DNA from: an uncultured Granulosicoccaceae bacterium
GTDB taxonomy: Bacteria > Pseudomonadota > Gammaproteobacteria > Granulosicoccales > Granulosicoccaceae
Assembly: GCA_937951345.1 (NCBI GenBank)
Contig: CALFCF010000076.1
Span: 1-64,000 of the forward strand
Direction of reading: 5' to 3'
DNA length: 64,000 nucleotides
The position numbers were made by a program, and so were the translations under genes. Positions within the stretch are counted from its first letter, which is position 1; every line of letters begins with the position of its first letter. Below the pieces are notes generated by a model. That model was not told where the DNA came from. It made no database searches and saw only the letters and a list, made by a program, of their open reading frames with translations. Of the stretch, positions 1-64,000 are shown one piece after another.

Positions 1-136
1 AACCTCTGATTTATCGCCTGCGTTGCCAGGGCTGCGTTGAAATTCGGCTCAAAATGCTCATGTATTCGCATATACACTCCGCTTTTTCGCCAAATTTCGC
101 CTTGCCCTGCCTGCCTCGCCTAATAAATCAGAGGTT
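1..136. repeat. Repeat element A (long imperfect palindrome)
   Basis: The ends AACCTCTGATTTAT (1-14) and ATAAATCAGAGGTT (123-136) are perfect inverted repeats. The centre (about 45-95) is itself an imperfect dyad around a CATGTAT/ATACACT hairpin. The left inverted repeat may start before the window, since the right one continues with TCCTT. The element lies downstream of argF (minus strand) and could act as its terminator. The end sequence recurs at 16402 joined to a different repeat. No coding potential was seen in 1-244. Confidence 0.7.
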
Positions 137-244
137 CCTTAAAACGGTTTGACTGTTTGCTCGGATGAGGATGTGCAGTCCGCTATGTCTATGTGCCGCT
201 TGACGTGAATGCGATTGATTTTGTCACAGCGGTGATGGCTCAAA

Positions 245-1144
245 TCAGGCAAGCAGAAATTCCATTAATGCTTTTTGCGCGTGCAGACGGTTGCCGGCTT
301 CCTCCCAGACAACGCTCTGCTTGCCGTCTATAACTTCGGCAGTGACTTCTTCACCGCGGTGTGCAGGTAAGCAGTGCATAAACAACGCATCTTTGTCAGC
401 CACTGACATTAATTTGCTATCGATTTGATAGTCTGCGAATGCTGCAGCACGTCCTGCTTGTTCTGCTTCCTGACCCATTGATGACCAGACATCAGTGACC
501 ACCAGGGCTGCATCGCGACAGGCGTCCATCGGGGTCTCGACAAATTCAACCGCATCTCCGGCGGCGGCTAACAACGTCTCGTCCGGATGATAGGCCGTCG
601 GGCAAGCGATACGTAAAGTGAAACCAAGCAAATTAGCCGTATTGATGTATGAATTGCAGACGTTATTACCGTCCCCGACCCAGGCAACAATAGCACCTGA
701 AATATCTCCGCGATGGGCGAAAAAAGTTTGCATATCGGCCAGCAATTGACACGGATGCAGTAAATCTGTCAGCCCGTTGATTACCGGTACTTGAGAATTG
801 GCTGCGAAGTTGACGACGGATTGATGAACATTGGTCCGCAGCATCACCATGTCGACCATTTGCGAGAGTACCTTGGCAGTATCCTCTAGCGGCTCTCCAC
901 GTCCTAACTGCGAGTCTTTCGGTGACAGATAAATAGCATGTCCACCCAGCTGCGTCATTCCGGTCTCAAACGACACTCGTGTTCGTGTTGACGATTTTTC
1001 AAAAATCATCGCCAGGGTTTTGTTGGCAAACGGTGTGTAAATTTCCCCTGACTTGTGTGCTGCTTTCATTTCTTCGGCACGTACGAGCAAACGCCGAAAC
1101 TCATTCGCAGATAAATCTGCTTCGCTTAAGTAGTGACGTGACAT
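245..1144 (-). CDS. argF: Ornithine carbamoyltransferase
   Basis: Transfers the carbamoyl group of carbamoyl phosphate to ornithine, giving citrulline, in cytoplasmic arginine biosynthesis. The 299-residue length is normal. The carbamoyl-phosphate loop STRTR is at residues 52-56, HPCQ at 130-133 and the ornithine-binding HCLP at 257-260, so all the hallmark active-site segments are intact. The start codon overlaps the argD stop by one base (TGATG on the minus strand), so the two genes are probably translationally coupled in one argD-argF operon. The enzyme could be called catabolic (arcB-like) by sequence alone, but the argD neighbour favours biosynthesis. No ARG-box operator could be defined by eye. 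Confidence 0.96.
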   Translation of the reverse strand: MSRHYLSEADLSANEFRRLLVRAEEMKAAHKSGEIYTPFANKTLAMIFEKSSTRTRVSFETGMTQLGGHAIYLSPKDSQLGRGEPLEDTAKVLSQMVDMVMLRTNVHQSVVNFAANSQVPVINGLTDLLHPCQLLADMQTFFAHRGDISGAIVAWVGDGNNVCNSYINTANLLGFTLRIACPTAYHPDETLLAAAGDAVEFVETPMDACRDAALVVTDVWSSMGQEAEQAGRAAAFADYQIDSKLMSVADKDALFMHCLPAHRGEEVTAEVIDGKQSVVWEEAGNRLHAQKALMEFLLA

Positions 1145-2337
1145 CAGGCTGGTACTGCATCGCCTGATTGTCCGAGAAAATGGCTGATGACACCGGATAA
1201 CTTTTCAACCAACTCATCGGCTTCCTGGTCGGTCATGATGTAGGGAGGAAGAATTCTGACAACGTTATCGGCTGTTACCGTCAGCAGTAATCCTGCTTCG
1301 GCTGCCTGAACTGCCAGCGCACCACAGGGGTTTGCCAGTTCAATGCCGATCATTAAACCCTTGCCACGAACGGATACAACCTCAGGCGCATGATCAAAAC
1401 GCTTTTTCAGTGCTTCGATAATGCGTGTACCCAGTACGCCGGCTCGTTCAACCAGCTGGCCTTTTTCAATCTCGTCGATAACCGTCAAACCGGCGCGACA
1501 GGCCAACGGATTTCCGCCAAAGGTAGTACCGTGACTACCCGGTTGGATCAAATCCGCCGCCGCACCGCTTGCCAGACAAGCACCGATTGGCACGCCACCG
1601 CCAAGCGCCTTGGCTACCGCCATCACGTCTGGTTTGATGTTCTCGTGCTGATGAGCAAACCATTTACCCGTGCGTCCAATGCCTGTTTGAACTTCGTCGA
1701 CGATCATGAGCCAGTTCTGTTGATTGCACAGCTCTCTGACCGCTGACAGGTAACCTTGTTGAGCGGGCATTACGCCCCCTTCGCCTTGTACCGGTTCGAA
1801 CATAACGCCGACAATGTTGCGATGGGTCGCAGCGATCCGTTCCAGCGCCTCGATATCCGCAAACGGTGCGCGAACAAAGCCGGGAACCAGGGGTTCAAAT
1901 CCAGCCTGGATTTTGCGATTCCCGGTAGCCGTCAGTGTTGCCAGCGTACGCCCATGGAACGCGTTTTCCATGACCACAATGGCCGGATTTTCAATGCCAT
2001 GTTTGTGGCCATGTAGACGCGCAATCTTGATACTGGCTTCATTCGCTTCAGCACCGGAATTACAAAAAAACACGCTGTCCATGTCAGCGATCTGACAAAG
2101 CTTCTCGCCGAGCTGCTCTTGCACCGGAATATGATAATAGTTAGAGCAGTGCAGCAATTGCGACGCCTGTTCTGCTATGGCTTGCGCTAACGCTTGATTG
2201 GCATGGCCAAGCGCACAGACGGCGATGCCTCCGTGACCATCCAAATAGCGTTTTCCATCTGTATCCCATAACCATACGCCCTCACCATGACTGATAGTCA
2301 CTGGTAATCGACCGTAAGAGGACATCAAGGCTGACAT
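1144..2337 (-). CDS. argD: Acetylornithine aminotransferase
   Basis: A PLP enzyme of class III that interconverts N-acetylglutamate semialdehyde and N-acetylornithine. It may also serve as succinyldiaminopimelate transaminase in lysine synthesis, as the E. coli enzyme does. The 397 residues show the class III features: NSGAEANE near 93-100, the DEVQTG loop near 214-219 and the Schiff-base lysine in VAKALGGG (Lys243). It is the promoter-proximal gene of argD-argF, and its stop overlaps the argF start by one base. The about 500-bp upstream gap carries repeat element C1 but no other gene. Assignment is secure; ornithine or GABA aminotransferases are the nearest alternatives, and the argF linkage argues against them. 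Confidence 0.95.
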   Translation of the reverse strand: MSALMSSYGRLPVTISHGEGVWLWDTDGKRYLDGHGGIAVCALGHANQALAQAIAEQASQLLHCSNYYHIPVQEQLGEKLCQIADMDSVFFCNSGAEANEASIKIARLHGHKHGIENPAIVVMENAFHGRTLATLTATGNRKIQAGFEPLVPGFVRAPFADIEALERIAATHRNIVGVMFEPVQGEGGVMPAQQGYLSAVRELCNQQNWLMIVDEVQTGIGRTGKWFAHQHENIKPDVMAVAKALGGGVPIGACLASGAAADLIQPGSHGTTFGGNPLACRAGLTVIDEIEKGQLVERAGVLGTRIIEALKKRFDHAPEVVSVRGKGLMIGIELANPCGALAVQAAEAGLLLTVTADNVVRILPPYIMTDQEADELVEKLSGVISHFLGQSGDAVPA

Positions 2338-2536
2338 GAAAATATCCCTTTGTTTTGATGATTGTGTTGTCGGGTTGCATACCGGCTGAACCGGAAATCA
2401 CCTGTTACCGTAAACTTGGCTGTAGGCGGGTAGTTTACTGACCCTGCCATTTGTCCCGGTTAGGTATTCAAGTTAATTCCCGATTCGGCGACAGGGCGAT
2501 AACACGGCACTAAGACTGGCGACCCATACTGTATTT

Positions 2537-2667
2537 TAGAAGCCATCTCAAAATCGAGCGGGGACGTCGAGTCCTGCGCGCTGATCCTGCGTTGTGTGCC
2601 GTTCTGCGCTGCTTGAACGCCACACTCCTTGGCTGAGCGCACAATCTCAATTTTGAGATCGCTTCTA
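2537..2667. repeat. Repeat element C, copy 1 (MITE-like)
   Basis: A 131-bp element with 18-bp terminal inverted repeats: TAGAAGCCATCTCAAAAT on the left (2537-2554) and ATTTTGAGATCGCTTCTA on the right (2650-2667), with one mismatch. A shorter, clearly homologous copy lies at 35603-35695. It fills much of the argD-sod intergenic region (2338-3069). An open frame crossing it (2460-2726) is a by-product of the repeat, not a gene. Confidence 0.85.
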
Positions 2668-3060
2668 GTGTGCGCTATATCCGCAGTTTGGTTGAGGTTC
2701 GCTGATCTGCTGTTTGCGCCCGTCATTTGTCATTATATTGAACGGTTAGCTCCTTGTCCGCCCGTCTTTTCAGCGGGATGACCAACACGACAGCCCCTGT
2801 GTCGGCTCAGCATATCAACAAATTCGGTTCATAGTAGTACAATGAATTGACAGAGCAGGCCGGTGAGGTTTTTTATCTCGAGGTTCTGCTCCTTTTGGTT
2901 TGACCTTAAACGGGGCAAAGGCAAGGGACAACAGGCAACAGGGTTACGGCTTTGGCATTACCAGATGCCGGGGCAGGTTGTCTCGCTCTGCCTGCACAGT
3001 GTTTATACTGGCAATGGAATACGTTCTGCCCGCAATATTCATCGATTCAGTCACAACTTT

Positions 3061-3064
3061 GGAG
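3061..3064 (+). promoter_or_regulatory. Ribosome binding site of sod
   Basis: GGAG five bases before the ATG at 3070. It decides the start: the open frame extends upstream to 2863, but those extra residues do not resemble the SOD family and have no such site. Confidence 0.75.
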
Positions 3065-3069
3065 TAACC

Positions 3070-3681
3070 ATGGCTTTCGACTTCCCGGATTTACCCTACG
3101 ACTACAGTGCACTGGAACCGCACATTGATGCTCAAACAATGGAAATTCATTACGATCGACATCACCGTGCTTATTACAATAATTTCGTTGCAGCTGTAGA
3201 CGGCAGCGCACTGGCCGATCAATCGCTTGAAGATGTCTGCGCCGGTGTAACCGCTGATACAGCGCCGGCTGTCAGGAACAACGGTGGTGGTTACTACAAT
3301 CACATCATCTATTGGAATTCCATGTGCAACGGTGGCAGCTCACCGGATAGTGCGTTGGAAGCGGCGATTAACAGTACCTTCGGATCTATGGACGAGCTCC
3401 AGAAGCAGCTCACCCAGGCCGGTATGACACGTTTCGGTTCGGGCTTTGCCTGGTTGATTGTTACTGGCGGTAAGCTTGCGGTTACGTCTACTGCCAATCA
3501 GGACAATCCGCTGATGCCGGTTGCTGATCAACAGGGTACGCCGCTGCTGGGTCTGGATGTCTGGGAACACGCTTACTACCTCAAGTACCAGAACAAACGC
3601 CCCGACTATATTGAGCAATGGTTCAATGTTGTTGACTGGGCGAAGGTGTCCGGACGCTTTGCCGCTGCTGCCGGCAGCTGA
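3070..3681 (+). CDS. sod: Superoxide dismutase, Mn/cambialistic type
   Basis: Cytoplasmic enzyme that dismutates superoxide to hydrogen peroxide and oxygen. The 203-residue product starts MAFDFPDLPY. Metal ligands are visible: His27 (EIHYDRHH), the His of YYNH, and the Asp and His of DVWEH. The Gln of STANQD and the Gly-rich NNGGGYYNH segment match manganese or cambialistic SODs, where iron SODs have NNAAQ and STSN. The start at 3070 was chosen because it follows GGAG and matches the family N-terminus; an upstream extension to 2863 is open but unsupported. It stands alone, followed by a hairpin at 3720-3743. The metal type is inferred from signature residues only. Confidence 0.93.
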   Translation: MAFDFPDLPYDYSALEPHIDAQTMEIHYDRHHRAYYNNFVAAVDGSALADQSLEDVCAGVTADTAPAVRNNGGGYYNHIIYWNSMCNGGSSPDSALEAAINSTFGSMDELQKQLTQAGMTRFGSGFAWLIVTGGKLAVTSTANQDNPLMPVADQQGTPLLGLDVWEHAYYLKYQNKRPDYIEQWFNVVDWAKVSGRFAAAAGS

Positions 3682-3719
3682 TCAAACACAACGCACCGAA
3701 CCGTTAATGGTACGATTAA

Positions 3720-3743
3720 GGCAACCCGGTTATCAGGGTTGCC
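3720..3743 (+). terminator. Hairpin downstream of sod
   Basis: GGCAACCC at 3720-3727 pairs perfectly with GGGTTGCC at 3736-3743 across an 8-base loop. It lies 39 bases after the sod stop and before grxD. There is no T-run after it, so termination is plausible but not certain. Confidence 0.45.
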
Positions 3744-3819
3744 GCTTCGGATAAATCAGCTTCGGTGAAGGCAGCGATTATCTGCCAGCTGAACTGTCCA
3801 ACAGCAAAACGAGAATGTG

Positions 3820-4137
3820 ATGGAAATAATGGATCGAATAAAAGACCAGGTGGAAAACAACCCGGTCATTATCTTTATGAAAGGTACACCTCAGCTGCCG
3901 ATGTGCGGATTCTCCAGTAGAACCGTCGAGGCACTGAAGCAATGCAACCGGGAATTCGCTTATGTCAACATTATTGCAGACCCTGAGGTGCATCAGAATC
4001 TACCGGGTTATTCTGACTGGCCGACTTTCCCGCAGGTCTACATAAGCGGTGAGTTTGTCGGTGGTTGTGACATAACGCTCGAATTGTCTGCCAGCGGTGA
4101 GCTGCAGAAGATGGTCGACAAAGCTACCGGGAATTAA
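3820..4137 (+). CDS. grxD: Monothiol glutaredoxin (Grx4 family)
   Basis: Small cytoplasmic CGFS glutaredoxin that binds a [2Fe-2S] cluster with glutathione and takes part in Fe-S cluster delivery, usually with BolA proteins. The monothiol motif CGFS is seen in LPMCGFSSRT near residue 30. The downstream WPTFPQVYI segment and the GGCDI loop are typical of the family. The open frame begins at a GTG at 3817, but the ATG at 3820 lies better spaced behind GAGA (3811-3814) and gives a usual-length protein of 105 residues; the ATG at 3829 is also possible. Being next to an SOD gene fits oxidative-stress and iron management, although a shared transcript is not shown. Confidence 0.95.
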   Translation: MEIMDRIKDQVENNPVIIFMKGTPQLPMCGFSSRTVEALKQCNREFAYVNIIADPEVHQNLPGYSDWPTFPQVYISGEFVGGCDITLELSASGELQKMVDKATGN

Positions 4138-4245
4138 GGCTGTCAGCACACCTGTCTCAATGAAATGTTTTAATTATCGAGACGGCTTTAATTTATACGG
4201 CAAGTAGTTTCTTCAGTATTTTCTTCAGTAGTTCGGACCGATGCT

Positions 4246-4274
4246 GGATCCGATTTTGGATCCGATTTTGGATC
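4246..4274. repeat. 12-bp tandem repeat, 2.4 copies
   Basis: GGATCCGATTTT occurs at 4246-4257 and 4258-4269 and is followed by a partial GGATC. It is non-coding, between grxD and the convergent rnt. A second short duplication, TTCTTCAGTA twice, sits just upstream (about 4209-4230). Confidence 0.85.
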
Positions 4275-4355
4275 TTATATGGGGTGGAAGGTACTTCAAG
4301 TTGGAAGCTCAGGCCCGGCACACAGAGTTGGAGTAAATCGCTTCGAGCAGGCTGA

Positions 4356-5054
4356 CTACTCGATGTTATCTGCCAACCCGTTCGTACCTGCGAAACCTGT
4401 CAGCGGTGAGTCCGGCGCGCCATCGCTATATTGACCTTGATTCAATTTTTCCCAGCTGTTGACTACAGTACAAAAAAGTTCGGCAGTTTTGCGTGTGTCA
4501 TAGATAGCTGAGTGTGCTTCGTTCTTATCCCAGCTCATACCTGCTGCGGTAGCAGCCCGCGACAAAACGGTTTGACCGAATGCGAGCCCACCCAAAGACA
4601 CGGTATCAAAGCAACTGAATGGATGTAGCGGGTTGCGTTTGGTACCGCTGCGTTCAACGGCGGCGTTGACAAAATTCAGATCGAAAAAAGCGTTGTGTCC
4701 TACCAGAATCGCTCGTGTGCAACCCGTGTCTTTTACTTCCTGTCTGATTGGCGAAAAAATGTATTTCAATGCGTCACTCTCTGATCGAGCAGCGCGTAGT
4801 GGGTGCCATGGGTCAATTCCGTTAACCTGCAGTGATTTTTCTTCAATGTTTGCGCCATCAAACGGAATGACGTGGGTTGTATAAGAGTTGGCCGTTACCA
4901 GTTGGCCGTCTGAATCCACGCGCACAATGACTGCTGCAATTTCAAGGAGTGCATCAGTTTGTGCATTGAATCCACCGGTTTCAACGTCAATCACGACGGG
5001 TAAGTACCCGCGAAAGCGATCGACCATGGCAAACGGTTGTCCGGGTTGGTACAT
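4356..5054 (-). CDS. rnt: Ribonuclease T
   Basis: A DEDDh-family 3'-5' exoribonuclease that trims the 3' CCA end of tRNA and matures stable RNA 3' ends. It acts as a homodimer in the cytoplasm. Exo I is seen as IDVETGG (Asp23, Glu25), Exo II as [10 protein letters not shown], and Exo III as the [16 protein letters not shown] segment with its catalytic His and Asp. At 232 residues it is slightly longer than the E. coli enzyme because of a C-terminal tail. The N-terminus ([20 protein letters not shown]) is characteristic of RNase T and sets it apart from DNA polymerase III epsilon. It is a single gene convergent with grxD. Confidence 0.95.
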
Positions 5055-5270
5055 GAATTAGGTTGTCTCGGTATGTGGGGGCAGTGTAGCTGAAACAGCG
5101 CTGCAGAACCTGTCCATCCGACTGGGTTGTCGGTTACATGGCGCTATTTAGCTGTCATAAGGCCAGCTACCGTAACCAGCTATTGGTTTAAGCATCGTCC
5201 GCTACTTGCTGATCGTTACTCGGGTGAGTGCTGGTATCATGGCAGTTTGCCCAAGAGAGCTGCCTTAGTT

Positions 5271-5780
5271 GTGTTCGCACTTCTGCAACAATTCCTCAAA
5301 ATCGCATTTCTAACCGGTAAGCCCTATGACTTGCCGGGCGACAGAGGCACGTTGCATCTTGCCATTGCGCTGTCGTTTCTCACATACGTTATCGCAACCT
5401 GGCAGCTCTATTCTCCACCAAAGGCAATTGCCCATGCACTACTGGATCTGCTGCTGGCTGGCAGCGTTTTTTACATTGCCTTGTCCGCGTTCAATAAGTC
5501 GGCGCGATTTCCACAGGCTTTTGCGGCTCTTTGTGGCGCAAATGCTGTTCTTAATGCGGCTACCCTGCCGGTTATATTGACACGTCTTGACCGAGTTGAA
5601 TCTGCGACGGTTGATTCACAGGAGCGGTTGTATCTGATCGAGTTTTTCTTTCTGGTCTGGAGTATTTCCGTTGTTGCCCACGTTATTCGTTTTAGCTTTG
5701 ACACAAATATCCCGATCAGTATTGCTGCTGCAGTGGGTTACGTTATGTTGGCCTTGGCGGTCTTTGATACAGTATTTTAA
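5271..5780 (+). CDS. Hypothetical integral membrane protein
   Basis: Function unknown. About 170 residues with four or five predicted hydrophobic segments, in the stretches beginning HLAIALSFLTYV, ALLDLLLAGSVFYI, ALCGANAVLNAATL, LIEFFFLVWSISVV and IAAAVGYVMLALAV. The LLQQFLKIAF...DLPG N-terminus resembles small inner-membrane proteins of proteobacteria whose products also begin there, so the GTG at 5271 is preferred. The frame is open back to a TTG at 5127, and the extra 48 residues look unlike coding sequence. It follows rnt divergently and has no operon partner. A Yip1-like or transporter-accessory role would be speculation. Confidence 0.6.
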   Translation: MFALLQQFLKIAFLTGKPYDLPGDRGTLHLAIALSFLTYVIATWQLYSPPKAIAHALLDLLLAGSVFYIALSAFNKSARFPQAFAALCGANAVLNAATLPVILTRLDRVESATVDSQERLYLIEFFFLVWSISVVAHVIRFSFDTNIPISIAAAVGYVMLALAVFDTVF

Positions 5781-5914
5781 AAAATACAACGCTTTGACAG
5801 CAACAATCCCAATATAATCAGGTAAATGCGGCTAGGATGGCGCGCATCAGAGGTACAGCCAAAAGAGATGGTAATCTGGCGGATGCAGAAATATTCTGTC
5901 GTGCTATAAAATAC

Positions 5915-5957
5915 CAGTAGGGGTAAACCGTTTTCAGTAGAGGTAATCCATTTTCAG
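5915..5957. repeat. 20-bp imperfect tandem duplication
   Basis: CAGTAGGGGTAAACCGTTTT (5915-5934) is followed directly by CAGTAGAGGTAATCCATTTT (5935-5954) and a third CAG. It lies in the 335-bp gap upstream of the Ser/Thr kinase gene, where otherwise no gene or clear promoter was found. It could be a pair of regulator sites or simply a slipped duplication. Confidence 0.75.
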
Positions 5958-6115
5958 GACTCTGATGCCGAGTGTACCCATAAAATTCATAAGAACTTTA
6001 CACAACAACTGTACATAACAACTGCAGACTGGCATCTTGCAGTATTAGTGGTATTCGGGGTCGCTAACCGCGGCGTAGACACTTACACCCTTACAGATCA
6101 AACATTTTCTGGCTG

Positions 6116-7696
6116 ATGGCGCTCAACCCCATCAAAATTCTCCGCAAAAAAGTGGTGGGGCAAGCTGATGCCCGCGACAGCCGTCGCTCGGGTTCGCTTG
6201 CCAACTCGCCAGCGGTCGCCGCATCCCGCGCAGCGGTCGAGCAAAGACGGGTTAATGCCGAGCAACGAGCCGGGGTTGATTCCGCAATATCACCTGACCG
6301 CGAAAATGCCGTGCAACCAAATGTTGCCAGTGATCAGAGTGGTTCTCAGCAGGGTGGTAACAAGAGTGCCGGCCAGACGACACAGATTGCACCTGCTGAC
6401 ATCGTCGTACCGACGAACATCGGCCGTTATACATTGGGTGGCCGTTTGGGCAGTGGCACTTGCGGTGTTGTGCACAAGGCGCTTGATACGGTGCTTGATC
6501 GTGAGGTTGCGATTAAATTATCGCCGGCTGGTGAGCCGCATGTAACGACTGGCAAGGTGCCCGGTGCGCAGTGCGCCTATCAGACGGAACTCTACGCGGC
6601 GGGTCGACTGCGTCATCCGAATATCATCACTGTCCACGATGCCGGTCAGCATGACGAATTGAACTACATGGTCATGGAGGCTGTTCGTGGCCGCTCATTG
6701 AAGCACTTTGGCAAGGGACAAAAGCTTCTGCCACCACATCGCGCACTTGAGATCGTCATTGATTGCTGCAGGGCGCTTGACTACTCACATGATCAGGGCA
6801 TTCTGCACCGCGATATAAAACCGGCAAACATTATGATTGCTGAGAATGGGGCGGTAAAATTGCTGGATTTCGGTATTGCTGTGGGGTTGACCGACGATGT
6901 AGCGCTAAGCCGTAAAGGGCCTACTCTCGGTACACCGAACTACATGTCACCAGAGCAAATTCTTGGTAAATCTCTGGGCCCCGCCAGTGACTTGTATTCT
7001 TTGGGCACAGTATTATTTGAGCTTATTACCGGAAAACAACTGTTCAAAGCCCGCAAGGTAAAGGATCTGTTTCGAACCGTCGTGCACGAACGCGCACCGC
7101 AGGTTGCCGAGTTTCGCCCCGACTTACCGGAAGCGTTCTCGCAGGTGGTCGCTACGGTACTTGAGAAAAAACCGGAAACACGTTTTCAATCCGGCTCTGA
7201 ATTCATCGTGGCACTGCTTCCGTTTGTTGAGGACTTTAAAACCCGTGGCTCTCACACGCCTGAACAAATCACGCTTGCCGCAACATGCACCGGATTATCT
7301 TTTTTTGCCGGACTTACCGAAACTGAAATGCTGCAGTTGCTCGATGAAGCTAATCTGCGTCAGTTCAGCGCCGGTAATGAATTGCTCAGTGGTGCAAACT
7401 TTGAGCGACGCCTACTGGTTGTGATCGAGGGTATTGTCCGGGAATATAAAGGTGGTATTGTCGAACACGTATTCACCGACGGCGATAGCCTCGGTGAAAC
7501 CGGTTTCGTGCAGGGAAATCCAGTCGACAGCCAATTGTTCGCGGCGACACCAGTAAAAGCTATTGAGATATCCTCGGCAGCGCTGGCGGCATTGCCACCT
7601 GAGTTACACATCAGCTTATACAAACGTGCATCTGCCGCGCTGATTGAACGCGCGGCGTTGTCGGAACGGCGTTTCAAACCCGATATTGTTCTATAG
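6116..7696 (+). CDS. Ser/Thr protein kinase with C-terminal cyclic-nucleotide-binding domain
   Basis: A Hanks-type (PknB-like) kinase. Residues 1-100 are a low-complexity, polar N-terminal region. The kinase domain runs about 103-370, with the glycine loop GSGTCG (112-117), VAIK with Lys134, the catalytic loop HRDIKPAN (231-238, Asp233), DFG (251-253) and SPE (278-280) in place of APE. Residues about 375-515 resemble a cNMP-binding/Crp-type beta-barrel (FFAGLTETEM, VVIEGIVREY, GDSLGETGF). All key catalytic residues are present, so it should be active. No PASTA repeats and no transmembrane segment are seen, so it is probably cytoplasmic and allosterically controlled through its C-terminal domain. 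No PP2C phosphatase or FHA partner is adjacent. The substrate is unknown. Confidence 0.9.
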   Translation: MALNPIKILRKKVVGQADARDSRRSGSLANSPAVAASRAAVEQRRVNAEQRAGVDSAISPDRENAVQPNVASDQSGSQQGGNKSAGQTTQIAPADIVVPTNIGRYTLGGRLGSGTCGVVHKALDTVLDREVAIKLSPAGEPHVTTGKVPGAQCAYQTELYAAGRLRHPNIITVHDAGQHDELNYMVMEAVRGRSLKHFGKGQKLLPPHRALEIVIDCCRALDYSHDQGILHRDIKPANIMIAENGAVKLLDFGIAVGLTDDVALSRKGPTLGTPNYMSPEQILGKSLGPASDLYSLGTVLFELITGKQLFKARKVKDLFRTVVHERAPQVAEFRPDLPEAFSQVVATVLEKKPETRFQSGSEFIVALLPFVEDFKTRGSHTPEQITLAATCTGLSFFAGLTETEMLQLLDEANLRQFSAGNELLSGANFERRLLVVIEGIVREYKGGIVEHVFTDGDSLGETGFVQGNPVDSQLFAATPVKAIEISSAALAALPPELHISLYKRASAALIERAALSERRFKPDIVL

Positions 7697-7896
7697 CAGC
7701 CCGTTCGTGGACAGACTCACCGGTACCTAACCGATCTGCGGCTGCTTACCATTGCCCGCTCGATGGTAATTTATTGAATCCAGAGCTGATTTCAAATGCA
7801 AAACGTGCCTGAGCTGCAGGGATTAGTGCATAATGATGCATCGTCGCCCTCTAAGCTCAAATCGGTCGTGATTTTTGCATGCATTTTAAATCGATG

Positions 7897-7935
7897 TGAG
7901 CGTTTGCTCACCCCTACATCCGGGAAACCGGGAGG
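7897..7935 (+). promoter_or_regulatory. Leader hairpins and ribosome binding site before a small exported protein
   Basis: A GTGAGC-GTTT-GCTCAC hairpin (about 7897-7912) is followed by CCGG-GAAA-CCGG, a GNRA-loop hairpin that runs straight into the GGAGG ribosome binding site (7931-7935). This arrangement could modulate translation of the gene at 7943. No known riboswitch class was recognised. Confidence 0.4.
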
Positions 7936-7942
7936 TCTTCAA

Positions 7943-8317
7943 TTGAAATCACTTACCAAGATTGCAAATATTGCTTGTCTGACGCTGCTACTGCTCAGCT
8001 CTGGTTTTGTCAGTGCTTCTGATCTTTACGTGGGCTCTTGGGCATCAGGCGAAAAAGAAGTTTTGCAAATTACCAAAAACGGTTCGGTGCTCAATGCACA
8101 GTTTGTTCGTGAAGGGTTGCTGAACAATTTCGAAAAAGTCGAATTTCCTGCCAAGGTGGTAGACGGCAATCTTACTATTTCGTTTGGCCAGGGTGATCTT
8201 TCCGGCAAATACGATGCAGTAAGAAAAATTTTAGTGCTCGGTGGTATTAAAACGTTTGAGAAAATCACAGAGAACCAGGCGCGTTCGATGATTGCGCTGC
8301 TGGAGAAGAACCAGTAG
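7943..8317 (+). CDS. Small exported protein of unknown function
   Basis: Not recognised. The TTG at 7943, seven bases after a strong GGAGG, gives 124 residues with a clear signal peptide: KSLTK, a hydrophobic core (IACLTLLLLSSGF) and a probable cleavage after VSA before SDLYVGSW. The mature part of about 100 residues is beta-rich (alternating pattern LQITKNGSVLNAQFVREG, LTISFGQGDLSGKYD) and reads like a small periplasmic lipocalin-like or beta-sandwich domain, but no family can be named. The frame is open back to 7796, but the stretch before 7943 has no ribosome site and no signal peptide. A perfect terminator hairpin follows it. Confidence 0.7.
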   Translation: MKSLTKIANIACLTLLLLSSGFVSASDLYVGSWASGEKEVLQITKNGSVLNAQFVREGLLNNFEKVEFPAKVVDGNLTISFGQGDLSGKYDAVRKILVLGGIKTFEKITENQARSMIALLEKNQ

Positions 8318-8330
8318 CTTTTTATATGAA

Positions 8331-8360
8331 CGATTAATCCGGCAGTTGCCGGATTAATCG
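8331..8360. terminator. Bidirectional terminator hairpin
   Basis: CGATTAATCCGGCA and TGCCGGATTAATCG form a perfect 14-bp inverted repeat separated by two bases. It lies between the convergent exported-protein gene and galE and probably serves both. Confidence 0.75.
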
Positions 8361-8462
8361 TCAGATATAGTCGCAGTCGGCATTAACGCACACCAATATC
8401 TTCAACAAGTGCGACGATCGTTGCATGCAACATCATTTACCGCCTAATCATTTACCGGTTAA

Positions 8463-9455
8463 TCAGTTCTCACTCAATTTGTGCTCCCATTGCAGTGCTG
8501 ATTCGACGATTTTATCCAAATCGTCGTAAGCCGGTTTCCAGTCAAGTGTTTGATGGATTTTCTCGACACCGGCAACCAGAGATGGAGGATCTCCGGCGCG
8601 CCGCGGTTGCTCGCTGACATTCAGCTTCTCACCGTGGATCTTTTCAACTGAATTGATCACTTCCCGAACACTGAACCCTTTGCCATATCCACAATTTAAC
8701 AACGTGGAGCTGCCATCGTTACGCAGATAGTCCAGCGCACTTAAATGTGCTGCCGCAAGATCTGATACATGAATATAATCTCTGACGCCCGTGCCATCCG
8801 GAGTTGGATAGTCTGTACCAAAAACCAGTAACTGATCGCGTTTGCCAACCGCCACTTCGGCGGCAACTTTAATCAATAACGTTGCATTAACGGTTGACTG
8901 CCCGATTTCCCCTTCAGGATCACTTCCGGCTACATTGAAGTAACGGAGAATGACATGGCGCATATCTGAAGCCATGGCCAGATCTTTCAGCATGTATTCC
9001 GACATCAGTTTTGACATGCCGTAGGGATTTATCGGTGCGGTAGGGAATGATTCTGTGCAGGGTCCGGCATCTTCCGCAGGAATGCCGTAGGTTGCGGCGG
9101 TTGATGAAAATACAAAGTGTCTGATTTGATTGTTCTGACAACACTCCAGCAGATTGCGTGTAGCGGCAGTGTTGTTGCGATAATACTTTAGAGGATTTTC
9201 AACGCTCTCAGGCACAATGGTATGTGCTGCGAAGTGCATGACAGTATCAATCTTATGATCTTTCAATAAGCGGTCTACCAGCTCAGTATCCGCAGTATTG
9301 CCTTGCACCAGTTCACCGGATAAAACTGCTTCAGCATGGCCTGTTGACAGATCATCCAGTACGACAACCTGCTCGCCCTGTTGGCCAAGTAGTTTGACGA
9401 CATGACTGCCGATATAGCCGGCACCGCCGGTGACAAGAATTTTGTTATTGCTCAT
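8463..9455 (-). CDS. galE: UDP-glucose 4-epimerase
   Basis: An extended short-chain dehydrogenase that interconverts UDP-glucose and UDP-galactose (or the N-acetyl forms) using tightly bound NAD. The 330 residues begin with the Rossmann motif GGAGYIGS (10-17). The catalytic SSTAATYG segment (117-124) and YGMSK (Tyr145, Lys149) are intact. The sugar-binding LRYFNVAG is present, as is the GTDYPTPDGTGVRDYIHVSDL stretch typical of GalE. It stands alone, with no gal or glycan cluster nearby, so it may feed surface polysaccharide or general galactose metabolism. No gene was found in the 244-bp gap to the divergent addB-like gene. Confidence 0.95.
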   Translation of the reverse strand: MSNNKILVTGGAGYIGSHVVKLLGQQGEQVVVLDDLSTGHAEAVLSGELVQGNTADTELVDRLLKDHKIDTVMHFAAHTIVPESVENPLKYYRNNTAATRNLLECCQNNQIRHFVFSSTAATYGIPAEDAGPCTESFPTAPINPYGMSKLMSEYMLKDLAMASDMRHVILRYFNVAGSDPEGEIGQSTVNATLLIKVAAEVAVGKRDQLLVFGTDYPTPDGTGVRDYIHVSDLAAAHLSALDYLRNDGSSTLLNCGYGKGFSVREVINSVEKIHGEKLNVSEQPRRAGDPPSLVAGVEKIHQTLDWKPAYDDLDKIVESALQWEHKLSEN

Positions 9456-9699
9456 AAGTCGCTGAATAAATCCGGTTAACTCTGCTGCGTAAATGATCAG
9501 CTTTAATATTAAAAATACGGTAGATGCGTTCGATGTTTAAATCTGTAACCTGACGGCTCAAACCGAATTGGCCGGCCGGTATAAGTCGGTATAGTAACCT
9601 CAATTCGGAGCTACCGGCGACAAAACAACGGACACCTAACGACAATGCGTAACATCTAAATATAATCCACGGGTCTGGTGTTAGTGTACCATTCGATCC

Positions 9700-12660
9700 G
9701 TGAACTACATGTCCGTTATTAAGCACCTGGATCAGGGTGGAGTGGTGGTGACAGCCCATCGCCGCCTGTCGCGATCGTTGCACAATGATTACTGTAAGTA
9801 TCGCTCAAGTCAGGGTGACTCGGTCTGGATAACACCTCTGATTCTGCCGCTTGACGCCTGGTTTATTCAGTTGTATTCCACGCTATTGAGTCTGCGTACA
9901 ATCGATGTGCGATTGCTGGATAACGAACAGGTTGTGCAGCAGTGGCAGAAGTTGATAGACGATGCCGATGATCAGTTTTTTTTGAGCCCATCACGCACAG
10001 CGACCAGCCTTGCGAAAGCCTGGTTGTTACGCGAAACCTACCAATCGGGTGTAGCCAGTTCTGATGTGGGAGGGCTCCCATTCATCTATCAGGGGCAGGA
10101 CTGCGCATACTTCAGCGCGCTGGCGCAGACTTACGAGCAACACCTGCTTGAGCTGAACGCCGTTGACAGAGCCGTATTACCGGAATTTCTGCGACGTGAG
10201 ATGCCGCGGATCTTGACTGAAATATCATGTGCTGCAAGTGACGGTTCTTCCGACCGGAGCGAGACCCCGTCTGCTCAATTGTTGAGCAAAATTATGCTGG
10301 CTGGATTTGCTCAGCTAACACCCTCGGTTGGGCAACTCTTTCAATGTATTGATGAGCAATTCCCTGTGTTGGTTCATGACACGTTTGCGGCAAACGATTC
10401 GACGCCCGCTGATCTGTCGGTGCTATCTGGTCGCTCCGACCATGATTTGGAAGATCATGGAAATGCCTCGTTGCATCGAGCAGTCGAACCTGCAGAGGCC
10501 CGGCGTCATGAATTTGCCAGCGCGGAAGATGAAATACTGGGTGTCGCGCGATGGTGTCGACACAAACTGTCCGTTGCAACAGATGATGATCTTCCCGATA
10601 TCGTTGTTGTTGTATTTGATTTGCAGAGTCGCTTGTCGCAGATACAACGTTTGTTCGACGAAGTTTTTTTCCCGGGGCAGTCGCCGCTTGAGATTTTACA
10701 AACCGGCAGGCCCTACGACATCGGTATTGGTTACGAGCTTTCAGATTGGCCGTTAATTCGTTCTGCGATCTTAGCTCTGCGTCTGGCTTTAGCCGATGCC
10801 GGGCAGCTTACACTCGGCGGTAAGGAGTTCAGTGAACTACTGCTTTCACATTACTGTCTGAATTTGCCGGCTGATGCGCCGCCTCAGGTTGTTGATGCAG
10901 AAATGAAAAAGCGCATGCTTTTCGATCAGTCGCTACGGCGTACCGGCAGACATACGATATTGCTTGACGATTTGCGCGAAAACGAAAATCTACCCGAGCT
11001 GTTCAGGCGTGGACTCGCCCGTGTAAAACCCCCGCGACAGAAAATCATGTCGGCAAGTGCCTGGTGCAATCACTTCAGTAATACTTTGAGCACATTTGGC
11101 TGGCCGGGGCCGGGTCTTGACAGTGCAGAGCATCAGGCGTTTTTAGCCTGGCAGGATGTGCTTGGAAACTATGCGCGTGCCGGTGAAACTGTAGGTTCGC
11201 ATAGCGCGCAGGACGCGTTAACGCTGTTGCAACAATTGTTAAGCAAGCGCAGATTTCAACCCGAGACGCAGCAATTACCCATACAAATTATCGACCCGCA
11301 TGAAAGTATCGGTTTACGTGCGGATCATATCTGGGTCACCGCGATGGATACCCGCAACTGGCCCGGTCAGGTATCACCGGATGCATGGTTGCCCCGTCGT
11401 TGGCAGCAAGTCGCTGGAGTGCCCGGGGCTTGCGCACGAACTGTGGCGCGCGATGCCGCAACCCGCTGGCAATCATGGCTCGCGTCGGCAACTTCCACGG
11501 TAATAGCCAGTTTTGCACATGAGCGAGATGACCAGCCGGTCGCCGGTGCGACTCTATTAAATACTCTGACGCCGCTTGCATCGGGTGCTGAGCTCGACGG
11601 TGACGACGTTTGCAGGTTCAACCGCACGCTATTCGATACCCTGTCTCCGGAGATCATAGAGTTAGAAGACTGCCAGGGTCCGGGTATAGATGATGGTGCC
11701 ACGGTGGGCGGTGGCGTACGGATCTTCGAAGATCAGGCTCAGTGTCCGTTTCGCGCATTTGCCCGCCATAGGCTGATCGGTAAATCCTTCGAAGAAGCAC
11801 AGCACGGTATCGATCCGCGGCAGAAAGGTAATTTGCTGCATCACTGCATGCAGCTTTTCTGGCAGCAGGTACAGGACAGTCAATCGCTGCACAAGTTAAT
11901 TGCTGCCGGTACACTGGAATCTGTTGTTGATAATTGCATTGAATCCGCTTTCCAACAGGAGAACGATGACAGGGGGTTATTTCATCAGGCAGAGTTAATA
12001 AACCTCGAAAAAGATCGCATTCGCCAACTTATGCTGATTTGGTTACGGGAAGTTGAGGCGACGCGTAGTGACTTTACCGTTATTGCGACGGAAGAGAGTC
12101 GCCAGATAGACATCGAACAGATGACTTTTAAGTTGCAGGTTGATCGTATTGATGCGCTGGCTGAAGGTCAGAAAGCGATTATTGATTACAAAACCGGTTC
12201 AAATAACTCAAGCAGTGGTTGGCTGCGTGAGCGCGTACTTAATCCGCAGCTACCGATATACGCAACACTTGAGGATGATGTTGCGGCTTTGGCCTTCGCA
12301 CAAACTACGCGTAACGATACAACTTTCAAAGGACTCGCTGCGGATGACGACCTTCTGCCATCGCTTAAATTCAAGCCCAATAGCAGTGGTTCCAGGGGTA
12401 ACCGGGCCAATCCAGTAGCGCAGGCTGTGACTGATGCAGAGAATTGGCAGGATCTTGTGGATTTCTGGCGCGATCGAACGGGTCTGCTGGCGAGAGAAAT
12501 CAAATCCGGTCACGCTGTCGTTGATCCGCAGCCGGGTGCTTGTGATTACTGTGAATTCCGGGGGTTGTGCCGTATCGATCCTCTGCAGCGCGACAGGCTG
12601 GCGCAGGCGTTCGAGGATTCTTCCGATAGTAATTCTGCGTTGAACGGTGCGAGTGAATAG
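9700..12660 (+). CDS. AddB-like PD-(D/E)XK Fe-S exonuclease (probable DNA repair protein)
   Basis: Predicted partner of the helicase-nuclease encoded just downstream; together they should resect double-strand breaks in the manner of AddAB/RecBCD. The 986-residue protein has a long, weakly conserved N-terminal helicase-like part without a readable Walker A. A C-terminal RecB-family nuclease follows: CPFRAF begins at Cys682, a helix carries the H of GNLLHHC, and IIDYKTG gives the catalytic Asp829 and Lys831. Cys682 with the terminal C-x2-C-x5-C (Cys948, 951, 957) reproduces the Fe-S cluster pattern of AddB nucleases. Start is GTG 9700 or ATG 9709; neither has a clear ribosome site. The gap to the next gene is 53 bp, so an operon is likely. 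Confidence 0.85.
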   Translation: MNYMSVIKHLDQGGVVVTAHRRLSRSLHNDYCKYRSSQGDSVWITPLILPLDAWFIQLYSTLLSLRTIDVRLLDNEQVVQQWQKLIDDADDQFFLSPSRTATSLAKAWLLRETYQSGVASSDVGGLPFIYQGQDCAYFSALAQTYEQHLLELNAVDRAVLPEFLRREMPRILTEISCAASDGSSDRSETPSAQLLSKIMLAGFAQLTPSVGQLFQCIDEQFPVLVHDTFAANDSTPADLSVLSGRSDHDLEDHGNASLHRAVEPAEARRHEFASAEDEILGVARWCRHKLSVATDDDLPDIVVVVFDLQSRLSQIQRLFDEVFFPGQSPLEILQTGRPYDIGIGYELSDWPLIRSAILALRLALADAGQLTLGGKEFSELLLSHYCLNLPADAPPQVVDAEMKKRMLFDQSLRRTGRHTILLDDLRENENLPELFRRGLARVKPPRQKIMSASAWCNHFSNTLSTFGWPGPGLDSAEHQAFLAWQDVLGNYARAGETVGSHSAQDALTLLQQLLSKRRFQPETQQLPIQIIDPHESIGLRADHIWVTAMDTRNWPGQVSPDAWLPRRWQQVAGVPGACARTVARDAATRWQSWLASATSTVIASFAHERDDQPVAGATLLNTLTPLASGAELDGDDVCRFNRTLFDTLSPEIIELEDCQGPGIDDGATVGGGVRIFEDQAQCPFRAFARHRLIGKSFEEAQHGIDPRQKGNLLHHCMQLFWQQVQDSQSLHKLIAAGTLESVVDNCIESAFQQENDDRGLFHQAELINLEKDRIRQLMLIWLREVEATRSDFTVIATEESRQIDIEQMTFKLQVDRIDALAEGQKAIIDYKTGSNNSSSGWLRERVLNPQLPIYATLEDDVAALAFAQTTRNDTTFKGLAADDDLLPSLKFKPNSSGSRGNRANPVAQAVTDAENWQDLVDFWRDRTGLLAREIKSGHAVVDPQPGACDYCEFRGLCRIDPLQRDRLAQAFEDSSDSNSALNGASE

Positions 12661-12713
12661 TTCAGTAAGTATCGGCTTATCAACGGCATCGACTAACCCT
12701 CATTGTGTAACAG

Positions 12714-15700
12714 TTGTTCGAAGATAGTGACATTGTGAAAGACGAGCGCGACAACACATCTGAACCGGAAGATTCCTCATCCCTGGCGGATGCTGCTGCG
12801 CGTAAGCAGGCGTTGGATACCACGCGTTCATTTATCGTTCAAGCGCCAGCCGGTTCTGGCAAAACCGAGTTGTTAATACGCCGGGTGTTATGTCTGTTGC
12901 TAATCGTTGAGCAGCCAGAACAAATACTGGCAATTACATTTACACGCAAAGCTGCGGCAGAAATGCGTAACCGTATCGGTGTAACGTTGCAGAGCGCACG
13001 GTCAGAGCAATGTTGGCAGGACGCTCGCGACAATCCGCATGAGCTCGAAGGGCTTACTATCGCGCGCGAAGTGTTGCAGCGCGATAAGCAACTCGAGTGG
13101 GATCTGCTTGAAAATCCTGAGCGGCTTAAATTAACAACCATTGATGCGTTTTGTGCACGCCTGACCAGCGCGCTTCCGGTGACGTCACGTCTGGGCACTG
13201 CACCTTCACCCGAAGATAACGTCAATGATCTCTATCGGGCTGCTGCGATTCGCACAATCCAGACAGGTCTTACAGACAAAACTGAATACGGGGAGGCGCT
13301 CAGACGATTGCTCGCCGCTTTGGATAACAATGTTTCCCGTTTGGCGGAATTGCTAGCTGACATGCTGCTGAGGCGAGATCAGCTACTGCGTCTGTCGGGT
13401 TGTGGATATTCGCGCGATCACCTTGAACAGTCGATAAAGCAGGTGGTCGAGCATCGACTTCAATCGTTATCGGACAATTTCCCCGCAGCGCTTGATGAGC
13501 AGGCTGTTTGCCGTGCCGCTGCCTATGCATCGGAAGCATTTAAAGGATTGGGTAACGATAAGAATGGAACAGCGGCACTTTATGATCAGCTAACCGCGTT
13601 GCCGCAAGCCAGCGCAGCGGACATAGGGCGATGGCGTGCGTTAGCCGAATTGCTGGTGACTAAAAAAGGAGAATTGCGCAAACGGATTACAAAAACTGAA
13701 GGTTTCCCGAAAGCCAAAGCTGACTCGGAAAAACTGGGGGTCAACACGAGTGACCTGGAAGCCCGGCTTGATGTTATAAAAAATTTGCTGGCTGACTTAA
13801 GTGAGCATCCCGAGATTGAAAGCTTTTGCAAAGAGCTGAATGCTGTACGTATGTTGCCTTCGACAGGATATACAGATGAACAATGGCAGACTCTGGAAGA
13901 TCTGTTCACGACATTGACTCATGCGGTGGCAGAATTGCAAATTGAATTTGCAGCAACTTCGCGTTGCGACTTTACGCAAATCGCAATGAGCGCAGACTAT
14001 GCACTTGGTGCAGAAGGAGCACCGACAGAACTGGCGCTGGAACTTGACTACCGTCTGCAACATATCCTGGTTGATGAATTCCAGGACACATCCAATTCTC
14101 AATTTGCCCTATTCAGGAGAATTGTTGAAGGCTGGCAATCCGGTGACGGGCGAACCTTCTATGCTGTCGGCGATCCTATGCAGTCGATCTACCGCTTTCG
14201 CCATGCTGAGGTCGCGCTGTTTGAGCAGGCGCGTAACCACGGCATCAACGATTTACCGTTAGAACCGCTGTTGTTGAGCGTTAATTTCCGATCGACACCT
14301 GATCTTATCCATTGGTGTAACCGCACGTTTTCCGACATCTTTCCGTCTCAGCCTGATCGAGATAGTGGTGCAGTAGAATTCTCGCCATCGAATAGCCCGT
14401 TATCAAATTCAACCGCTGACTCAGCGGTAGATTCAAACGGCGATTCAAATGGCAGTCAAGTGTTCTGGCATATTACCCCGGATGAAACACAGGCACAGAA
14501 AATTGCTGAAGTCGCGCGCGATTTACTTAATGCCAACCCGGGTGAGAAGCATGCGTTACTGGTGCGTTCGCGCGGTAACCTCGAAGAGATGTTTCTGGCG
14601 TTGCGTGACGCTGGTGTTCCGTGTCAGGCGATCGAGATGGAATCATTATCAGATCGTCCGGTTGTTGCCGATATCCGTTCCCTGACGTATGCATTGCTTT
14701 ATCCGCATGATCGTATAGCCTGGCTATCGTTGCTGCGCGCGCCCTGGTGCGGTCTGACTCTGGAAGAGATGCATTCACTCGTAAGTACGGACGCACAGCA
14801 CGAGCCTGTCTGGACGGTGCTGCGTGGTTTGTTCGATGATTCTGCGTCGTCCGCCTGTAACGCATTGTCTGAAGACAGCAAAGCGCGCTTGCACAAGTTT
14901 GTTGACATTATGCAACCGGCTGTTGAGAGTGCCACCCGCAATCGGTTGGTTCCGTGGATAGAGTCCTGCTGGATGAAACTGGGTGGCGTCGCTGTATGCG
15001 CTGATGTTAGTGATCTGGGTGCAGCTGATTCCATGTTCGAGCTATTGGCCAAGCTTGAACAAAACGGTGAGTTGCGCGACCGGGCACGTGTGGAGGAGCG
15101 TATGGCGCGCTTGTTTGCGCCGTCGGTTGAGCCGCTCGGGGACCATATTCAGGTGATGACGATCCACAAGTCCAAAGGTCTTGAATTTGATTCAGTGCTT
15201 TTGCCACACCTTGGACGCAGGGGGCAGTCAGATCGATCAACATTGCTTAACTGGTTTGAGTCAGTCAATAGTGCAGGTGAAGTGCACTGTCTGATGGCTC
15301 CGCTGGATACGCGTTCAAATAAAAAATTGCTCCACAAAGATGAGCAAAAAGAACCGATCGTCTCGTTAATCAGAAATTACCACAGCGAACGTGCTGACAA
15401 TGAATTGCTTCGACTTCTATACGTTGCGACGACACGTGCTAAATCCCGTCTGCATTTGTTTGCCTCTAGTAGCACAAGTGAAAAAGCAGATGATGTTACA
15501 GTCGAAGTTAAGCCTGCATCCAACAGCCTGTTGGCGAAACTGTGGCCAGCTGTTGAGCACGAAGTGAACCTGGCGTTAAATGCTGAAAACAATACCAAAG
15601 CGGGTCAACAAACATCTGATTATGCAGATTCAGACAAACAAGAAGAACACAACAGTTACCAGTCAAACTTCTGCCGATTGCCGGTAAACTGGTCCTGGCC

Positions 15701-16328
15701 TGCCAGTGCTGTAGCGTTTACATGGCCTGACAATCGGTTGAATACCGGGCACCTGGATGAGGCAAATGCGTTGCGGCGGCCTGAATTTCTGTGGGCCGGT
15801 ATTGATGCCGCTGCAATCGGTACAGTGGTTCACCAGCAACTGCAGCTTTTGTGTCAGCTCGGTGAAAGTTTCTGGAGCGATCACGCTGTTGCAAAGCGGC
15901 GCCATGTTCTGGTGCAAACTTTGGCATCGATGGGCTTGGCAGGAAAGCGTCTTGACAAAGGTGTCGCACGAGTAGAGCACGCCGTAGATCAGTGTTTAAG
16001 TGATCAACGGGGACGGTGGTTACTCGATCATTCATATCCCTGCAGTGAAACGGAATATGCATTGACCGAATGGCGTGATGGTACCTTTCGTAATGTTGTT
16101 ATCGATCGAATGTTTGTTGATCAGGGTGTTCGCTGGATTGTGGACTATAAAACCGGGGATCATACAGGGGGTGCTGTCGAAGAATTTCTAGACAGGGAAC
16201 AGGAACGCTACGCACCACAATTGGAGCGCTATGCGACCATAGTTGCAAGCCAGTCAGTTGAGCCTGTACGGCTGGGGCTGTACTTTCCACTACTGCAGGG
16301 GTGGCGGGAATGGGAGCCTTCAATGTGA
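12714..16328 (+). CDS. AddA-like UvrD-family helicase/nuclease
   Basis: A superfamily 1A DNA helicase fused to a RecB-type nuclease, acting in double-strand break processing. Motifs in order across the 1204 residues: Walker A APAGSGKT (44-51), TFTRKAAAEM, the DEXX box VDEFQDT (near 452), GDPMQSIYRFR (motif III), NFRSTPDL (motif IV), TIHKSKGLEF (motif V) and LLYVATTRAK (motif VI). The nuclease follows with GTVVHQQLQ, VIDRMF and IVDYKTG (catalytic Asp near 1144 and Lys two residues on). Both activities look intact, as in AddA. The TTG at 12714 has no clear ribosome site; the GTG at 12735 is an alternative. It follows the AddB-like gene by 53 bp. Confidence 0.9.
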   Translation: MFEDSDIVKDERDNTSEPEDSSSLADAAARKQALDTTRSFIVQAPAGSGKTELLIRRVLCLLLIVEQPEQILAITFTRKAAAEMRNRIGVTLQSARSEQCWQDARDNPHELEGLTIAREVLQRDKQLEWDLLENPERLKLTTIDAFCARLTSALPVTSRLGTAPSPEDNVNDLYRAAAIRTIQTGLTDKTEYGEALRRLLAALDNNVSRLAELLADMLLRRDQLLRLSGCGYSRDHLEQSIKQVVEHRLQSLSDNFPAALDEQAVCRAAAYASEAFKGLGNDKNGTAALYDQLTALPQASAADIGRWRALAELLVTKKGELRKRITKTEGFPKAKADSEKLGVNTSDLEARLDVIKNLLADLSEHPEIESFCKELNAVRMLPSTGYTDEQWQTLEDLFTTLTHAVAELQIEFAATSRCDFTQIAMSADYALGAEGAPTELALELDYRLQHILVDEFQDTSNSQFALFRRIVEGWQSGDGRTFYAVGDPMQSIYRFRHAEVALFEQARNHGINDLPLEPLLLSVNFRSTPDLIHWCNRTFSDIFPSQPDRDSGAVEFSPSNSPLSNSTADSAVDSNGDSNGSQVFWHITPDETQAQKIAEVARDLLNANPGEKHALLVRSRGNLEEMFLALRDAGVPCQAIEMESLSDRPVVADIRSLTYALLYPHDRIAWLSLLRAPWCGLTLEEMHSLVSTDAQHEPVWTVLRGLFDDSASSACNALSEDSKARLHKFVDIMQPAVESATRNRLVPWIESCWMKLGGVAVCADVSDLGAADSMFELLAKLEQNGELRDRARVEERMARLFAPSVEPLGDHIQVMTIHKSKGLEFDSVLLPHLGRRGQSDRSTLLNWFESVNSAGEVHCLMAPLDTRSNKKLLHKDEQKEPIVSLIRNYHSERADNELLRLLYVATTRAKSRLHLFASSSTSEKADDVTVEVKPASNSLLAKLWPAVEHEVNLALNAENNTKAGQQTSDYADSDKQEEHNSYQSNFCRLPVNWSWPASAVAFTWPDNRLNTGHLDEANALRRPEFLWAGIDAAAIGTVVHQQLQLLCQLGESFWSDHAVAKRRHVLVQTLASMGLAGKRLDKGVARVEHAVDQCLSDQRGRWLLDHSYPCSETEYALTEWRDGTFRNVVIDRMFVDQGVRWIVDYKTGDHTGGAVEEFLDREQERYAPQLERYATIVASQSVEPVRLGLYFPLLQGWREWEPSM

Positions 16329-16401
16329 GTCAGAGCTTTAATGTAAGTGACGGCCCTCGAACCCGGTGGCAACCGTCAATACACACAACAGCCTTGGGGA
16401 C

Positions 16402-16436
16402 CCTCTGATTTATCGCCTTGGTGAATAGAGCAGGCT
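16402..16436. repeat. Hybrid repeat: end of element A joined to end of element B
   Basis: CCTCTGATTTATCGCC (16402-16417) equals the left end of element A at window positions 3-18. It is followed immediately by TTGGTGAATAGAGCAGGCT, which matches the right end of element B (TTCGTGAATAGAGCAGG at 22708-22724). The hybrid sits between the addA-like and TPMT genes. Confidence 0.7.
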
Positions 16437-16541
16437 GGAAGCAAAAAGAAGTGTGACAAGGAACCGTCAATTACTGTGTCACAGGTGTCTTGTGAACATT
16501 GATTTATACTACTGCGACGCCATATTCAGGAGTGTAAGAGA

Positions 16542-17303
16542 TTGAAGCCGCAATTCTGGCAGGAGAAGTGGAGTCAGCCAAAGCGTGGCTGGTCACAAAC
16601 GCGTGTAAATTCGCGTTTGATTCGTCACTGGCCTGCATTGAATCTTGACCAAGGCGCCACTGTACTGGTGCCGCTGTGCGGTGATTCGCTGGATATCGAC
16701 TGGTTGATAGCCAGTGGCTACCGGGTAGTGGGCTCAGAACTAGTAGAAGCAGGGATTCGGCAATGGTTTGCTCGTCATGCACTGACGCACCGTCGCGAAA
16801 CGCCTGAAAGCGCAAATAAAAATTCTATTGTTCGACTACAGCCGGACACAGGTCAGGCAAATGTCGCGCTGCCGGAAGACGATCGCAGCACAGCGGTACG
16901 TGATGCAGCAGCTGAGCAACATTTGCCGGTTTTTCTGTGTGGAGATTTTTTTAATGTAACCCGTGCTGATTTGCCGTTGCCACCGGCTGCTGTGTATGAC
17001 CGCGCTGCGCTTATCGCGCTGCCACCGGAGATGCGCCGGCAATACGTTGAACATTTGGGTAACTTGCTGGAAAAGGATTCTAAGATATTGCTGATAACCT
17101 TGAGCTATGCACAAGAGGAGATGAAAGGACCGCCTTTTTCTGTCACGGATGAAGAGGTTTACAATTTGTACGCCCCCGAATTTGATATTGACAAGCTGGC
17201 GGGTTCAGAAGGACCTGACATCGTCGGTAATCTAGCGGAGCGCGGCTTAAGCGATGCCGGAGAGAGCGTGTTCCTAATGACGCGTAAACCAACGGATGCG
17301 TAG
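16542..17303 (+). CDS. tpm: Thiopurine S-methyltransferase family protein
   Basis: An S-adenosylmethionine-dependent methyltransferase. Bacterial TPMTs methylate thiopurines in vitro and selenium or tellurium oxyanion-derived compounds, and they are mostly found in gammaproteobacteria. The N-terminus (KPQFWQEKW, GWSQTRVNSRL, HWPALNL) and the SAM site VLVPLCGDSLDIDWL are typical, as is YDRAALIALPPEMRRQY. A polar insert (about residues 85-120) makes it longer, at 253 residues, than the usual about 220. The TTG start is supported by AGGAG nine bases upstream. Lying before a TelA/XpaC toxic-anion-type cluster, a joint role in metalloid tolerance is tempting, but that is inference from position only. 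Confidence 0.88.
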   Translation: MKPQFWQEKWSQPKRGWSQTRVNSRLIRHWPALNLDQGATVLVPLCGDSLDIDWLIASGYRVVGSELVEAGIRQWFARHALTHRRETPESANKNSIVRLQPDTGQANVALPEDDRSTAVRDAAAEQHLPVFLCGDFFNVTRADLPLPPAAVYDRAALIALPPEMRRQYVEHLGNLLEKDSKILLITLSYAQEEMKGPPFSVTDEEVYNLYAPEFDIDKLAGSEGPDIVGNLAERGLSDAGESVFLMTRKPTDA

Positions 17304-17391
17304 CGGTTGTATATAGATTCATAGATACAAATTCATAGCGATAGATAACGATGCATAGCGGAACGTTTGCCCAGTATTGGAGTTATTGAGT

Positions 17392-17475
17392 ATGCCAGTT
17401 TTATTTCAGAAATTTATAGGCTTTGTATTGCTTTTTTCCGTGGTCGGCTGGCTGTCGGTACAGGCGCTTTTTTGA
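17392..17475 (+). CDS. Putative 27-residue single-span membrane peptide
   Basis: ATG at 17392 behind GGAG (in TTGGAGTTATTGAGT, about 17379), stop TGA at 17473-17475. The product is almost entirely one hydrophobic helix (MPVLFQKF, then IGFVLLFSVVGWLSVQALF). It ends 22 bases before the xpaC-like start, so it would be the first gene of that operon. Small membrane peptides often regulate stress or transport complexes, but no homology can be claimed. Its reality rests on the ribosome site, composition and position. Confidence 0.45.
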   Translation: MPVLFQKFIGFVLLFSVVGWLSVQALF

Positions 17476-17497
17476 GTACTCCAGAGTAGATATAACA

Positions 17498-18349
17498 ATG
17501 GGTAAAACAAAGCGCTTCCAACCGGAATCCAATCCGACGCTGCCACGTTTCTCAGGCGTGTTGTTGTATTTCGTTGCACTGCCATTGCTACCGGGTGCGA
17601 TACGCGCACTTGCTGCAGGAAGCCCCGGCAAAGCTGTGGGCTATGCGTTGGGATTTGCAGCAGCAATGCTTGCTGCCACCATGATCAGGCGTGGTCTGAT
17701 GATTGAACGCGAAGCGAAACGTCGCAAGATTGTTCGTCGTGCCAGCACGGTACCCTACAAAACAACCGGCGCGGTGATCATTGGTATTGGTATGTTCGTG
17801 GTCGCGATGGCAAGTGGTTACTCTGTTTTTGTGCAAATTCTGTTTGGTCTGGCAGCTTCCTTCGGAGCCTGGCTTTATTACGGCGCTGATCCGTCACGCA
17901 AAGCCGGGGATATAGCCACCGTGGGAATTACATCAGAAGAATTGATTGCGCTGCTCGATGAAGCAGAGGGAAGGATAGAAAAGATCGAACATGCGCGTGG
18001 TGCTATACGCAATAAAGAGTTTCGCGAGAAGCTACAAAAAATCACCACGGGTGCCCGTGATATCCTTGGTACCATTGAGGAGGATCCTGCTGATGCCCGC
18101 AAAGCGCGCAAGTTTTTGAAGGTTTATCTTGATGGTGCGCAGCAAGTGACAGAAGGGTATGTCAGAATGCATAAGGATAGTGATGGTGGCCAGAATATGG
18201 AATTGGAAGATAATTTCCGTCGCGTCCTGGGCACCATAGATACGGTGATAACCGAGCAGAAACAAAAGCTGGCAGAAAACAACGAAATGGATCTTGATGT
18301 TCAAATGGAAGTGCTGCAACTGCAGCTGGAAAAAGAAGGCGTTACCTGA
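17498..18349 (+). CDS. XpaC-like 5-bromo-4-chloroindolyl phosphate hydrolysis family protein
   Basis: A 283-residue inner-membrane protein of the XpaC family, which commonly precedes telA; its biochemical role is unsettled. Two hydrophobic regions are seen near the N-terminus (FSGVLLYFVALPLLPGA and AVGYALGFAAAMLAATM) and a further pair follows (AVIIGIGMFVVAMASGY, VQILFGLAASFGAWLYYG). The C-terminal half is a helical cytoplasmic domain (ELIALLDEAEGRIEKIEHA onward) with coiled-coil character. Start ATG 17498 was preferred because the longer frame from 17423 overlaps the small upstream ORF and adds no family-like sequence. It is the first large gene of the XpaC-TelA-SPFH-zinc-ribbon cluster. Confidence 0.82.
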   Translation: MGKTKRFQPESNPTLPRFSGVLLYFVALPLLPGAIRALAAGSPGKAVGYALGFAAAMLAATMIRRGLMIEREAKRRKIVRRASTVPYKTTGAVIIGIGMFVVAMASGYSVFVQILFGLAASFGAWLYYGADPSRKAGDIATVGITSEELIALLDEAEGRIEKIEHARGAIRNKEFREKLQKITTGARDILGTIEEDPADARKARKFLKVYLDGAQQVTEGYVRMHKDSDGGQNMELEDNFRRVLGTIDTVITEQKQKLAENNEMDLDVQMEVLQLQLEKEGVT

Positions 18350-18463
18350 GCATACCGATCCCCTGACAGACCATACGCCGGGTAACTTTTTTAAACTTGT
18401 AAATCAGATTGATTACATCAGGCAATAACACGGGCAGCATAGTAGGAATTATTGGAGAGCATT

Positions 18464-19612
18464 ATGGCTGAAACAACAGTGGATACACAGGTTGAGGTTG
18501 CAACCTTGCCTGGCACCGAACTATTACCTGACGTTAAGTTTGAACTGGTGCCTTATGAGCAGGTTGATCAGGGTGAAAAACAACAAATCGATCGTTTGAT
18601 GGGCGAGATTGATCTGGCTGACAGCAACTCCATTATTTTCTTTGGTAGTAAAGCCCAGCAGGAACTCACTACCATTTCCGACAGTATGCTTGAAGGCGTA
18701 CGCAATAAAGATGTTGGATCGGCCGGTGCGTCACTTAATAATATGGTGTCGGTGCTGCGTGGGTTTAAGGTTCAGGACTTTGATCCCAATGCGCGCCCCG
18801 GGTTTCTTGCCAGACTATGGGCGAAACTTTTCGGTGGCGTGACACCGGTTGCCAAATTCATCCAGCAATATGAAGGTGTGCGTCAACAGGTTGATGTGGT
18901 CACGGATGATCTGGAAGGACATAAAACCAAGTTACTGCGCGATATTACTTCGCTCGACAAACTGTATGACGCCAATCTGGAGTTTTTTCATAGCCTCGAG
19001 TTGTACATCGTCGCCGGTGAGGAAAAACTCAAGCGCATCGACAATGAAATATTACCTGAAGTTTCAAAAAAGGCAGAAAGCGCTGATGACGTTTTGGGTG
19101 CGCAGGAACTGCGTGATGTGCGTTCGGCACGTGATGATCTGGAACGTCGGGTACACGATCTTAAGCTGACAAGGCAGGTGGCGATGCAGAGCCTGCCGAG
19201 CATTCGCCTTATTCAGGAAAACGACAAAGGTCTTGTCAATAAAATTAATTCAACGCTCGTCAATACGGTGCCTTTGTGGCGTCAGCAGCTGGCGCAGGCT
19301 GTCACTATTTTTCGTTCAGCGGAAGCGGCCAAAAGTGTACGTGCCGCGAGTGATTTAACCAACGACTTGCTGGAGAAGAATGCAGAGAATCTGCGTACGG
19401 CCAACCGTACTGTGCGTGAAGAGCTTGAGCGCGGCGTGTTTGATGTCAATGCGGTACGTAAGGCAAACGAGAATTTGATAGCAACCATTGAAGAAAGCTT
19501 GCAGATCGCTGATGAAGGTAAGCGTCGTCGGGTCGAGGCTGAGCGTACGCTGGTAGAACTCGAAGATAATCTGAAAGACACGCTCAAATCCGCGCAGTCG
19601 AAGGCATCTTAA
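18464..19612 (+). CDS. telA: TelA family toxic anion resistance protein
   Basis: TelA/KlaA family. Members were named for tellurite resistance but are widespread and are thought to act in membrane or cell-envelope stress. The 382-residue product is soluble and largely alpha-helical, with long coiled-coil stretches (QTITSLDKLYDANLEFFHSLELYI-type segments, then SLPSIRLIQENDKGLVNKI and NDLLEKNAENLRTA). These are characteristic TelA blocks. ATG 18464 follows GGAGAG by seven bases, whereas the TTG at 18452 overlaps that site and is rejected. It follows xpaC-like by 114 bp and precedes the SPFH gene by 79 bp, giving the conserved gene order. Confidence 0.9.
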   Translation: MAETTVDTQVEVATLPGTELLPDVKFELVPYEQVDQGEKQQIDRLMGEIDLADSNSIIFFGSKAQQELTTISDSMLEGVRNKDVGSAGASLNNMVSVLRGFKVQDFDPNARPGFLARLWAKLFGGVTPVAKFIQQYEGVRQQVDVVTDDLEGHKTKLLRDITSLDKLYDANLEFFHSLELYIVAGEEKLKRIDNEILPEVSKKAESADDVLGAQELRDVRSARDDLERRVHDLKLTRQVAMQSLPSIRLIQENDKGLVNKINSTLVNTVPLWRQQLAQAVTIFRSAEAAKSVRAASDLTNDLLEKNAENLRTANRTVREELERGVFDVNAVRKANENLIATIEESLQIADEGKRRRVEAERTLVELEDNLKDTLKSAQSKAS

Positions 19613-19691
19613 GCTGTCTGAGCGGCTTTTTCATGAGCGCAGCGTAATTATCTTCGATTTCAAGCACAGGTAAAAACAGGAGAACATAAAG

Positions 19692-20819
19692 ATGGGGTTG
19701 TTCAACAGACTATTCAGTGAATTCATCGATGTCATCGAGTGGACCGATGACTCCAGCGACACGATGGTTTACCGGTTCGAACGCTATGGCAACGAAATAA
19801 AATACGGTGCCAAATGTATCGTGCGCGAATCGCAGATTGCTGTGTTTGTAAATGAAGGTGAGGTGGCAGATGTCCTCTCTCCGGGCACCTATGCGCTGGA
19901 GACCAAAAATCTGCCAATACTGACGACTCTCCAGTACTGGGATCATGGATTTAACAGCCCCTTCAAAGCAGAAGTTTATTTTATAAACACCAGGCGCTTC
20001 ACCGATCTCAAATGGGGAACAAAGCAGCCGTTAATGATCCGGGATTCTGAATTTGGTGGTATGCGCATCCGGGCATTCGGCACGTATACCGTTCGTGTAA
20101 CTGACGCGACCCGGTTTATCCGTGAAATAGTCGGTACAGACGGTGTGTTCACGACTGATGAGATCAGCAATCAGCTGCGTAATTTAATCACGTCGCGGTT
20201 TGCCACTATTGTGGGCACTGCTAACGTGCCCGTGCTGGATATGGCAGCTAACTATGACCAGATGGGTGAGTTACTGACACGACGCATTGGACCGGAATTC
20301 GGTGAGTACGGACTTGAACTCACCAAGGTGCTGGTTGAAAACATTTCGCTGCCACCGAAAGTTTCCGAAGCGCTCGATAAACGCACCAGCATGGGAATGA
20401 CTGGTAATCTGGATGACTTCCTGAAATATCAGACCGGTGTTGCGATGGAAACAGCCTCTGCTAACCCCGGTGGTGGTGCCTCCGAAGGTATCGGCATGGG
20501 CATGGGCTTTGCGATGGCCAATAAAATGGGTGAAAGTCTTTCTTCACCAGGGTCGGGTGGTGCGCAGGGTGGGGCAGCGTCTCCTCCACCGGTTCCGGCT
20601 GAACCTCAATATCATGTGGTTATAGACGGTCAGTCCAGAGGGCCTTTCAGTTTGGAGCAACTTGGTAAGCGCATAGGCAGTGGCGAAATGAATGCCGAAT
20701 CGCTTGTCTGGACAGACGGCTTGGAAAGTTGGGTTAGCGCCTCCAGTATCGCAACCATCCAGACACTGTTTGCCAGTAAAAGTGGTTCGACTCCTCCACC
20801 GGTTCCACCCGGCAGCTGA
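19692..20819 (+). CDS. SPFH-domain protein with C-terminal GYF-type domain
   Basis: Related to the YdjI/virion-core-like SPFH proteins that accompany PspA or TelA systems. Residues about 20-245 form the SPFH (band-7-like) domain (YGAKCIVRESQIAVFVNEGE, LSPGTYALETKNLP, LTKVLVENISLPPKV). A Gly/Met-rich linker (about 255-305, GIGMGMGFAMANKMGES) follows. Residues about 310-365 are a GYF_2-like domain (GQSRGPFSLEQL, LVWTDGLESWVSAS). Two PPPVP motifs flank the GYF domain and may be its ligands. No transmembrane helix is evident. ATG 19692 lies behind AGGAG. It probably forms membrane-associated assemblies with the TelA and zinc-ribbon products. Confidence 0.87.
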   Translation: MGLFNRLFSEFIDVIEWTDDSSDTMVYRFERYGNEIKYGAKCIVRESQIAVFVNEGEVADVLSPGTYALETKNLPILTTLQYWDHGFNSPFKAEVYFINTRRFTDLKWGTKQPLMIRDSEFGGMRIRAFGTYTVRVTDATRFIREIVGTDGVFTTDEISNQLRNLITSRFATIVGTANVPVLDMAANYDQMGELLTRRIGPEFGEYGLELTKVLVENISLPPKVSEALDKRTSMGMTGNLDDFLKYQTGVAMETASANPGGGASEGIGMGMGFAMANKMGESLSSPGSGGAQGGAASPPPVPAEPQYHVVIDGQSRGPFSLEQLGKRIGSGEMNAESLVWTDGLESWVSASSIATIQTLFASKSGSTPPPVPPGS

Positions 20820-21073
20820 CAACCTTAGCCATCCGGATACATACCGCGTTAGTAATCTTTGGTTATTAAATCTTTAATTATTAATAGCGGTATGTTTATC
20901 AAGTCGGTGTGAACCCGTAGTTTTATATCTGAGTTTTTGCTCAGCGAGAAATCCCCGGGATTGTCCCCCGGAACCCACGCTAAAAAGAATCAGGAAATAT
21001 ATATACCTGAAATGTCGAAACCGTTGAATATCCGGACTGCTGAATATTCAATTGTCGACTCGGGTCAGTAGCA

Positions 21074-22387
21074 ATGACTGAAGATACTGCAAACCACATG
21101 GCGGTCGGCGAAAAGCACACGCGCGAGCTGACCGAAGCACGATTTCCGTGTGCGCAGTGTGGTGCGGTGTTGCATTACGCGATTGGCACGAAGAATCTGT
21201 CCTGTAATTATTGCGGTCACAGTAATCAAATTGTTGATTCAACAGAGGCAATACTCGAGCTTGATTTGCATCGCGCCCTGCGAGAATTGCAGAACAGCCG
21301 AAAAGTCAAACCCGAAACCCAGGTTCTAAGTTGCCCGAACTGCGCAGCCGAATTTGCACTCGATGCCAACGTTCATGCCGGTGACTGCCCGTTCTGTGGA
21401 ACGTCTGTTGTTACAGATACCGGTAGTGCAAAAATCATTAAACCCAAAGCATTGTTACCTTTTGCTGTGACTGAGGATCAGGCCCGCGATGCCTATCGGC
21501 AGTGGTTGGGCAAACTCTGGTTTGCACCCTCGGAACTGAAAAAATATGCGCGTGAAGATACTTCATTGAATGGTGTCTACATCCCTTATTGGACCTATGA
21601 TAGCGACACTGAAACTCGCTACAACGGACAGCGTGGCGATGTTTATTACGTTACCCGGACAGTAACGACTGTGATCAACGGACGGCGTGTCAGGCAGACG
21701 CAACAGATACCGAAAATTCGCTGGACCCGTGTCAGCGGTCGTACGCGTAGACATTTTGATGATGTGCTGGTGGGTGCCACTCACACGTTACCCCGAAAGA
21801 TAACGGATTGGCTGGAGCCGTGGGATCTGACAAATCTCGTGCCTTACACGCGTGAGTATTTGAGTGGATTCAGTAGTGAGGTTTACCAGGTTGAACTGGA
21901 TGAAGGTTTTAATCACGCTCAGGTTCTGATGGATAAAATCATTCGCTCTGATGTCAGTCGTTCTATCGGTGGTGATCAGCAGCGAATTCATCAGCTAAAT
22001 ACCCAACATAGTGAAACCACCTTTAAGCATGTGTTATTGCCGATCTGGAGCGCGGCTTTCCAGTACCGTGATGAAACCTACCGCTTTGTGGTCAACGGCC
22101 GAACCGGCAAAATTCGTGGTGAACGCCCCTACAGTCGCGGCAAAATTGCGCTTGCCGCAATCGCAGCATTGATGCTGTTTGCCGGCTTTGTTTATTTTGC
22201 TAATGAATCCGGAATCGTTAACCAGGATCCGTATCGTGATTACGATAGGCGACGATCTGATGAATTCGCCATCGAAAACCCTTATTGGCCGGATGGGCGA
22301 AACCAGCGTGATAACAGTCGCTACCGCCAGTCGCAACCTATCCCGGGTTTTGACAACCGTATTTTTCCGCGTAACCCCACGTTCTGA
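21074..22387 (+). CDS. Double zinc-ribbon membrane protein of the TelA/SPFH cluster
   Basis: 437 residues. Two zinc ribbons lie at the N-terminus: Cys26/29/44/47 (PCAQCG, SCNYCG) and Cys87/90/105/108 (SCPNCA, DCPFCG). A conserved middle domain (IIKPKALLPFAVTEDQA, WFAPSELKKYA, YIPYWTYDS, HVLLPIWSAAFQY) matches proteins often annotated as primosomal-protein-N'-like or TFIIB-type zinc-ribbon proteins. A single transmembrane helix at about 356-376 precedes a short polar tail rich in Arg, Asp and Pro. The B. subtilis counterpart in a PspA operon is YdjG. The 254-bp gap from the SPFH gene contains a CCCCGGGATTGTCCCCCGG dyad. It is the last gene of the module. The exact function is unknown. Confidence 0.82.
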   Translation: MTEDTANHMAVGEKHTRELTEARFPCAQCGAVLHYAIGTKNLSCNYCGHSNQIVDSTEAILELDLHRALRELQNSRKVKPETQVLSCPNCAAEFALDANVHAGDCPFCGTSVVTDTGSAKIIKPKALLPFAVTEDQARDAYRQWLGKLWFAPSELKKYAREDTSLNGVYIPYWTYDSDTETRYNGQRGDVYYVTRTVTTVINGRRVRQTQQIPKIRWTRVSGRTRRHFDDVLVGATHTLPRKITDWLEPWDLTNLVPYTREYLSGFSSEVYQVELDEGFNHAQVLMDKIIRSDVSRSIGGDQQRIHQLNTQHSETTFKHVLLPIWSAAFQYRDETYRFVVNGRTGKIRGERPYSRGKIALAAIAALMLFAGFVYFANESGIVNQDPYRDYDRRRSDEFAIENPYWPDGRNQRDNSRYRQSQPIPGFDNRIFPRNPTF

Positions 22388-22483
22388 GTGTCAACGACGC
22401 CTGTCGGTTTGATCATATGCTGCAGTGACAGTTTTGTAGTAACGGCCACTTTACTTCCGGTTTCTCTCAGTCTCACCACTTAG

Positions 22484-22724
22484 CCTGCTCTATTCATGAA
22501 GGGTTCGCCACCAGAGTCTGGCTACCTAAGCAGGTCGCTCGATTGAGCGAGATTCGTAGAAATCTACGGGTTAAGCTGAATCGAGTGAGCTGCGACGGCA
22601 GACTGGCACTGGTGGTGAATAGAAAACAGTGTGCGAACACCCACAGCGACGCTAAAACTGCTTTTCTAAGGGGAAGTTGCTTAGTTTTCATTGTCACTGT
22701 TTTCGCCTTCGTGAATAGAGCAGG
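22484..22724. repeat. Repeat element B (241 bp, terminal inverted repeats, TTAG flanks)
   Basis: The left end CCTGCTCTATTCATGAAGG (22484-22502) is the inverse, with one mismatch, of the right end CCTTCGTGAATAGAGCAGG (22706-22724). TTAG flanks both ends (22480-22483 and 22725-22728), consistent with a 4-bp target duplication. The two open frames inside it (22494-22697 minus, 22543-22728 plus) are repeat-derived and not called as genes. A 37-bp solo version lies at 62049-62085 and one end recurs at 16418. Confidence 0.8.
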
Positions 22725-22943
22725 TTAGTGCAGATAAATTCATGTGATGTGTAGCGAAACGACTTCTGAAACGGATCCGCACGGGCACACTCTTTGATGC
22801 ACATCAGTTACGGGTGTGCTGTTCACCGACCGGTAATGACAGGCTGAGGCTACTGTCCGGCTGGATCGGGTTTGTTGCATGTGTTTATACCCGGATCATG
22901 GCAATATACCGCCTGCAACTTTCTGAAACAGAGGTTTATGTTG

Positions 22944-24845
22944 ATGCCGCATCTGCTTGGCCAAAATCGAATTGCGAAAATAACCGGAATATCCCAACAC
23001 TCCAGTCACAAGTTCGGGCGACTTGCGGCCAGACTTGCAGCAGTTGTAGCAACGGTTCTTATTGCAGTAACAATAACAGTTATAACCCCCGGGGCTTACG
23101 CACAAGCTGATGCTGTCCACGGTCTCTCCAAATATGGTGAACTGAAATACGCTGCTGATTTCGAGCATTTTGAGTATGTCAGTCCTGATGCGCCGAAGGG
23201 CGGTGATATCGTTTTATCCTCGTCCGTTGCGTTTGACTCGTTAAACCCGTTCATATTAAAAGGTGTGCAGGCATCGGGTCTTTCGTTAATTTATGACACC
23301 CTGATGGTTCCTTCTGAAGATGAGGCGTCAGCCTTCTATGGCTTGATCGCGGAATCTGCAGAGGTTGATGAGGATAAGCGTTGGGTAATTTTTAATTTGC
23401 GTAAGCAGGCTCGATGGCATGATGGCAAGGCAATAACTGCAGAGGATGTTGCTTTCAGTTTTGATGTGCTGCTTGAAAAAGGCCACCCTTTTTATAAATC
23501 CTATTACGCTGATGTCGCCAAAGTAGAGGTGCTTGAAACGCATCGCATCAAATTTCATTTCAATCAGGGAAACAATCCTGAGTTACCGCTAATTGTTGCG
23601 CAGCTCACCGTATTGCCAAAACACTATTACGAAGACAAGGATTTTGGTAAAACCACGCTTGAACCGCCGTTGGGTAGCGGCGCCTATTCGATCAGTAATG
23701 TGGATCCCGGTCGTTCTATTACCTATGAACTGGTTGAAAATTACTGGGGCGCGAATCTGCCGGTAAACCGTGGTCGCAATAATTTCGGCAGTATGCGTTA
23801 CGACACGTACCGGGAATTAACGATCAGTCTTGAAGCATTGAAGGCCGGAGACATTGATTTCCGCACTGAATACATATCCAAGGACTGGGCAACTGCCTAT
23901 AACTTTCCTGCTATAAAGGATGGTCGTGTCATCAAGGAGGATATTCCTGATGGCAATATTCAGCGAACGCAAACGATTACCGTAAATTTGCGCCAGGATA
24001 AATTCAAAGACATACGTGTAAGAAAAGCACTCGATCTGGTTTATGATTTTGAGTGGATGAACAAGAATCTTTTCTACAACGCCTACCAACGTAACGACAG
24101 CTATTTCCAGATTCAAGAAATGAATGCGGCCGGCGTGCCGGAAGGTGATGAACTGGCACTGCTCGAGCCTTATCGTGATCAGTTACCGGAATCGGTTTTT
24201 GTTAACACGTACGAGCCGCCGGTTGGCGATGGAAGTGGGCGAATCCGCAAGCGCTTCAGGGAAGCGATTCAACTGTTGAAAGATGCCGGTTGGGAAATTC
24301 AGGATCAGAAACTGACACACAAGGAGACCGGCGAACAAATGGTCATTGAATTTTTGTTTCGTCAAGCCAGCCTTGAGAAAATTATCCTCGCTTATAAAAA
24401 GAATCTGGAACGTATCGGGATTGAGTTAAAACCTCGTCTGGTAGACACTGCACAGTGGATTAAGCGCCTGGAGGAATTTGATTTTGATATGACGACACAG
24501 GTTATGGTCCAATCACTGGCGCCGGGTAATGAGCTGAGAGATATGTTCTCGTCCAAGGCTGCGCAGACAGGTGGTACGCGCAACGTTGCCGGTATCAGCG
24601 ACCCGGTGGTGGATGAATTAATCGAGAAAACGATTTCTGCACCGAGCCGTAAAGAAACGCTGATCGCAGTACGCGCACTTGATCGTGTTCTGAAACATAA
24701 CCATTACGTGATCTTTATGTATTTCGGTGATACCCACCGGGTGTCTTACTGGAATAAGTTCGGTCGTCCGGATATTCAACCCAAGTATTCTCTGGGCTTC
24801 GATACCTGGTGGGTTGATCCGGAGAAAGCTAAAGCCCTGCAATAG
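22944..24845 (+). CDS. yejA: Oligopeptide ABC transporter substrate-binding protein, YejA family
   Basis: A periplasmic family-5 solute-binding protein delivering peptides to the YejBEF importer; in E. coli this system takes up microcin C. Start ATG 22944 lies nine bases after GAGG (ATG 22938 is three bases away and less likely). It gives a long signal peptide with hydrophobic core AAVVATVLIAVTITVIT and cleavage near AYAQ. Mature hallmarks are HGLSKYGELKYAADF and YVSPDAPKGGDIVLS, which match YejA, then the usual SBP_5 blocks (WHDGKAITAEDVAFS, DPGRSITYELVENYWG). About 630 residues. It is the first gene of yejABEF, 72 bp from yejB. Repeat B lies upstream. Confidence 0.92.
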   Translation: MPHLLGQNRIAKITGISQHSSHKFGRLAARLAAVVATVLIAVTITVITPGAYAQADAVHGLSKYGELKYAADFEHFEYVSPDAPKGGDIVLSSSVAFDSLNPFILKGVQASGLSLIYDTLMVPSEDEASAFYGLIAESAEVDEDKRWVIFNLRKQARWHDGKAITAEDVAFSFDVLLEKGHPFYKSYYADVAKVEVLETHRIKFHFNQGNNPELPLIVAQLTVLPKHYYEDKDFGKTTLEPPLGSGAYSISNVDPGRSITYELVENYWGANLPVNRGRNNFGSMRYDTYRELTISLEALKAGDIDFRTEYISKDWATAYNFPAIKDGRVIKEDIPDGNIQRTQTITVNLRQDKFKDIRVRKALDLVYDFEWMNKNLFYNAYQRNDSYFQIQEMNAAGVPEGDELALLEPYRDQLPESVFVNTYEPPVGDGSGRIRKRFREAIQLLKDAGWEIQDQKLTHKETGEQMVIEFLFRQASLEKIILAYKKNLERIGIELKPRLVDTAQWIKRLEEFDFDMTTQVMVQSLAPGNELRDMFSSKAAQTGGTRNVAGISDPVVDELIEKTISAPSRKETLIAVRALDRVLKHNHYVIFMYFGDTHRVSYWNKFGRPDIQPKYSLGFDTWWVDPEKAKALQ

Positions 24846-24917
24846 ATTTCTATGACGTTTGGTTAGCCACACTCAGGCTAGAGATTACACGCTCAACGAA
24901 ACGAACTTTTACCGACA

Positions 24918-26036
24918 GTGCTCGCTTACATAATCAGACGCCTGTTTTTGATCGTGCCGACATTGATCGGCATCATGACGATCAATTTTCTTATCGTGCA
25001 GGCTGCACCGGGTGGTCCGGTCGAGCAGGCGCTCGCGCAGATCAAAGGCGATGATACTAATGCTACGTCCCGTTTCAGCGGTAGTGAAGGCGCCGAGACA
25101 GGTGGCTCGAGCAGCACAACCCGCACACTCAGTTCATCCAACAGCAATTCCAAGTACCGTGGCTCGCGTGGTATTGATCCGGAATTAATCGCTGAACTGG
25201 AAAAACAGTATGGTTTTGACAAGCCCGCACATGAGCGTTTTATTAAAATGCTGGGTGATTATGCGCGGTTTGATTTTGGTGAAAGTTTCTATCGTGACGC
25301 CAGTGTTGTGCAGTTGGTCAAAGAGAAAATGCCAGTGTCTATTTCACTGGGATTGTGGACAACGTTACTGGTCTATCTGATTTCAATTCCTTTGGGTATT
25401 AAAAAGGCTATCCGGGATGGATCCGGATTTGACGTCTGGACCAGCAGTCTGGTTATTGTTGGCTATGCGATTCCCGGATTTTTGTTTGCGATATTGCTGA
25501 TCGTGTTGTTTGCAGGTGGAAGTTTTCTGGATTGGTTTCCGTTACGGGGTTTGACGTCGTCGAATTTTGACTCACTAAGCTGGCCTGAGAAAATAAAAGA
25601 CTATCTCTGGCACATTACGCTTCCGGTTATTGCAATGGTTATCGGAGGCTTTGCAAGTCTCACGATGTTGACAAAAAATTCGTTTATTGAAGAGATAAAC
25701 AAACAATATGTAATGACTGCAAGGGCTAAGGGCCTGACAGAGAACCGGGTGTTGTACGGTCATGTGTTTCGCAATGCCATGCTCATTGTGGTTGCTGGTT
25801 TCCCCAGCGCGTTTGTTGGTGTGCTCTTTACCGGTGCTTTGTTGATTGAGGTGATCTTTTCACTTGACGGTTTGGGATTACTCGGTTTTGAAGCTGCGCT
25901 TAATCGGGATTACCCTGTCATGTTCGGCACATTGTACTTTTTTACTTTACTGGGTCTGATTTTGAACCTGGTGGGTGATCTTATGTACACAGTGATCGAC
26001 CCGCGTATTGATTTCGAACGTCGGGAGTTCATTTGA
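24918..26036 (+). CDS. yejB: Peptide ABC transporter permease, YejB family
   Basis: Inner-membrane permease subunit. It starts with GTG ([19 protein letters not shown], first membrane helix) and has the YejB mark [17 protein letters not shown]. The Ser/Thr-rich periplasmic insert (about 55-85) before [21 protein letters not shown] is normal for YejB. The BPD_transp_1 core follows, with the EAA loop [24 protein letters not shown] contacting the ATPase. It ends FERREF, overlapping the possible yejE TTG start. 372 residues; translation is likely coupled within the operon. Confidence 0.94.
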
Positions 26037-27178
26037 ACATGATGAACTCGTCTGACAATCACACACCTGTCTCCACTGATACGACACAAGCAGACAAAGA
26101 TCCGTCCGCTAGATCGGATGCCCGGCGCGGACGCTGGAGTCCGCTAGCTCTGCGACGCTGGCAAAATTTCCGTAATAACAGGCGTGGTTGGTGGTCGTTA
26201 TGGGTTTTTCTGGTGTTGTTTGTATTGTCACTGGGGGCCGAATTTATAGCGAACGACAAGCCTATCGTTGTCAGCTATGACAGCCAGCTTTACTGGCCGA
26301 TATTTAAGTCCTATCCGGAAACAACCTTTGGTGGTGACTTCGCTACCGAAGCTGAGTACCGCGATGAGTTTGTTGCCGAGTTAATTGAAGAGAAAGGCTG
26401 GATGATATGGCCACCTGTCCGGTACAGCTATGACACGATAAATCTGGCTTCATCGATACCTGCGCCGACACCTCCTTTCTGGAGTATTGAGGACGCTGAA
26501 GGCGTAGATAACTGGTTGGGTACCGATGATCAGGGTCGTGATGTATTGGCGAGAATAATTTACGGATTTCGCATATCGGTATTGTTTGGTCTGACGTTAA
26601 CATTGTTCAGTTCGATCATCGGAGTTGCAGCCGGGGCGATACAGGGTTTTCTGGGTGGTTGGGTTGATTTGCTTGCGCAGCGGTTTATGGAAATCTGGTC
26701 CGGTCTGCCCATGCTGTATCTATTGATCATTCTTGCCAGTGTCGTTGAGCCGAATTTCTGGTGGTTGTTAGGTCTGATGCTTTTGTTCAGTTGGATGGCG
26801 CTGGTTGGCGTGGTTCGCGCTGAAGTGTTGCGGGCGCGCAATTTCGACTATGTCAAAGCTGCCAGTTCGTTAGGTGTCGGGCGCTGGACGGTGCTGCGTC
26901 GGCATGTATTGCCGAATGCAATGGTCGCAACACTGACGTTTCTGCCGTTTATATTAAACGGCTCTATCACCACCCTAACATCACTTGATTTTCTCGGCTT
27001 TGGCATGCCGCCGGGCTCGGCATCGCTTGGCGAGCTGTTGTCGCAGGGTAAGGACAATCTGCAAGCTCCCTGGTTGGGTATCAGTGGTTTTGTTGTTCTC
27101 GCATTGATGTTGAGTTTGCTTATTTTTATTGGTGAGGCTGCGCGTGATGCCTTTGATCCAAGAAAGGCAATCGCATGA
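26033..27178 (+). CDS. yejE: Peptide ABC transporter permease, YejE family
   Basis: Second permease of the Yej importer, 381 residues or slightly fewer. A polar N-terminal tail (about 35 residues) precedes [24 protein letters not shown], the first helix. A periplasmic segment contains [18 protein letters not shown], typical of YejE. The core begins at [19 protein letters not shown], and its EAA loop is [21 protein letters not shown]. Starts possible: TTG 26033 (five bases after GGGAG), ATG 26039 or ATG 26042. The first overlaps the yejB stop by four bases. The stop overlaps yejF by four bases (ATGA). Confidence 0.94.
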
Positions 27179-28842
27179 GCACAAGCAGCGCACCCAATGA
27201 CTCTCCTGTGTCTGATGCTGCAGATTCGCCTTTACTACAGGTAAATGATCTGTCCGTTGTATTTACGCAAGGCGATGAAGAAAAGGAGGTTGTCAAACGC
27301 GTCAGTTTTTCAATCGAGCGTGGTGAAACATTAGCGCTGGTAGGTGAAAGCGGTTCCGGCAAATCAGTCACGGCACTGTCCGTGATGCAGTTGTTGCCCT
27401 ATCCAGTGGCGTCGCATCCAAGTGGCAGTATTCTTTTCAAGGGCAAAGAACTCATCGGCGCTTCTCAGAGTGCACTGCGCACCATACGCGGTGATCGCAT
27501 CGGTATGATTTTTCAGGAACCAATGACATCACTGAATCCGTTACACACGATTGAAAAACAGGTCAGCGAAGTTTTGCTTTTGCACAAAGGCATGTCACGC
27601 GACCAGGCGCGTGAGCGAATGCATGAACTGTTGGATCTGGTTGGATTGTCTCGGTTTCACAAACGGTTGAAAGCCTATCCTCATCAACTGTCCGGTGGGC
27701 AGCGGCAGCGCATCATGATTGCCATGGCGTTAGCTAACGAACCGGACTTATTGATTGCTGATGAGCCGACCACAGCACTGGATGTCACCATACAGGCGCA
27801 AATACTTGAACTGTTGGCAGATATACAATCCCGCCTGGGTTTGGCGGTGCTTCTGATTACGCACGATCTCACTGTAGTTTCCAATGTGGCGCATCGGGTG
27901 TGTGTCATGCAGGAAGGGGAGCTGGTAGAAGCGAATGATGCGGCAACACTGTTTGCAAATCCCCGCCATCCTTATACGCAACATTTAATTAACGCTGAAC
28001 CGGCTGTGCGGGTAACTGCCCGTGCACCAGCAGATGAGCCGGTGCTCGTAGCAGAGCAGGTCAAGGTGTGGTTTCCGGTAAAAAAAGGCCTGATGCGGCG
28101 AACGGTTGAATACATTAAAGCCGTGGACGATATCAGTCTGTCACTTCACCCCGGTCGTACGCTGGGTGTTGTTGGCGAAAGCGGTAGCGGCAAGACCACG
28201 CTGGCTATGGCGATGTTGAAACTGGTGCCGGCAAGCGGCCGTATTTCATTTCTGGGTCAGAATGTGATGACAATGAAGCGACGCGAGCTACGAAATCTGC
28301 GTCGCCAGATGCAAATCGTGTTTCAGGACCCGTATGGAAGTTTGAGCCCACGGATGTCGGTTGAACAGATTATTCTTGAAGGACCGCGCGCGCACGGTCT
28401 GGACTGGAATGCAGCAAAAGAGGAGCACGAAGTCTGTCAGGCACTCGAGCGCGTGGAGCTGGATGCGGATTCCCGGTTTCGTTATCCGCATGAATTCTCC
28501 GGTGGGCAGAGGCAGCGTATCGCGATTGCCCGAGCCATGATATTGCAGCCCAAACTGATAATGCTCGACGAACCCACGTCGGCTCTTGATCGGGCGGTAC
28601 AGGTACAGACTGTTGAATTGTTGAACTCATTGCAACGACAGTACGACCTGACGTATCTCTTTATCAGCCATGATTTGAAAGTCGTCCGTGCCATGGCTGA
28701 TGAAATAATGGTTATGAAAGCCGGAAAGGTTGTTGAGTCGGGACCGACTGCGCAAATTTTTGAAAATCCCCGGCATGCCTACACACAGCAACTCATAAGC
28801 GCTGCATTTGAAGTTCGCACGTTGCAGTCCGAAACTGACTGA
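27175..28842 (+). CDS. yejF: Peptide ABC transporter ATP-binding protein with two ATPase domains, YejF family
   Basis: Cytoplasmic motor of the importer: two ABC domains in one 555-residue chain. Domain 1 has GESGSGKS (near 57), signature LSGGQRQR and Walker B LLIADEPTTALD. Domain 2 has GESGSGKTT (near 334), FSGGQRQR and LIMLDEPTSALD. Both carry the OppD/OppF-type C-terminal extension (NPRHPYTQHLI, NPRHAYTQQLI) expected for peptide transporters. All catalytic elements look intact. ATG 27175 overlaps the yejE stop. The gap after it (28843-29047) holds a pyrimidine-rich tract (about 28885-28917) but no clear gene or hairpin. Confidence 0.95.
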   Translation: MSTSSAPNDSPVSDAADSPLLQVNDLSVVFTQGDEEKEVVKRVSFSIERGETLALVGESGSGKSVTALSVMQLLPYPVASHPSGSILFKGKELIGASQSALRTIRGDRIGMIFQEPMTSLNPLHTIEKQVSEVLLLHKGMSRDQARERMHELLDLVGLSRFHKRLKAYPHQLSGGQRQRIMIAMALANEPDLLIADEPTTALDVTIQAQILELLADIQSRLGLAVLLITHDLTVVSNVAHRVCVMQEGELVEANDAATLFANPRHPYTQHLINAEPAVRVTARAPADEPVLVAEQVKVWFPVKKGLMRRTVEYIKAVDDISLSLHPGRTLGVVGESGSGKTTLAMAMLKLVPASGRISFLGQNVMTMKRRELRNLRRQMQIVFQDPYGSLSPRMSVEQIILEGPRAHGLDWNAAKEEHEVCQALERVELDADSRFRYPHEFSGGQRQRIAIARAMILQPKLIMLDEPTSALDRAVQVQTVELLNSLQRQYDLTYLFISHDLKVVRAMADEIMVMKAGKVVESGPTAQIFENPRHAYTQQLISAAFEVRTLQSETD

Positions 28843-29047
28843 AACAAATATCCGCATAAGACTTCTGCAACCGCAGAGCTCACGTTTCCCGACCCCTTCC
28901 CCCCTTTTTTTTCCATCCATCATTTTCAGCGCCCATGCGCTCTACGAGCGATTTTGTGAATTTCGGGTGTTTCAGCGGCATCAACTGTTTTGTCAACACA
29001 ATGCTGCTGATACTATGTCTTCTTTTAAACGCGATTGATGGGAAGAT

Positions 29048-30484
29048 ATGTATCCTGAAAAACTGGAGATGTTAATAGCGGGTGAATGGTGCCAGGGCTC
29101 GGACGGTAAGACTGAAAACCTGTTGAATCCGGCAACCGAGGAGGTGCTGGGCCAGGTGCCGCATGCATCCAGTGCTGATCTCGACCGGGCCATCAATGCC
29201 AGTCTTGATGGTTTTAAAGTCTGGAGTAAATTGACCGCACTTGAGCGCCAGGTGGTCATGGAGAAGGCCGCACGGCTGATGGAAGAGCGTATAGACACGA
29301 TAGCGCGAACCATGACAATGGAGATGGGCAAGCCACTGGCAGAGGCAAAGATCGAAATGGATGTGGTGATCAATGCGCTGCGATGGTATGCAGAGGAGGG
29401 CAAGCGTGCTTATGGCAGACTGATCCCCGCCCGCTTCACCGGTGTCAGGCAAATGGTTACTAAAGAACCGGTCGGTCCATGCTGTGCATTTGTTGCGTGG
29501 AATTTTCCCGGTAACAATGCCATCAGAAAAATTGCCGGTGCATTGGGTGCCGGTTGCTCACTGGTTATCAAGCCAAGCGAGGAGACTCCCGGAACTGCGA
29601 TTGCAATGGCACGCTGTTTTCAGGACGCCGGGTTACCGGCGGGTGTACTCAATATTGTCTTCGGTGTACCGGATGATGTTTCCCGGCATGTGCTCGGTTC
29701 CTGGATACCCCGCAAATTGTCGTTTACCGGTTCCGTGCCTGTGGGTATCCATTTACAAAAACTTGCCGCCGAAACGCTCAAGCGTTGCACGATGGAATTG
29801 GGCGGGCATGCACCCTTTATTGTTTACGATGATGCTGATCTTGAGCAGGCAATTGAGCAGGCAGTGGCGTTTAAGTACCGTAATGCCGGTCAGGTGTGTA
29901 TTTCACCGACGCGCTTTTTTGTTCAACAGGATTCTTACAACAAGTTTGTTGATGGTTTTAAAAAACGCGCCAGTGCATTGAATGTTGGTAACGGTCTGGA
30001 CGACGGCGTCGATATGGGGCCGTTAATCGCTGACCGTCGCCTTGATGTCATGGATAGTTTTGTCAACGATGCCAGAGACGCCGGTGCGAAAATAGAAGTC
30101 GGCGGTCAGCGACTGACCAATCAAGGTTATTTTTACGCGCCCACTGTTATTACTGATGTGCCGGATACAGCTAAAATTATGAAGGACGAACCTTTTGGCC
30201 CACTGGCACCTATCACTGCGTTTAGAACTCACGATGAAGTACTTGAGCGTGCGAACTCACTGCCATTCGGACTGGCATCATATGTATTCACGCGTGACAA
30301 CGAACGTGCGGCCAGCATTGGCAGTGAACTGGAAACCGGAATGGTGGGAGTAAACCATGTGCGTGTCTCTACACCGGAAACACCGTTTGGCGGGATAAAC
30401 GAATCGGGCTACGGGTCAGAGGGTGGCATAGAAGGGCTCGATGCATACCTACGTACCAAATTTGTCACTGAGCAGATAACTTAA
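29048..30484 (+). CDS. NAD(P)-dependent aldehyde dehydrogenase (succinate-semialdehyde type)
   Basis: Aldehyde dehydrogenase superfamily, oxidising an aldehyde to its acid. The 478 residues carry Asn152 (WNFPGN), Lys175 (KPSEETPG), Glu250 (MELGGHAPF) and the nucleophile Cys284 (NAGQVCISPTRF). The last motif is characteristic of GabD-like succinate-semialdehyde and related short-chain dehydrogenases, which usually read GQTCVCANR, so the substrate here may differ. The C-terminal FGGINESGYGSEGG is typical. ATG 29048 follows GGGAAGA. The serine/threonine dehydratase gene lies 44 bp downstream on the same strand, suggesting a small catabolic operon, but the substrate is not identified. Confidence 0.88.
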   Translation: MYPEKLEMLIAGEWCQGSDGKTENLLNPATEEVLGQVPHASSADLDRAINASLDGFKVWSKLTALERQVVMEKAARLMEERIDTIARTMTMEMGKPLAEAKIEMDVVINALRWYAEEGKRAYGRLIPARFTGVRQMVTKEPVGPCCAFVAWNFPGNNAIRKIAGALGAGCSLVIKPSEETPGTAIAMARCFQDAGLPAGVLNIVFGVPDDVSRHVLGSWIPRKLSFTGSVPVGIHLQKLAAETLKRCTMELGGHAPFIVYDDADLEQAIEQAVAFKYRNAGQVCISPTRFFVQQDSYNKFVDGFKKRASALNVGNGLDDGVDMGPLIADRRLDVMDSFVNDARDAGAKIEVGGQRLTNQGYFYAPTVITDVPDTAKIMKDEPFGPLAPITAFRTHDEVLERANSLPFGLASYVFTRDNERAASIGSELETGMVGVNHVRVSTPETPFGGINESGYGSEGGIEGLDAYLRTKFVTEQIT

Positions 30485-30528
30485 GTCGGAAGGCCGAACG
30501 ATACGGTGAATGATCAATCCGCACTGTT

Positions 30529-31500
30529 GTGAGTCTTCCCGATCTTCAAGAACTGCGAGCGGCACAGGCGATTGTTGCACCGCATATTATCCGAACGCCC
30601 TATGTGCCCTGCTATGGCGAGCGCATCACAGCCAGTGTGCCCGGTATTGACTTACAACTGAAGCTCGAACTTTTTCAACGCACCGGCAGTTTTAAACCGC
30701 GTGGTGCGGTGAATGTGTTATCCACTCTCGACAAGCAGGCACTTAGTCGCGGTGTTGCGGCTTTTTCAGCAGGTAACCACGCCATCGCCACGGCCTATGC
30801 TGCCAGCGTCGCTGGTACATCTGCAAAGGTTGTTATGCCTTCAAGTGCCAATGCCTATCGTGTAGCCAGTTGTAAGCGGTATGGCGCTGAGGTTGTGTTA
30901 AGTGATGACATAGCAGCTGCGTTTAAAGAAGTTGAGCGATTGAGCGAGCAGGAGGGGCGGACTGTGATTCACCCCTTTGAGGGTCCGGCAACAACCGCGG
31001 GTAATGCATCGCTTGCGCTTGAAATTCTCGACATCGATAAAGATGTCCAGGATATCGTTGTGCCTGTCGGTGGCGGTGGATTGATTTCAGGAATAGCCGC
31101 TGCTGTAAAACTCATGCTACCCGGTTGTCGTGTTATCGGCGTTGAACCCGAGGGGGCATGTGGCATGACAAAAAGCCTGGCGCAAGGTAGTCCTCTAGCC
31201 GAAGTGACGGTTAACACAATCGCAGATAGTTTGGGTGCTCCGCTGCATTTGCCATACTCATTTGATGTGATTCAACAATGCGTTGATGATGTGGTGGTTG
31301 TCAGTGATGCGGATATCGCCGCAATGATGCAGCTAATGTTTGAGGATTTGAAACTTGCAGTGGAACCTGCAGGGGCCGCTGCGCTAACCGCGATTACCGG
31401 GCCCTTGAAAGATCAATTGGCCGGTCGGCGTGTGGTTGCAATCGTTTGCGGTAGTAATATTGACGCTCAATCCTGGCAGAGCTTAACCGCGTTGAATTGA
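30529..31500 (+). CDS. PLP-dependent threonine/serine dehydratase family protein
   Basis: Fold-type II PLP enzyme deaminating threonine or serine to a 2-oxoacid, or racemising serine; the family does not distinguish these by sequence alone. 323 residues with the Schiff-base Lys56 in GSFKPRGA, the substrate loop SAGNHA and the phosphate-binding loop GGGGL near 184. There is no regulatory ACT-like domain, so it resembles catabolic or serine-racemase-like forms and not biosynthetic IlvA. Start GTG 30529 has no clear ribosome site. It lies 44 bp after the aldehyde dehydrogenase gene and is probably co-transcribed. Confidence 0.86.
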   Translation: MSLPDLQELRAAQAIVAPHIIRTPYVPCYGERITASVPGIDLQLKLELFQRTGSFKPRGAVNVLSTLDKQALSRGVAAFSAGNHAIATAYAASVAGTSAKVVMPSSANAYRVASCKRYGAEVVLSDDIAAAFKEVERLSEQEGRTVIHPFEGPATTAGNASLALEILDIDKDVQDIVVPVGGGGLISGIAAAVKLMLPGCRVIGVEPEGACGMTKSLAQGSPLAEVTVNTIADSLGAPLHLPYSFDVIQQCVDDVVVVSDADIAAMMQLMFEDLKLAVEPAGAAALTAITGPLKDQLAGRRVVAIVCGSNIDAQSWQSLTALN

Positions 31501-31524
31501 GCGCGATTTACATCTTTGCGGCAC

Positions 31525-31556
31525 AAGTCGCGAATTCAATAAGTCGCGAATTCAAT
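31525..31556. repeat. 16-bp perfect tandem duplication at a gene end
   Basis: AAGTCGCGAATTCAAT occurs twice back to back (31525-31540, 31541-31556). The second copy contains the stop codon of the minus-strand lipoprotein hydrolase (31552-31554). It lies in the short convergent gap after the dehydratase gene. Confidence 0.9.
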
Positions 31557-32895
31557 TAGACACAAATTGTAAGCCCGGCTTTTGCGGCAAAGCGTTATCC
31601 AGAAACTCCAGGATATACCGGGACATATTGTCGTAATCCGGATTAAACGTCGATAATCCATACGGACCCTTATCAGGTGCGTCTCCGTCCCATGGGCCGG
31701 ACCAGACAGATTCCGCCTGCTGACAGCGCCGTACCGCATCGCGTGGTCGGGGGCCGCCGATACCGCAGTTTCGATAGTCTCCGCCGACTCCGTAATGCGG
31801 GTTATTGGGTGATTGGTGTATGGCGACATGAGTCAGGCCACTGATCTTGTATTCATCACTCCAACCGTTCAACTCAATCAAGCTTGTGTCGTCATCGGTT
31901 TTGGATTGTGTTGCATGACTATCAATCCGGTTGTCCTTGTTGAGATCACTTCGGTATGTAATCAGCCGGCTTACCTGATGCTTTGCGTGTTGAACAAACA
32001 GTTTCTGATTGCTGGATGATTCTACAACGAGATCATCAGCGCTTTGAATAACCAGCCAGGGTGTGTTTACTGTCCCTGCTAACGTCAACAGTTGATGAAA
32101 GCGTTTTTTAGCGGCAACCGTCTCTGCTACCGCCTTGGTCGGAATAGCCTCATACCGGTAAGTATCATCGGGTTTTTCAGTGTCCAGCCAGCGTTTGAAA
32201 TATTGCAGCCACCGCGTCATCTCTGCGTAAGGTGATGTTGTCAAATAGAATGCCGGTGAAATTGTAATCGCGGCGTCGATGGGTGAATCGGGTTTTATCG
32301 CCTCACTTAGCGTGAGCAAGGCACCCAGTGAAAAACCCACGGTAATGACATTGTTGTGTTCGCGCGATGCCTGATCTATCAGATATTGTACTGTCAGTTT
32401 CCAGTCCGTTAATCCTGTGTTGAGTAAATCGCCCGGTCGAGTACCGTGTCCGGGTAATAGCGCGGTGCGGGTAATGTAACAATTTGCTGTCAGTGTTTGC
32501 GCCAGGTCACGCATGGAAAATGCACTGTCTGACAAGCCGTGCACCAGGACAACGATTCCTTGAGCCTGACCGCAGCTGGATAGTGGTTGTAGCTCCGACG
32601 GAGATGCCAGTCGAACTTCCTTGGTTGCGTTAGCTGGCACAAACGGTATACGTGAACTAAAGACCTCGTCATACACGCCTTTACTGTATTCATCAAAAGT
32701 CGGGGCGTCGAGCAGCGTCTCGTTGGATTTCCAGCCAGTGGGTTGAAGTAATCGGGGATCCACCAGACCGCTTTTGTTAAAACCGCACCCTGACAATAGC
32801 AGCACAAAAAAGCAGCCGATTTTAAAACGGCGTACTATGCCCAATAAGTAGAGGTGTCTGAAAGTGTTCAAGCCGATATCACCGGAATTATCCAA
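31552..32895 (-). CDS. Lipoprotein alpha/beta hydrolase
   Basis: 447 residues. A hydrophobic stretch ending in the lipobox LLSGC (Cys37) marks an outer- or inner-membrane lipoprotein; a start closer to it (residue 20-25) is possible, as the first residues are not signal-like. The hydrolase core has HGLSDSAFS (oxyanion region), the nucleophile elbow GFSLGA, an acid in QSADDLVV and the His of LTHVAIH, so the catalytic triad is plausible. The C-terminal part has conserved Cys residues (YRNCGIGG, VRRCQQ) that may form a disulfide outside the cytoplasm. The substrate (lipid, ester or peptide) cannot be named. It is convergent with the dehydratase gene. Confidence 0.83.
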   Translation of the reverse strand: MDNSGDIGLNTFRHLYLLGIVRRFKIGCFFVLLLSGCGFNKSGLVDPRLLQPTGWKSNETLLDAPTFDEYSKGVYDEVFSSRIPFVPANATKEVRLASPSELQPLSSCGQAQGIVVLVHGLSDSAFSMRDLAQTLTANCYITRTALLPGHGTRPGDLLNTGLTDWKLTVQYLIDQASREHNNVITVGFSLGALLTLSEAIKPDSPIDAAITISPAFYLTTSPYAEMTRWLQYFKRWLDTEKPDDTYRYEAIPTKAVAETVAAKKRFHQLLTLAGTVNTPWLVIQSADDLVVESSSNQKLFVQHAKHQVSRLITYRSDLNKDNRIDSHATQSKTDDDTSLIELNGWSDEYKISGLTHVAIHQSPNNPHYGVGGDYRNCGIGGPRPRDAVRRCQQAESVWSGPWDGDAPDKGPYGLSTFNPDYDNMSRYILEFLDNALPQKPGLQFVSN

Positions 32896-33086
32896 ATCGT
32901 GTACCTGCTCTTACATTGATCTGGTATTGTGAAGTTAGTGTCCGGTCGGGTTAATTAGGTTCAATTCAGGCAGCGCACTTTTCTCCTTATCTGGCTTTGG
33001 CTGGTCAGTTTTTGAGCGACAGGCACCCGTATGCAGCCGCGGGTCTGGTTCTTTTACTGACGTATTGGCCGGCTTACTGAATTAGC

Positions 33087-34334
33087 GTGTTGACTGAATC
33101 CACTGATCAGGCCGCTCCGGCTACAAAACCGCCGGTATTATTTCTGGCCTTGTGTGCCGGCGTGGCGGTTGTCGGGTTGACGATATTGACACCGGCAGTG
33201 CCGCAAGTGCGTGCTGAGCTGAAAATCTCTAGCGCCGCCGTACAGCAACTTCTGACCGTCTATATGGTGGCGCTGGCCGCAGGGCAACTGGTGTTTGGCC
33301 CGCTGTCGGATCGCTACGGTCGACGGCCGGTATTGCTGGTAGGGGTCGTTTTATTTCTGCTCAGCAGTGTTGTTGCAGTTTTCTTTGTTCGCGCTGATGT
33401 ACTTATCGTGTTGCGCGCAATGCAGGGTCTGGGCGCGGCTGCCTGCACTGCCATGAGTCGCGCCATGGTCAACGATTTATACGAACGTGATGAGGCTGCG
33501 AGGCAGCTATCAACCATGGCGATCGCACTCGCTATAGCACCGGCCTTATCATTAATTTTCGGTGGTGTTTTAGCGGAATCTGCCGGCTGGAAAGGCAGTA
33601 TGATTTTTCTGGCCGTGGCCGGGCTGCTGGTGATGCTGTGTTCGATACGTTATGCGACCGAGACACTGGCAAACCCGATACCCGTCCTGGATATCAAACA
33701 GCTCGGTAAGACCTATTCCAAGATCCTGTCACGGTGGCTTTTTATCTGCTGGACGCTGGCCAGCGGTTTACAAGTGGGTATTTTTTTCTCACTAAACGGG
33801 TTTCTGGCTTACCAGTATCAGAAACACGGATATTCGCTAGCTGAGTTCGGGGTCTGGTTTGCTTTGACGCCTGTCAGCTACATCGTAGGCAACAGCTGTA
33901 ATAAACGTTGGTTCGTAAAGCGAGGTATTGCACGTGCTGCGTTGATTGGTTGCGCCCTGTCGTTGTTTGCTATGACAACTTTGCTTGTGTTGCAACTGGC
34001 GGGATTTACTCACGCTTTATCGTTGGCCCTGCCTTGTATGTTGTTTGGCTTCAGCAACGGCATTGTAATCGCCAATACAACTGCCGGAGCAGTCGATGCA
34101 TCAGGGGGTTACATCGGGACAGCAACCGGTATCGTCGGGGCATGGCAGATGGCAGCAGGTGGAATCGCTGGTATGATTATCATCGCTTTTGGTGGCGCAG
34201 AGCACTTCGCTGTTGCCGGAACGGCGGTTGTCTTCATGGCGGTGTTGTCGCTAACAGCGATGTTTATCGTGTATCGCCATGAATTGCGTGTTCTATCGGG
34301 TTCGACAACAACTACGGTACCCAATGTTCCTTAA
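33087..34334 (+). CDS. MFS transporter, Bcr/CflA drug-resistance type
   Basis: An inner-membrane proton-driven exporter of 415 residues with about 12 hydrophobic helices. The MFS motif between helices 2 and 3 is GPLSDRYGRRPVLL, and the helix-4 region LRAMQGLGAAACTAMSRAMVNDLYE is typical of the Bcr/CflA subfamily, which exports bicyclomycin, chloramphenicol or cysteine and related compounds. Start GTG 33087 gives a short polar tail before the first helix (PPVLFLALCAGVAVVGLTIL). The neighbouring Cys/Met-metabolism PLP gene starts 56 bp downstream. That pairing hints at export of a sulfur amino acid derivative, but it is only positional. Confidence 0.88.
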   Translation: MLTESTDQAAPATKPPVLFLALCAGVAVVGLTILTPAVPQVRAELKISSAAVQQLLTVYMVALAAGQLVFGPLSDRYGRRPVLLVGVVLFLLSSVVAVFFVRADVLIVLRAMQGLGAAACTAMSRAMVNDLYERDEAARQLSTMAIALAIAPALSLIFGGVLAESAGWKGSMIFLAVAGLLVMLCSIRYATETLANPIPVLDIKQLGKTYSKILSRWLFICWTLASGLQVGIFFSLNGFLAYQYQKHGYSLAEFGVWFALTPVSYIVGNSCNKRWFVKRGIARAALIGCALSLFAMTTLLVLQLAGFTHALSLALPCMLFGFSNGIVIANTTAGAVDASGGYIGTATGIVGAWQMAAGGIAGMIIIAFGGAEHFAVAGTAVVFMAVLSLTAMFIVYRHELRVLSGSTTTTVPNVP

Positions 34335-34390
34335 GGTTAGAATCAGGGCTAAAGAATTGACCATGTTTAAGATCGTTAACAACACTTGAA

Positions 34391-35572
34391 ATGAAATCCC
34401 GTTCTCCTCAGGGTGTGCATTACGAAACGCTGGCTGCCAGCGCGTCACACCATATCGATCTTCAAACCGGCGCAGTCATCCCTGCCATCCAGCCATCAAC
34501 GACATTTGCCCGTGACGAGCAGTACAACCTGATCAACCCCGCCCATGGCTATGCACGGGATAAATCACCGACCTACCTGATCGCTGAGCAGGTTTTGGCT
34601 GATCTTGAAAATGCGGCGGAATGTCGGCTGTTCAGTTCCGGTATGGCGGCAATCGCCAGTGTGATTCAAGCGCTGGGTTCAGGCGGGCATGTGCTTGTGC
34701 CGGATTCTTTTTATTGGGGTGTGTTTTCGTGGTTAAAAAGTTACAGCGCTAGCTCTGGCTTGAAAGTCAGCACCTATGCTAATGCAGATTCAGCGTCGCT
34801 TGCGTCTGTGCTAGATGAACTGAAACAGGCAGGTGATTCCCCCGGCCTGGTATGGGTTGAAACACCGTCCAATCCTTTTCTGTATGTGACGGATATTGCT
34901 GAAGCGGCACAGAATGCACATGCCGCTGGTGCAATGCTATGTGTCGACTCCACCGCAGCAACTCCTGTGCTCACCCGACCCCTCGATTTAGGCGCCGATC
35001 TTGTGGTGCATTCAGCTACTAAATATCTCAACGGTCATGGGGATGCGCTGGTCGGTGCTGTATTGACCAACGGTGATAATTCGCTGTGGCAGTCTGTGGC
35101 AGAGCAGCGCGCTATGGCCGGTAGTGTCCCCGGTAGCCTCGAAGCCTGGTTACTTACACGCGGGTTACGAACCTTGTTTTTGCGTGTACGTCAGTGCTGT
35201 AGTAACACGCTGGCTATCGCTGAATGGCTCGAGCAACAATCGATGGTTGATAAGGTGAACTACCCGGGGCTATCGACCCATCAGCATCATGCGATTGCCC
35301 GGCAACAAATGCAGGGAGGTTTCGGTGGACTACTGTCGTTTGAACTCAAGGCAGACAAGGTGGCTACGTTAAAGTTTGTCGGTGCATTACGATTGATCGT
35401 CAGCGCCACATCACTTGGCGGGACAGAAACGCTGATCGAACACCGTGCGAGTGTGGAGCCACCGGAAACTGGTGTGCCGGAGAATCAGTTGCGTTTAGCC
35501 GTAGGAATTGAGCAGGTGGATGATTTGATCGAAGATTTTCAACAGGCTTTTGATACGACGTTCGGAACTTAG
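34391..35572 (+). CDS. Cys/Met metabolism PLP-dependent enzyme (cystathionine gamma-synthase/lyase family)
   Basis: A trans-sulfuration-type PLP enzyme of 393 residues. Family blocks are SSGMAAI (near 84), the Schiff-base lysine in HSATKYLNGHGD (near 215), and the C-terminal SATSLGGTETLIEHRAS, which belongs to cystathionine synthases, lyases and methionine gamma-lyases. The N-terminal GAVIPAIQPSTTFARD matches as well. Which reaction it carries out cannot be settled from sequence by eye. It follows the MFS exporter by 56 bp on the same strand. ATG 34391 was taken. Repeat element C2 lies directly downstream. Confidence 0.87.
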   Translation: MKSRSPQGVHYETLAASASHHIDLQTGAVIPAIQPSTTFARDEQYNLINPAHGYARDKSPTYLIAEQVLADLENAAECRLFSSGMAAIASVIQALGSGGHVLVPDSFYWGVFSWLKSYSASSGLKVSTYANADSASLASVLDELKQAGDSPGLVWVETPSNPFLYVTDIAEAAQNAHAAGAMLCVDSTAATPVLTRPLDLGADLVVHSATKYLNGHGDALVGAVLTNGDNSLWQSVAEQRAMAGSVPGSLEAWLLTRGLRTLFLRVRQCCSNTLAIAEWLEQQSMVDKVNYPGLSTHQHHAIARQQMQGGFGGLLSFELKADKVATLKFVGALRLIVSATSLGGTETLIEHRASVEPPETGVPENQLRLAVGIEQVDDLIEDFQQAFDTTFGT

Positions 35573-35602
35573 CGTACTGCTGTTTATTACCTGTGTTGTA
35601 AT

Positions 35603-35695
35603 TAGAGGCCATCTCAAAATCGATCGGGGACGCCGAGTCCTGGACGCTGATCCTGCGTTGTGTGGCGCGCAATTTCAATTTTGAGATGGCTTCTA
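35603..35695. repeat. Repeat element C, copy 2 (MITE-like, internally deleted)
   Basis: 93 bp with terminal inverted repeats TAGAGGCCATCTCAAAAT (35603-35620) and ATTTTGAGATGGCTTCTA (35678-35695). The left half is nearly identical to copy 1 at 2537 (shared GCTGATCCTGCGTTGTGTG). About 38 bp of the right half is missing relative to copy 1. It sits between the PLP enzyme and the Fic-like gene. Confidence 0.85.
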
Positions 35696-35738
35696 GTCTG
35701 AAAACGTTTGGCATATTTAACTACTTGATTGTTTGATC

Positions 35739-36911
35739 ATGAGTGACTCAACACTGTCTTTGGGCGAATTCGTTGAAGCTGCGCCTTTTATCGATATTGC
35801 ACTGGATACCGATGACGCAAGCTCACGCAAAACTCAAGCTCTCGAGCCGCTATCGCTTGGCGCGAAGCACGGTTTGCAACTCGAGCGGTTGCACCCGGCT
35901 TTGCTACGTGCGCATATCGCGCTTGCGCGACTCCTGGAAGCCTCCCGTGAGCTTGACCCGTCCGAGCCACCACTGAAATTTCTTCTACTGAGTGAAACCC
36001 TTGCCAATCTCCGGCGCTCCGGCTCAGAGATCGATTTAGAAAATATCCTGTCGACGAATGACGGTGAATCAAAACGACCGGAGGCTGTTGCGTCGCTTTT
36101 GCAGGCATTGCCCAGCTTGACTCAACGAACTGTCGATCAAGGATTCAACAGACAACGATTGATAGAAATTGCCAGCATACTGGGTTGCAGTCCGGGTTTT
36201 GGGCAAAACGTTGTGCCTGCAAATGCTGCGGGTTCAGATAGTGCCGGAAAAACAAATGACCTCCAGATAGATGATGGTCAATTCGCCGCTCTACTTCAGA
36301 ACTGGCATGAGTTCACGGAATTGTCTCATCGAAATTTGGATACACTGGTTGTCAGTGCGATTGCGTTTGCCCGATTCTGGCAGCTTAAACCGCTGTCAGC
36401 TGACAACTCGGTCGCAGCACACTTGTTATGGCAGTTGCTTCTGGTTGATGCAGATTTGTGTAAATTTCCGGCGCTCGCACTATGTGAACAGATTTCTCTG
36501 CGTGCATCTGAATTCGATCGTCGACTGACGACGGCAACAGCTCATGGCGATGCGCAGGCGAGGGAAGAGTGGGTTTTATTTTGTGTTGAATTGATTGAAC
36601 AGGCTGCATTGTTGTCGTTAAGTCGTATTCATAACTGCCGCGCTCTTTTTCAGTCAATGCGATCAACAGTCTCCGATAATGTTGCCGGACAGCATGGTGA
36701 TTCACTCTACAAGTTACTGTGCCAAAATCCGATTGTAAAAATCAAACATGTTGTTGATGCCGATATTGCCAAAAGACAGACTGCCTCTATTTATCTGAAT
36801 AAACTGGTCGAATGTGGCCTGTTGCAGAGTCGTCAATCCGGGCGGAGCAAGTCGTTTTACAATCATGCTTACCTGAATATATTCGGTTGGAGCGGGCAGA
36901 TCACACGCTGA
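35739..36911 (+). CDS. Fic-fold protein with degenerate active site
   Basis: 390 residues. The N-terminal helix FLLLSETLANLRRSGSEIDLEN (80-102) aligns with the Fic_N region, where active Fic proteins have LLLREALASSxIEGT. The Fic core helix pair follows with ARFWQLKPLSADNSVAAHLL (211-230), which aligns with the AMP-transferase motif HPFxDGNGRxGR. The catalytic His is Lys217, the Gly/Arg positions are Ser224/Val225 and the second Arg is His228; only Pro218 and Asn223 remain. The C-terminus (KLVECGLLQSRQSGRSKSFYNHAYLNIF) is a winged-helix domain, as in Fic/DOC regulators. AMPylation is therefore unlikely, and a regulatory or DNA-binding role is inferred. ATG 35739 is preferred over TTG 35733. 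Confidence 0.7.
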   Translation: MSDSTLSLGEFVEAAPFIDIALDTDDASSRKTQALEPLSLGAKHGLQLERLHPALLRAHIALARLLEASRELDPSEPPLKFLLLSETLANLRRSGSEIDLENILSTNDGESKRPEAVASLLQALPSLTQRTVDQGFNRQRLIEIASILGCSPGFGQNVVPANAAGSDSAGKTNDLQIDDGQFAALLQNWHEFTELSHRNLDTLVVSAIAFARFWQLKPLSADNSVAAHLLWQLLLVDADLCKFPALALCEQISLRASEFDRRLTTATAHGDAQAREEWVLFCVELIEQAALLSLSRIHNCRALFQSMRSTVSDNVAGQHGDSLYKLLCQNPIVKIKHVVDADIAKRQTASIYLNKLVECGLLQSRQSGRSKSFYNHAYLNIFGWSGQITR

Positions 36912-37317
36912 TGTTTAACGCTTTTGTGTTCTGGTTTGCTTTTGCGTTGAAAGTGCTTGTCTCTGCGTTTTCATAACATCAATCGATGATTTTCATCGCA
37001 ATTATCATCTATCAATTTTCATCGGTGAAACCATTCCACCGTGTATCTGTCCTACCTGTCAGAATATTGACGAATTAATCTGATCGCGCCGGAATCTTAT
37101 TGCCCTGGCTGTGCGTAGAACATATCTTGTCATTTCTTGTTTTATTGCTGCTGCATAGCGGACTGTGCGGCGAGTCTCAGGCGGGCAAGGCCAACGAATA
37201 GCGTCAATTTGTCATAACAAGCAACTACGTGATGAACCACTAGTCCGTCTTTTGTTGACGAGCTTACATTACGAAAGGTATATTGAATTTGACTTCAAGA
37301 GAAACCTGTACATCAGA
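36912..37317. other. Intergenic region, no gene seen
   Basis: About 400 bp between the Fic-like gene and the next ORF. The only structure noted is a repeated TTTTCATCG (near 36988 and 37015) within an AT-rich stretch containing ATCATCTATC. Open frames crossing the region lack ribosome sites. Confidence 0.5.
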
Positions 37318-37992
37318 ATGAACCCGTACCTCTTCATAGGCATCGTATCCTTCAGCATTGCGCTTTGTGCTGCAATGGTGACGGCGCTTGTCTTGGCGGG
37401 AACTCCGGCGTTGCAGGCTATCGGTCTCGTTTATGCATCAATGCTGCTCGCGATGTTGACGATGCAACAACGTGCCTGTCAGGGATGCAACCCTACGGCC
37501 AACGCGAAAGTGGCCAATAGAAGAAGGCGCGGACCGTACCAGTACGTTAAATCTGATAGTGCCGACAGCACCAGTGGCGAAGTCGTCAAAAGCAGCGCAA
37601 TGAGCGCTACTGCGTTGGGGTCAAGTAACAATGCCGGTCAATCGATGACCAGCCGCAGGTCCACCAGCTCACGTGTCAACGTAAATACCAGCGATGCCAG
37701 CGCGTTAGCCCGCAAAAGTGTAGACGAAAGCCTTGGCGAGAATACAGCAAGTGAACCACCGAAACTGGTAATGGCATCTGTTACGAATCTATTTGACCAC
37801 ACAGCGTCGAATTCAGCTGTCAGCGCAGTACCTGATATTGTCACCAGGTCTGTACCTGTGTTTCCAACCGCATCAATTGTTCGCTTACAACCCGTAGTTC
37901 CGTATGCTCACGCAGCGCGATCGCACAATCGACGATACAGTCGTTCTAATGCCGTTAGGAAGATAACGGCTGGACGTGCAGGTCAGCAGTAA
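37318..37992 (+). CDS. Hypothetical membrane protein with polar Ser-rich tail
   Basis: Not recognised. From ATG 37318 the 224-residue product has two hydrophobic helices in the first 50 residues (LFIGIVSFSIALCAAMVTALVLAG and AIGLVYASMLLAMLTM). A CQGC motif and a long Ser/Thr/Asn-rich, basic tail without obvious domains follow. The frame is open back to 37165, but the upstream part is not hydrophobic and has no ribosome site. The tail probably lies in the cytoplasm and is disordered. It precedes, convergently, the membrane/coiled-coil gene at 38025, which has the same overall design of two N-terminal spans and a long tail. Confidence 0.5.
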   Translation: MNPYLFIGIVSFSIALCAAMVTALVLAGTPALQAIGLVYASMLLAMLTMQQRACQGCNPTANAKVANRRRRGPYQYVKSDSADSTSGEVVKSSAMSATALGSSNNAGQSMTSRRSTSSRVNVNTSDASALARKSVDESLGENTASEPPKLVMASVTNLFDHTASNSAVSAVPDIVTRSVPVFPTASIVRLQPVVPYAHAARSHNRRYSRSNAVRKITAGRAGQQ

Positions 37993-38024
37993 CCACTTAA
38001 AGCAAGAACTAAAGCAAAAACGGA

Positions 38025-39803
38025 CTAACTTTCCTTACTGGTTTTAATGCTTTTACGAGCTTGCGTACCGGCTACCTGAGAATTCCGCATTCTTCTGGGA
38101 GATTGAAGAATACGGAAGCCTTTTCCTTCGAGATCTACATCAGACATTGATTCGAGTTGTCTGCGAAGTTCGATATTTTTCTGCTTCTCTCGCTCCAATG
38201 AACGCAACAGGTTGCTGGTGGTGTTATTCTGAAGATCGATTTCTGTGCGCATATCGTCCATTTTACGTTGCACGCGTTCACGTGCCTCGACCGAACGACG
38301 CGCGAAATTGACTGCCTTGCGTGCCGTTAACAATGCCTTTGTTCGCGCATCAATGTTTCGACGCACTTCAGTCCTGGCTTGTAGCATTGAGTCCTTAGCG
38401 GTAGCGAGCTTGTGCTCAATGACAGCGCGAGCCTCAGTTTCCCGCAGAAGCTTGTTTTCGGCTTTGGCAGTCATTTGGATTTGCTGTTGCAATTGCTCTT
38501 CAAGCCTGGAAAGTTTGTCTGCTTGCGCAGATAACGACTGAGAGCTTTCAACGCCTGCATTTGCCAGCGCTCTGCGCGTAATCCGCAGGTTTTTCTCAAT
38601 TTCCAGTTTTTTATCTGTCTGTGTCTGCAATTCGTTCTGCAGCTTCGTGATAGTTTCAGTGTGCGACGAACTGGCTGACGCGTATTCTGATTCAACAGTT
38701 GCCAGTGCCTGGCGTGCTGTTTCAAGGTTCTTCTGTGCTTCCTGACGCAAGTGAATTTGCTGGCGCAGAAGCTCACCGGATTGCGTGATGAACTCGTTAC
38801 GTTGTTCGTCGAGATTCTCTTTACTGCTTAATGTGTCAGCAGTGTTCTCTTCGTTGATGACGGCGACTTCAGCACCCGGCGAATGTGCGGTTGCGTTTAG
38901 TTGATTGGTACATGCAGTAAACGCAGCTTCGAACGCATTGTCGTAACTTTCAAGATCCAGCTGTTCAGTTTCGAAGTTGTTTGCTGTTTCCGTTGGCTGC
39001 TCATTGCCGGTGGTATCTGCCGCCACTGTTTGTTGAGCGCTGCAAGCGTCGAAAGCCTGATCGAATGCCTGGTTGTATTCAGTGTTTTCCCAGCCTGGTG
39101 ACGAGTCTGTGGAAATAAAGTCTGTGACGCGCGGTGATTCAATAGTGGAATCTGCAGTGTCAATTTCAACGTCTGTGAGCTCTAGAGTTGAATCGAACAA
39201 CAGGGTTTCTTCCATTTCATATTGTATTGATTCTTCCTGCTGATCAGCTAAGTCATTTTCAGAACTTTCAGCATTGGCTTCGAATATTGCTTCAGCCTGC
39301 TCGAGTGAATTTTGCTCAGCACTGTCGGAAATACCATCGTGCACATTGTCTATATTGCTCGTAGTGCATGTGTTGTAGGCATCATCGAACGCTTCGTTGT
39401 ACCGTGCCTGATCTAACGGGGCTATCGAAAAACTGTCCGTTACCTGTCCGTTCATTGCTTCTGTCATCTCGAATTCAAGTGAATCAAAATCATGCTTGGC
39501 AATACTGGATTGTGTTTTTCTACCGGAGATCGCCCTGATACATAGTGTCAACGCCAGACCTGCGAAAACTGTCAGAACCGGTGCGAATTCCGATAGAAAG
39601 GTTGTTTGGGTTGGTGATACAACCAGAATACTTAATGCCGCCAGTGTCGCGACGATTGCGCCAAGGTTGGAGCCTAGTGACCAGCGATTCTGCCGGTTGG
39701 GGTTTTCTGGTTTTCGCCAGGCATTCAGGCTTCTGCTGGTTAGTATGAAAACCAGGTATCCGGTAGCTAGCGGTAACAGGAATCGAATGGCTATGTCAGT
39801 CAT
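38025..39803 (-). CDS. Membrane-anchored coiled-coil protein with three Cys-motif repeats
   Basis: Not recognised. 592 residues: a first hydrophobic segment at 6-22, two more at about 46-62 and 73-93, an acidic region (about 105-330) and a long coiled coil (about 335-570, HLRQEAQKNLETARQAL onward) ending in a basic tail. The acidic region contains three copies of Y-[ND]-x-A-F-[DE]-x-A-[YF]-x-x-C-[TS], at 135-147, 243-255 and 287-299. The spacing and conservation imply a short functional repeat such as a helical binding or metal/disulfide motif. It resembles structural or tethering proteins in design only. No homologue is claimed. No partner gene is within 200 bp upstream. Confidence 0.65.
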   Translation of the reverse strand: MTDIAIRFLLPLATGYLVFILTSRSLNAWRKPENPNRQNRWSLGSNLGAIVATLAALSILVVSPTQTTFLSEFAPVLTVFAGLALTLCIRAISGRKTQSSIAKHDFDSLEFEMTEAMNGQVTDSFSIAPLDQARYNEAFDDAYNTCTTSNIDNVHDGISDSAEQNSLEQAEAIFEANAESSENDLADQQEESIQYEMEETLLFDSTLELTDVEIDTADSTIESPRVTDFISTDSSPGWENTEYNQAFDQAFDACSAQQTVAADTTGNEQPTETANNFETEQLDLESYDNAFEAAFTACTNQLNATAHSPGAEVAVINEENTADTLSSKENLDEQRNEFITQSGELLRQQIHLRQEAQKNLETARQALATVESEYASASSSHTETITKLQNELQTQTDKKLEIEKNLRITRRALANAGVESSQSLSAQADKLSRLEEQLQQQIQMTAKAENKLLRETEARAVIEHKLATAKDSMLQARTEVRRNIDARTKALLTARKAVNFARRSVEARERVQRKMDDMRTEIDLQNNTTSNLLRSLEREKQKNIELRRQLESMSDVDLEGKGFRILQSPRRMRNSQVAGTQARKSIKTSKES

Positions 39804-40581
39804 GGTGTCGTCAAAAACGGTTTAAACTGTGATCCAGACAGCAAAATCCTTGCCTGGTCGGCAGTAATGTGCCAAAACCGACCAACGGTAAAAACCAAAT
39901 GTATTAATATATTAATTCTGTGACTGATCAATAGTCGGCGCCGGTTCGGCAGTAACGAGTGCTCAGGTGAATAGAACTGGTTGTACAGCGACATAAACCG
40001 GTCTTGTAACTGACTGCACCTCAAAACTAGGCCAAAGTACAGTTCGAGTCAGACTATCCCGATAGTTGCAAAGCGAAGTGAAGTGATTGAGCTGACACGA
40101 GACAGTTGTATAACTGATTAAGCTGTTTGCTGAGTAGCGATATCGAGTGTCATATCCGTAGAGTTACGGTCGTTGGTATACGGATTTACATTTCCAGTAG
40201 TCAATGGCACGGTCTCACATGGGCCAGCCTTTTCCACGGACACCCGTGAATTGGCTAAGCGACGACTGGAGCGGTATCCAGGGACATTGTTGTTCGTGTG
40301 AATGACGTTCCGATGGTTTTCAGCAGGTGTGAGATTACCGGCCCTCGCTGTATGCGGTAGATTGTTTTTTGCGATAGATCACAGCTGCTAAACTTTCGTT
40401 TAACGGCGAGGTAGCTGGTTGTCGCATCTGACGCAGGTAACAGCGAAAAGCACGCGCGGACATGCATGTTAGTATTATGCTATAACAGGTGGATACGAAC
40501 AGCTTGACTGTTATTGATTAGATGGCTGTATACAAGGCAGCTGCATATAGGGCAGTTGTATAGTTGTGAATAGATCATCAG
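39804..40581. other. Long intergenic region with an AT-rich palindrome
   Basis: About 780 bp without a convincing gene. ATTAATATATTAAT (39903-39916) is a perfect 14-bp palindrome about 100 bp upstream of the minus-strand coiled-coil gene and could be an operator. Short overlapping duplications such as CAGCTGCATA/CAGTTGTATA occur near 40540-40565. The open frames seen here are out of frame with any homology. Confidence 0.45.
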
Positions 40582-40836
40582 GTGCGACGATTGGGCAAAC
40601 AATCGTGCCGTGAAACGTTGGCATTTTGTTGTAATGGTATGAATGCACGCACGGAATATCGAGAAATGTACGCGAAAGCGGAGAGTCTGGAGCCGATTCC
40701 TGGACCGACTCGCAACCCGATTGCGTCCAGTTCAGTAGTTGGCCATCGCCATAGCCATAGTACTCTGCGGGAAAAATACCGATCGGTAGAACGACAAAAT
40801 TCTCTCAAATTAGTTAGTCACGTCAATCAATCCGGG

Positions 40837-41502
40837 TTGTACAGCCGGGTCTGTTCTATCATAAAGTTACTGCGTGGCTGCGCTGAAACCAAAAATTCTT
40901 TTCTAACCCCTGCGTTACCACAAACCTCGATCATTACTGCGGCAGTACTCTTGTCAGCGAGTGCGATGGCGACTGAAAACCCGTTGCTGTCGTACCATGC
41001 ATCGAAGGAAATTTCTGTTAACGACTGGATTGCTTACGATAAAACCACGTCCTTGTCAGACGGCACTCAGCTGTTTCAATACGTCGCAGAGGTCTCGGCA
41101 GAAATTGATGGAGACACAAAGCCTGCCGGACTTGATCCGGTTATCCGTTTCAGCTTTATTCCGCGCTTCAACTGCACACCAATTATATCTGTTGTGTCGC
41201 CAACGGACTCCAAGCCAGGTGATGAGCGCAGGGCTCAATTACTGACAGCCCTGAGTGCTCTGAAGTTTTCTATCGATGGTTCGCTGATAGAGTTCCCGGT
41301 TTTAACTGAAAGTCAGTCGGAAGTTGTCGCTGCACACTATGACACAAACCTGGAGCGCAGGAAGACACTTCGCCTGTTGATTGAAGTCGGGCGAAAGTCC
41401 GTCGTTTCCATTACGGGATTTGGTGATTTTGAGTTCTCTTTGATAGGATCAATGCGGGCGATCGAGAGATCGCGGGAACGTTGCGCCAACCACACTGTTT
41501 AG
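40837..41502 (+). CDS. Putative exported protein of unknown function
   Basis: Not recognised. The frame is open from GTG 40582, but a signal-peptide-like segment (TSIITAAVLLSASAMA, cleavage before TENP) lies only at about 40930-40977. The TTG at 40837 gives a sensible 42-residue leader, although no start has a clear ribosome site. The mature domain of about 180 residues is mixed alpha/beta (WIAYDKTTSLSDGTQLFQYVAEV, VIRFSFIPRFNCTPIISVV, VVSITGFGDFEFSLIGSM). It has a pair of Cys residues that could be linked in the periplasm. It is convergent with the two-gene DjlA-like unit. Composition supports a real gene; function is unknown. Confidence 0.5.
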   Translation: MYSRVCSIIKLLRGCAETKNSFLTPALPQTSIITAAVLLSASAMATENPLLSYHASKEISVNDWIAYDKTTSLSDGTQLFQYVAEVSAEIDGDTKPAGLDPVIRFSFIPRFNCTPIISVVSPTDSKPGDERRAQLLTALSALKFSIDGSLIEFPVLTESQSEVVAAHYDTNLERRKTLRLLIEVGRKSVVSITGFGDFEFSLIGSMRAIERSRERCANHTV

Positions 41503-41559
41503 CTGCTGCTGTCATTGATGCTGTACCCATTGCGGGATTAAGCAGCAACACTTTCCAGC

Positions 41560-41886
41560 CTATTTGAATTCTACCAGCCGTCGCGACCAGTGATTGGTAT
41601 CCTTGAATTGATTGCTGATTTTCTTGCCCCGTAACCTGCGTCCGCCAGCCTTACCTTCCGCTTGCGCGGCGTAATCTTCCTCAACCAGCCGTTGGTGTGT
41701 CATTGCCAGCGCTTTGAACTGTACGTGCATTTGCCGGTATGAGTTGGCACGTTCCCGGTTTAGCAGTACATCCGATGCTTCCTGAGCCAGGAAGGGGTCG
41801 CTTTCGCGCAATTCATTGCAAGCGTTTATTACCGACGCTGGCTCGGAATCAGCACCAATACCAAGTAACGTAAAAAGATTGATCAT
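41560..41886 (-). CDS. Small J-like protein without HPD, partner of the DjlA-like gene
   Basis: 108 residues starting INLFTLLGIGADSEPASVINACNEL, which resembles helices I and II of a J domain. The HPD tripeptide is absent and the sequence diverges after LLNRERANSYRQM. The C-terminus is basic (GGRRLRGKKISNQF). It overlaps the stop of the upstream gene by four bases (ATGA), so the two are coupled. Since the upstream protein also ends in a degenerate J-like domain, the pair may interact with each other or with DnaK without stimulating it. This is an inference from fold-like pattern only. Confidence 0.55.
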   Translation of the reverse strand: MINLFTLLGIGADSEPASVINACNELRESDPFLAQEASDVLLNRERANSYRQMHVQFKALAMTHQRLVEEDYAAQAEGKAGGRRLRGKKISNQFKDTNHWSRRLVEFK

Positions 41887-43595
41887 GATGTCACCTGCAT
41901 TGCGCTGTCCAGCGCAGCATGGTACTTCTCGCGGCTGCGGGCGATGAGTGCACGTTCATGTTCTCCAAGTAGGCTGAAGCGTTCCGGCGAGTGGCGGAAA
42001 TCTGCAAGGCGCCGAATTCGATCGAGCGTTTGGGCGTCAGCACTTTCATCAATTCCTAATAGTTCGTGTGCCGGTGAAAGTTGTTTGTCGGCTGTCGGTT
42101 GTTGATTCCACCACTTCATACGATCAGGACGCGGTATGCTCGGTAACGGTTTGCCGTGTGCCTTACGGTAGCGAAAATCCAGTTGTTCGCTACCGATACC
42201 AATAAAATCGGCGTAATACCTTAGCAGTAAATTCTCAACCGGTTTTACACCACTGCCGTTGACTAGAATCGCCAGCATCATATCCAGGAATGGCATGTAC
42301 TGCTTCGGATCGAGGTGCATTTTCAGCGACAACAGAATGTCATGCAGAACTTCGGGTCGGAAGGACAATACGGCTCGTTTGATTCGAGCGTGATCGTCCA
42401 ACTCATCGGTAGTTGCCAGCGCCTCGGCTAATCCTGGCTTGATGTGTCCGGCTCCGTACCGAACCCAGTAAAGGAACGCTTCCATCGCTGCTCTGGCACC
42501 CTCGTCTTGCGGCAGGTCGTAAAGCCACAGGCCAAATCGAGTCAGTGGTTGTGGTTGCTGTACGGCAGTGGACGCTTGTGCCTGTATTGCGGCAGGAGAA
42601 TCAGATTCACTGTGCAGACTGTTCGCTGCAGCTGTGGACGATGTGATGGCACTGTCGGCAGTACTTCTGTCGTCGGATTCACCCGTTATCGGTTGACTGG
42701 CTGGAGCTGTTGCTTCAGATAATGAGGCTTCATCGAGTGCGATTGTGGCTTCGTGCAGGTCAGCAACGTCGTTAAGGCTATCTGCACCGGGGGATGTTAT
42801 CGAATCCGGTAGGTCGGTAGTAACTTGTGTTTCATCAAGCAAATCCAGCTCGGATGTGCCGGCGGATAAGGTCGAGTCTGTTGTCGCATCCGGTGTTTGC
42901 CCGGTTGACCCGGTTACTTGTTGATTCGGCTTTGCCTCAGTGTCAGCTTGGACAGTGTCCGGTAAGTCAAGCTCACCGAAATCCAGAGGATCGTTTTTCT
43001 CTGGCGTGTGCAGGTTCTGTGAAGTCGGAGCTTCGGAGTATACGGCACGTTTACGATCTGCAGCGGTTGCCATAAGAAAAAACGGCAACAGACAAATTGC
43101 AGCAACGCCAGCCAGTAACCACACAAAGTAACGCCCGACAAATTCCAGCTGCGCAGCATCGAGATAAGATTCCAGTGTATTTTTCAATCCACCGGGTAGC
43201 CACTGGGGCAGAGTATTTGTGCTGCCTGATTCTTGCGCAGACCCTGTACTTACTTGCGTTTGAGTTGATTGTGTTGCGGGTTGCTCAGGACTTGTTGTGT
43301 CGCTTACGATTTGCGAACTCTCCGCAGACAATAAATCGTTGTCTGTCGCGATAGTTTGCGGTCGCGAGATTATGCGGGGTTGATCGTTGTTAGCGTTTGA
43401 GTTGGTGTCGTTGGCTGTTACTGATTGTGCCAGCATCAATGCTGCAGAATCGGTTTGGCTGAGTGCTAATGCTGAATTGAAAGTACCCAGACTCAGGTTC
43501 AGGCCCAGACCCAACGCGCATGCGAATGCGAAATTGAAATCGAGTGCAATTCCCGGCAGCTTTTTTCGTAAGCAAATGTGCACTAATTGATTCAT
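41883..43595 (-). CDS. DjlA-like membrane protein (TM, TerB-like, degenerate J-like domain)
   Basis: 570 residues from ATG 43595 (a longer start at 43643 adds 16). Order: a signal-anchor-like N-terminus, a Ser/Thr/Gln-rich linker, a transmembrane helix (FVWLLAGVAAICLLPFFLM), a long acidic low-complexity region and then a helical TerB-like domain (MEAFLYWVRYGAGHI to FRYRKAHGK). The C-terminal 60 residues (AHELLGIDESADAQTLDRIRRLA) look like a J domain. This is the layout of DjlA co-chaperones with a greatly enlarged linker. Where J domains have HPD, this one has HSP (in FRHSPERF), so DnaK stimulation is doubtful. Overlaps the downstream J-like gene by four bases. Confidence 0.6.
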   Translation of the reverse strand: MNQLVHICLRKKLPGIALDFNFAFACALGLGLNLSLGTFNSALALSQTDSAALMLAQSVTANDTNSNANNDQPRIISRPQTIATDNDLLSAESSQIVSDTTSPEQPATQSTQTQVSTGSAQESGSTNTLPQWLPGGLKNTLESYLDAAQLEFVGRYFVWLLAGVAAICLLPFFLMATAADRKRAVYSEAPTSQNLHTPEKNDPLDFGELDLPDTVQADTEAKPNQQVTGSTGQTPDATTDSTLSAGTSELDLLDETQVTTDLPDSITSPGADSLNDVADLHEATIALDEASLSEATAPASQPITGESDDRSTADSAITSSTAAANSLHSESDSPAAIQAQASTAVQQPQPLTRFGLWLYDLPQDEGARAAMEAFLYWVRYGAGHIKPGLAEALATTDELDDHARIKRAVLSFRPEVLHDILLSLKMHLDPKQYMPFLDMMLAILVNGSGVKPVENLLLRYYADFIGIGSEQLDFRYRKAHGKPLPSIPRPDRMKWWNQQPTADKQLSPAHELLGIDESADAQTLDRIRRLADFRHSPERFSLLGEHERALIARSREKYHAALDSAMQVTS

Positions 43596-43643
43596 CCTGA
43601 AACCGATTCCTGGTGAATCGATAGCTAGTAAGACTTGAAACAT

Positions 43644-44443
43644 ACGTTGTGTTGTTAAATTTTCGCACTCCCTAACTGGCGTGATGACAGCAGTTTGGGA
43701 TAGTGGGTGTCATCGCATTCGACGCGTACGCTGCCTGAAACAAAACCCGTGTCTAACCTACGCCTTCGCTTAAATCTTCACCCGGAGGTGTAGACTAGGC
43801 CACACCATCTTCCGGGCGCACCTGTCGCCAATGATCAGCGACTGGTAAAACAAGCAGTTAGCGACTGCGTAGTAATAACAGGCAGTTTATAGAGGAATAG
43901 TTAAACTCACCAGATCTGACTGCAAAAGTAGGTGTCAAATGCGAAAAAAAGAGCCTTTTACAGGCAATCAGCGCTCCGTTCTGTGACGAAGTTCTGACGC
44001 TCGAGCTGTCCGATCCGGCGCACGGGCGCGCGTTGGAGAACCTGTTGAGGGGTGTGTCGCTTAGCGCAAAGGCCGTTCGTGCGTGCCAGCGTGGATGTGC
44101 CGGTTAGCGGGATCGTGCTGTTGCGCCTGTCCTGCGCTCGATACCGACGTGCGATTTACCCACTGGTAGCGTATTTCTGCCGCCACGACCAGTAAACCTA
44201 GGATGAAAAACATAGTCATACATTGTTATCGTCAACAGCGGCTTCAGCTACAGTAGGGTCTTGATATTTGTGAGACAGTAGAAGCCGAAACCGGCATCAA
44301 GACGCAACAGTTTGCGTGAGTGATTTACGTGCATGATTTACTTGAAGGCGTTATTGCTCGCTCGCCAAACACCAGCGGCTTGTTAAGTTTGCACACACGT
44401 CGCACAAGTACCAGCTGTATCTGTAACCAGGAATGACTATTTA
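43644..44443. other. Long intergenic region, possible gene remnant
   Basis: About 800 bp. The only coding-like stretch is a startless open frame at about 43905-44107 (plus) encoding a Leu/Ala/Arg-rich piece (LTLELSDPAHGRALENLL, then RGVSLSAKAVRACQRG); it could be a decayed gene but has no secure homology. The upstream sequence for the rhomboid gene contains no clear promoter by eye. Confidence 0.35.
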
Positions 44444-45157
44444 ATGTTCCCCATCCATGACGAAAATCCGGTAAAGATTATTCCGTATGTCACCTACACA
44501 GTAATGACCATCTGTATAGGTGTATTTCTGTGGCAGGTTACGCGTACACCTGAAGTTCGGCATGGCATCGTCTACGCGTTAGGCGTAACACCGGCTGTTC
44601 TGTTTGACCATCGTGAACTCCCTGAGTCTCTGGTATGGGTACCGGAGTACCTGACTATATTCACATCCATGTTTTTGCACGGCGGGTGGATGCATCTGAT
44701 AGGAAACATGCTCTACCTCTGGGTATTCGGTAACAATATTGAGTCAGCGATGGGGCATGTACGTTATCTGTTGTTTTACCTGCTTTGCGGTGTGGTTGCA
44801 GTTTTTGCACAGGCGCTGCCGGATATGGATTCTCAGGTGCCGATGATCGGGGCAAGTGGTGCGATTTCAGGCGTGCTTGGCGCGTATCTTCTACTTTACC
44901 CGCGTGCGCGCGTGATGATTATCGTACCGATACTGATTATCATTAAAACGTTCCATGTACCGGCCATGTTCGTGCTAGCCGGTTGGTTTCTGATGCAGAT
45001 TGTCAGCTCGGTGGCAACCGCCGGTCAGCAGGGTGGAGTGGCGTTCGGTGCACATATCGGCGGATTTATTGCCGGAATGCTGTTAGTCAGTTTCTTTAAG
45101 CGCAGGGATGTCAGGCTGAGCATACCGTTCGTACATTTTCATCCCTGGAAATCCTGA
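44444..45157 (+). CDS. Rhomboid family intramembrane serine protease
   Basis: A polytopic inner-membrane protease that cleaves transmembrane segments within the bilayer; 237 residues and about six helices. The catalytic Ser138 lies in GASGAISG and the catalytic His204 in GAHIGGF. The conserved HGGWMHLIGNMLYLWVFG (near 79-96) is the rhomboid L1/TM2 signature. ATG 44444 follows CAGGA. The dyad is complete, so an active enzyme is expected; substrates are unknown. It precedes ubiK by 30 bp on the same strand, possibly in one transcript. Confidence 0.93.
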   Translation: MFPIHDENPVKIIPYVTYTVMTICIGVFLWQVTRTPEVRHGIVYALGVTPAVLFDHRELPESLVWVPEYLTIFTSMFLHGGWMHLIGNMLYLWVFGNNIESAMGHVRYLLFYLLCGVVAVFAQALPDMDSQVPMIGASGAISGVLGAYLLLYPRARVMIIVPILIIIKTFHVPAMFVLAGWFLMQIVSSVATAGQQGGVAFGAHIGGFIAGMLLVSFFKRRDVRLSIPFVHFHPWKS

Positions 45158-45196
45158 TATCATGGGGTTGTACAGTCGCTATAACGAATGGTAAGC

Positions 45197-45472
45197 ATGA
45201 GAGATTCTCAACGCCCGGAAAAAGTCATACTGGACAGCATAGAGGAACTTGCTGACCGTCTGGGTGGTTTGTTGCCACCTGCCGCTGTACAAATGAAAAC
45301 GGACTTTGAAAATAACGCTAAAGCCGTGCTTCGAAGCAGGCTTGAAAAAATGGACTTGGTAACGCGTGAAGAATTTGATATCCAGCAACGGGTACTGGAG
45401 AAAACCCGTCAACGCCTCAAACTGCTTGAACAACGACTGGCAGAACTTGAGCAAAAGAAAGGCGAAGGGTAA
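45197..45472 (+). CDS. ubiK: Ubiquinone biosynthesis accessory factor UbiK (BMFP family)
   Basis: Small coiled-coil protein that assists the Ubi complex with UbiJ in aerobic ubiquinone synthesis; the family is also known as YqiC. About 91 residues. The sequence ILDSIEELADRLGGLLP, NAKAVLRSRLEKMDLVTREEFDIQQ and a C-terminal trimeric coiled coil (RQRLKLLEQRLAELEQK) fit the family exactly. The ATG at 45188 would add three residues; 45197 matches the usual start better. It is followed closely by comM, an adjacency often seen in gammaproteobacteria. Confidence 0.9.
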   Translation: MRDSQRPEKVILDSIEELADRLGGLLPPAAVQMKTDFENNAKAVLRSRLEKMDLVTREEFDIQQRVLEKTRQRLKLLEQRLAELEQKKGEG

Positions 45473-45553
45473 TTACTCCGCCTGTCATCCAACCACTGAC
45501 TATCCGCAGCATCGCGCCAGCGTCGGGCTGAATCACGCATCGGGTGATTCCCG

Positions 45554-47101
45554 ATGAATGCGCAAACCGAGTTGGGGCGAGTCCGCTCGCGCACATTGAT
45601 GGGCATCCGTGGACTACCTGTCGATGTCGAAGCGCAGTTGCTTCCCGGATTACCGAAGTTCACGATCGTTGGTTTACCTGAGGCCGCAGTGCGTGAAAGC
45701 CGCGATCGAATTCGCGGAGCCATGCTGGCCTCCGGTATAGAGTTCCCGCAACGTGCAATCGTTGTTAATCTGGCTCCGGCAGATTTGCCCAAGCAAGGGG
45801 GGCGTTTTGATCTGCCGATTGCCATCGCGATATTGCTGGCCATGCATCAGCTTGACCCGGTAACTTGTCAGTCATTTGAGTTTATCGGTGAGCTGTCGTT
45901 AAGCGGGCAAATCCGGCCGGTAGAGGGGGCCTTACCGACAGCGATGTCGCTGATCAAACCGCAAACGGCGAAAGAATCTCAACAATCGGTTTTAAAAAAA
46001 TTGATCGTACCTGCAGCCAACGCTGTCGAAGCAGGTCTTTGTCAATCCTGTGCGATCTATCCGGTAACGTCATTAACTGAATTGGTGGCAGGGCTTGCCG
46101 GCACAACTGAGCTCGTACCATTGCATGTAGATGAACCTGTGCCCGGCTCATCTGGCAATGTAACGTTGCCTGATTTAAGTACTGTCAAAGGTCAGCACAC
46201 TGCCCGACGTGCGCTTGAGATCGCCTGCGCTGGCTGCCATAACCTGCTGATGGTTGGACCTCCTGGAACAGGCAAGTCGTTACTGGCGTCTGTTGCTGCC
46301 GGTATATTGCCAGAGATGTCGTTAGAGGAAGCAGTTCAGACTGCATCGATTCAATCGATCAGCCATCAGGGTTTTGATGTGTCCCGGTGGCGCCAGCGAC
46401 CGGTACGCTCGCCACATCATACGGTGTCCGGTGTTGCACTGGTCGGTGGTGGTAGCAAACCTAAACCGGGTGAAATTTCGCTGGCTCACAACGGAGTGCT
46501 ATTTCTTGATGAGCTTGCAGAATTTCCAAGATCTGTGCTCGATGTTTTGCGCGAACCACTGGAAGCAGGGCATGTCACTATTTCCCGGGCGAGTAGATCG
46601 GCACAGTTCCCGGCTGACTTCCAGCTTATTGCCGCAATGAATCCCTGTCCTTGCGGCTATGCAGGTGATCTGCAGACTCAATGTCGTTGCAGTATGGAAC
46701 AAATACGACGGTATACATCACGATTGTCCGGGCCGTTACTTGACCGGATTGATTTGCAGGTGGGTGTGCCTCGCGTAGCGGTAACTGAGCTAAAAAAATC
46801 AGCCAATGGTGAGAGTAGTCAGCAGGTTCGGCAACGTGTCTGTGCCGCTTACGATGTTCAGTTACAACGTCAGAAGTGTGTCAACGGCAAACTTACAGGT
46901 GACGCGCTGGAGCACTATGCTCATCTCAACGCGCCGGCTACGCACCAATTAATGCGCGCCACTGAAAAATATAATTTGTCACTGCGTGCCCATTACCGGT
47001 TAATGCGTGTGGCAAGAACCATTGCAGACCTGAGTGGTTCAGTAGCAGTACGTGGAGAGCATGTGCTGGAGGCGTTGTCGTACCGTCAGCAAATAAAATA
47101 G
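45554..47101 (+). CDS. comM: ComM/YifB family Mg-chelatase-like AAA ATPase
   Basis: A hexameric helicase that promotes branch migration during natural transformation in Vibrio and others. 515 residues: an N-terminal Lon-like domain (VDVEAQLLPGLPKFTIVGLPEAAVRES), the AAA+ core with Walker A GPPGTGKS (about 235-242), LFLDELAEF and MNPCPCGY, and the C-terminal Mg_chelatase domain with RVARTIADL near the end. The zinc-finger-like Cys cluster (PCPCGY, QCRCS) is present. Complete and probably functional. A decayed fragment of a second copy lies at 53089-53262. Upstream ubiK is in the same direction. Confidence 0.93.
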   Translation: MNAQTELGRVRSRTLMGIRGLPVDVEAQLLPGLPKFTIVGLPEAAVRESRDRIRGAMLASGIEFPQRAIVVNLAPADLPKQGGRFDLPIAIAILLAMHQLDPVTCQSFEFIGELSLSGQIRPVEGALPTAMSLIKPQTAKESQQSVLKKLIVPAANAVEAGLCQSCAIYPVTSLTELVAGLAGTTELVPLHVDEPVPGSSGNVTLPDLSTVKGQHTARRALEIACAGCHNLLMVGPPGTGKSLLASVAAGILPEMSLEEAVQTASIQSISHQGFDVSRWRQRPVRSPHHTVSGVALVGGGSKPKPGEISLAHNGVLFLDELAEFPRSVLDVLREPLEAGHVTISRASRSAQFPADFQLIAAMNPCPCGYAGDLQTQCRCSMEQIRRYTSRLSGPLLDRIDLQVGVPRVAVTELKKSANGESSQQVRQRVCAAYDVQLQRQKCVNGKLTGDALEHYAHLNAPATHQLMRATEKYNLSLRAHYRLMRVARTIADLSGSVAVRGEHVLEALSYRQQIK

Positions 47102-47424
47102 TGTAAGCGTTAACAAACAGAGTGAATCACCTGCGCTGAATGCATTCTTGCCACAGAAAAAGGCGCGCCGAACACCGTATGTGGTGCCGTGATACCGGAG
47201 TGTTTGACCAGGCAGATCTTTCTGCAGCGCGCACGGGTCGTTGCTAATCTTTCAGCGCTGTGAAAAGCGCGCTTGCAACGCCACCGGTCAAGGGGTGTTT
47301 TTCAATCTGTATTTGTGGCGTCCTTGTGTTCCTGTTCGACAAATTTTCTAGCAAAAATGAGATTTCACTGACTTTGTGTTGTCCGATTAAATGTAAAAAA
47401 GGGTAAAATATACGTCTGTCAGAT
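47102..47424. other. Intergenic region upstream of the sensor operon
   Basis: About 320 bp with no gene. The AT-rich stretch before 47425 includes AAAAAAGGGTAAAATATAC (47395-47413), whose TAAAAT is a plausible -10 box, though no well-spaced -35 was seen. Confidence 0.4.
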
Positions 47425-48180
47425 ATGATGAGACGTATTAACATGAAGTATATATCTGTTACTTTGCTGCTTTTTATCGCTTTTTTACCCGTTCACCGGG
47501 TATCAGCAAAAGAAGTCACAATGACCTTCGATCAAACCATCGTGCCATTTGTCCTGGCAGATCAAGATGGTGGTATCCAGGTTGACATTATTAGAGAGGC
47601 TTTGGCATTTAAAGGTCACACGCTTGTTGCTGTCTATGTATCAGCAAAACGCATGATGCATGAATTAAAAATTGGTGCGGTTGACGCGGCATCAAGTGGC
47701 TCTTACGATCCGGCGACTGAAAAAGGCTTTCATTATGGGATAGCGCCGTTTTCGTATCGGAATGCCTTTTTTACGCTCGAAGAGCGCAGTATAGATATAC
47801 AAAAGCCTTCTGATATCGATGATTTTCGGATAGCTACCTTTCAGAACGCTAAACTCATTTGGCCGGATTGGCTGGAGCCGATCGACCAAAAGAACAATTA
47901 CATTGAAGTTGCTGATCAATCGCTACAACCCAAGATGCTGGAACACGGTCGAGTTGACGCTGTTGTAGCCGATCAAACAATTTTTGCTTACTACACCCGG
48001 CTTCTGGAGAAGCAAAGTGGAAAAAAATTAAAACCAACAGTTGCGTATTCATTTACCGATCCTGTTAGTTTCCCTCCCGTATTTAAATCGGAGCAAATAC
48101 GAGACGACTTCAACGAAGGCATACAGCACCTGCTGGAAACTTCCAGGCACGAAGAAATTTTCGACGCTTATCTAAAGTAA
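47425..48180 (+). CDS. Periplasmic solute-binding protein, family 3 (candidate ligand sensor)
   Basis: 251 residues with a signal peptide (YISVTLLLFIAFLPVHRVSA, cleavage before KEVT). The mature part is an SBP_bac_3-like amino-acid-binding fold (IQVDIIREALAFKGHTL, GAVDAASSGSY, PFSYRNAFF, VDAVVADQTIFAYY). Starts at 47425, 47428 or 47443 are possible; the ATG at 47443 begins directly with the signal peptide. No ABC permease or ATPase is adjacent. It lies 25 bp before the hybrid kinase, so it more likely passes a ligand signal to the kinase's periplasmic domain than serves transport. The ligand is unknown. Confidence 0.83.
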   Translation: MMRRINMKYISVTLLLFIAFLPVHRVSAKEVTMTFDQTIVPFVLADQDGGIQVDIIREALAFKGHTLVAVYVSAKRMMHELKIGAVDAASSGSYDPATEKGFHYGIAPFSYRNAFFTLEERSIDIQKPSDIDDFRIATFQNAKLIWPDWLEPIDQKNNYIEVADQSLQPKMLEHGRVDAVVADQTIFAYYTRLLEKQSGKKLKPTVAYSFTDPVSFPPVFKSEQIRDDFNEGIQHLLETSRHEEIFDAYLK

Positions 48181-48205
48181 ATTTGAGTTTGGTATATAAA
48201 CGACG

Positions 48206-50530
48206 ATGGACTTTAGCGAGCAATTGCCGAATCGCCGGATACTTATTCGGTCCAAAATCCTTAGTATCACGGTTCCCATCATACTGATTTGTATTCTGGC
48301 GGTATTCGGGATGTTTGAATACAACGCTCAATCCAAAGCGGTCAACGCACTTCAGCAGAAGATGGATAGAGTGATGGATGTTCAGGCAAAAGTGTTGTCA
48401 GAACCCACCTGGAATTTGGCAGAAAAACAGATCCAGCTAACACTTGAAGCGCTTATAGAGGCCGATCCAGATATATCGCAAGCAATAGTTTACGATGAAA
48501 GTAAAAGTCAAATTGCTGCAGCATACGGTGATGAGCAATCTTCCAGCGCTTTCTTCACTCATGAACGTGCCATAAAATATATTGTCTCGGGACAAATCAG
48601 AAACATTGGAACACTTGAAATTATCTCAAGCCAAAAGAGCCTGGCATCCGAGCGCTATAGTCGGCTGTTATTAGCAGGTGTGCTTGCAGCGTTGCTGGTT
48701 GTGACGGTGATTTTGGGGACGCTGTTTGCAGTAAACCGAGTTGTCGGTGTCCCTATGAATTTGTTGTTAAAGTCCATCAATCAAACAACAGGTGATCAAC
48801 GCGACTTAATCGATTTCAGCAGCACAGATGAAATGGGTATGGTTATCAAGTCCTACAACAGCATGTTAACCAGGGAGCAAGAAAATAAACAAGCATTGAA
48901 TGCCCTGAATGAACAGCTTGAAGAACGGGTTTCATTGAGAACGCAAGAGCTTTCAGCCGCTCGTGATGAAGCAGATCGGGCTAATCAGGCTAAAAGTTCT
49001 TTCCTCGCCACAATGAGCCACGAAATTAGAACCCCGCTCAACGGCATAATTGGCATGAGTACTTTACTTGAAGGTACAAAGCTCAATGAAGAGCAACGTG
49101 AATTCAGCCAGACGATACACAATGCCAGTGACACTCTATTGTCGATCATCAATAACATTCTGGACTTCTCCAAAGTTGAGGCAGGTGCAATCGATCTCGA
49201 AAAAAGACCTATTAATCTGATCGAAACCATAGAAGACGCTATAGAACTGGTCTCAACGGAAGCCTCTGAAAAAAGGCTTGAATTAATCTGTAACATAGAT
49301 GATTCAGTGCCTGAAGGTGTGCTGGGTGACTCAACACGCTTGAAACAGATTCTGATGAATTTAATGAACAACGCTATAAAATTCACAGAATCGGGTGAGG
49401 TTATGTTAGATGTGAAATTACTAACACCAGATACCTTGAAATTTACGATTACGGATACAGGCATTGGTATTCCTGTAGATCGTATGGATAAATTGTTTAA
49501 ATCTTTTTCTCAAATTGATACATCTACAACAAGACGTTATGGCGGTACCGGTTTAGGGCTGGTTATTACAAAAAAAATGGTTGAGCTTATGGGCGGTGAC
49601 ATAAAGGTGGAAAGCACCTTAAACAAGGGGTCTGTTTTTTCCTTTGTAATCCCATTCGAAACCGCTAAAGCGCCGGCTGCATTAGCGACAATTGAGCTGC
49701 TATCGTCTGTTAAAGGGCGAAAGGCGCTGGTCGTAGATGATAATTCAACCAATAGGTTGATATTGTGTAACAAGCTTAAGAAATGGGGGGTCGATGTTTT
49801 TGAGGTGTCTGATCCTCGTGATGCATTGGATGCTCTTGATCAGAAGAAAGAGTTTGACTTTTGTATTATAGACTTTGCTATGCCGGGAATGGATGGCATC
49901 GAGCTGGCGAAAGAAATTCAAATGCGCCGTGATAATAGTATGGAAATTATACTTTATACCTCGATATCACCATCAGATTTTGAAATTCGACAACGATTGG
50001 AAAGTGTAAAGCTCTCTGCAGTGTTACTTAAGCCTGCAAAAACATCTCAAATATTGGCAACTATTGCGCGCGCGATGTCGATTGAAACAGCGACGGAAAG
50101 TCAAGCCATAACAACGCTTGATACGCACCGCAATGCTAGAAATTTGCGCATTCTTCTGGTTGATGATAATGCGATCAACAGAAAGGTAGGGTCGAAGATA
50201 CTCAAGCGTATCGGTTACGGACCAGATATTTCCAACAGTGGTCAGGAAGCAATAGAGGCTTGCCAAAAACAATCTTATGATTTGGTGCTAATGGATATAG
50301 AAATGCCAAACATGAACGGCATTACTGCGACACAAAAAATACGCGATCTCCTGCCAAAGGAAGATATGCCTTATTTCATTGCGTTGACCGCAAATGCAAT
50401 GGAAGCGGATCGAAAAACCTATTTGGCTTCTGGAATGGATGGTTATCTAAGTAAACCTATAGATATGAGTGCGCTCATGGAAGCGCTGGATGATGTTAGT
50501 GAACATCGCTCTAACTTGAATAAATTGTAA
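48206..50530 (+). CDS. Hybrid sensor histidine kinase with two receiver domains
   Basis: 774 residues. Transmembrane helices lie at about 19-37 and 153-176, enclosing a periplasmic sensor of about 115 residues. Then a HAMP-like region, a coiled coil ([20 protein letters not shown]), the HisKA box with His272 in [10 protein letters not shown], and the HATPase with its N box [16 protein letters not shown] and GGTGLGL. Receiver 1 (about 505-625) has the phosphoacceptor Asp556 and Lys609; receiver 2 (about 647-765) has Asp697 and Lys750. All phosphotransfer residues are present. It follows the solute-binding gene by 25 bp and precedes an HPt gene by 81 bp, giving a full multistep phosphorelay. 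Confidence 0.93.
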
Positions 50531-50611
50531 GCCTGTCTTTATGTATGCGAGTCGCTCAGGTCATTCGCAATACATAAGCCTCATAACACAATAGCCGTAA
50601 TACTGGTTGAT

Positions 50612-50965
50612 ATGACACAGATTGATACAGGTGCGTTAGTCCGTCTACGTGATGTTATTGGTGGAGATGAGGAAGATTTGGCTGAGCTTATTCAAGATTT
50701 TTCTGAAACATCCCCCGATCTTGCTGATCAGATGGCGGCTAGTGCTAACGCTTCGGATTGGGCTGCATTAAAGATAGCTGCCCATTCGTTAAAATCTAAC
50801 TGTAAAGACTTTGGAGCAGTCGAGCTCGCCGAATTGTGTCAGTCATTGGAAAGTGAGAGTGCACAGGGTGAGGTCACGAATGCACATGATAAAGTTGAAA
50901 AAATTTCCGCCGAAGTAAAAATAGCCGTCAAATTTCTACAGGATTTAGATTTGGCTGGACTTTAA
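50612..50965 (+). CDS. HPt phosphotransfer protein
   Basis: 117 residues, single helical histidine phosphotransfer domain. The phosphorylatable His58 is in AAHSLKSN, with the usual Gly-containing follow-up KDFGAVELAELCQ. It relays phosphate between the receivers of the hybrid kinase and an output receiver. It is encoded directly after the kinase and is the second-last piece of the phosphorelay. The convergent receiver-permease gene ends 72 bp away and is the obvious candidate output. Confidence 0.9.
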   Translation: MTQIDTGALVRLRDVIGGDEEDLAELIQDFSETSPDLADQMAASANASDWAALKIAAHSLKSNCKDFGAVELAELCQSLESESAQGEVTNAHDKVEKISAEVKIAVKFLQDLDLAGL

Positions 50966-51037
50966 CCGCAGGCACGTACGTCAGAATTTACTGCGATAAG
51001 GATATTCAACAGGCTATTCAGCTGAGTTCAGGTAAAT

Positions 51038-52621
51038 TCAGGTATTGTCTGGATGCGTGATGCTTGATGTGCCCGGTTGTGAATTGCGATTGTTGGGCGC
51101 TCCAGTATCAACCCGAGGAAAGATTGGCGTCTTATCTTCCTCTTGTCTTCGTGGCCCTACCAGAAACAATCCGCATAACATCAACAGTAAGGCGAGCCAG
51201 GCAATACCAGGTAGCCTCTCACCGAGTAGCAATGCGCCCCATGCAATGCCGCAGACAGTAACGACGATACTGCTCTGGCTGGCAAATACAGCACCCAGAT
51301 ACTTAATCAGAATTACCCGAAGCGAACAGGTCACCGCCGAGATTAATCCCATTAGAAGCACAACCATCGTAACCTTGTCAAAACCACTGCCAAATTTTAG
51401 CGGGTAATAGTCATCAAATATCACAATGAGCGGTAGCAGTATTATCGCAGCGGCAAATCCGGAGTAACCAGCCGCTGTAATTCGGTCAAGTTCTTCGGGC
51501 AAATACTGTGCGAGCATCAAGCCACGCAAGGCGTATCCCAGCGGACCCATGGCAGCAACGAGAATCCATGTCCAGCGGGCTTCTCCTTCAAGGTTTTGGG
51601 TTACCGACATCAGGACAAATACGCCAACGACTCCAATGACAAAACCCAGGAAGCGCCGCAAACTAGGTTGTTCAATTCTAAAGACCATGGCCAGCAGGAA
51701 AGCCATGAAACCTTCTGTTACCACAACCAACGAAATAATCCACGCCTCTAGTTGCTCAGCTGCCCAGAAGATAAAAACTTCACCTATCAGTGTTCCCAGT
51801 ATGCCCCAGGCTGCGAACACCACTATCAATTTGGCATTAAGGCGGAACAGTTTCCCTCGCACTGCACCAACTCCGATACACAACACGCCACATACAATGT
51901 TGACCCAGAAAGCAGTACCTATGGGATGAGGTTGCTCCAACGCTACTGTCCGCGACAATGGTGCCCATAGTCCTGAGACTATGCCGATAGCAAGTAATCC
52001 GAACACACCTTTAAGAGCACTAATCTGCTCGCGTAAACGCCGATCTCTCTCGTACACCTGGGCGGTCATGCGTGCAAACACACGAGATAGCCGGCCTAGA
52101 GAATCGTCGCGTGCGTCTATATCTTCAAACTGAAACCTTGCTGGATCGACGACTTCTTTTTCGAGTATTGCTGCTGCGTCGGCCAGTCGCTCGACCTGAT
52201 TCAGGTAGGTGATCTCGCGATCGCGGTTTCTTTTTTTCTCCAGCGACGCTCCGATTCGTGCGTTAAGAAGAACCGGATCAAAATTCTTTCTCAGAAAATC
52301 CTGTGCCCCAGCCTTGATCGCTCGAACTACACTGTCCATCTCGCCATCAAGTGACGAAATAACGATGACTGGAATTTCGCGCAAATGCTTGTCAGCGTTC
52401 ATTTGGCGCATTACCTCAAAGCCATCGATATCCGGCATCACAATATCGAGTAGTATCAGATCTACTGATTCTGATTTTAAAAATTCCAGTGCTTGCGCGC
52501 CGCTTTCCACAGAGACGGCGTTGTAGCCCAGATTTTTTACCGCCAGCAATATCTTTTTACGTTGAATGGCCTGGTCGTCGACCACAAGGATAGTTTCGAC
52601 AGCGCGTGAAGAGTTCTCCAA
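51038..52621 (-). CDS. Response regulator receiver fused to an EamA/DMT-type permease
   Basis: 527 residues. N-terminal receiver (9-125): acidic DD at 15-16, phosphoacceptor Asp59 (LLLDIVMPDIDGFE), Ser89/90 and Lys112. A 75-residue linker rich in charged helices (ERLADAAAILEKE, SLGRLSRVFARM) resembles signalling helices. From 204 on, ten hydrophobic helices in two EamA-like halves (second half from about 360) run to GLFLVGPRR, then a polar tail. Receivers joined to integral transporters are rare. The lack of a DNA-binding or enzymatic output suggests that phosphorylation directly gates export or import. It is convergent with the kinase/HPt operon. Confidence 0.88.
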   Translation of the reverse strand: MENSSRAVETILVVDDQAIQRKKILLAVKNLGYNAVSVESGAQALEFLKSESVDLILLDIVMPDIDGFEVMRQMNADKHLREIPVIVISSLDGEMDSVVRAIKAGAQDFLRKNFDPVLLNARIGASLEKKRNRDREITYLNQVERLADAAAILEKEVVDPARFQFEDIDARDDSLGRLSRVFARMTAQVYERDRRLREQISALKGVFGLLAIGIVSGLWAPLSRTVALEQPHPIGTAFWVNIVCGVLCIGVGAVRGKLFRLNAKLIVVFAAWGILGTLIGEVFIFWAAEQLEAWIISLVVVTEGFMAFLLAMVFRIEQPSLRRFLGFVIGVVGVFVLMSVTQNLEGEARWTWILVAAMGPLGYALRGLMLAQYLPEELDRITAAGYSGFAAAIILLPLIVIFDDYYPLKFGSGFDKVTMVVLLMGLISAVTCSLRVILIKYLGAVFASQSSIVVTVCGIAWGALLLGERLPGIAWLALLLMLCGLFLVGPRRQEEDKTPIFPRVDTGAPNNRNSQPGTSSITHPDNT

Positions 52622-53003
52622 AATCTATGAAAGTTCCGTAGTTGGTTTAGGGATTTGTTTTTTATTAGCTACAAATTGTCAATCAACCCTAAGTATTAAG
52701 TATGGATTTCTGCGCTGATCAGTTCCAGCTAACCGAGCAACTTTGATACTTGGATACGTCGACATATCGGTAGGGTATTTCTCATAATCGGCGGATCTGT
52801 ATGGCTTCAAAAGTGTTTTGATCAGACGCGATTTTCGCATTGGTTGGCAATGGTATCAATCCGTTGATTATTGCAATTATCTGTCCGCAAGGTGGTGATT
52901 GATGATACCCACAGCGCCTTTAAAATAATCTGTACAGCATACTATCGAATCACTAAGTGCAACCAGGATCTTTGATCCGCGAGGCTTCTAAAACATAGTA
53001 AAA

Positions 53004-53035
53004 GAATTTGTGACAATTAGAATTTGTGACAATTG
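53004..53035. repeat. 16-bp tandem duplication
   Basis: GAATTTGTGACAATTA (53004-53019) and GAATTTGTGACAATTG (53020-53035) lie back to back in the non-coding gap between the receiver-permease gene (its upstream side) and the comM remnant. Confidence 0.85.
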
Positions 53036-53088
53036 CCATAATTGTGTGGTCTTAGAAGTATGACGCAATGTAACCCAATCGGCCATGT

Positions 53089-53262
53089 TTGTCGCCAAGC
53101 ACACCAGAGAAAAACCATAGGCCAACCGCAGATCACCGAACGCCGGCTATGCACCAATTAATGCGTGTGGTAAGAACGATCGCGGATCTCGGTGAATCCG
53201 AACCCGTTCGTAAAGCCGATATTTTAGAGGCGCTATCGTATCGTCAACAACTGTTGAGCTAG
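53089..53262 (+). pseudogene. comM: Decayed C-terminal fragment of a second comM
   Basis: The frame ending TAG at 53262 encodes ...TPAMHQLMRVVRTIADL, then ILEALSYRQQLLS. This matches the intact ComM C-terminus (APATHQLMR, RVARTIADL, VLEALSYRQQ). Seventeen codons between the two TTAATGCG repeats of comM are missing, so the remnant looks like an in-frame deletion between 8-bp direct repeats. Upstream similarity stops near 53140, and there is no credible start; 53089 is only the last TTG in frame. Many differences from comM are at third codon positions, so it is an old copy or one from a related lineage. Confidence 0.75.
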
Positions 53263-53307
53263 TTGCTGGGCTAGTGCTGAATCGCAGGTTGTCCCGATAG
53301 AGAATCG

Positions 53308-53982
53308 TCACTCATCCCCGACGTCGCGGGAAGTTTGCAGCGAACGCATTTCGGTCGTGGTGAAGTCGTCAGCCAGGTTTAGTGAGTAATAAAGGGCAAT
53401 TGCCTGGCTACGATTTCGGACATTCAATTTGTCGTACAGGTTACGCAGGTGAAACTTAACGGTGTTAACCGCAATGTTGTGGTTGGATGCCAGTTCTTTG
53501 TTGGTTCGACCCAGTGATAATGATGCGAGAAGTGCGCGTTCTGTTTTCGTCAATGTTTGTAGTGGGTCGGCCAGCTCTCTGACGTCAAGGTAGGGGAATA
53601 CCATGCTGCCGATCGCGACGGTTGCGATGACTTCCAGCAATTCTTCAGATGGCGATGTGTGGCAGAAAAACCCGGCTGCTCCTGCGGCCATTGCGCGTTT
53701 GGGCACCTCGAGAGATTTAACGTGGGTACAGACCACCACGCGCATCGGACTGTTTTCATCACGCAATACTTTTATGAGCTTCTCGGCACCCAGTGTCGGC
53801 AGCAACCAGTCGACAACCAGTACATCACCCGGCGATTCGAACGATGTTTTCAGGCAGTCCTCGGCCGATGTTACCGTGCTCATCAGGCTGAAACGGGGAT
53901 CCTCCTCGATCAATTCCGACAACGCGGTGAGCATCAGCGCGTTACCCTCGGCGATGGTGATCCCAATTGGCTTAGCGCTCAC
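53308..53982 (-). CDS. LuxR-type response regulator with degenerate receiver
   Basis: 224 residues: a receiver (about 7-125) and a LuxR/GerE helix-turn-helix (about 145-210, LTKTERALLASLSLGRTNKELA, NTVKFHLRNLYDKLNVRNRSQAI). The likely phosphoacceptor Asp58 (VLVVDWLLP) and the Thr of VVVCTHV remain. The acidic pair is reduced to Glu12 (IAEGNAL), and the conserved Lys is replaced (FFCHTSP), so control may not depend on normal phosphorylation. It is divergent from the sga-mtk operon with a 150-bp shared region, which makes it the likely regulator of these C1/serine-cycle genes. No kinase is adjacent. Confidence 0.85.
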   Translation of the reverse strand: MSAKPIGITIAEGNALMLTALSELIEEDPRFSLMSTVTSAEDCLKTSFESPGDVLVVDWLLPTLGAEKLIKVLRDENSPMRVVVCTHVKSLEVPKRAMAAGAAGFFCHTSPSEELLEVIATVAIGSMVFPYLDVRELADPLQTLTKTERALLASLSLGRTNKELASNHNIAVNTVKFHLRNLYDKLNVRNRSQAIALYYSLNLADDFTTTEMRSLQTSRDVGDE

Positions 53983-54132
53983 AGTGCAACGGTCCTCATC
54001 ATGACAGTTTAGCTGTTCACAGCTCTAAAGGGTAGTAAAAAAACCATACTTTTGTCTACTCAATAGCAGTAATTAGTAACGTTTTCTCTGCAGACACCTG
54101 CACCAATACTTCAGGCAGACAAAAACGGACAC

Positions 54133-55383
54133 ATGCTAATGAGCACAAATACCTTTGAACGATTAACGATACCGCACACGCTGGCCGCAGGCCCGGGACC
54201 GGGAAACACCGACCAGCGTGTGCTTGAACAGTATGCCCGTTGCGGTGTAGCGGATCACATGCAGCCGGATGTTTTGCGTGGCATGGTTGAATGCAAATTC
54301 ATGCTGCGCGATGTGTTCGGGACAGATAACGTGCACACCTTCGGCGTTGCGGGTACGGGTTGGAGCGGACTGGATGCCATGATGAGTGCGGTCCTGCCGG
54401 GTGACACTGTTGTAGCCTTCGTCAACGGCACATTCTCCGGTATCGACGGTCTTACACTGCGCATGAAGGCTGCGACAGCAGAAGAGCTCGCTGCCGATCC
54501 AACCAACCCGCAACCAGCCTCTGTCACTATCGTAGAAATCCCGCACGGGCAGTCTGTTGATGCTGCAACGATTGAGGATGCATTGAGCCGGCACAAACCG
54601 AAGTGGGCATTCATGGCGCACTGGGAAACCGGTTCGGGCCGGATTAACGACCTTGGAGCTTTCTCTGAATCTTGTGAACGTCACAATGCCATGGGATTGA
54701 TCGATGCAGTGTCGTCACTGGGTGTCGCAGACTTTTCGATAGACGATTATCCGGGCGTCGCTGCATGGGCTTCATGTCCGCAAAAAGGTATTTGTTGTTT
54801 GCCCTTGACCTATGCGCCTGTCAGTTTTACTGACCGTTATATAGCAGTACTCAAGCAGACCGGCACGCGTACCTTTGTTCACCATCCGATACTTGAAGCT
54901 CGTCATTGGGGCATTGTTGATGGGAAAGATGTCGAGAAGGGGACCTATCATCGCACCCATTCTGCCTATGCTGTTGCCGCTTTTCATGAGGCGCTGCGCT
55001 TGACACTCGCCGATACGCTCGGAGCACGAGCCGCACTCTATCGCCAGCATGAGGAAGTGTTGCGCACAACGCTTGAAATGCTGGGTTGCCGCGTAACGTC
55101 CAACATGAGTAGTCTGGTTGTGTTCAACCTGCCGGAAGCGTTCGCCGGAAGTGAAATGGAACTCGTGCAGAACTGCCGGGCAGAGGGCTTTGGTATCTGG
55201 ACAACATTGAGTGAACCGGTGCAGATCCGGATCGGTATTTTGAACCAGCTGAATGAGGCTGCTATCACCGAGATATTGACACGCTTCACCGTAGCGCTGA
55301 ACAATATAGGTGCGGATGTCGACATCGACCGACTCAAAGCAGACATCGCGAGTATGTACCAAATCGAGGCAGTTGCGGTTTAA
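54133..55383 (+). CDS. sgaA: Serine-glyoxylate aminotransferase (class V)
   Basis: PLP enzyme that transfers the amino group of serine (or alanine) to glyoxylate, giving hydroxypyruvate and glycine, a core step of the serine cycle. 416 residues; the N-terminal AAGPGPGNTDQRVL is the class V start, DAVSSLGV near 191-198 the cofactor-binding loop, and Lys218 (CPQKGICC) the Schiff-base residue. The related alanine-glyoxylate enzyme cannot be excluded by sequence, but mtkAB and a hydroxypyruvate reductase follow. ATG 54133 or ATG 54139 may be used. First gene of the operon, 123 bp before mtkA. Confidence 0.87.
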   Translation: MLMSTNTFERLTIPHTLAAGPGPGNTDQRVLEQYARCGVADHMQPDVLRGMVECKFMLRDVFGTDNVHTFGVAGTGWSGLDAMMSAVLPGDTVVAFVNGTFSGIDGLTLRMKAATAEELAADPTNPQPASVTIVEIPHGQSVDAATIEDALSRHKPKWAFMAHWETGSGRINDLGAFSESCERHNAMGLIDAVSSLGVADFSIDDYPGVAAWASCPQKGICCLPLTYAPVSFTDRYIAVLKQTGTRTFVHHPILEARHWGIVDGKDVEKGTYHRTHSAYAVAAFHEALRLTLADTLGARAALYRQHEEVLRTTLEMLGCRVTSNMSSLVVFNLPEAFAGSEMELVQNCRAEGFGIWTTLSEPVQIRIGILNQLNEAAITEILTRFTVALNNIGADVDIDRLKADIASMYQIEAVAV

Positions 55384-55506
55384 CCGAGTGGTACTGCAAA
55401 CCGTACTGAATGCTGCCCGGCGTCGGAACGAGGCTAACAATTGAGAAGCGTACGTCCAGACTTTTTAGGGTAATGTTGTCGTGAGATAACAAAGTTGGAG
55501 TGCTGC

Positions 55507-56700
55507 TTGGATATACATGAGTATCAGGCAAAAGAGCTTCTCAACGGTTTTGGTATTCGCACTCCCAGAGGAGGGTTAGCCTACAGCCCGGAGCAAGCTG
55601 CCTATCGCGCACGCGATATTGGTGGTGAGCGCTGGGTAGTCAAAGCACAGGTGCACAGCGGTGGTCGTGGCAAGGTCGGTGGTATTCACGATTGCGGCGA
55701 TGAGGACGCGGTTTACCGGGCGGCCAGCCGGCTGTTCGGCAGTCGCTTACAAACCGGTGGTAGCGGCTCTCCTTCAAAGGTTGTTTATCGCGTTTACGTC
55801 GAGGAATACGTTGAAATTCAGCGTGAGATGTACCTCGGTCTTGTGCTCGATCGTAATAGCGAGCGGGTCATGGTGGTTGCCTCTGCCAGCGGTGGCATGG
55901 AGATCGAAGAAATCTCCGTTTCAGAGCCTGATTCAATTCTGCGTTGCATTGTTGAGCCCGCTGTCGGCATGCAGGCGTTTCAGGCACGTGAAATCGCCTT
56001 TCTGTTGGGCATTGATTCGGCCAACCTGCGTTCTGCGACGGACCTGATACTGGCAGCTTATCGCGCGTTTGAAGAACTTGATGCGACCATGGTGGAAATA
56101 AACCCGCTGGTGATTGCTGAGGATGGCCGGTTGTGCGCACTCGATTCGAAAATGACTTTCGATGACAACGCATTGTACCGCCACCCTGAGATTGCTGAGC
56201 TGCGAGACAAGTCGCAGGAGGATGCGCGCGAAACGCGAGCTATGGATCGTGGCCTGAAGTACATCGGGTTTGACGGTGATATCGGTTGCATCGTCAATGG
56301 TGCGGGCCTTGCCATGGCGACGCTTGATCTACTCGAAAAGCATGGTGGTCGAGCAGCAAATTTCCTCGATATCGGTGGAGCTGCGCCGCCGGAGCGTGTC
56401 GCTAAAGCGATCCGTCAGTTGCAATCGGATGAGCACCTCAGTGTACTGCTCATTAATGTATTTGCCGGTATCAATCGTTGTGACTGGATCGCAGAGGGGG
56501 TTGTTCAAGCGCTTGCCGAGAAACCACTAACTATACCGGTAGTGGTGCGCCTGGCAGGCAATAACGTTGAGGAAGGGCGAAAAACATTGTCGCGCAGCGG
56601 TCTGCCGATTATAAGAGCCAGCACACTGGATGAGGCTGTGACGCGGACAATAACTGCTAGACAACGAATGATCGACAGCAACGGCCCACGCAACCCATGA
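55507..56700 (+). CDS. mtkA: Malate-CoA ligase subunit beta (ATP-grasp)
   Basis: ATP-grasp subunit of malate thiokinase, which makes malyl-CoA from malate and CoA in the serine cycle. Homologous to SucC, but the C-terminal pattern NVFAGINRCDWIAEGVVQAL with RLAGNNVEEGR is typical of MtkA. N-terminal DIHEYQAKELLNGFGI and VVKAQVHSGGRGK form the nucleotide site. TTG 55507 is chosen because GGAG (55497-55500) precedes it by six bases and the family starts MDIHEYQ; the longer frame from 55495 covers that site itself. 397 residues. The stop overlaps mtkB (ATGA). If read alone it could be taken for succinyl-CoA synthetase; the context decides. Confidence 0.87.
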   Translation: MDIHEYQAKELLNGFGIRTPRGGLAYSPEQAAYRARDIGGERWVVKAQVHSGGRGKVGGIHDCGDEDAVYRAASRLFGSRLQTGGSGSPSKVVYRVYVEEYVEIQREMYLGLVLDRNSERVMVVASASGGMEIEEISVSEPDSILRCIVEPAVGMQAFQAREIAFLLGIDSANLRSATDLILAAYRAFEELDATMVEINPLVIAEDGRLCALDSKMTFDDNALYRHPEIAELRDKSQEDARETRAMDRGLKYIGFDGDIGCIVNGAGLAMATLDLLEKHGGRAANFLDIGGAAPPERVAKAIRQLQSDEHLSVLLINVFAGINRCDWIAEGVVQALAEKPLTIPVVVRLAGNNVEEGRKTLSRSGLPIIRASTLDEAVTRTITARQRMIDSNGPRNP

Positions 56701-57620
56701 GCATTCTGCTGGAGCGCGATACCAGCGTGCTTATTGTAGGCATCAGCGGTCGGATCGGCAGTTTTCATTGCCAACGTATGCTGGACTATGGCACCCGGGT
56801 TGTTGGTGGTATTACCCCCGGTAAAGGGGGGGGCAACATCGCCGGTCTACCGGTTTTTAACACGGTAAAAGAAGCGACCACTGCGACGACCGCGACCGCC
56901 TGCATCATCATGGTGCCACCACCTTTTGCAGCCGATGCCATTATGGAGTCAGCGGATGCAGGCATCAGACTGTGTGCTGCCATTACCGATGGTATTCCGG
57001 CTCAGGACATGATCAAGGTTAAACGTTACATGCTGCGTTACCGTGAAGCCAACAGCATGCGTTTACTCGGCCCCAATTGTGCCGGTGTGATCAGTCCGGG
57101 AAAATCCCTGATGGGTGTTATGCCCGATGCGATTTACTCACCCGGCGTTGTTGGTATCGTATCGCGTAGTGGTACGCTGGGTTACGAAGCGGCATCGCAA
57201 CTAAACGCTGTCGGTCTGGGTGTTTCCACCAGTGTCGGTATTGGAGGGGATCAGATCACCGGCAGTAGCTTCCTTGATATCCTCAAACTGTTTGATGCTG
57301 ATGATGAAACCAAAGCGGTGGTGTTACTCGGCGAAATCGGTGGGCCGCAGGAGGCGGAGGCCGCACGTTATATCAAGGATTCGTTCTCTAAACCGGTTGT
57401 TGCGTACATAGCAGGAACCTCCGCACCCGTCGGGCGAAGTCTTGGACATGCCGGAGCAATTATCACAGCGTTCGATGATCGTGCTGACGAGAAAGCGAGT
57501 GTGTTGCGTGACAGTGGTGCAATCATCGCGGAAGATCCGGCATCAATTGGCACCACGGTTAAATCGGCACTTGCCGGATGTTCCCTTACAAGGCCTAAAA
57601 AGAGAAAGAGTAAAACATGA
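56697..57620 (+). CDS. mtkB: Malate-CoA ligase subunit alpha
   Basis: CoA-binding subunit that carries the phosphohistidine. 307 residues: an N-terminal CoA-binding Rossmann fold (VLIVGISGRIGSFHCQRML, VVGGITPGKGG), then RLLGPNCAGVISP and SRSGTLGYEAASQL, and the active-site His in GRSLGHAGAII. The C-terminus ends in a short Lys-rich tail (RPKKRKSKT) not typical of SucD. It overlaps mtkA by four bases and the next gene by four bases, so the three are tightly coupled. The family overlaps with succinyl-CoA ligase alpha; assignment to malate relies on the operon. Confidence 0.87.
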   Translation: MSILLERDTSVLIVGISGRIGSFHCQRMLDYGTRVVGGITPGKGGGNIAGLPVFNTVKEATTATTATACIIMVPPPFAADAIMESADAGIRLCAAITDGIPAQDMIKVKRYMLRYREANSMRLLGPNCAGVISPGKSLMGVMPDAIYSPGVVGIVSRSGTLGYEAASQLNAVGLGVSTSVGIGGDQITGSSFLDILKLFDADDETKAVVLLGEIGGPQEAEAARYIKDSFSKPVVAYIAGTSAPVGRSLGHAGAIITAFDDRADEKASVLRDSGAIIAEDPASIGTTVKSALAGCSLTRPKKRKSKT

Positions 57621-58591
57621 AACCTAGTGTTATTGTCACGCGGCGCTGGCCTGCATCTGTTGAAAAGGCATTGCAGGACAAGTTCACTGTAACCCTCAAC
57701 TCAACTGATCAGCCCTTTAGTGAGCAGCAGTGGCTGGATGCATTCAACGCACATGACGCTGTGCTGCCGACAGTGACAGACCGGTTGGATGCGGCAATAC
57801 TCAGCCGGATTGATGCCTCTACGTGCCGCACCAAAATTATCGCTAATTACGGTGTCGGTTTTAGTCACATAGACATTGGCGAAGCGCAACGGCTCGGTTT
57901 GGTTGTCACGAACACTCCGGACGTGTTGAGCGAATGTACCGCGGATATCGCAATTATGCTGGCGTTGATGGCCGCGCGGCGCGCCGGAGAGGGTGAGCGT
58001 CAGGTCAGAAGTCGAGCATGGGCGGGCTGGTGTCCGACTCACATGATAGGCCGCAAGGTCAGTGGTAGTACATTCGGTATTATCGGATTCGGGCGTATAG
58101 GACGGGAAACTGCCCGACGTGCCCGGGGTTTCGGTATGAATGTCATCGTACACAATCGCTCGCGTGTATCCGATGACATCTTGCAGGAGGAGCACGCCAC
58201 ACAGGTTGACACGCTTGAGGACTTACTCAGTCAGGCCGATTTTGTCTCACTGCACTGTCCGGGCGGCGCAGAGAATACCGCTTTGATCAATGCAGATCGC
58301 CTAAAACTTATGAAACCGACAGCCTTTCTAATCAATACAGCCAGAGGTGAAGTGGTCGACGAGCCAGCACTGCTTGAAGCGCTTAGCAATAATCAGATTG
58401 CCGGTGCCGGTTTAGACGTTTTTTGCAATGAACCTGATATTCGATCCGAGTTTCTTGAGCTCGAAAATGCCGTGTTGCTTCCGCATCTTGGCAGTGCCAC
58501 GCAGGATACGCGTGAAGCGATGGGACTTCGTGTCGTTGCGAATCTGAACGATTTTTTTGCAGACCTCAACCCTCGAGATCGGGTTATCTGA
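57617..58591 (+). CDS. D-2-hydroxyacid dehydrogenase (hydroxypyruvate/glyoxylate reductase)
   Basis: NAD(P)H-dependent reduction of hydroxypyruvate to D-glycerate and/or glyoxylate to glycolate. 324 residues with the nucleotide site GFGRIGRETA (near 156-165), the catalytic Arg in NTARGEVVDE, the Glu in DVFCNEP and the His in LLPHLGSAT, so the Arg-Glu-His triad is complete. It overlaps mtkB by four bases and ends the sga-mtkA-mtkB operon, where it would take the hydroxypyruvate made by the aminotransferase. Phosphoglycerate dehydrogenase (SerA) relatives have extra domains that are lacking here. Confidence 0.87.
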   Translation: MKPSVIVTRRWPASVEKALQDKFTVTLNSTDQPFSEQQWLDAFNAHDAVLPTVTDRLDAAILSRIDASTCRTKIIANYGVGFSHIDIGEAQRLGLVVTNTPDVLSECTADIAIMLALMAARRAGEGERQVRSRAWAGWCPTHMIGRKVSGSTFGIIGFGRIGRETARRARGFGMNVIVHNRSRVSDDILQEEHATQVDTLEDLLSQADFVSLHCPGGAENTALINADRLKLMKPTAFLINTARGEVVDEPALLEALSNNQIAGAGLDVFCNEPDIRSEFLELENAVLLPHLGSATQDTREAMGLRVVANLNDFFADLNPRDRVI

Positions 58592-58700
58592 TGTAGCTGA
58601 TCATGCCGTACTGTCACATCAGCTCTCCTATCGCCTTTCACATCGTCTTTCACATAAAGTTTGATTGAAGGCGAAGTGTCATCTGAAAGTTGGCAGCTTG

Positions 58701-59234
58701 TTAGTCATCTCTTTCTGCGTTCGCGCTCGAAAACGTAGAGTTGTTATTCGAATCCGGCTTAATAGCCTGGCAGCCACCTTGTTCGTTCACAAAGGCGGCT
58801 GGCAGTGCGTTACAGGTGGGTATACCGAAATTGCCGGCTTTGCATCGTTTCACAGTCAGATCCTTTATGCGTGACGGTACCGCCGTTTCATTGTCTTTGA
58901 AGCTGTAGATATAGTTAACGATCGCACCGGTAACACGCGAAATATGAGACTCGCCGCCGTACTTTTTTGTCAAACTGAAAGATGATACACCGTCGCGCAT
59001 GTCGCCGATTGTCTGCTCGATAAACGGTAAGGCAATTGCACAATTAACGTCCGGGCTTGAACCCCCGTTTTTACCGAGCACTTTTGCGGTTCGATTGCTG
59101 GCGGGGCATTCTGTTTGCGAATAGGTCACACTGCCGTCACCCGCCACGCATTTGTAAATACCCGCGTTGACAGGTGTTAACTGACTCAACGACAGCACGA
59201 TAACGGTTAAAAGAGTGTATGCAATAATTTTCAT
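58701..59234 (-). CDS. DUF4124 domain-containing exported protein
   Basis: 177 residues with a signal peptide (IIAYTLLTVIVLSLSQLTPVNA). The DUF4124 motif follows (GIYKCVAGDGSVTYSQTECP), a short Cys-containing envelope domain common in gammaproteobacteria. The rest (NCAIALPFIEQTI, VTGAIVNYIYSFKDN) is not recognised and contains several Cys residues that may form disulfides in the periplasm. It is a single gene in the opposite direction to the serine-cycle operon. Function unknown. Confidence 0.75.
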   Translation of the reverse strand: MKIIAYTLLTVIVLSLSQLTPVNAGIYKCVAGDGSVTYSQTECPASNRTAKVLGKNGGSSPDVNCAIALPFIEQTIGDMRDGVSSFSLTKKYGGESHISRVTGAIVNYIYSFKDNETAVPSRIKDLTVKRCKAGNFGIPTCNALPAAFVNEQGGCQAIKPDSNNNSTFSSANAERDD

Positions 59235-59380
59235 TGGTACGAAAAACCTTTATGACTGATCTATTTGTCGTCCTGTAGCAGTGCACGTTGAGTTATGCGA
59301 TCAATATTGCAGTCGAACAGTTAAAATATGCGAAGTTGATCAGAAAGTTTCATTTTACAAATTTATAAAAGAGCAAGCTA

Positions 59381-60880
59381 ATGGCTAATGTAAGTGCCTA
59401 CGACAAACTTCAAGAACGTTTTCAGCGCCTGTCACGGATCGAGCATGCCATGTCCTATTTGGGTTGGGATCAGATGGTGATGATGCCGTCCGGCGGTATG
59501 CAGGGGAGAGCTGACGCGATAGCGGAGCTTGCTGGTATACATCACGATCTGCTGACTGCGACTGATATGCAGTCATTGTTTAATGACGCAAAAGCCAGTG
59601 GAGCTGAAGGTGTGGCTAAAAGCCTGCAGGAAATGCAACGCTTATGGCAGCAGGAAACATGTTTACCGGCAGAACTCGTTAAAGCGCGTGTGGTTGCGGG
59701 CAGTCGCTGTGAACACGGGTGGCGAACACAAAAAGCCGCTAACGACTGGTCAGGGTTTTTGGCAAACTTTGAAGAAGTGGTTGCCCTGTCGCGTGAAGAG
59801 GCGCGTTTACGCCAAGAGGCGGCTCCCGACTGCCCGACACCTTATGACGCATTACTGGCTGTGCATTGCACGGGTGACTCGCATGAGTTAGTCGACAGTG
59901 TGTTTGATGAACTGCGGGTGAAGCTGCCGGAGTTGTCGAAGGAAGTTATGGCGGTGCAAAAGCATCATGCAGTCGAAGTCCCTGCCGGTGAGTTTGATGT
60001 GAGCTCACAATTGAAAGTAAACGAAGCATTAATGCATGCGCTGGGTTTTGATTTTGCCGCTGGTCGCCTTGACCAGAGCATGCATCCGTTCAGTATGGGT
60101 AGCGCGGGAGATCTTCGTATCACCACCCGCTTCAGGGAAGATGAGTTTCTCGATGCGTTAATGGCAACGGCTCATGAAACAGGGCACGCCAGCTATGAAA
60201 GCGGGTTGCCCGGGCAATGGAGCGGCTTGCCTGTTGGACAACATCGCAATATGTGTATCCACGAAAGCCAGAGTCTATTGTTTGAAAAACAGATATTTCT
60301 ATCCTTACCCTTTCTCAAAGGGTTTTTACCAACGATTAAAGAACATTTGCCGCAGGTCGGGCAAGGTGCTGCAGAGATCTGGAATTTTGCCACGCGCGTC
60401 GAGCCGGAATACATCCGGGTGGAAGCCAATGAAGTGACCTATCCGTTGCATGTTCTGCTGCGCTATGAAATCGAACAAGCACTAATCAATGGTGATATCG
60501 AGGCGCGCGATATACCCGAACTCTGGCGCAGTAAATTGCTCGACTTTATGGGGTTGGATGTGGGTGACAATCACGCGATTGGTTGTCTGCAGGATATTCA
60601 CTGGAGTGATGGAACCTTTGGTTACTTTCCGTCCTACACAGTCGGTGCTGTGAATGCCGCACAACTCTTTGCTGCAATCAAACGTGATCATCCGAATTGG
60701 CAGGAGCGATTCCAGCAGCTTGATGTCATGTTCGTGCGCGAATGGTTACAGGAGCGCATCTGGTCAAAAGGGCGACTGTTAACCTCGCAAGAGATCATGC
60801 AGCACGCAAGTGGTGAAGCAACCAACTCGCGCTATTTTCTTGAACATCTGCACAGTCGCTATATTGAACGTAATTACTGA
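59381..60880 (+). CDS. Carboxypeptidase M32 (Taq-type metallopeptidase)
   Basis: Cytoplasmic zinc carboxypeptidase of family M32, 499 residues, the usual length. The zinc site HETGH (His265, His269) lies in TAHETGHASYE, where most members have HEAGH; the third ligand is likely the Glu of CIHESQSLLFE. Other hallmarks are HPFSMGSAGDLRITTRF, EANEVTYPLHVLLRYEIEQALI and DIHWSDGTFGYFPSYTVG. The active site looks intact. It is a single gene with an AT-rich upstream region. Confidence 0.93.
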   Translation: MANVSAYDKLQERFQRLSRIEHAMSYLGWDQMVMMPSGGMQGRADAIAELAGIHHDLLTATDMQSLFNDAKASGAEGVAKSLQEMQRLWQQETCLPAELVKARVVAGSRCEHGWRTQKAANDWSGFLANFEEVVALSREEARLRQEAAPDCPTPYDALLAVHCTGDSHELVDSVFDELRVKLPELSKEVMAVQKHHAVEVPAGEFDVSSQLKVNEALMHALGFDFAAGRLDQSMHPFSMGSAGDLRITTRFREDEFLDALMATAHETGHASYESGLPGQWSGLPVGQHRNMCIHESQSLLFEKQIFLSLPFLKGFLPTIKEHLPQVGQGAAEIWNFATRVEPEYIRVEANEVTYPLHVLLRYEIEQALINGDIEARDIPELWRSKLLDFMGLDVGDNHAIGCLQDIHWSDGTFGYFPSYTVGAVNAAQLFAAIKRDHPNWQERFQQLDVMFVREWLQERIWSKGRLLTSQEIMQHASGEATNSRYFLEHLHSRYIERNY

Positions 60881-60933
60881 GCTTAGCTGGGACTTTGCTT
60901 GAACGTTTTTAGAAACTGTTTCAATGGCTGCTA

Positions 60934-61518
60934 TCAGGTAAGCAGGGCCAAACCGACAACTAACAACATCGAGAGTGCCATGCCGATGTTAATGGCACGT
61001 TGCGTTGAGTCAGTCAGTGCCAGCTTTTTCAGATTGACTCCGGCTGCCAGCCACAACAAATGAATGGGTAGCCAGATCGCGTTTATTATCAGTAGTTTTG
61101 TCACCACTTCGAACACCGGCGAGGCTGACGCATAGGCGAAACCACTGTAAAGCGTTGTGTTTACCGCATACGCTTTGGGATTGATCGGCTGTAACAGCAA
61201 GCCGTTCAACAACCCGGGTGCAGTCGATGACTCGATAAATGCGATGCGTGAGCCGGCGGTGGCAATTTTAAACGCCAGAAAGCCAAGATAGGCCGCTGAC
61301 AATACCAGCAGTATCTGTCTAAGGCCGGGGGTCGATAACATCAGTGTAGCCAGACCTGTGGCCACGGCAATAAACACCAGATTCTGGCCAATCATCAGAC
61401 CAAACAGATAACGCAGGCCCGGTCGATAGCCGAACGCTGAACCCACGCCGGCGGTCGATAAAACACCGGGACCTGGCGTAATCAGCAGAAAGAAGACGGC
61501 AACTATAAAAGTCAGCAT
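60934..61518 (-). CDS. LysE/RhtB family amino-acid exporter
   Basis: Inner-membrane exporter of 194 residues with about six hydrophobic helices. The N-terminal TPGPGVLSTAGVGSAFGYRPGLRY block is the LysE-type signature. The substrate is not determined; members export basic amino acids, threonine, homoserine, leucine or cysteine. It starts with ATG at 61518, 20 bp after the end of the lipoprotein gene, and may be in one transcript with it. It is convergent with the M32 peptidase gene. Confidence 0.88.
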   Translation of the reverse strand: MLTFIVAVFFLLITPGPGVLSTAGVGSAFGYRPGLRYLFGLMIGQNLVFIAVATGLATLMLSTPGLRQILLVLSAAYLGFLAFKIATAGSRIAFIESSTAPGLLNGLLLQPINPKAYAVNTTLYSGFAYASASPVFEVVTKLLIINAIWLPIHLLWLAAGVNLKKLALTDSTQRAINIGMALSMLLVVGLALLT

Positions 61519-61537
61519 TGATGCAGTTTCGAAAAAA

Positions 61538-61984
61538 CTAAATCGGCGCGACCGTCAGTTCGAAATTGCGAGAGCGTGATGTAAAACACAGACCTGACGT
61601 ATCGACACCTCCACCCCCGACAGCAACAAATACAGTGAACGGGAATGTACCAAGCTCGGTTGCTGTTCCTTCGAACACCAGATCGCGACCGCCGTTAATT
61701 CGCTGACTTGCCATGATGCCTTCAGGCAGCGCACCCTCGAGCGCGAAATCGTAAAAAAAACGATCGTCAAACGGTTCATTGTCAATTCTGACAGTGAGAA
61801 TTTCAGAATAGGTCTGATTCAGAACCGGCATTGCCAGCTGGCGCTGCACAAATGACGGGCCATCATCATCGATGCAGTCGACCGCTGTATCGAACAGTGT
61901 GTCGCAGCCAACCAGCAGCAACAGCAGCGCGAGCAAAAACACCCCTCGGGGTGCGAATTGGCTTGGCGATACACGGTAGCGCAT
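61538..61984 (-). CDS. Lipoprotein with Ig-like (He_PIG-type) fold
   Basis: 148 residues. The signal sequence FLLALLLLLVGC ends in a lipobox with Cys27, so it should be a lipoprotein. The remaining roughly 120 residues resemble a cadherin-like/He_PIG beta-sandwich (FALEGALPEGI, FEGTATELGTFPFTV) with two possible disulfide Cys residues (VDCIDD, GLCFTS). Function unknown; probably a surface or periplasmic binding module. Upstream of it lies the repeat B hairpin at 62049-62085. Confidence 0.65.
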   Translation of the reverse strand: MRYRVSPSQFAPRGVFLLALLLLLVGCDTLFDTAVDCIDDDGPSFVQRQLAMPVLNQTYSEILTVRIDNEPFDDRFFYDFALEGALPEGIMASQRINGGRDLVFEGTATELGTFPFTVFVAVGGGGVDTSGLCFTSRSRNFELTVAPI

Positions 61985-62048
61985 TGTTTTGTGTAGACAG
62001 CAGGCAGACCGGGCCTTGTATTGAGTGAGCGGAAATGTGTCGGCCTCG

Positions 62049-62085
62049 CCTGCTCTATTCGCGAACCCTTCATGAATAGAGCAGG
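62049..62085. repeat. Repeat element B, short solo copy (hairpin)
   Basis: CCTGCTCTATTC (62049-62060) and GAATAGAGCAGG (62074-62085) form a perfect 12-bp inverted repeat around GCGAACCCTTCAT. It is the two ends of element B without the internal part. It lies between two minus-strand genes, downstream of the CAP-domain gene, and could terminate its transcript. Confidence 0.8.
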
Positions 62086-62133
62086 CTAGTGAATTATAGT
62101 AGTTTCACTTAAAACCACTTATAACGAAACCCT

Positions 62134-63069
62134 TTACAACGGTTTGCCGTAAACAGCGCTCCAGTAACGGACGAGTTCGCTGTCCGGATTTGACACGCAA
62201 GCGATACCGATATCAGTAAAAGCAGGTTCCATAATCGCGCTGCAATGTCCGGGGCTGCCAAGCCATCCGGCTTGCACTTCGTGGATGCTTGGTTGACCGG
62301 CCGCGATATTTTCAGCCACCTGTCGGTACGTATATCCGGAATCACTAACACGCGTCCCGGGTGATGAGCCATCAGAGCCGCTGTGACTGAAAAACAAATT
62401 ATCTGCCATATCAGCACTGTGTCGTTGTGCCGCTCGCTGCAATGCAGCCTGTTGCTCAACGGGCGTAGTCGCAGGGTAAAAAGTTGCACCGCACATGCGG
62501 CCCTGACTCCTGGCTGCGTTGGTTAGCTGTACGACCAATTGTTGGAGTGATTCAATTGATGTATTGCAGTGCGTTGTTGGTGTCTCTGTACTTTCAGTAA
62601 TTGAGTTTTCAGAAAGGGTTTTACTATCTGTATTGTTTTTAGAATAGCTATCCACTGAAGAGGCCGTTACCTGTGGTGTTGCGACTGTTGTTGCAGATGC
62701 CTGGTTACTGCTTTTAATCGAAGATTTATTGCTACAGGCAGCAATAACAAACACGAGAAAAACAAGTAGTGCACGTTTGATACTTTGAACAAACCATGAG
62801 CAGTCCGTGTTTTTGTGCAACTGCCTGGATTGTGATGTGGTGGCCTCGCGATCATGATCTGGATCGAGCTCATCCAGACAGGCATCGTGATGGTTGCAGC
62901 GGCGATTGCCGTGCGGGTTTTCGCGAGCGTTATTGCAAACGTATTTGCGAGCGTATTTGCAAACGTATTCGCAAAAGTTGTTGCAAAGGTTTTTGCAAAA
63001 ATTGTTGCAAAAATCTTGGGGGTCAGGATTATGCTGGTCAGTGTGCACCATAGGGTAGTTGTAGCACAC
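62134..63069 (-). CDS. CAP/SCP-domain (YkwD-type) lipoprotein
   Basis: The C-terminal half is a CAP domain: LVVQLTNAARSQGRMCG, ALQRAAQRHSADMADNLFFSHSGSDGS, GYTYRQVAENIAAGQ and VQAGWLGSPGHCSAIM, typical of bacterial YkwD-like proteins of uncertain biochemical role. A lipobox-like segment LVFVIAACSNKSS (Cys near residue 112) precedes a Ser/Thr-rich linker. The frame continues upstream through a Cys-rich tetrapeptide repeat (residues 20-50) encoded by a 12-bp tandem repeat. The true start may instead be the TTG at 62820, just before the lipoprotein signal, giving 228 residues. Repeat-length change could alter the N-terminus or expression. Confidence 0.8.
   Translation of the reverse strand: MCYNYPMVHTDQHNPDPQDFCNNFCKNLCNNFCEYVCKYARKYVCNNARENPHGNRRCNHHDACLDELDPDHDREATTSQSRQLHKNTDCSWFVQSIKRALLVFLVFVIAACSNKSSIKSSNQASATTVATPQVTASSVDSYSKNNTDSKTLSENSITESTETPTTHCNTSIESLQQLVVQLTNAARSQGRMCGATFYPATTPVEQQAALQRAAQRHSADMADNLFFSHSGSDGSSPGTRVSDSGYTYRQVAENIAAGQPSIHEVQAGWLGSPGHCSAIMEPAFTDIGIACVSNPDSELVRYWSAVYGKPL
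62917..63012. repeat. 12-bp tandem repeat, eight units
   Basis: Eight 12-bp units (consensus GTATTTGCAAAC, for example 62941-62952, 62953-62964, 62965-62976), perfect in length and about 75% similar to one another. On the minus strand they encode CNNF-like tetrapeptides at the N-terminus of the CAP-domain gene; on the plus strand, VFAK-like tetrapeptides. Confidence 0.9.
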
Positions 63070-63179
63070 TATCGTTTCCGGCTATGTAGCCAAATGTAAG
63101 TATTTGAGCAAAAGCAGGGAACCAATCAACGCAATCAATGTAAGTAGCCCAGTGAAATGTCACCGAATGTTTCGATGAA

Positions 63180-64000
63180 TCACACAGCGCGGCGCAACGG
63201 GTTATCCAACAGGTGCTGCCGGGAATCGAACGTCCCGTCATCGTCAGAGTACGGTTCGTTTGTTTCATCCTGATACTCGTCATGCGGTTGATCGCCGACG
63301 GGTGTGATCTGACGCGGGCCGTTCAAAATTTGCTGGCTGCCTGCAACACGCACTTCTAAATGATCGCTCTGCGACAGGCCCTGTTGTAGACGATGATTAA
63401 AACCGACATACCCGCTACGTCCGGCGTTACGCTCTTTCATCGCTGGTTGATACTGGGATGCGACCAGTTGCTCCAGTAGAACACCATTGACATGTAGTTC
63501 GAGTTGCACAGGTTGCTCGGGCTTTGAATGCTGAACAGCCCATCCACTGATATGTGTGGGACTGAGTGTTTGCACCTTTCCGTGAACAAAGGCCTCATCC
63601 GATCGCAAAAGATTTATACGTTGTTCGAACAGCGTACATATTTTTGAATAGAGTGTCAGATCGGCTTCGTTAACTGTTTGTGCAAATTCCAGTTCCCGGG
63701 GTGTTAGTTTTTTTATATCAGTACTTGACCCATTGTTCGTCTGCTTGTCAGAACGACGGTTTAATTTAAGCGGCTGCAAACGGGTTTTGTAAGTTGTGTT
63801 GAAAATTTCAAGACTATCTTCATAGCGTTCGGTCAAGCCAATGAAGCCAATGAGTTCTAATGGCATTTGTTCCAGATAGCGACTCTGTACGTTCTGGTGC
63901 TCGGGAATTCTGCAGAATGATATAAAGTCGTCGCGGTAATTCTGACGGGCACACGCCGTATGGTAGTGCGAAGCGATTCGTGCGACGGGGTCACGGACCA
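63180..64000 (-). CDS. Sulfotransferase-family protein, 5' part outside the window
   Basis: The frame is open from the right edge to 63180; the ATG at 63866 is internal, because the codons before it read VRDPVARIASHY, the 3'-phosphate-binding motif of PAPS-dependent sulfotransferases, followed by FISFCRIPEHQNVQSRYLEQ and LIGFIGLTERYEDSL. The catalytic 5' part lies beyond the edge. The roughly 170 residues after the sulfotransferase part (from about NRRSDKQ) form a separate C-terminal domain with GWAVQHSKPEQPVQLELHVNG, possibly carbohydrate-related. The substrate is unknown. Confidence 0.75.
   Translation of the reverse strand, partial: VRDPVARIASHYHTACARQNYRDDFISFCRIPEHQNVQSRYLEQMPLELIGFIGLTERYEDSLEIFNTTYKTRLQPLKLNRRSDKQTNNGSSTDIKKLTPRELEFAQTVNEADLTLYSKICTLFEQRINLLRSDEAFVHGKVQTLSPTHISGWAVQHSKPEQPVQLELHVNGVLLEQLVASQYQPAMKERNAGRSGYVGFNHRLQQGLSQSDHLEVRVAGSQQILNGPRQITPVGDQPHDEYQDETNEPYSDDDGTFDSRQHLLDNPLRRAV

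Follow-up and report, generated by a model that had tools for sequence, protein, structure and literature searches.

Four adjacent genes occupy positions 47425-52621 of the window (the whole stretch of DNA that was analysed, 64,000 nucleotides). The open reading frames and profile matches of the window place all four where the first-pass annotation had put them. The genes, and the parts of the fourth protein, are as follows.

47425-48180, + strand: SBP_bac_3-like binding protein (SBP), the presumed input, 251 amino acids, recognized from Pfam and PDB matches and a signal segment
48206-50530, + strand: hybrid histidine kinase TM-CHASE5-TM-HisKA(His272)-HATPase_c-REC(Asp556)-REC(Asp697), 774 amino acids
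50612-50965, + strand: HPt protein with His58, 117 amino acids, Pfam Hpt 50.3 bits, of a putatively module-specific family
51038-52621, - strand: REC-EamA, a receiver, a HAMP-like linker and a putative ten-helix EamA (DMT) transporter, 527 amino acids
52253-52591, - strand: receiver of REC-EamA, residues 11-123, with the Asp59 codon at 52445-52447
52052-52198, - strand: HAMP-like linker, about residues 142-190, placed by alignment to the relatives L012 and L011
51158-52012, - strand: two EamA repeats with ten hydrophobic segments, from Pfam and hydrophobicity

The SBP, kinase and HPt genes are co-directional, but the REC-EamA gene is convergent on the HPt gene, with 72 bp between the two stop codons; the adjacency that had been described stands, although the fourth gene does not share the direction of the others. 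Spurious open reading frames are ruled out, as all four genes have curated-family matches or conserved relatives.

The SBP aligns over its full length, but weakly, with SBP_bac_3 (26.1 bits against a cut-off of 26.4), has weak PDB matches to amino-acid-binding proteins (E about 1e-4) and carries a hydrophobic signal segment (residues 5-23). There is no ABC permease or ATPase among the window genes from yifB to REC-EamA, in line with the earlier description of a binding protein lacking ABC partners. The stimulation of sensor kinases by SBPs is a recognized mechanism (PMC9602780). The kinase has the periplasmic sensor and two receivers attributed to it: hydrophobic segments at residues 18-36 and 154-172 enclose a CHASE5 domain (40.2 bits), which is followed by HisKA (His272), HATPase_c and two receivers with intact aspartates (Asp556 and Asp697). 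The assignment of the third protein as an HPt was likewise borne out, with His58 invariant in eight relatives. Together with Asp59 of REC-EamA, all of the residues of a multistep His-Asp-His-Asp phosphorelay are present.

The fusion of a receiver to a ten-helix EamA protein was also confirmed. The EamA domain is found twice (74.7 bits against a cut-off of 28.2) and residues 200-488 contain exactly ten hydrophobic segments. With two repeats above the cut-off and ten predicted transmembrane helices, REC-EamA classifies within the EamA/DMT family as a putative transporter; it shares these features with other members of the family and adds an N-terminal receiver and the linker. EamA members include both importers and exporters. 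The linker, of about 80 residues, looks HAMP-like: Pfam HAMP scores 24.7 and 18.9 bits on the linkers of L012 and L011, both below the cut-off of 25, and in the window protein itself it is undetected by Pfam and was assigned by alignment to these two. HAMP is known elsewhere as a signal converter. A single-sequence search with the receiver-plus-EamA fragment of the window protein found no solved structure, and a structure prediction from a two-sequence alignment gave a pLDDT of 48 and a pTM of 0.26; no conclusion is based on that model. The receiver itself scores 90.4 bits. Across 11 sequences with identities down to 33%, Asp59 and the acidic pair Asp15/Asp16 never vary, and at least 90% of the sequences have Lys112. 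The receiver could merely localize or dock the transporter near the kinase, with the phosphate playing no part in regulating transport, but a pure docking domain would not need this conserved phospho-site, and we consider such a role highly improbable.

A search for gene association across genomes showed that the kinase, HPt and REC-EamA recur together in varying gene order. The first-pass annotation had named rare co-occurrence of the receiver-permease and the kinase operon as evidence against its proposal; instead, 13 of the 16 full-length REC-EamA genes found have both a hybrid kinase and an HPt alongside (window, C89, G013 twice in tandem, G002, G028, G1262, Mesorhizobium, G252, G338, L013, G1270 and G479). 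The three others are orphans (C37, G028 C12 and G1263 C76). Two of the 16 genes, C89 and C37, are paralogues of the window gene in its own genome. C89 (50% identity) belongs to a second complete module: the genes for a hybrid kinase and a Tll0287-like protein, which has a CxxCH heme motif, share one strand, and those for the HPt and REC-EamA share the opposite strand. C37 is among the orphans, though only 1.5 kb separate it from a contig end. Within the bacterium's own family, six of 48 genomes have a full-length REC-EamA, and relatives elsewhere occur in family f82 (apparently alphaproteobacterial), on Mesorhizobium plasmids and in a Hyphomicrobiales MAG. The gene is rare, being present in three of 397 genomes sampled phylum-wide (own genome included) and in one of 387 in the class of G252. 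A scan of genome contigs yielded 80 loci, of which tblastn identified a full-length REC-EamA in one (L013), because the scan picked receiver-domain patterns; another genome-contig scan gave no match. Also seen were a tandem REC-EamA pair around one HPt at L006:6745-10474, the second copy falling in the orphan clade, and a receiver-and-linker fragment with internal stop codons at L098:5470-6207 (G1263), a decaying copy.

The modules are not fixed in order. At least four arrangements occur across the gamma- and alphaproteobacteria: operons of overlapping genes on one strand, an HPt-transporter pair that converges on sensor-kinase, a kinase-transporter pair that converges on the HPt, and the order of the window. 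That the association persists despite rearrangement argues for function. As a yardstick for chance, with about 14 HPt candidates per 4.5 Mb genome any particular gene would have one within 3 kb with a probability of about 2%, a figure that is rough arithmetic on first-look candidate counts. The alphaproteobacterial modules are tight or overlapping operons, often with an SBP upstream, and in G338 the exact family set SBP_bac_3-kinase-HPt-REC-EamA forms a single operon.

The HPt follows the same pattern. A tblastn search of 72,556 plasmids with the window HPt returned four records, namely three Mesorhizobium plasmids and one weak Nostoc match, and the three Mesorhizobium plasmids are the only records in that collection with a full-length REC-EamA. 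When a profile of six module HPts was run against 397 genomes, strong matches were confined to the three genomes carrying REC-EamA; three of the four strong matches were training sequences, the HPt of the C89 module (E 5e-25) was not, and the next best match scored 3e-17. Judged by these sequence searches, the HPt family is specific to REC-EamA modules and tracks REC-EamA in two collections.

The history of the window locus is more complicated. Maximum-likelihood trees, which were restricted to module homologues and in which the kinase branch is long, conflict with one another: REC-EamA groups with the gammaproteobacterial modules (100/99), and the kinase (100/100) and the HPt (99/96) cluster with those of the alphaproteobacterial SBP modules. 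SBP-kinase-HPt has a G+C content of 42-44%, against 49.6% in REC-EamA and about 50-55% in the flanking genes. The locus thus appears to be chimeric, with the kinase and HPt from one module lineage and REC-EamA from another, and the different histories of the transporter gene and the kinase operon suggest that the pairing in the window was assembled secondarily. An intact yifB lies at 45554-47101, and a remnant of a second yifB 3' end is found at 53141-53262 (+ strand), where 98 nt (53153-53250) are 70% identical to 46995-47092 and a 25-nt stretch matches 46932-46956 at 96%. Because of this downstream remnant, and because yifB has a different downstream neighbour in the congener G002, the locus was likely inserted at yifB, assembled from two lineages of one kind of module. 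A perfect 16-nt tandem duplication (AGAATTTGTGACAATT) is present in the intergenic region at 53003-53034 (+ strand), upstream of REC-EamA.

A LuxR/NarL-type response regulator with no evident kinase partner lies at 53308-53982 (- strand), about 690 bp past REC-EamA, flanked by the yifB remnant and a glyoxylate-aminotransferase-like gene. The earlier statement that the system has no DNA-binding output therefore holds for the terminal receiver, which is fused to EamA, but the neighbourhood does contain a DNA-binding regulator, beyond the remnant. An ordinary operon with a DNA-binding output was rejected on account of this position. The SBP, kinase and HPt of the window might nevertheless serve another output such as this regulator, their place beside REC-EamA being accidental; the conflicting trees, the differing G+C content, the convergent orientation and the proximity of the regulator all favour such an arrangement. 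However, the other members of the clade that holds the window kinase and HPt all come from operons with REC-EamA, and the regulator sits beyond the remnant, which marks one edge of the insertion, so that an accidental neighbourhood seems quite unlikely. A chimeric origin weakens strict co-inheritance, yet it would be hard to explain were the kinase and HPt unrelated to REC-EamA. Given the different lineages and the convergent genes, co-expression in the window is not assured.

The combination of a periplasmic binding protein, a hybrid kinase and an HPt step resembles TorT-TorS-TorR and LuxP-LuxQ-LuxU-LuxO. The best named relatives of the window kinase and HPt, both distant, are TorS and LuxU, and the alphaproteobacterial module kinases match the TorS sensor domain. 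The window proteins are not members of these systems, as they miss the equivalog cut-offs (TorS 468 against 676, LuxQ 359 against 1200 and LuxU 24.5 against 140 bits). Unlike in TorS, the HPt is a separate gene, and whereas TorR and LuxO bind DNA, the terminal receiver of the window is fused to a transporter. In the SLC5-STAC histidine kinases CbrA and CrbS a transporter is fused to a kinase that drives a transcription factor (PMC13022988). As in REC-EamA, transporter and two-component domains are joined through a cytoplasmic linker, but the transporter is at the input side and of the SLC5 type, whereas in REC-EamA it is at the output side and of the EamA type. The window kinase is not CbrA-like, having CHASE5 and neither SLC5 nor STAC.

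The outputs of most characterized two-component systems are transcription, second messengers or motility. The occurrence of the kinase, HPt and REC-EamA together in distant bacteria suggests that here a transporter is probably switched by a signalling phosphate and not by gene expression. The relay wiring of the three proteins is supported by the 13 of 16 association, the HPt specificity, the single operon of G338, the invariant Asp59 and His58 and the HAMP-like linker. On this basis we think it somewhat probable that phosphate passes along a His-Asp-His-Asp relay to a terminal receiver that forms part of a DMT-family (EamA) transporter, and that it adjusts transport there. In such a relay, the ligand-loaded SBP would contact the periplasmic CHASE5 domain of the kinase, which would autophosphorylate at His272 and pass the phosphate to its own receivers at Asp556 or Asp697. 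HPt His58 would then carry it to Asp59 of REC-EamA, a step suggested by the conserved gene association and the HPt specificity. Phosphorylation could change the conformation of the receiver and of the HAMP-like helices, which continue into the first transmembrane helix, and so alter EamA transport. Such an adjustment would be quick and would need no transcription step.

HAMP-like linkers are able to carry signals either way, and this counts in favour of reverse or two-way flow, in which EamA would be a transceptor or membrane sensor, substrate occupancy would set receiver phosphorylation, and the receiver would act on the relay as a phosphate sink or as a feedback brake. In CbrA and other transporter-kinase fusions, too, a transporter is tied to signalling (PMC13022988). 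However, most modules encode no other output close by, which would leave a sink braking a relay that has no visible target, and a related Sinorhizobium receiver drives a cyclase catalytic domain, which is an output. We regard reverse flow as unlikely. The modules represent a real, rare and conserved type of predicted phosphorelay that likely ends in a transporter.

The module of Sinorhizobium meliloti pSymB shares a Tll0287 protein and a hybrid kinase with REC-EamA modules, and its receiver is about 45% identical to that of REC-EamA. It has neither EamA nor an annotated HPt; its receiver instead carries a class III nucleotide cyclase as output, and a HisKA protein and a single-domain receiver take part. 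The inputs vary as well. An SBP lies directly upstream of the kinase in four alphaproteobacterial modules; the upstream gene is of the SBP_bac_3 type in the window and G338 and DctP (a TRAP-type SBP) in G252 and G1270, and is a look-alike open reading frame in G479. The gammaproteobacterial modules, from the window's own family, have a c-heme Tll0287 protein as sensor instead of an SBP, and the Mesorhizobium modules have cytoplasmic GAF domains inside the kinase. Tll0287 domains are c-heme Cache sensors with NO-sensor properties (PMC12889525). Both inputs (SBP, heme or GAF) and outputs (transporter or cyclase) thus appear to be interchangeable; the inputs vary around a shared kinase-HPt-transporter core. 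Because the linker scores near the HAMP cut-off in two relatives, the comparison suggests that REC-HAMP is a portable coupling unit. The chances seem evenly balanced that the modules represent a conserved class of phosphorelay in which the terminal response regulator is a transporter, SBP, heme or GAF sensing gates flux through REC-HAMP-transmembrane coupling, and inputs and outputs can be swapped.

Searches of an open-access literature collection brought up no description of REC-EamA, and a prior listing in Galperin's review of response-regulator output domains is possible. The conserved, HPt-specific wiring of the protein seems to be new; for the architecture itself this is not certain. If the proposal is true, a receiver-transporter with its own kinase and HPt would amount to a minimal system, open to reconstitution, in which the phosphorylation of one aspartate sets membrane flux, and purified parts would suffice to test signal-to-transporter coupling directly. 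The seeming exchange between transporter and cyclase would show how relays swap their outputs in evolution.

Several neighbouring and related genes were also recorded. At L102:7055-8110, a gammaproteobacterial protein combining HisKA, the receiver type of REC-EamA and HAMP, without EamA, adjoins a hybrid kinase and is another user of REC-HAMP. Related proteins at L012:434-2278 and L013:4962-6770 (26% identity) have a LuxR-type GerE domain and possibly an alpha/beta-hydrolase-like C terminus; they adjoin REC-EamA and, in L012, overlap it. A transcriptional arm may exist in G338 and L013, where a GerE-containing protein lies beside the transporter. Downstream in the window (54133-56700, + strand), a class V aminotransferase gene precedes one that resembles malate-CoA ligase beta (590 bits, cut-off 604), a serine-cycle-like pair. 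Close EamA relatives of about 310 amino acids that lack the receiver occur in the window's own family. Receiver-less EamA genes of this kind lie at L093:7914-8849, L094:7279-8217 and L095:209-1273; two have tricarboxylate-type or L-arabinonate dehydratase genes close by, and the third adjoins a trans-3-hydroxy-L-proline dehydratase gene. Metabolic genes around the relatives (L-arabinonate dehydratase, trans-3-hydroxy-L-proline dehydratase, 2-hydroxyacid dehydrogenase and FMN-dependent hydroxyacid dehydrogenase) give a weak hint that the substrates are organic or amino acids.

Follow-up and report, generated by a model that had tools for sequence, protein, structure and literature searches.

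Two-component systems almost always act on gene expression or on enzymes. We asked whether a gene of an uncultured Granulosicoccaceae bacterium, lying in a stretch of 64,000 nucleotides that was analysed as a whole (the window), encodes a response regulator with a different kind of output. The preliminary description had claimed that an intact receiver (with Asp59 and Lys112) is fused, within one frame that has no stop or frameshift, to a full EamA permease of two halves, and thus that a response regulator has a non-standard, membrane-bound output. These claims were borne out. The ORF scan of the window found a single frame of 527-528 codons, open throughout from 51038 to 52621 on the minus strand, that spans the receiver, the linker and both EamA halves (Table 1). 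Pfam Response_reg matched the receiver with an E value of 1.1e-25 (90.4 bits, cut-off 30.2), and its active-site set is complete, as Asp15, Asp16 and Ser89 are present together with the two residues named before. Pfam EamA matched in two stretches (1.1e-20), each half exceeding the cut-off of 28.2 bits, and the two repeats with about ten transmembrane helices that characterise EamA/DMT carriers were found (from helix 205-227 to helix 472-487, in a model of low confidence). The position of the start codon is uncertain: upstream of the TTG, ATT is the only in-frame codon after a TAG stop, and no clear Shine-Dalgarno sequence precedes the TTG in the printed sequence. This affects only the ∼9 residues that precede the receiver.

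Table 1. Features of the fusion gene and of the neighbouring relay genes (positions in the window)
Feature	Position	Strand	Remarks
Exported solute-binding-like protein, probable periplasmic input	47425..48180	+	SBP_bac_3 26.1 bits, just below the cut-off of 26.4
Hybrid histidine kinase	48206..50530	+	774 aa: CHASE5, weak HAMP, HisKA, HATPase_c, two receivers
Stand-alone HPt phosphotransfer protein	50612..50965	+	117 aa, HSLK motif
REC - HAMP-like linker - EamA fusion protein	51038..52621	-	527 aa, TTG start, no internal stop
EamA half 2, residues 351-488	51158..51571	-	Pfam EamA, 41.2 bits
EamA half 1, residues 204-338	51608..52012	-	Pfam EamA, 48.1 bits
HAMP-like linker, residues 133-200, helix-connector-helix	52022..52225	-	profile comparison and structure model
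Receiver domain, residues 11-123	52253..52591	-	Pfam Response_reg

Could the frame be two genes joined by a sequencing error? We compared 18 full-length fusions (alignment A2), which come from the window's family, from a second family of Proteobacteria and from a Mesorhizobium plasmid. The three-part layout is read in one stop-free frame in all 17 fusions besides that of the window. Therefore the single frame is no assembly artefact, and a frame error was rejected as its explanation.

To see how widespread the architecture is, relatives were searched for with an alignment of eight fusions (A1), at a threshold of 1e-60 in the family search. The bacterium's own genome (G000, 4.49 Mb in 115 contigs, the window being contig C76) holds three fusions: that of the window, one at C89:21981-23516 (50% identity) and one at C37:1509-2978 (43%; locus L009, 1503-3026). 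In the window's family, 9 of 48 genomes matched, six with at least one full-length fusion and three with EamA only. The class sample gave one match in 369 genomes, the own genome itself; in the phylum sample 18 of 398 matched, three of them (including the own genome) with a full-length fusion and the rest on the receiver side or the EamA side only. The second proteobacterial family, to which one of these three belongs, gave matches in 6 of 295 genomes. One of these six (L170) lacks the receiver start, and here an ORF that occurs twice in the stretch and may be an insertion element sits between the kinase and the fusion. Among 72,556 plasmid records three matched at ≥80% coverage, all from Mesorhizobium and with a 38% identical fusion. 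When genome contigs were scanned by receiver motifs, a script found fusions in only one of the 80 loci kept, L023, which is labelled Brevirhabdus sp. MAG and has two intact fusions and a third that has a frame change in the linker. The viral scan gave three loci, and the matches listed there cover receiver residues only (at most 1-151). A common, known architecture was thus rejected on the rarity of the fusion in the family, class, phylum, second-family and plasmid samples. The literature searched, in the extracts at hand, contained no description or characterisation of a receiver-EamA fusion, and the corresponding extracts of three surveys of two-component systems (PMC5847659, PMC4558063 and PMC1183210, the last not aimed at all output domains) contained no carrier output. 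The parts of the protein are all of known kinds; their order is new to us.

We then looked at which residues are kept. In alignment A2, D15, D16, D59 and S89 are present in 18/18 fusions and K112 in 17/18, the exception being the C37 copy, in which Glu replaces the lysine. This copy is an orphan, with no kinase in the stretch read, and is possibly independent of phosphorylation. Nine positions of the carrier (G213, E317, G326, G330, P360, G443, F446, Q449 and E468) are invariant in all 18. Furthermore, pN was well below pS in the receiver, linker and carrier segments in each of the five pairs compared, with dS saturated in three of them. The receiver is better conserved than the carrier (46-65% versus 26-46% identity between the window's protein and the 17 other fusions). 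The closest NCBIfam model for the carrier is TIGR00950, a carboxylate/amino acid/amine transporter, at 34.1 of 230.2 bits, which is far below the cut-off; the substrate is perhaps an amino acid, an amine or a carboxylate. A sequence search of solved structures with the whole profile gave receiver-side matches among the best 60 of 318, and the carrier part gave no match in such a search.

What connects the receiver to the carrier? The preliminary description had assigned the ∼75 residues between them to a signalling helix. The linker is indeed helical and ∼70 residues long (about 133-203), but it does not appear to be one uninterrupted helix. Pfam HAMP did not match any of the eight fusion proteins scanned (E up to 10). 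A homologous linker behind the receiver of an Anaerolineae protein (L024) does match Pfam HAMP (1.2e-8), and by hhalign the fusion linkers aligned to those of L024 and of a Gemmatimonadota protein (L028) with 99.1% probability (P 5.2e-18). Against 13 HAMP units they aligned end-to-end and in register with P 6.8e-4, at a probability of only 11%; in the controls, 100 column shuffles reached at most 0.4%, HisKA 0.0% and HPt 0.1%. The HAMP-type pattern, that is helix, connector and a second helix starting with acidic-x-hydrophobic-G, is present in the fusion linker. In an AlphaFold2 monomer model, built from a shallow alignment of 12 rows, the receiver is mostly above pLDDT 90 and the linker at ∼76-92, while the carrier half is poorly modelled (pLDDT blocks of ∼37-75; pTM 0.41). 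The model is helical in the linker, but instead of a single helix it has one helix (116-154) that links the receiver's last helix with the first of the linker, a connector at 155-173 that breaks the linker, and a second helix (174-227) that runs from the linker through TM1. On the basis of the homologous linkers, the profile comparison and the helix-connector-helix of the model, we consider the linker a divergent HAMP-like unit and a single continuous signalling helix (S-helix) unlikely; helix continuity from the receiver through the linker into TM1 is predicted by the model. L024 and L028 share the receiver and the HAMP-like unit with the fusion but, unlike it, have no membrane carrier: in L024 the HAMP unit is followed only by another stretch that looks helical, and L028 continues into a Ser/Thr protein kinase. 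In L028 the receiver, HAMP-like unit and kinase lie in one frame (6430-8505) behind a HisKA-like stretch.

Next, we asked which proteins could phosphorylate the receiver. In the window the genes for the solute-binding-like protein, the hybrid kinase and the HPt protein lie on the plus strand, tail to tail with the fusion gene on the opposite strand. No ABC permease gene was recognised beside the solute-binding-like protein in the window. To compare neighbourhoods we used 17 loci, taking tandem fusions as one locus, counting identical plasmids once and leaving out G409:C182 (which has only receiver and linker), locus L159 as a duplicate from Mesorhizobium and a third Mesorhizobium record. In the stretches around the fusion, a hybrid kinase is found at 14/17 loci (C76, C89, G013:C42, G002:C38, G028:C72, G408:C68, G409:C190, L023, L160, L161, L169, L170, L171 and L158). 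A stand-alone HPt is found at 12/17, the window and 11 further loci, all with a kinase; of the two kinase loci that lack it, G409:C190 is truncated by a contig end and L170 is interrupted. Neither gene is present in the stretch read at C37, G028:C12 and G409:C76, with a contig end near the fusion at C37 and G409:C76. The phosphorylatable histidine is kept in all 12 HPt proteins (HSLK, HTLK, HSMK or HSCK). The clustering that marks a multistep phosphorelay, of a hybrid kinase, an HPt with its histidine and a terminal receiver, was therefore found in the window and 11 further loci of the 17. In L160, L161, L169 and L158 the HPt frame overlaps that of the fusion on the same strand (when the longest start is taken), and of just three stand-alone HPt matches in the own genome, two adjoin fusions. 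A periplasmic input protein is present at most loci, and the window has all four parts. Judged by these gene neighbourhoods, the solute-binding-like protein, hybrid kinase, HPt and fusion are one cassette that is conserved in other genomes. No second output gene, such as one for a DNA-binding regulator, recurs in the cassette across the loci examined.

Several other features were seen around these genes. A LuxR/NarL-type response regulator is encoded at 53308-53982 (-), directly upstream of the fusion and on the same strand; it might share the relay or be independent of it. Farther along, at 54133-58591 (+), lies a row of genes for an aminotransferase (PhnW/BhcA-like, far below the cut-offs), the beta subunit of malate-CoA ligase (590 bits, slightly under the cut-off of 604), a succinate/malate-CoA ligase alpha subunit and a glyoxylate/hydroxypyruvate-reductase-like dehydrogenase; the row resembles a portion of a serine-cycle type pathway. 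In Mesorhizobium (L158, 10658-11683) a 2-hydroxyacid dehydrogenase gene directly follows the fusion, and the window has one ∼5 kb from its fusion, which could be due to chance. Rfam gave no match in the window, and scans of the window for promoters and terminators gave site counts about equal to those in shuffles.

Does the input of the cassette vary? At six loci (C89, G013, G002, G028:C72, G408 and G409:C190) a Tll0287-like protein, with CxxCH in 6/6, stands beside the kinase. According to extracts of one recent study, this family is a c-type-heme Cache domain whose fused forms behave like NO sensors and whose stand-alone forms probably have redox roles (PMC12889525). The stand-alone proteins seen here (L010, 2244-3077, and five similar loci) are constantly next to a hybrid kinase, which is a candidate signalling partner of the stand-alone class. 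Elsewhere we found a DctP-type binding protein (L160, L169), an SBP_bac_3 protein (L161) and exported-looking, Pfam-negative proteins (L023, L170). The kinases differ as well: Pfam TorS_sensor_domain matched those of L161 (30.5 bits) and L169 (29.4 bits) above its cut-off of 27 and that of L160 just under it (25.3), the Mesorhizobium kinase has GAF domains, and in NCBIfam the window kinase scores best with TorS, below the cut-off at 468.2 of 676.5 bits. Thus the input varies between loci and the output is constant.

We also traced the carrier in a tree of 33 carrier domains, including those of the 18 fusions. One group (support 99/99) unites all 18 fusions with three receiver-less proteins of the window's family; five stand-alone carriers of other genomes, and one encoded on contig C86 of the own genome, lie just outside it. 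The three receiver-less proteins (L129, L130 and L131) share the carrier part with the fusion at E ∼1e-80 but, unlike it, have neither receiver nor linker. They nest within the fusions, so that the fusions alone are no clade, although the inner forks are weak (83/56) and constraining the 18 fusions to one clade was not rejected (p-AU 0.311). The tree fits a single fusion event followed by loss of the receiver, which is probably how the trio arose. Because this receiver-less clade from three genomes nests in the fusion group, the carrier part is maintained without its receiver. At locus L127 an ORF (10469-11209) with a receiver and HAMP-like linker ends where the carrier part begins, as a truncated or decaying fusion.

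The fusion and its adjoining relay genes suggest that transport is switched on and off directly and not via gene expression. We think it probable that the fusion acts as the last response regulator in a phosphorelay of four proteins, with a DMT/EamA carrier as its output that is gated through a HAMP-like lever. Kinase activity would be set by the periplasmic input protein (solute-binding-like in the window) together with the CHASE5 sensor of the kinase, and phosphate would be handed from the His of the hybrid kinase to its own receiver, on to the HPt His and finally to Asp59 of the fusion, which may act as a dimer. Phosphorylation would shift the last helix of the receiver, predicted to be continuous with the first HAMP-like helix, and the second HAMP-like helix, unbroken into TM1, would move the carrier between active and inactive states. 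Transport would thereby be controlled after translation and within the time of a phosphotransfer.

Could the signal run in the opposite direction, from the carrier to the receiver? The EamA part would then sense a substrate and, via the HAMP-like unit, alter the gain or loss of phosphate by the receiver, which would be a regulated phosphate sink that feeds back on the HPt and the kinase. HAMP units normally do signal from the membrane to the cytoplasm, and at three loci (L121, L023 and L171) tandem fusions share a single kinase and HPt. Moreover, CbrA, in which an SLC5 transporter and a histidine kinase form one polypeptide according to an extract of PMC13022988, is a precedent for the fusion of a transporter to signalling domains. 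We disfavour this explanation because the cassette has no other recurring output gene, so that the feedback would have no fixed output, and the retention of the carrier alone in three relatives also speaks against it; we regard it as unlikely. It is more doubtful still that the EamA part is only an anchor that holds the receiver close to the membrane-bound kinase. Receivers that lack a classical output can work by protein contacts (or, here, as a phosphate sink), as archaeal regulators do in extracts of PMC5847659, but an anchor would not require two EamA halves above the cut-off, the nine invariant carrier positions and purifying selection on the carrier. Finally, a decorative or decayed receiver on an unregulated carrier after a chance gene fusion would suit the C37 copy, in which K112 is lost and around which the stretch read holds no kinase, and the G409:C182 copy, which is only receiver and linker, but is very improbable, given that the receiver is conserved above the carrier and that the kinase and HPt are retained across a large phylogenetic distance.

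If the receiver directly gates the carrier, transport would respond in the time of a phosphotransfer, and phosphorylation, HAMP conformation and transport could be measured in one natural polypeptide, in which a HAMP-like unit would be seen to signal towards the membrane. Moreover, the cassette suggests testable inputs, namely solute-binding proteins in some genomes and c-type-heme Cache proteins in others. More broadly, we see about an even chance that these proteins form a class of response regulators with membrane transport as output, in which an exchangeable sensor (a solute-binding protein, a c-type-heme Cache protein, or a TorS-like or GAF kinase) would act through a phosphorelay to open or close a DMT carrier via a HAMP-like unit that works from cytoplasm to membrane, the reverse of the usual direction.

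How does the system compare with known ones? In the TorT-TorS-TorR phosphorelay, which responds to TMAO, a periplasmic binding protein stands beside a hybrid kinase, as it does in the cassette. TorR, the final regulator, is a DNA-binding protein. In contrast, the final regulator here is a membrane carrier, and the HPt is a separate protein. Among the close counterparts are the Mesorhizobium proteins WP_199201986.1 / WP_080643891.1, which share the architecture of the fusion, are 38% identical to the window protein over 94% of its length and lie behind a GAF-kinase and an HPt; their input is a cytoplasmic GAF, unlike that of the window, and their name, 'response regulator', reflects the receiver only and not the carrier. 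As far as the extract of PMC13022988 goes, CbrA resembles the fusion in that a transporter and a two-component part share one polypeptide. HisKA and HATPase_c are absent from our fusion in the Pfam scan, which sets it apart from a transceptor kinase of the CbrA type. However, in CbrA the transporter stands at the input end of a kinase, whereas in the fusion a carrier of a different family stands at the output end, behind a receiver.
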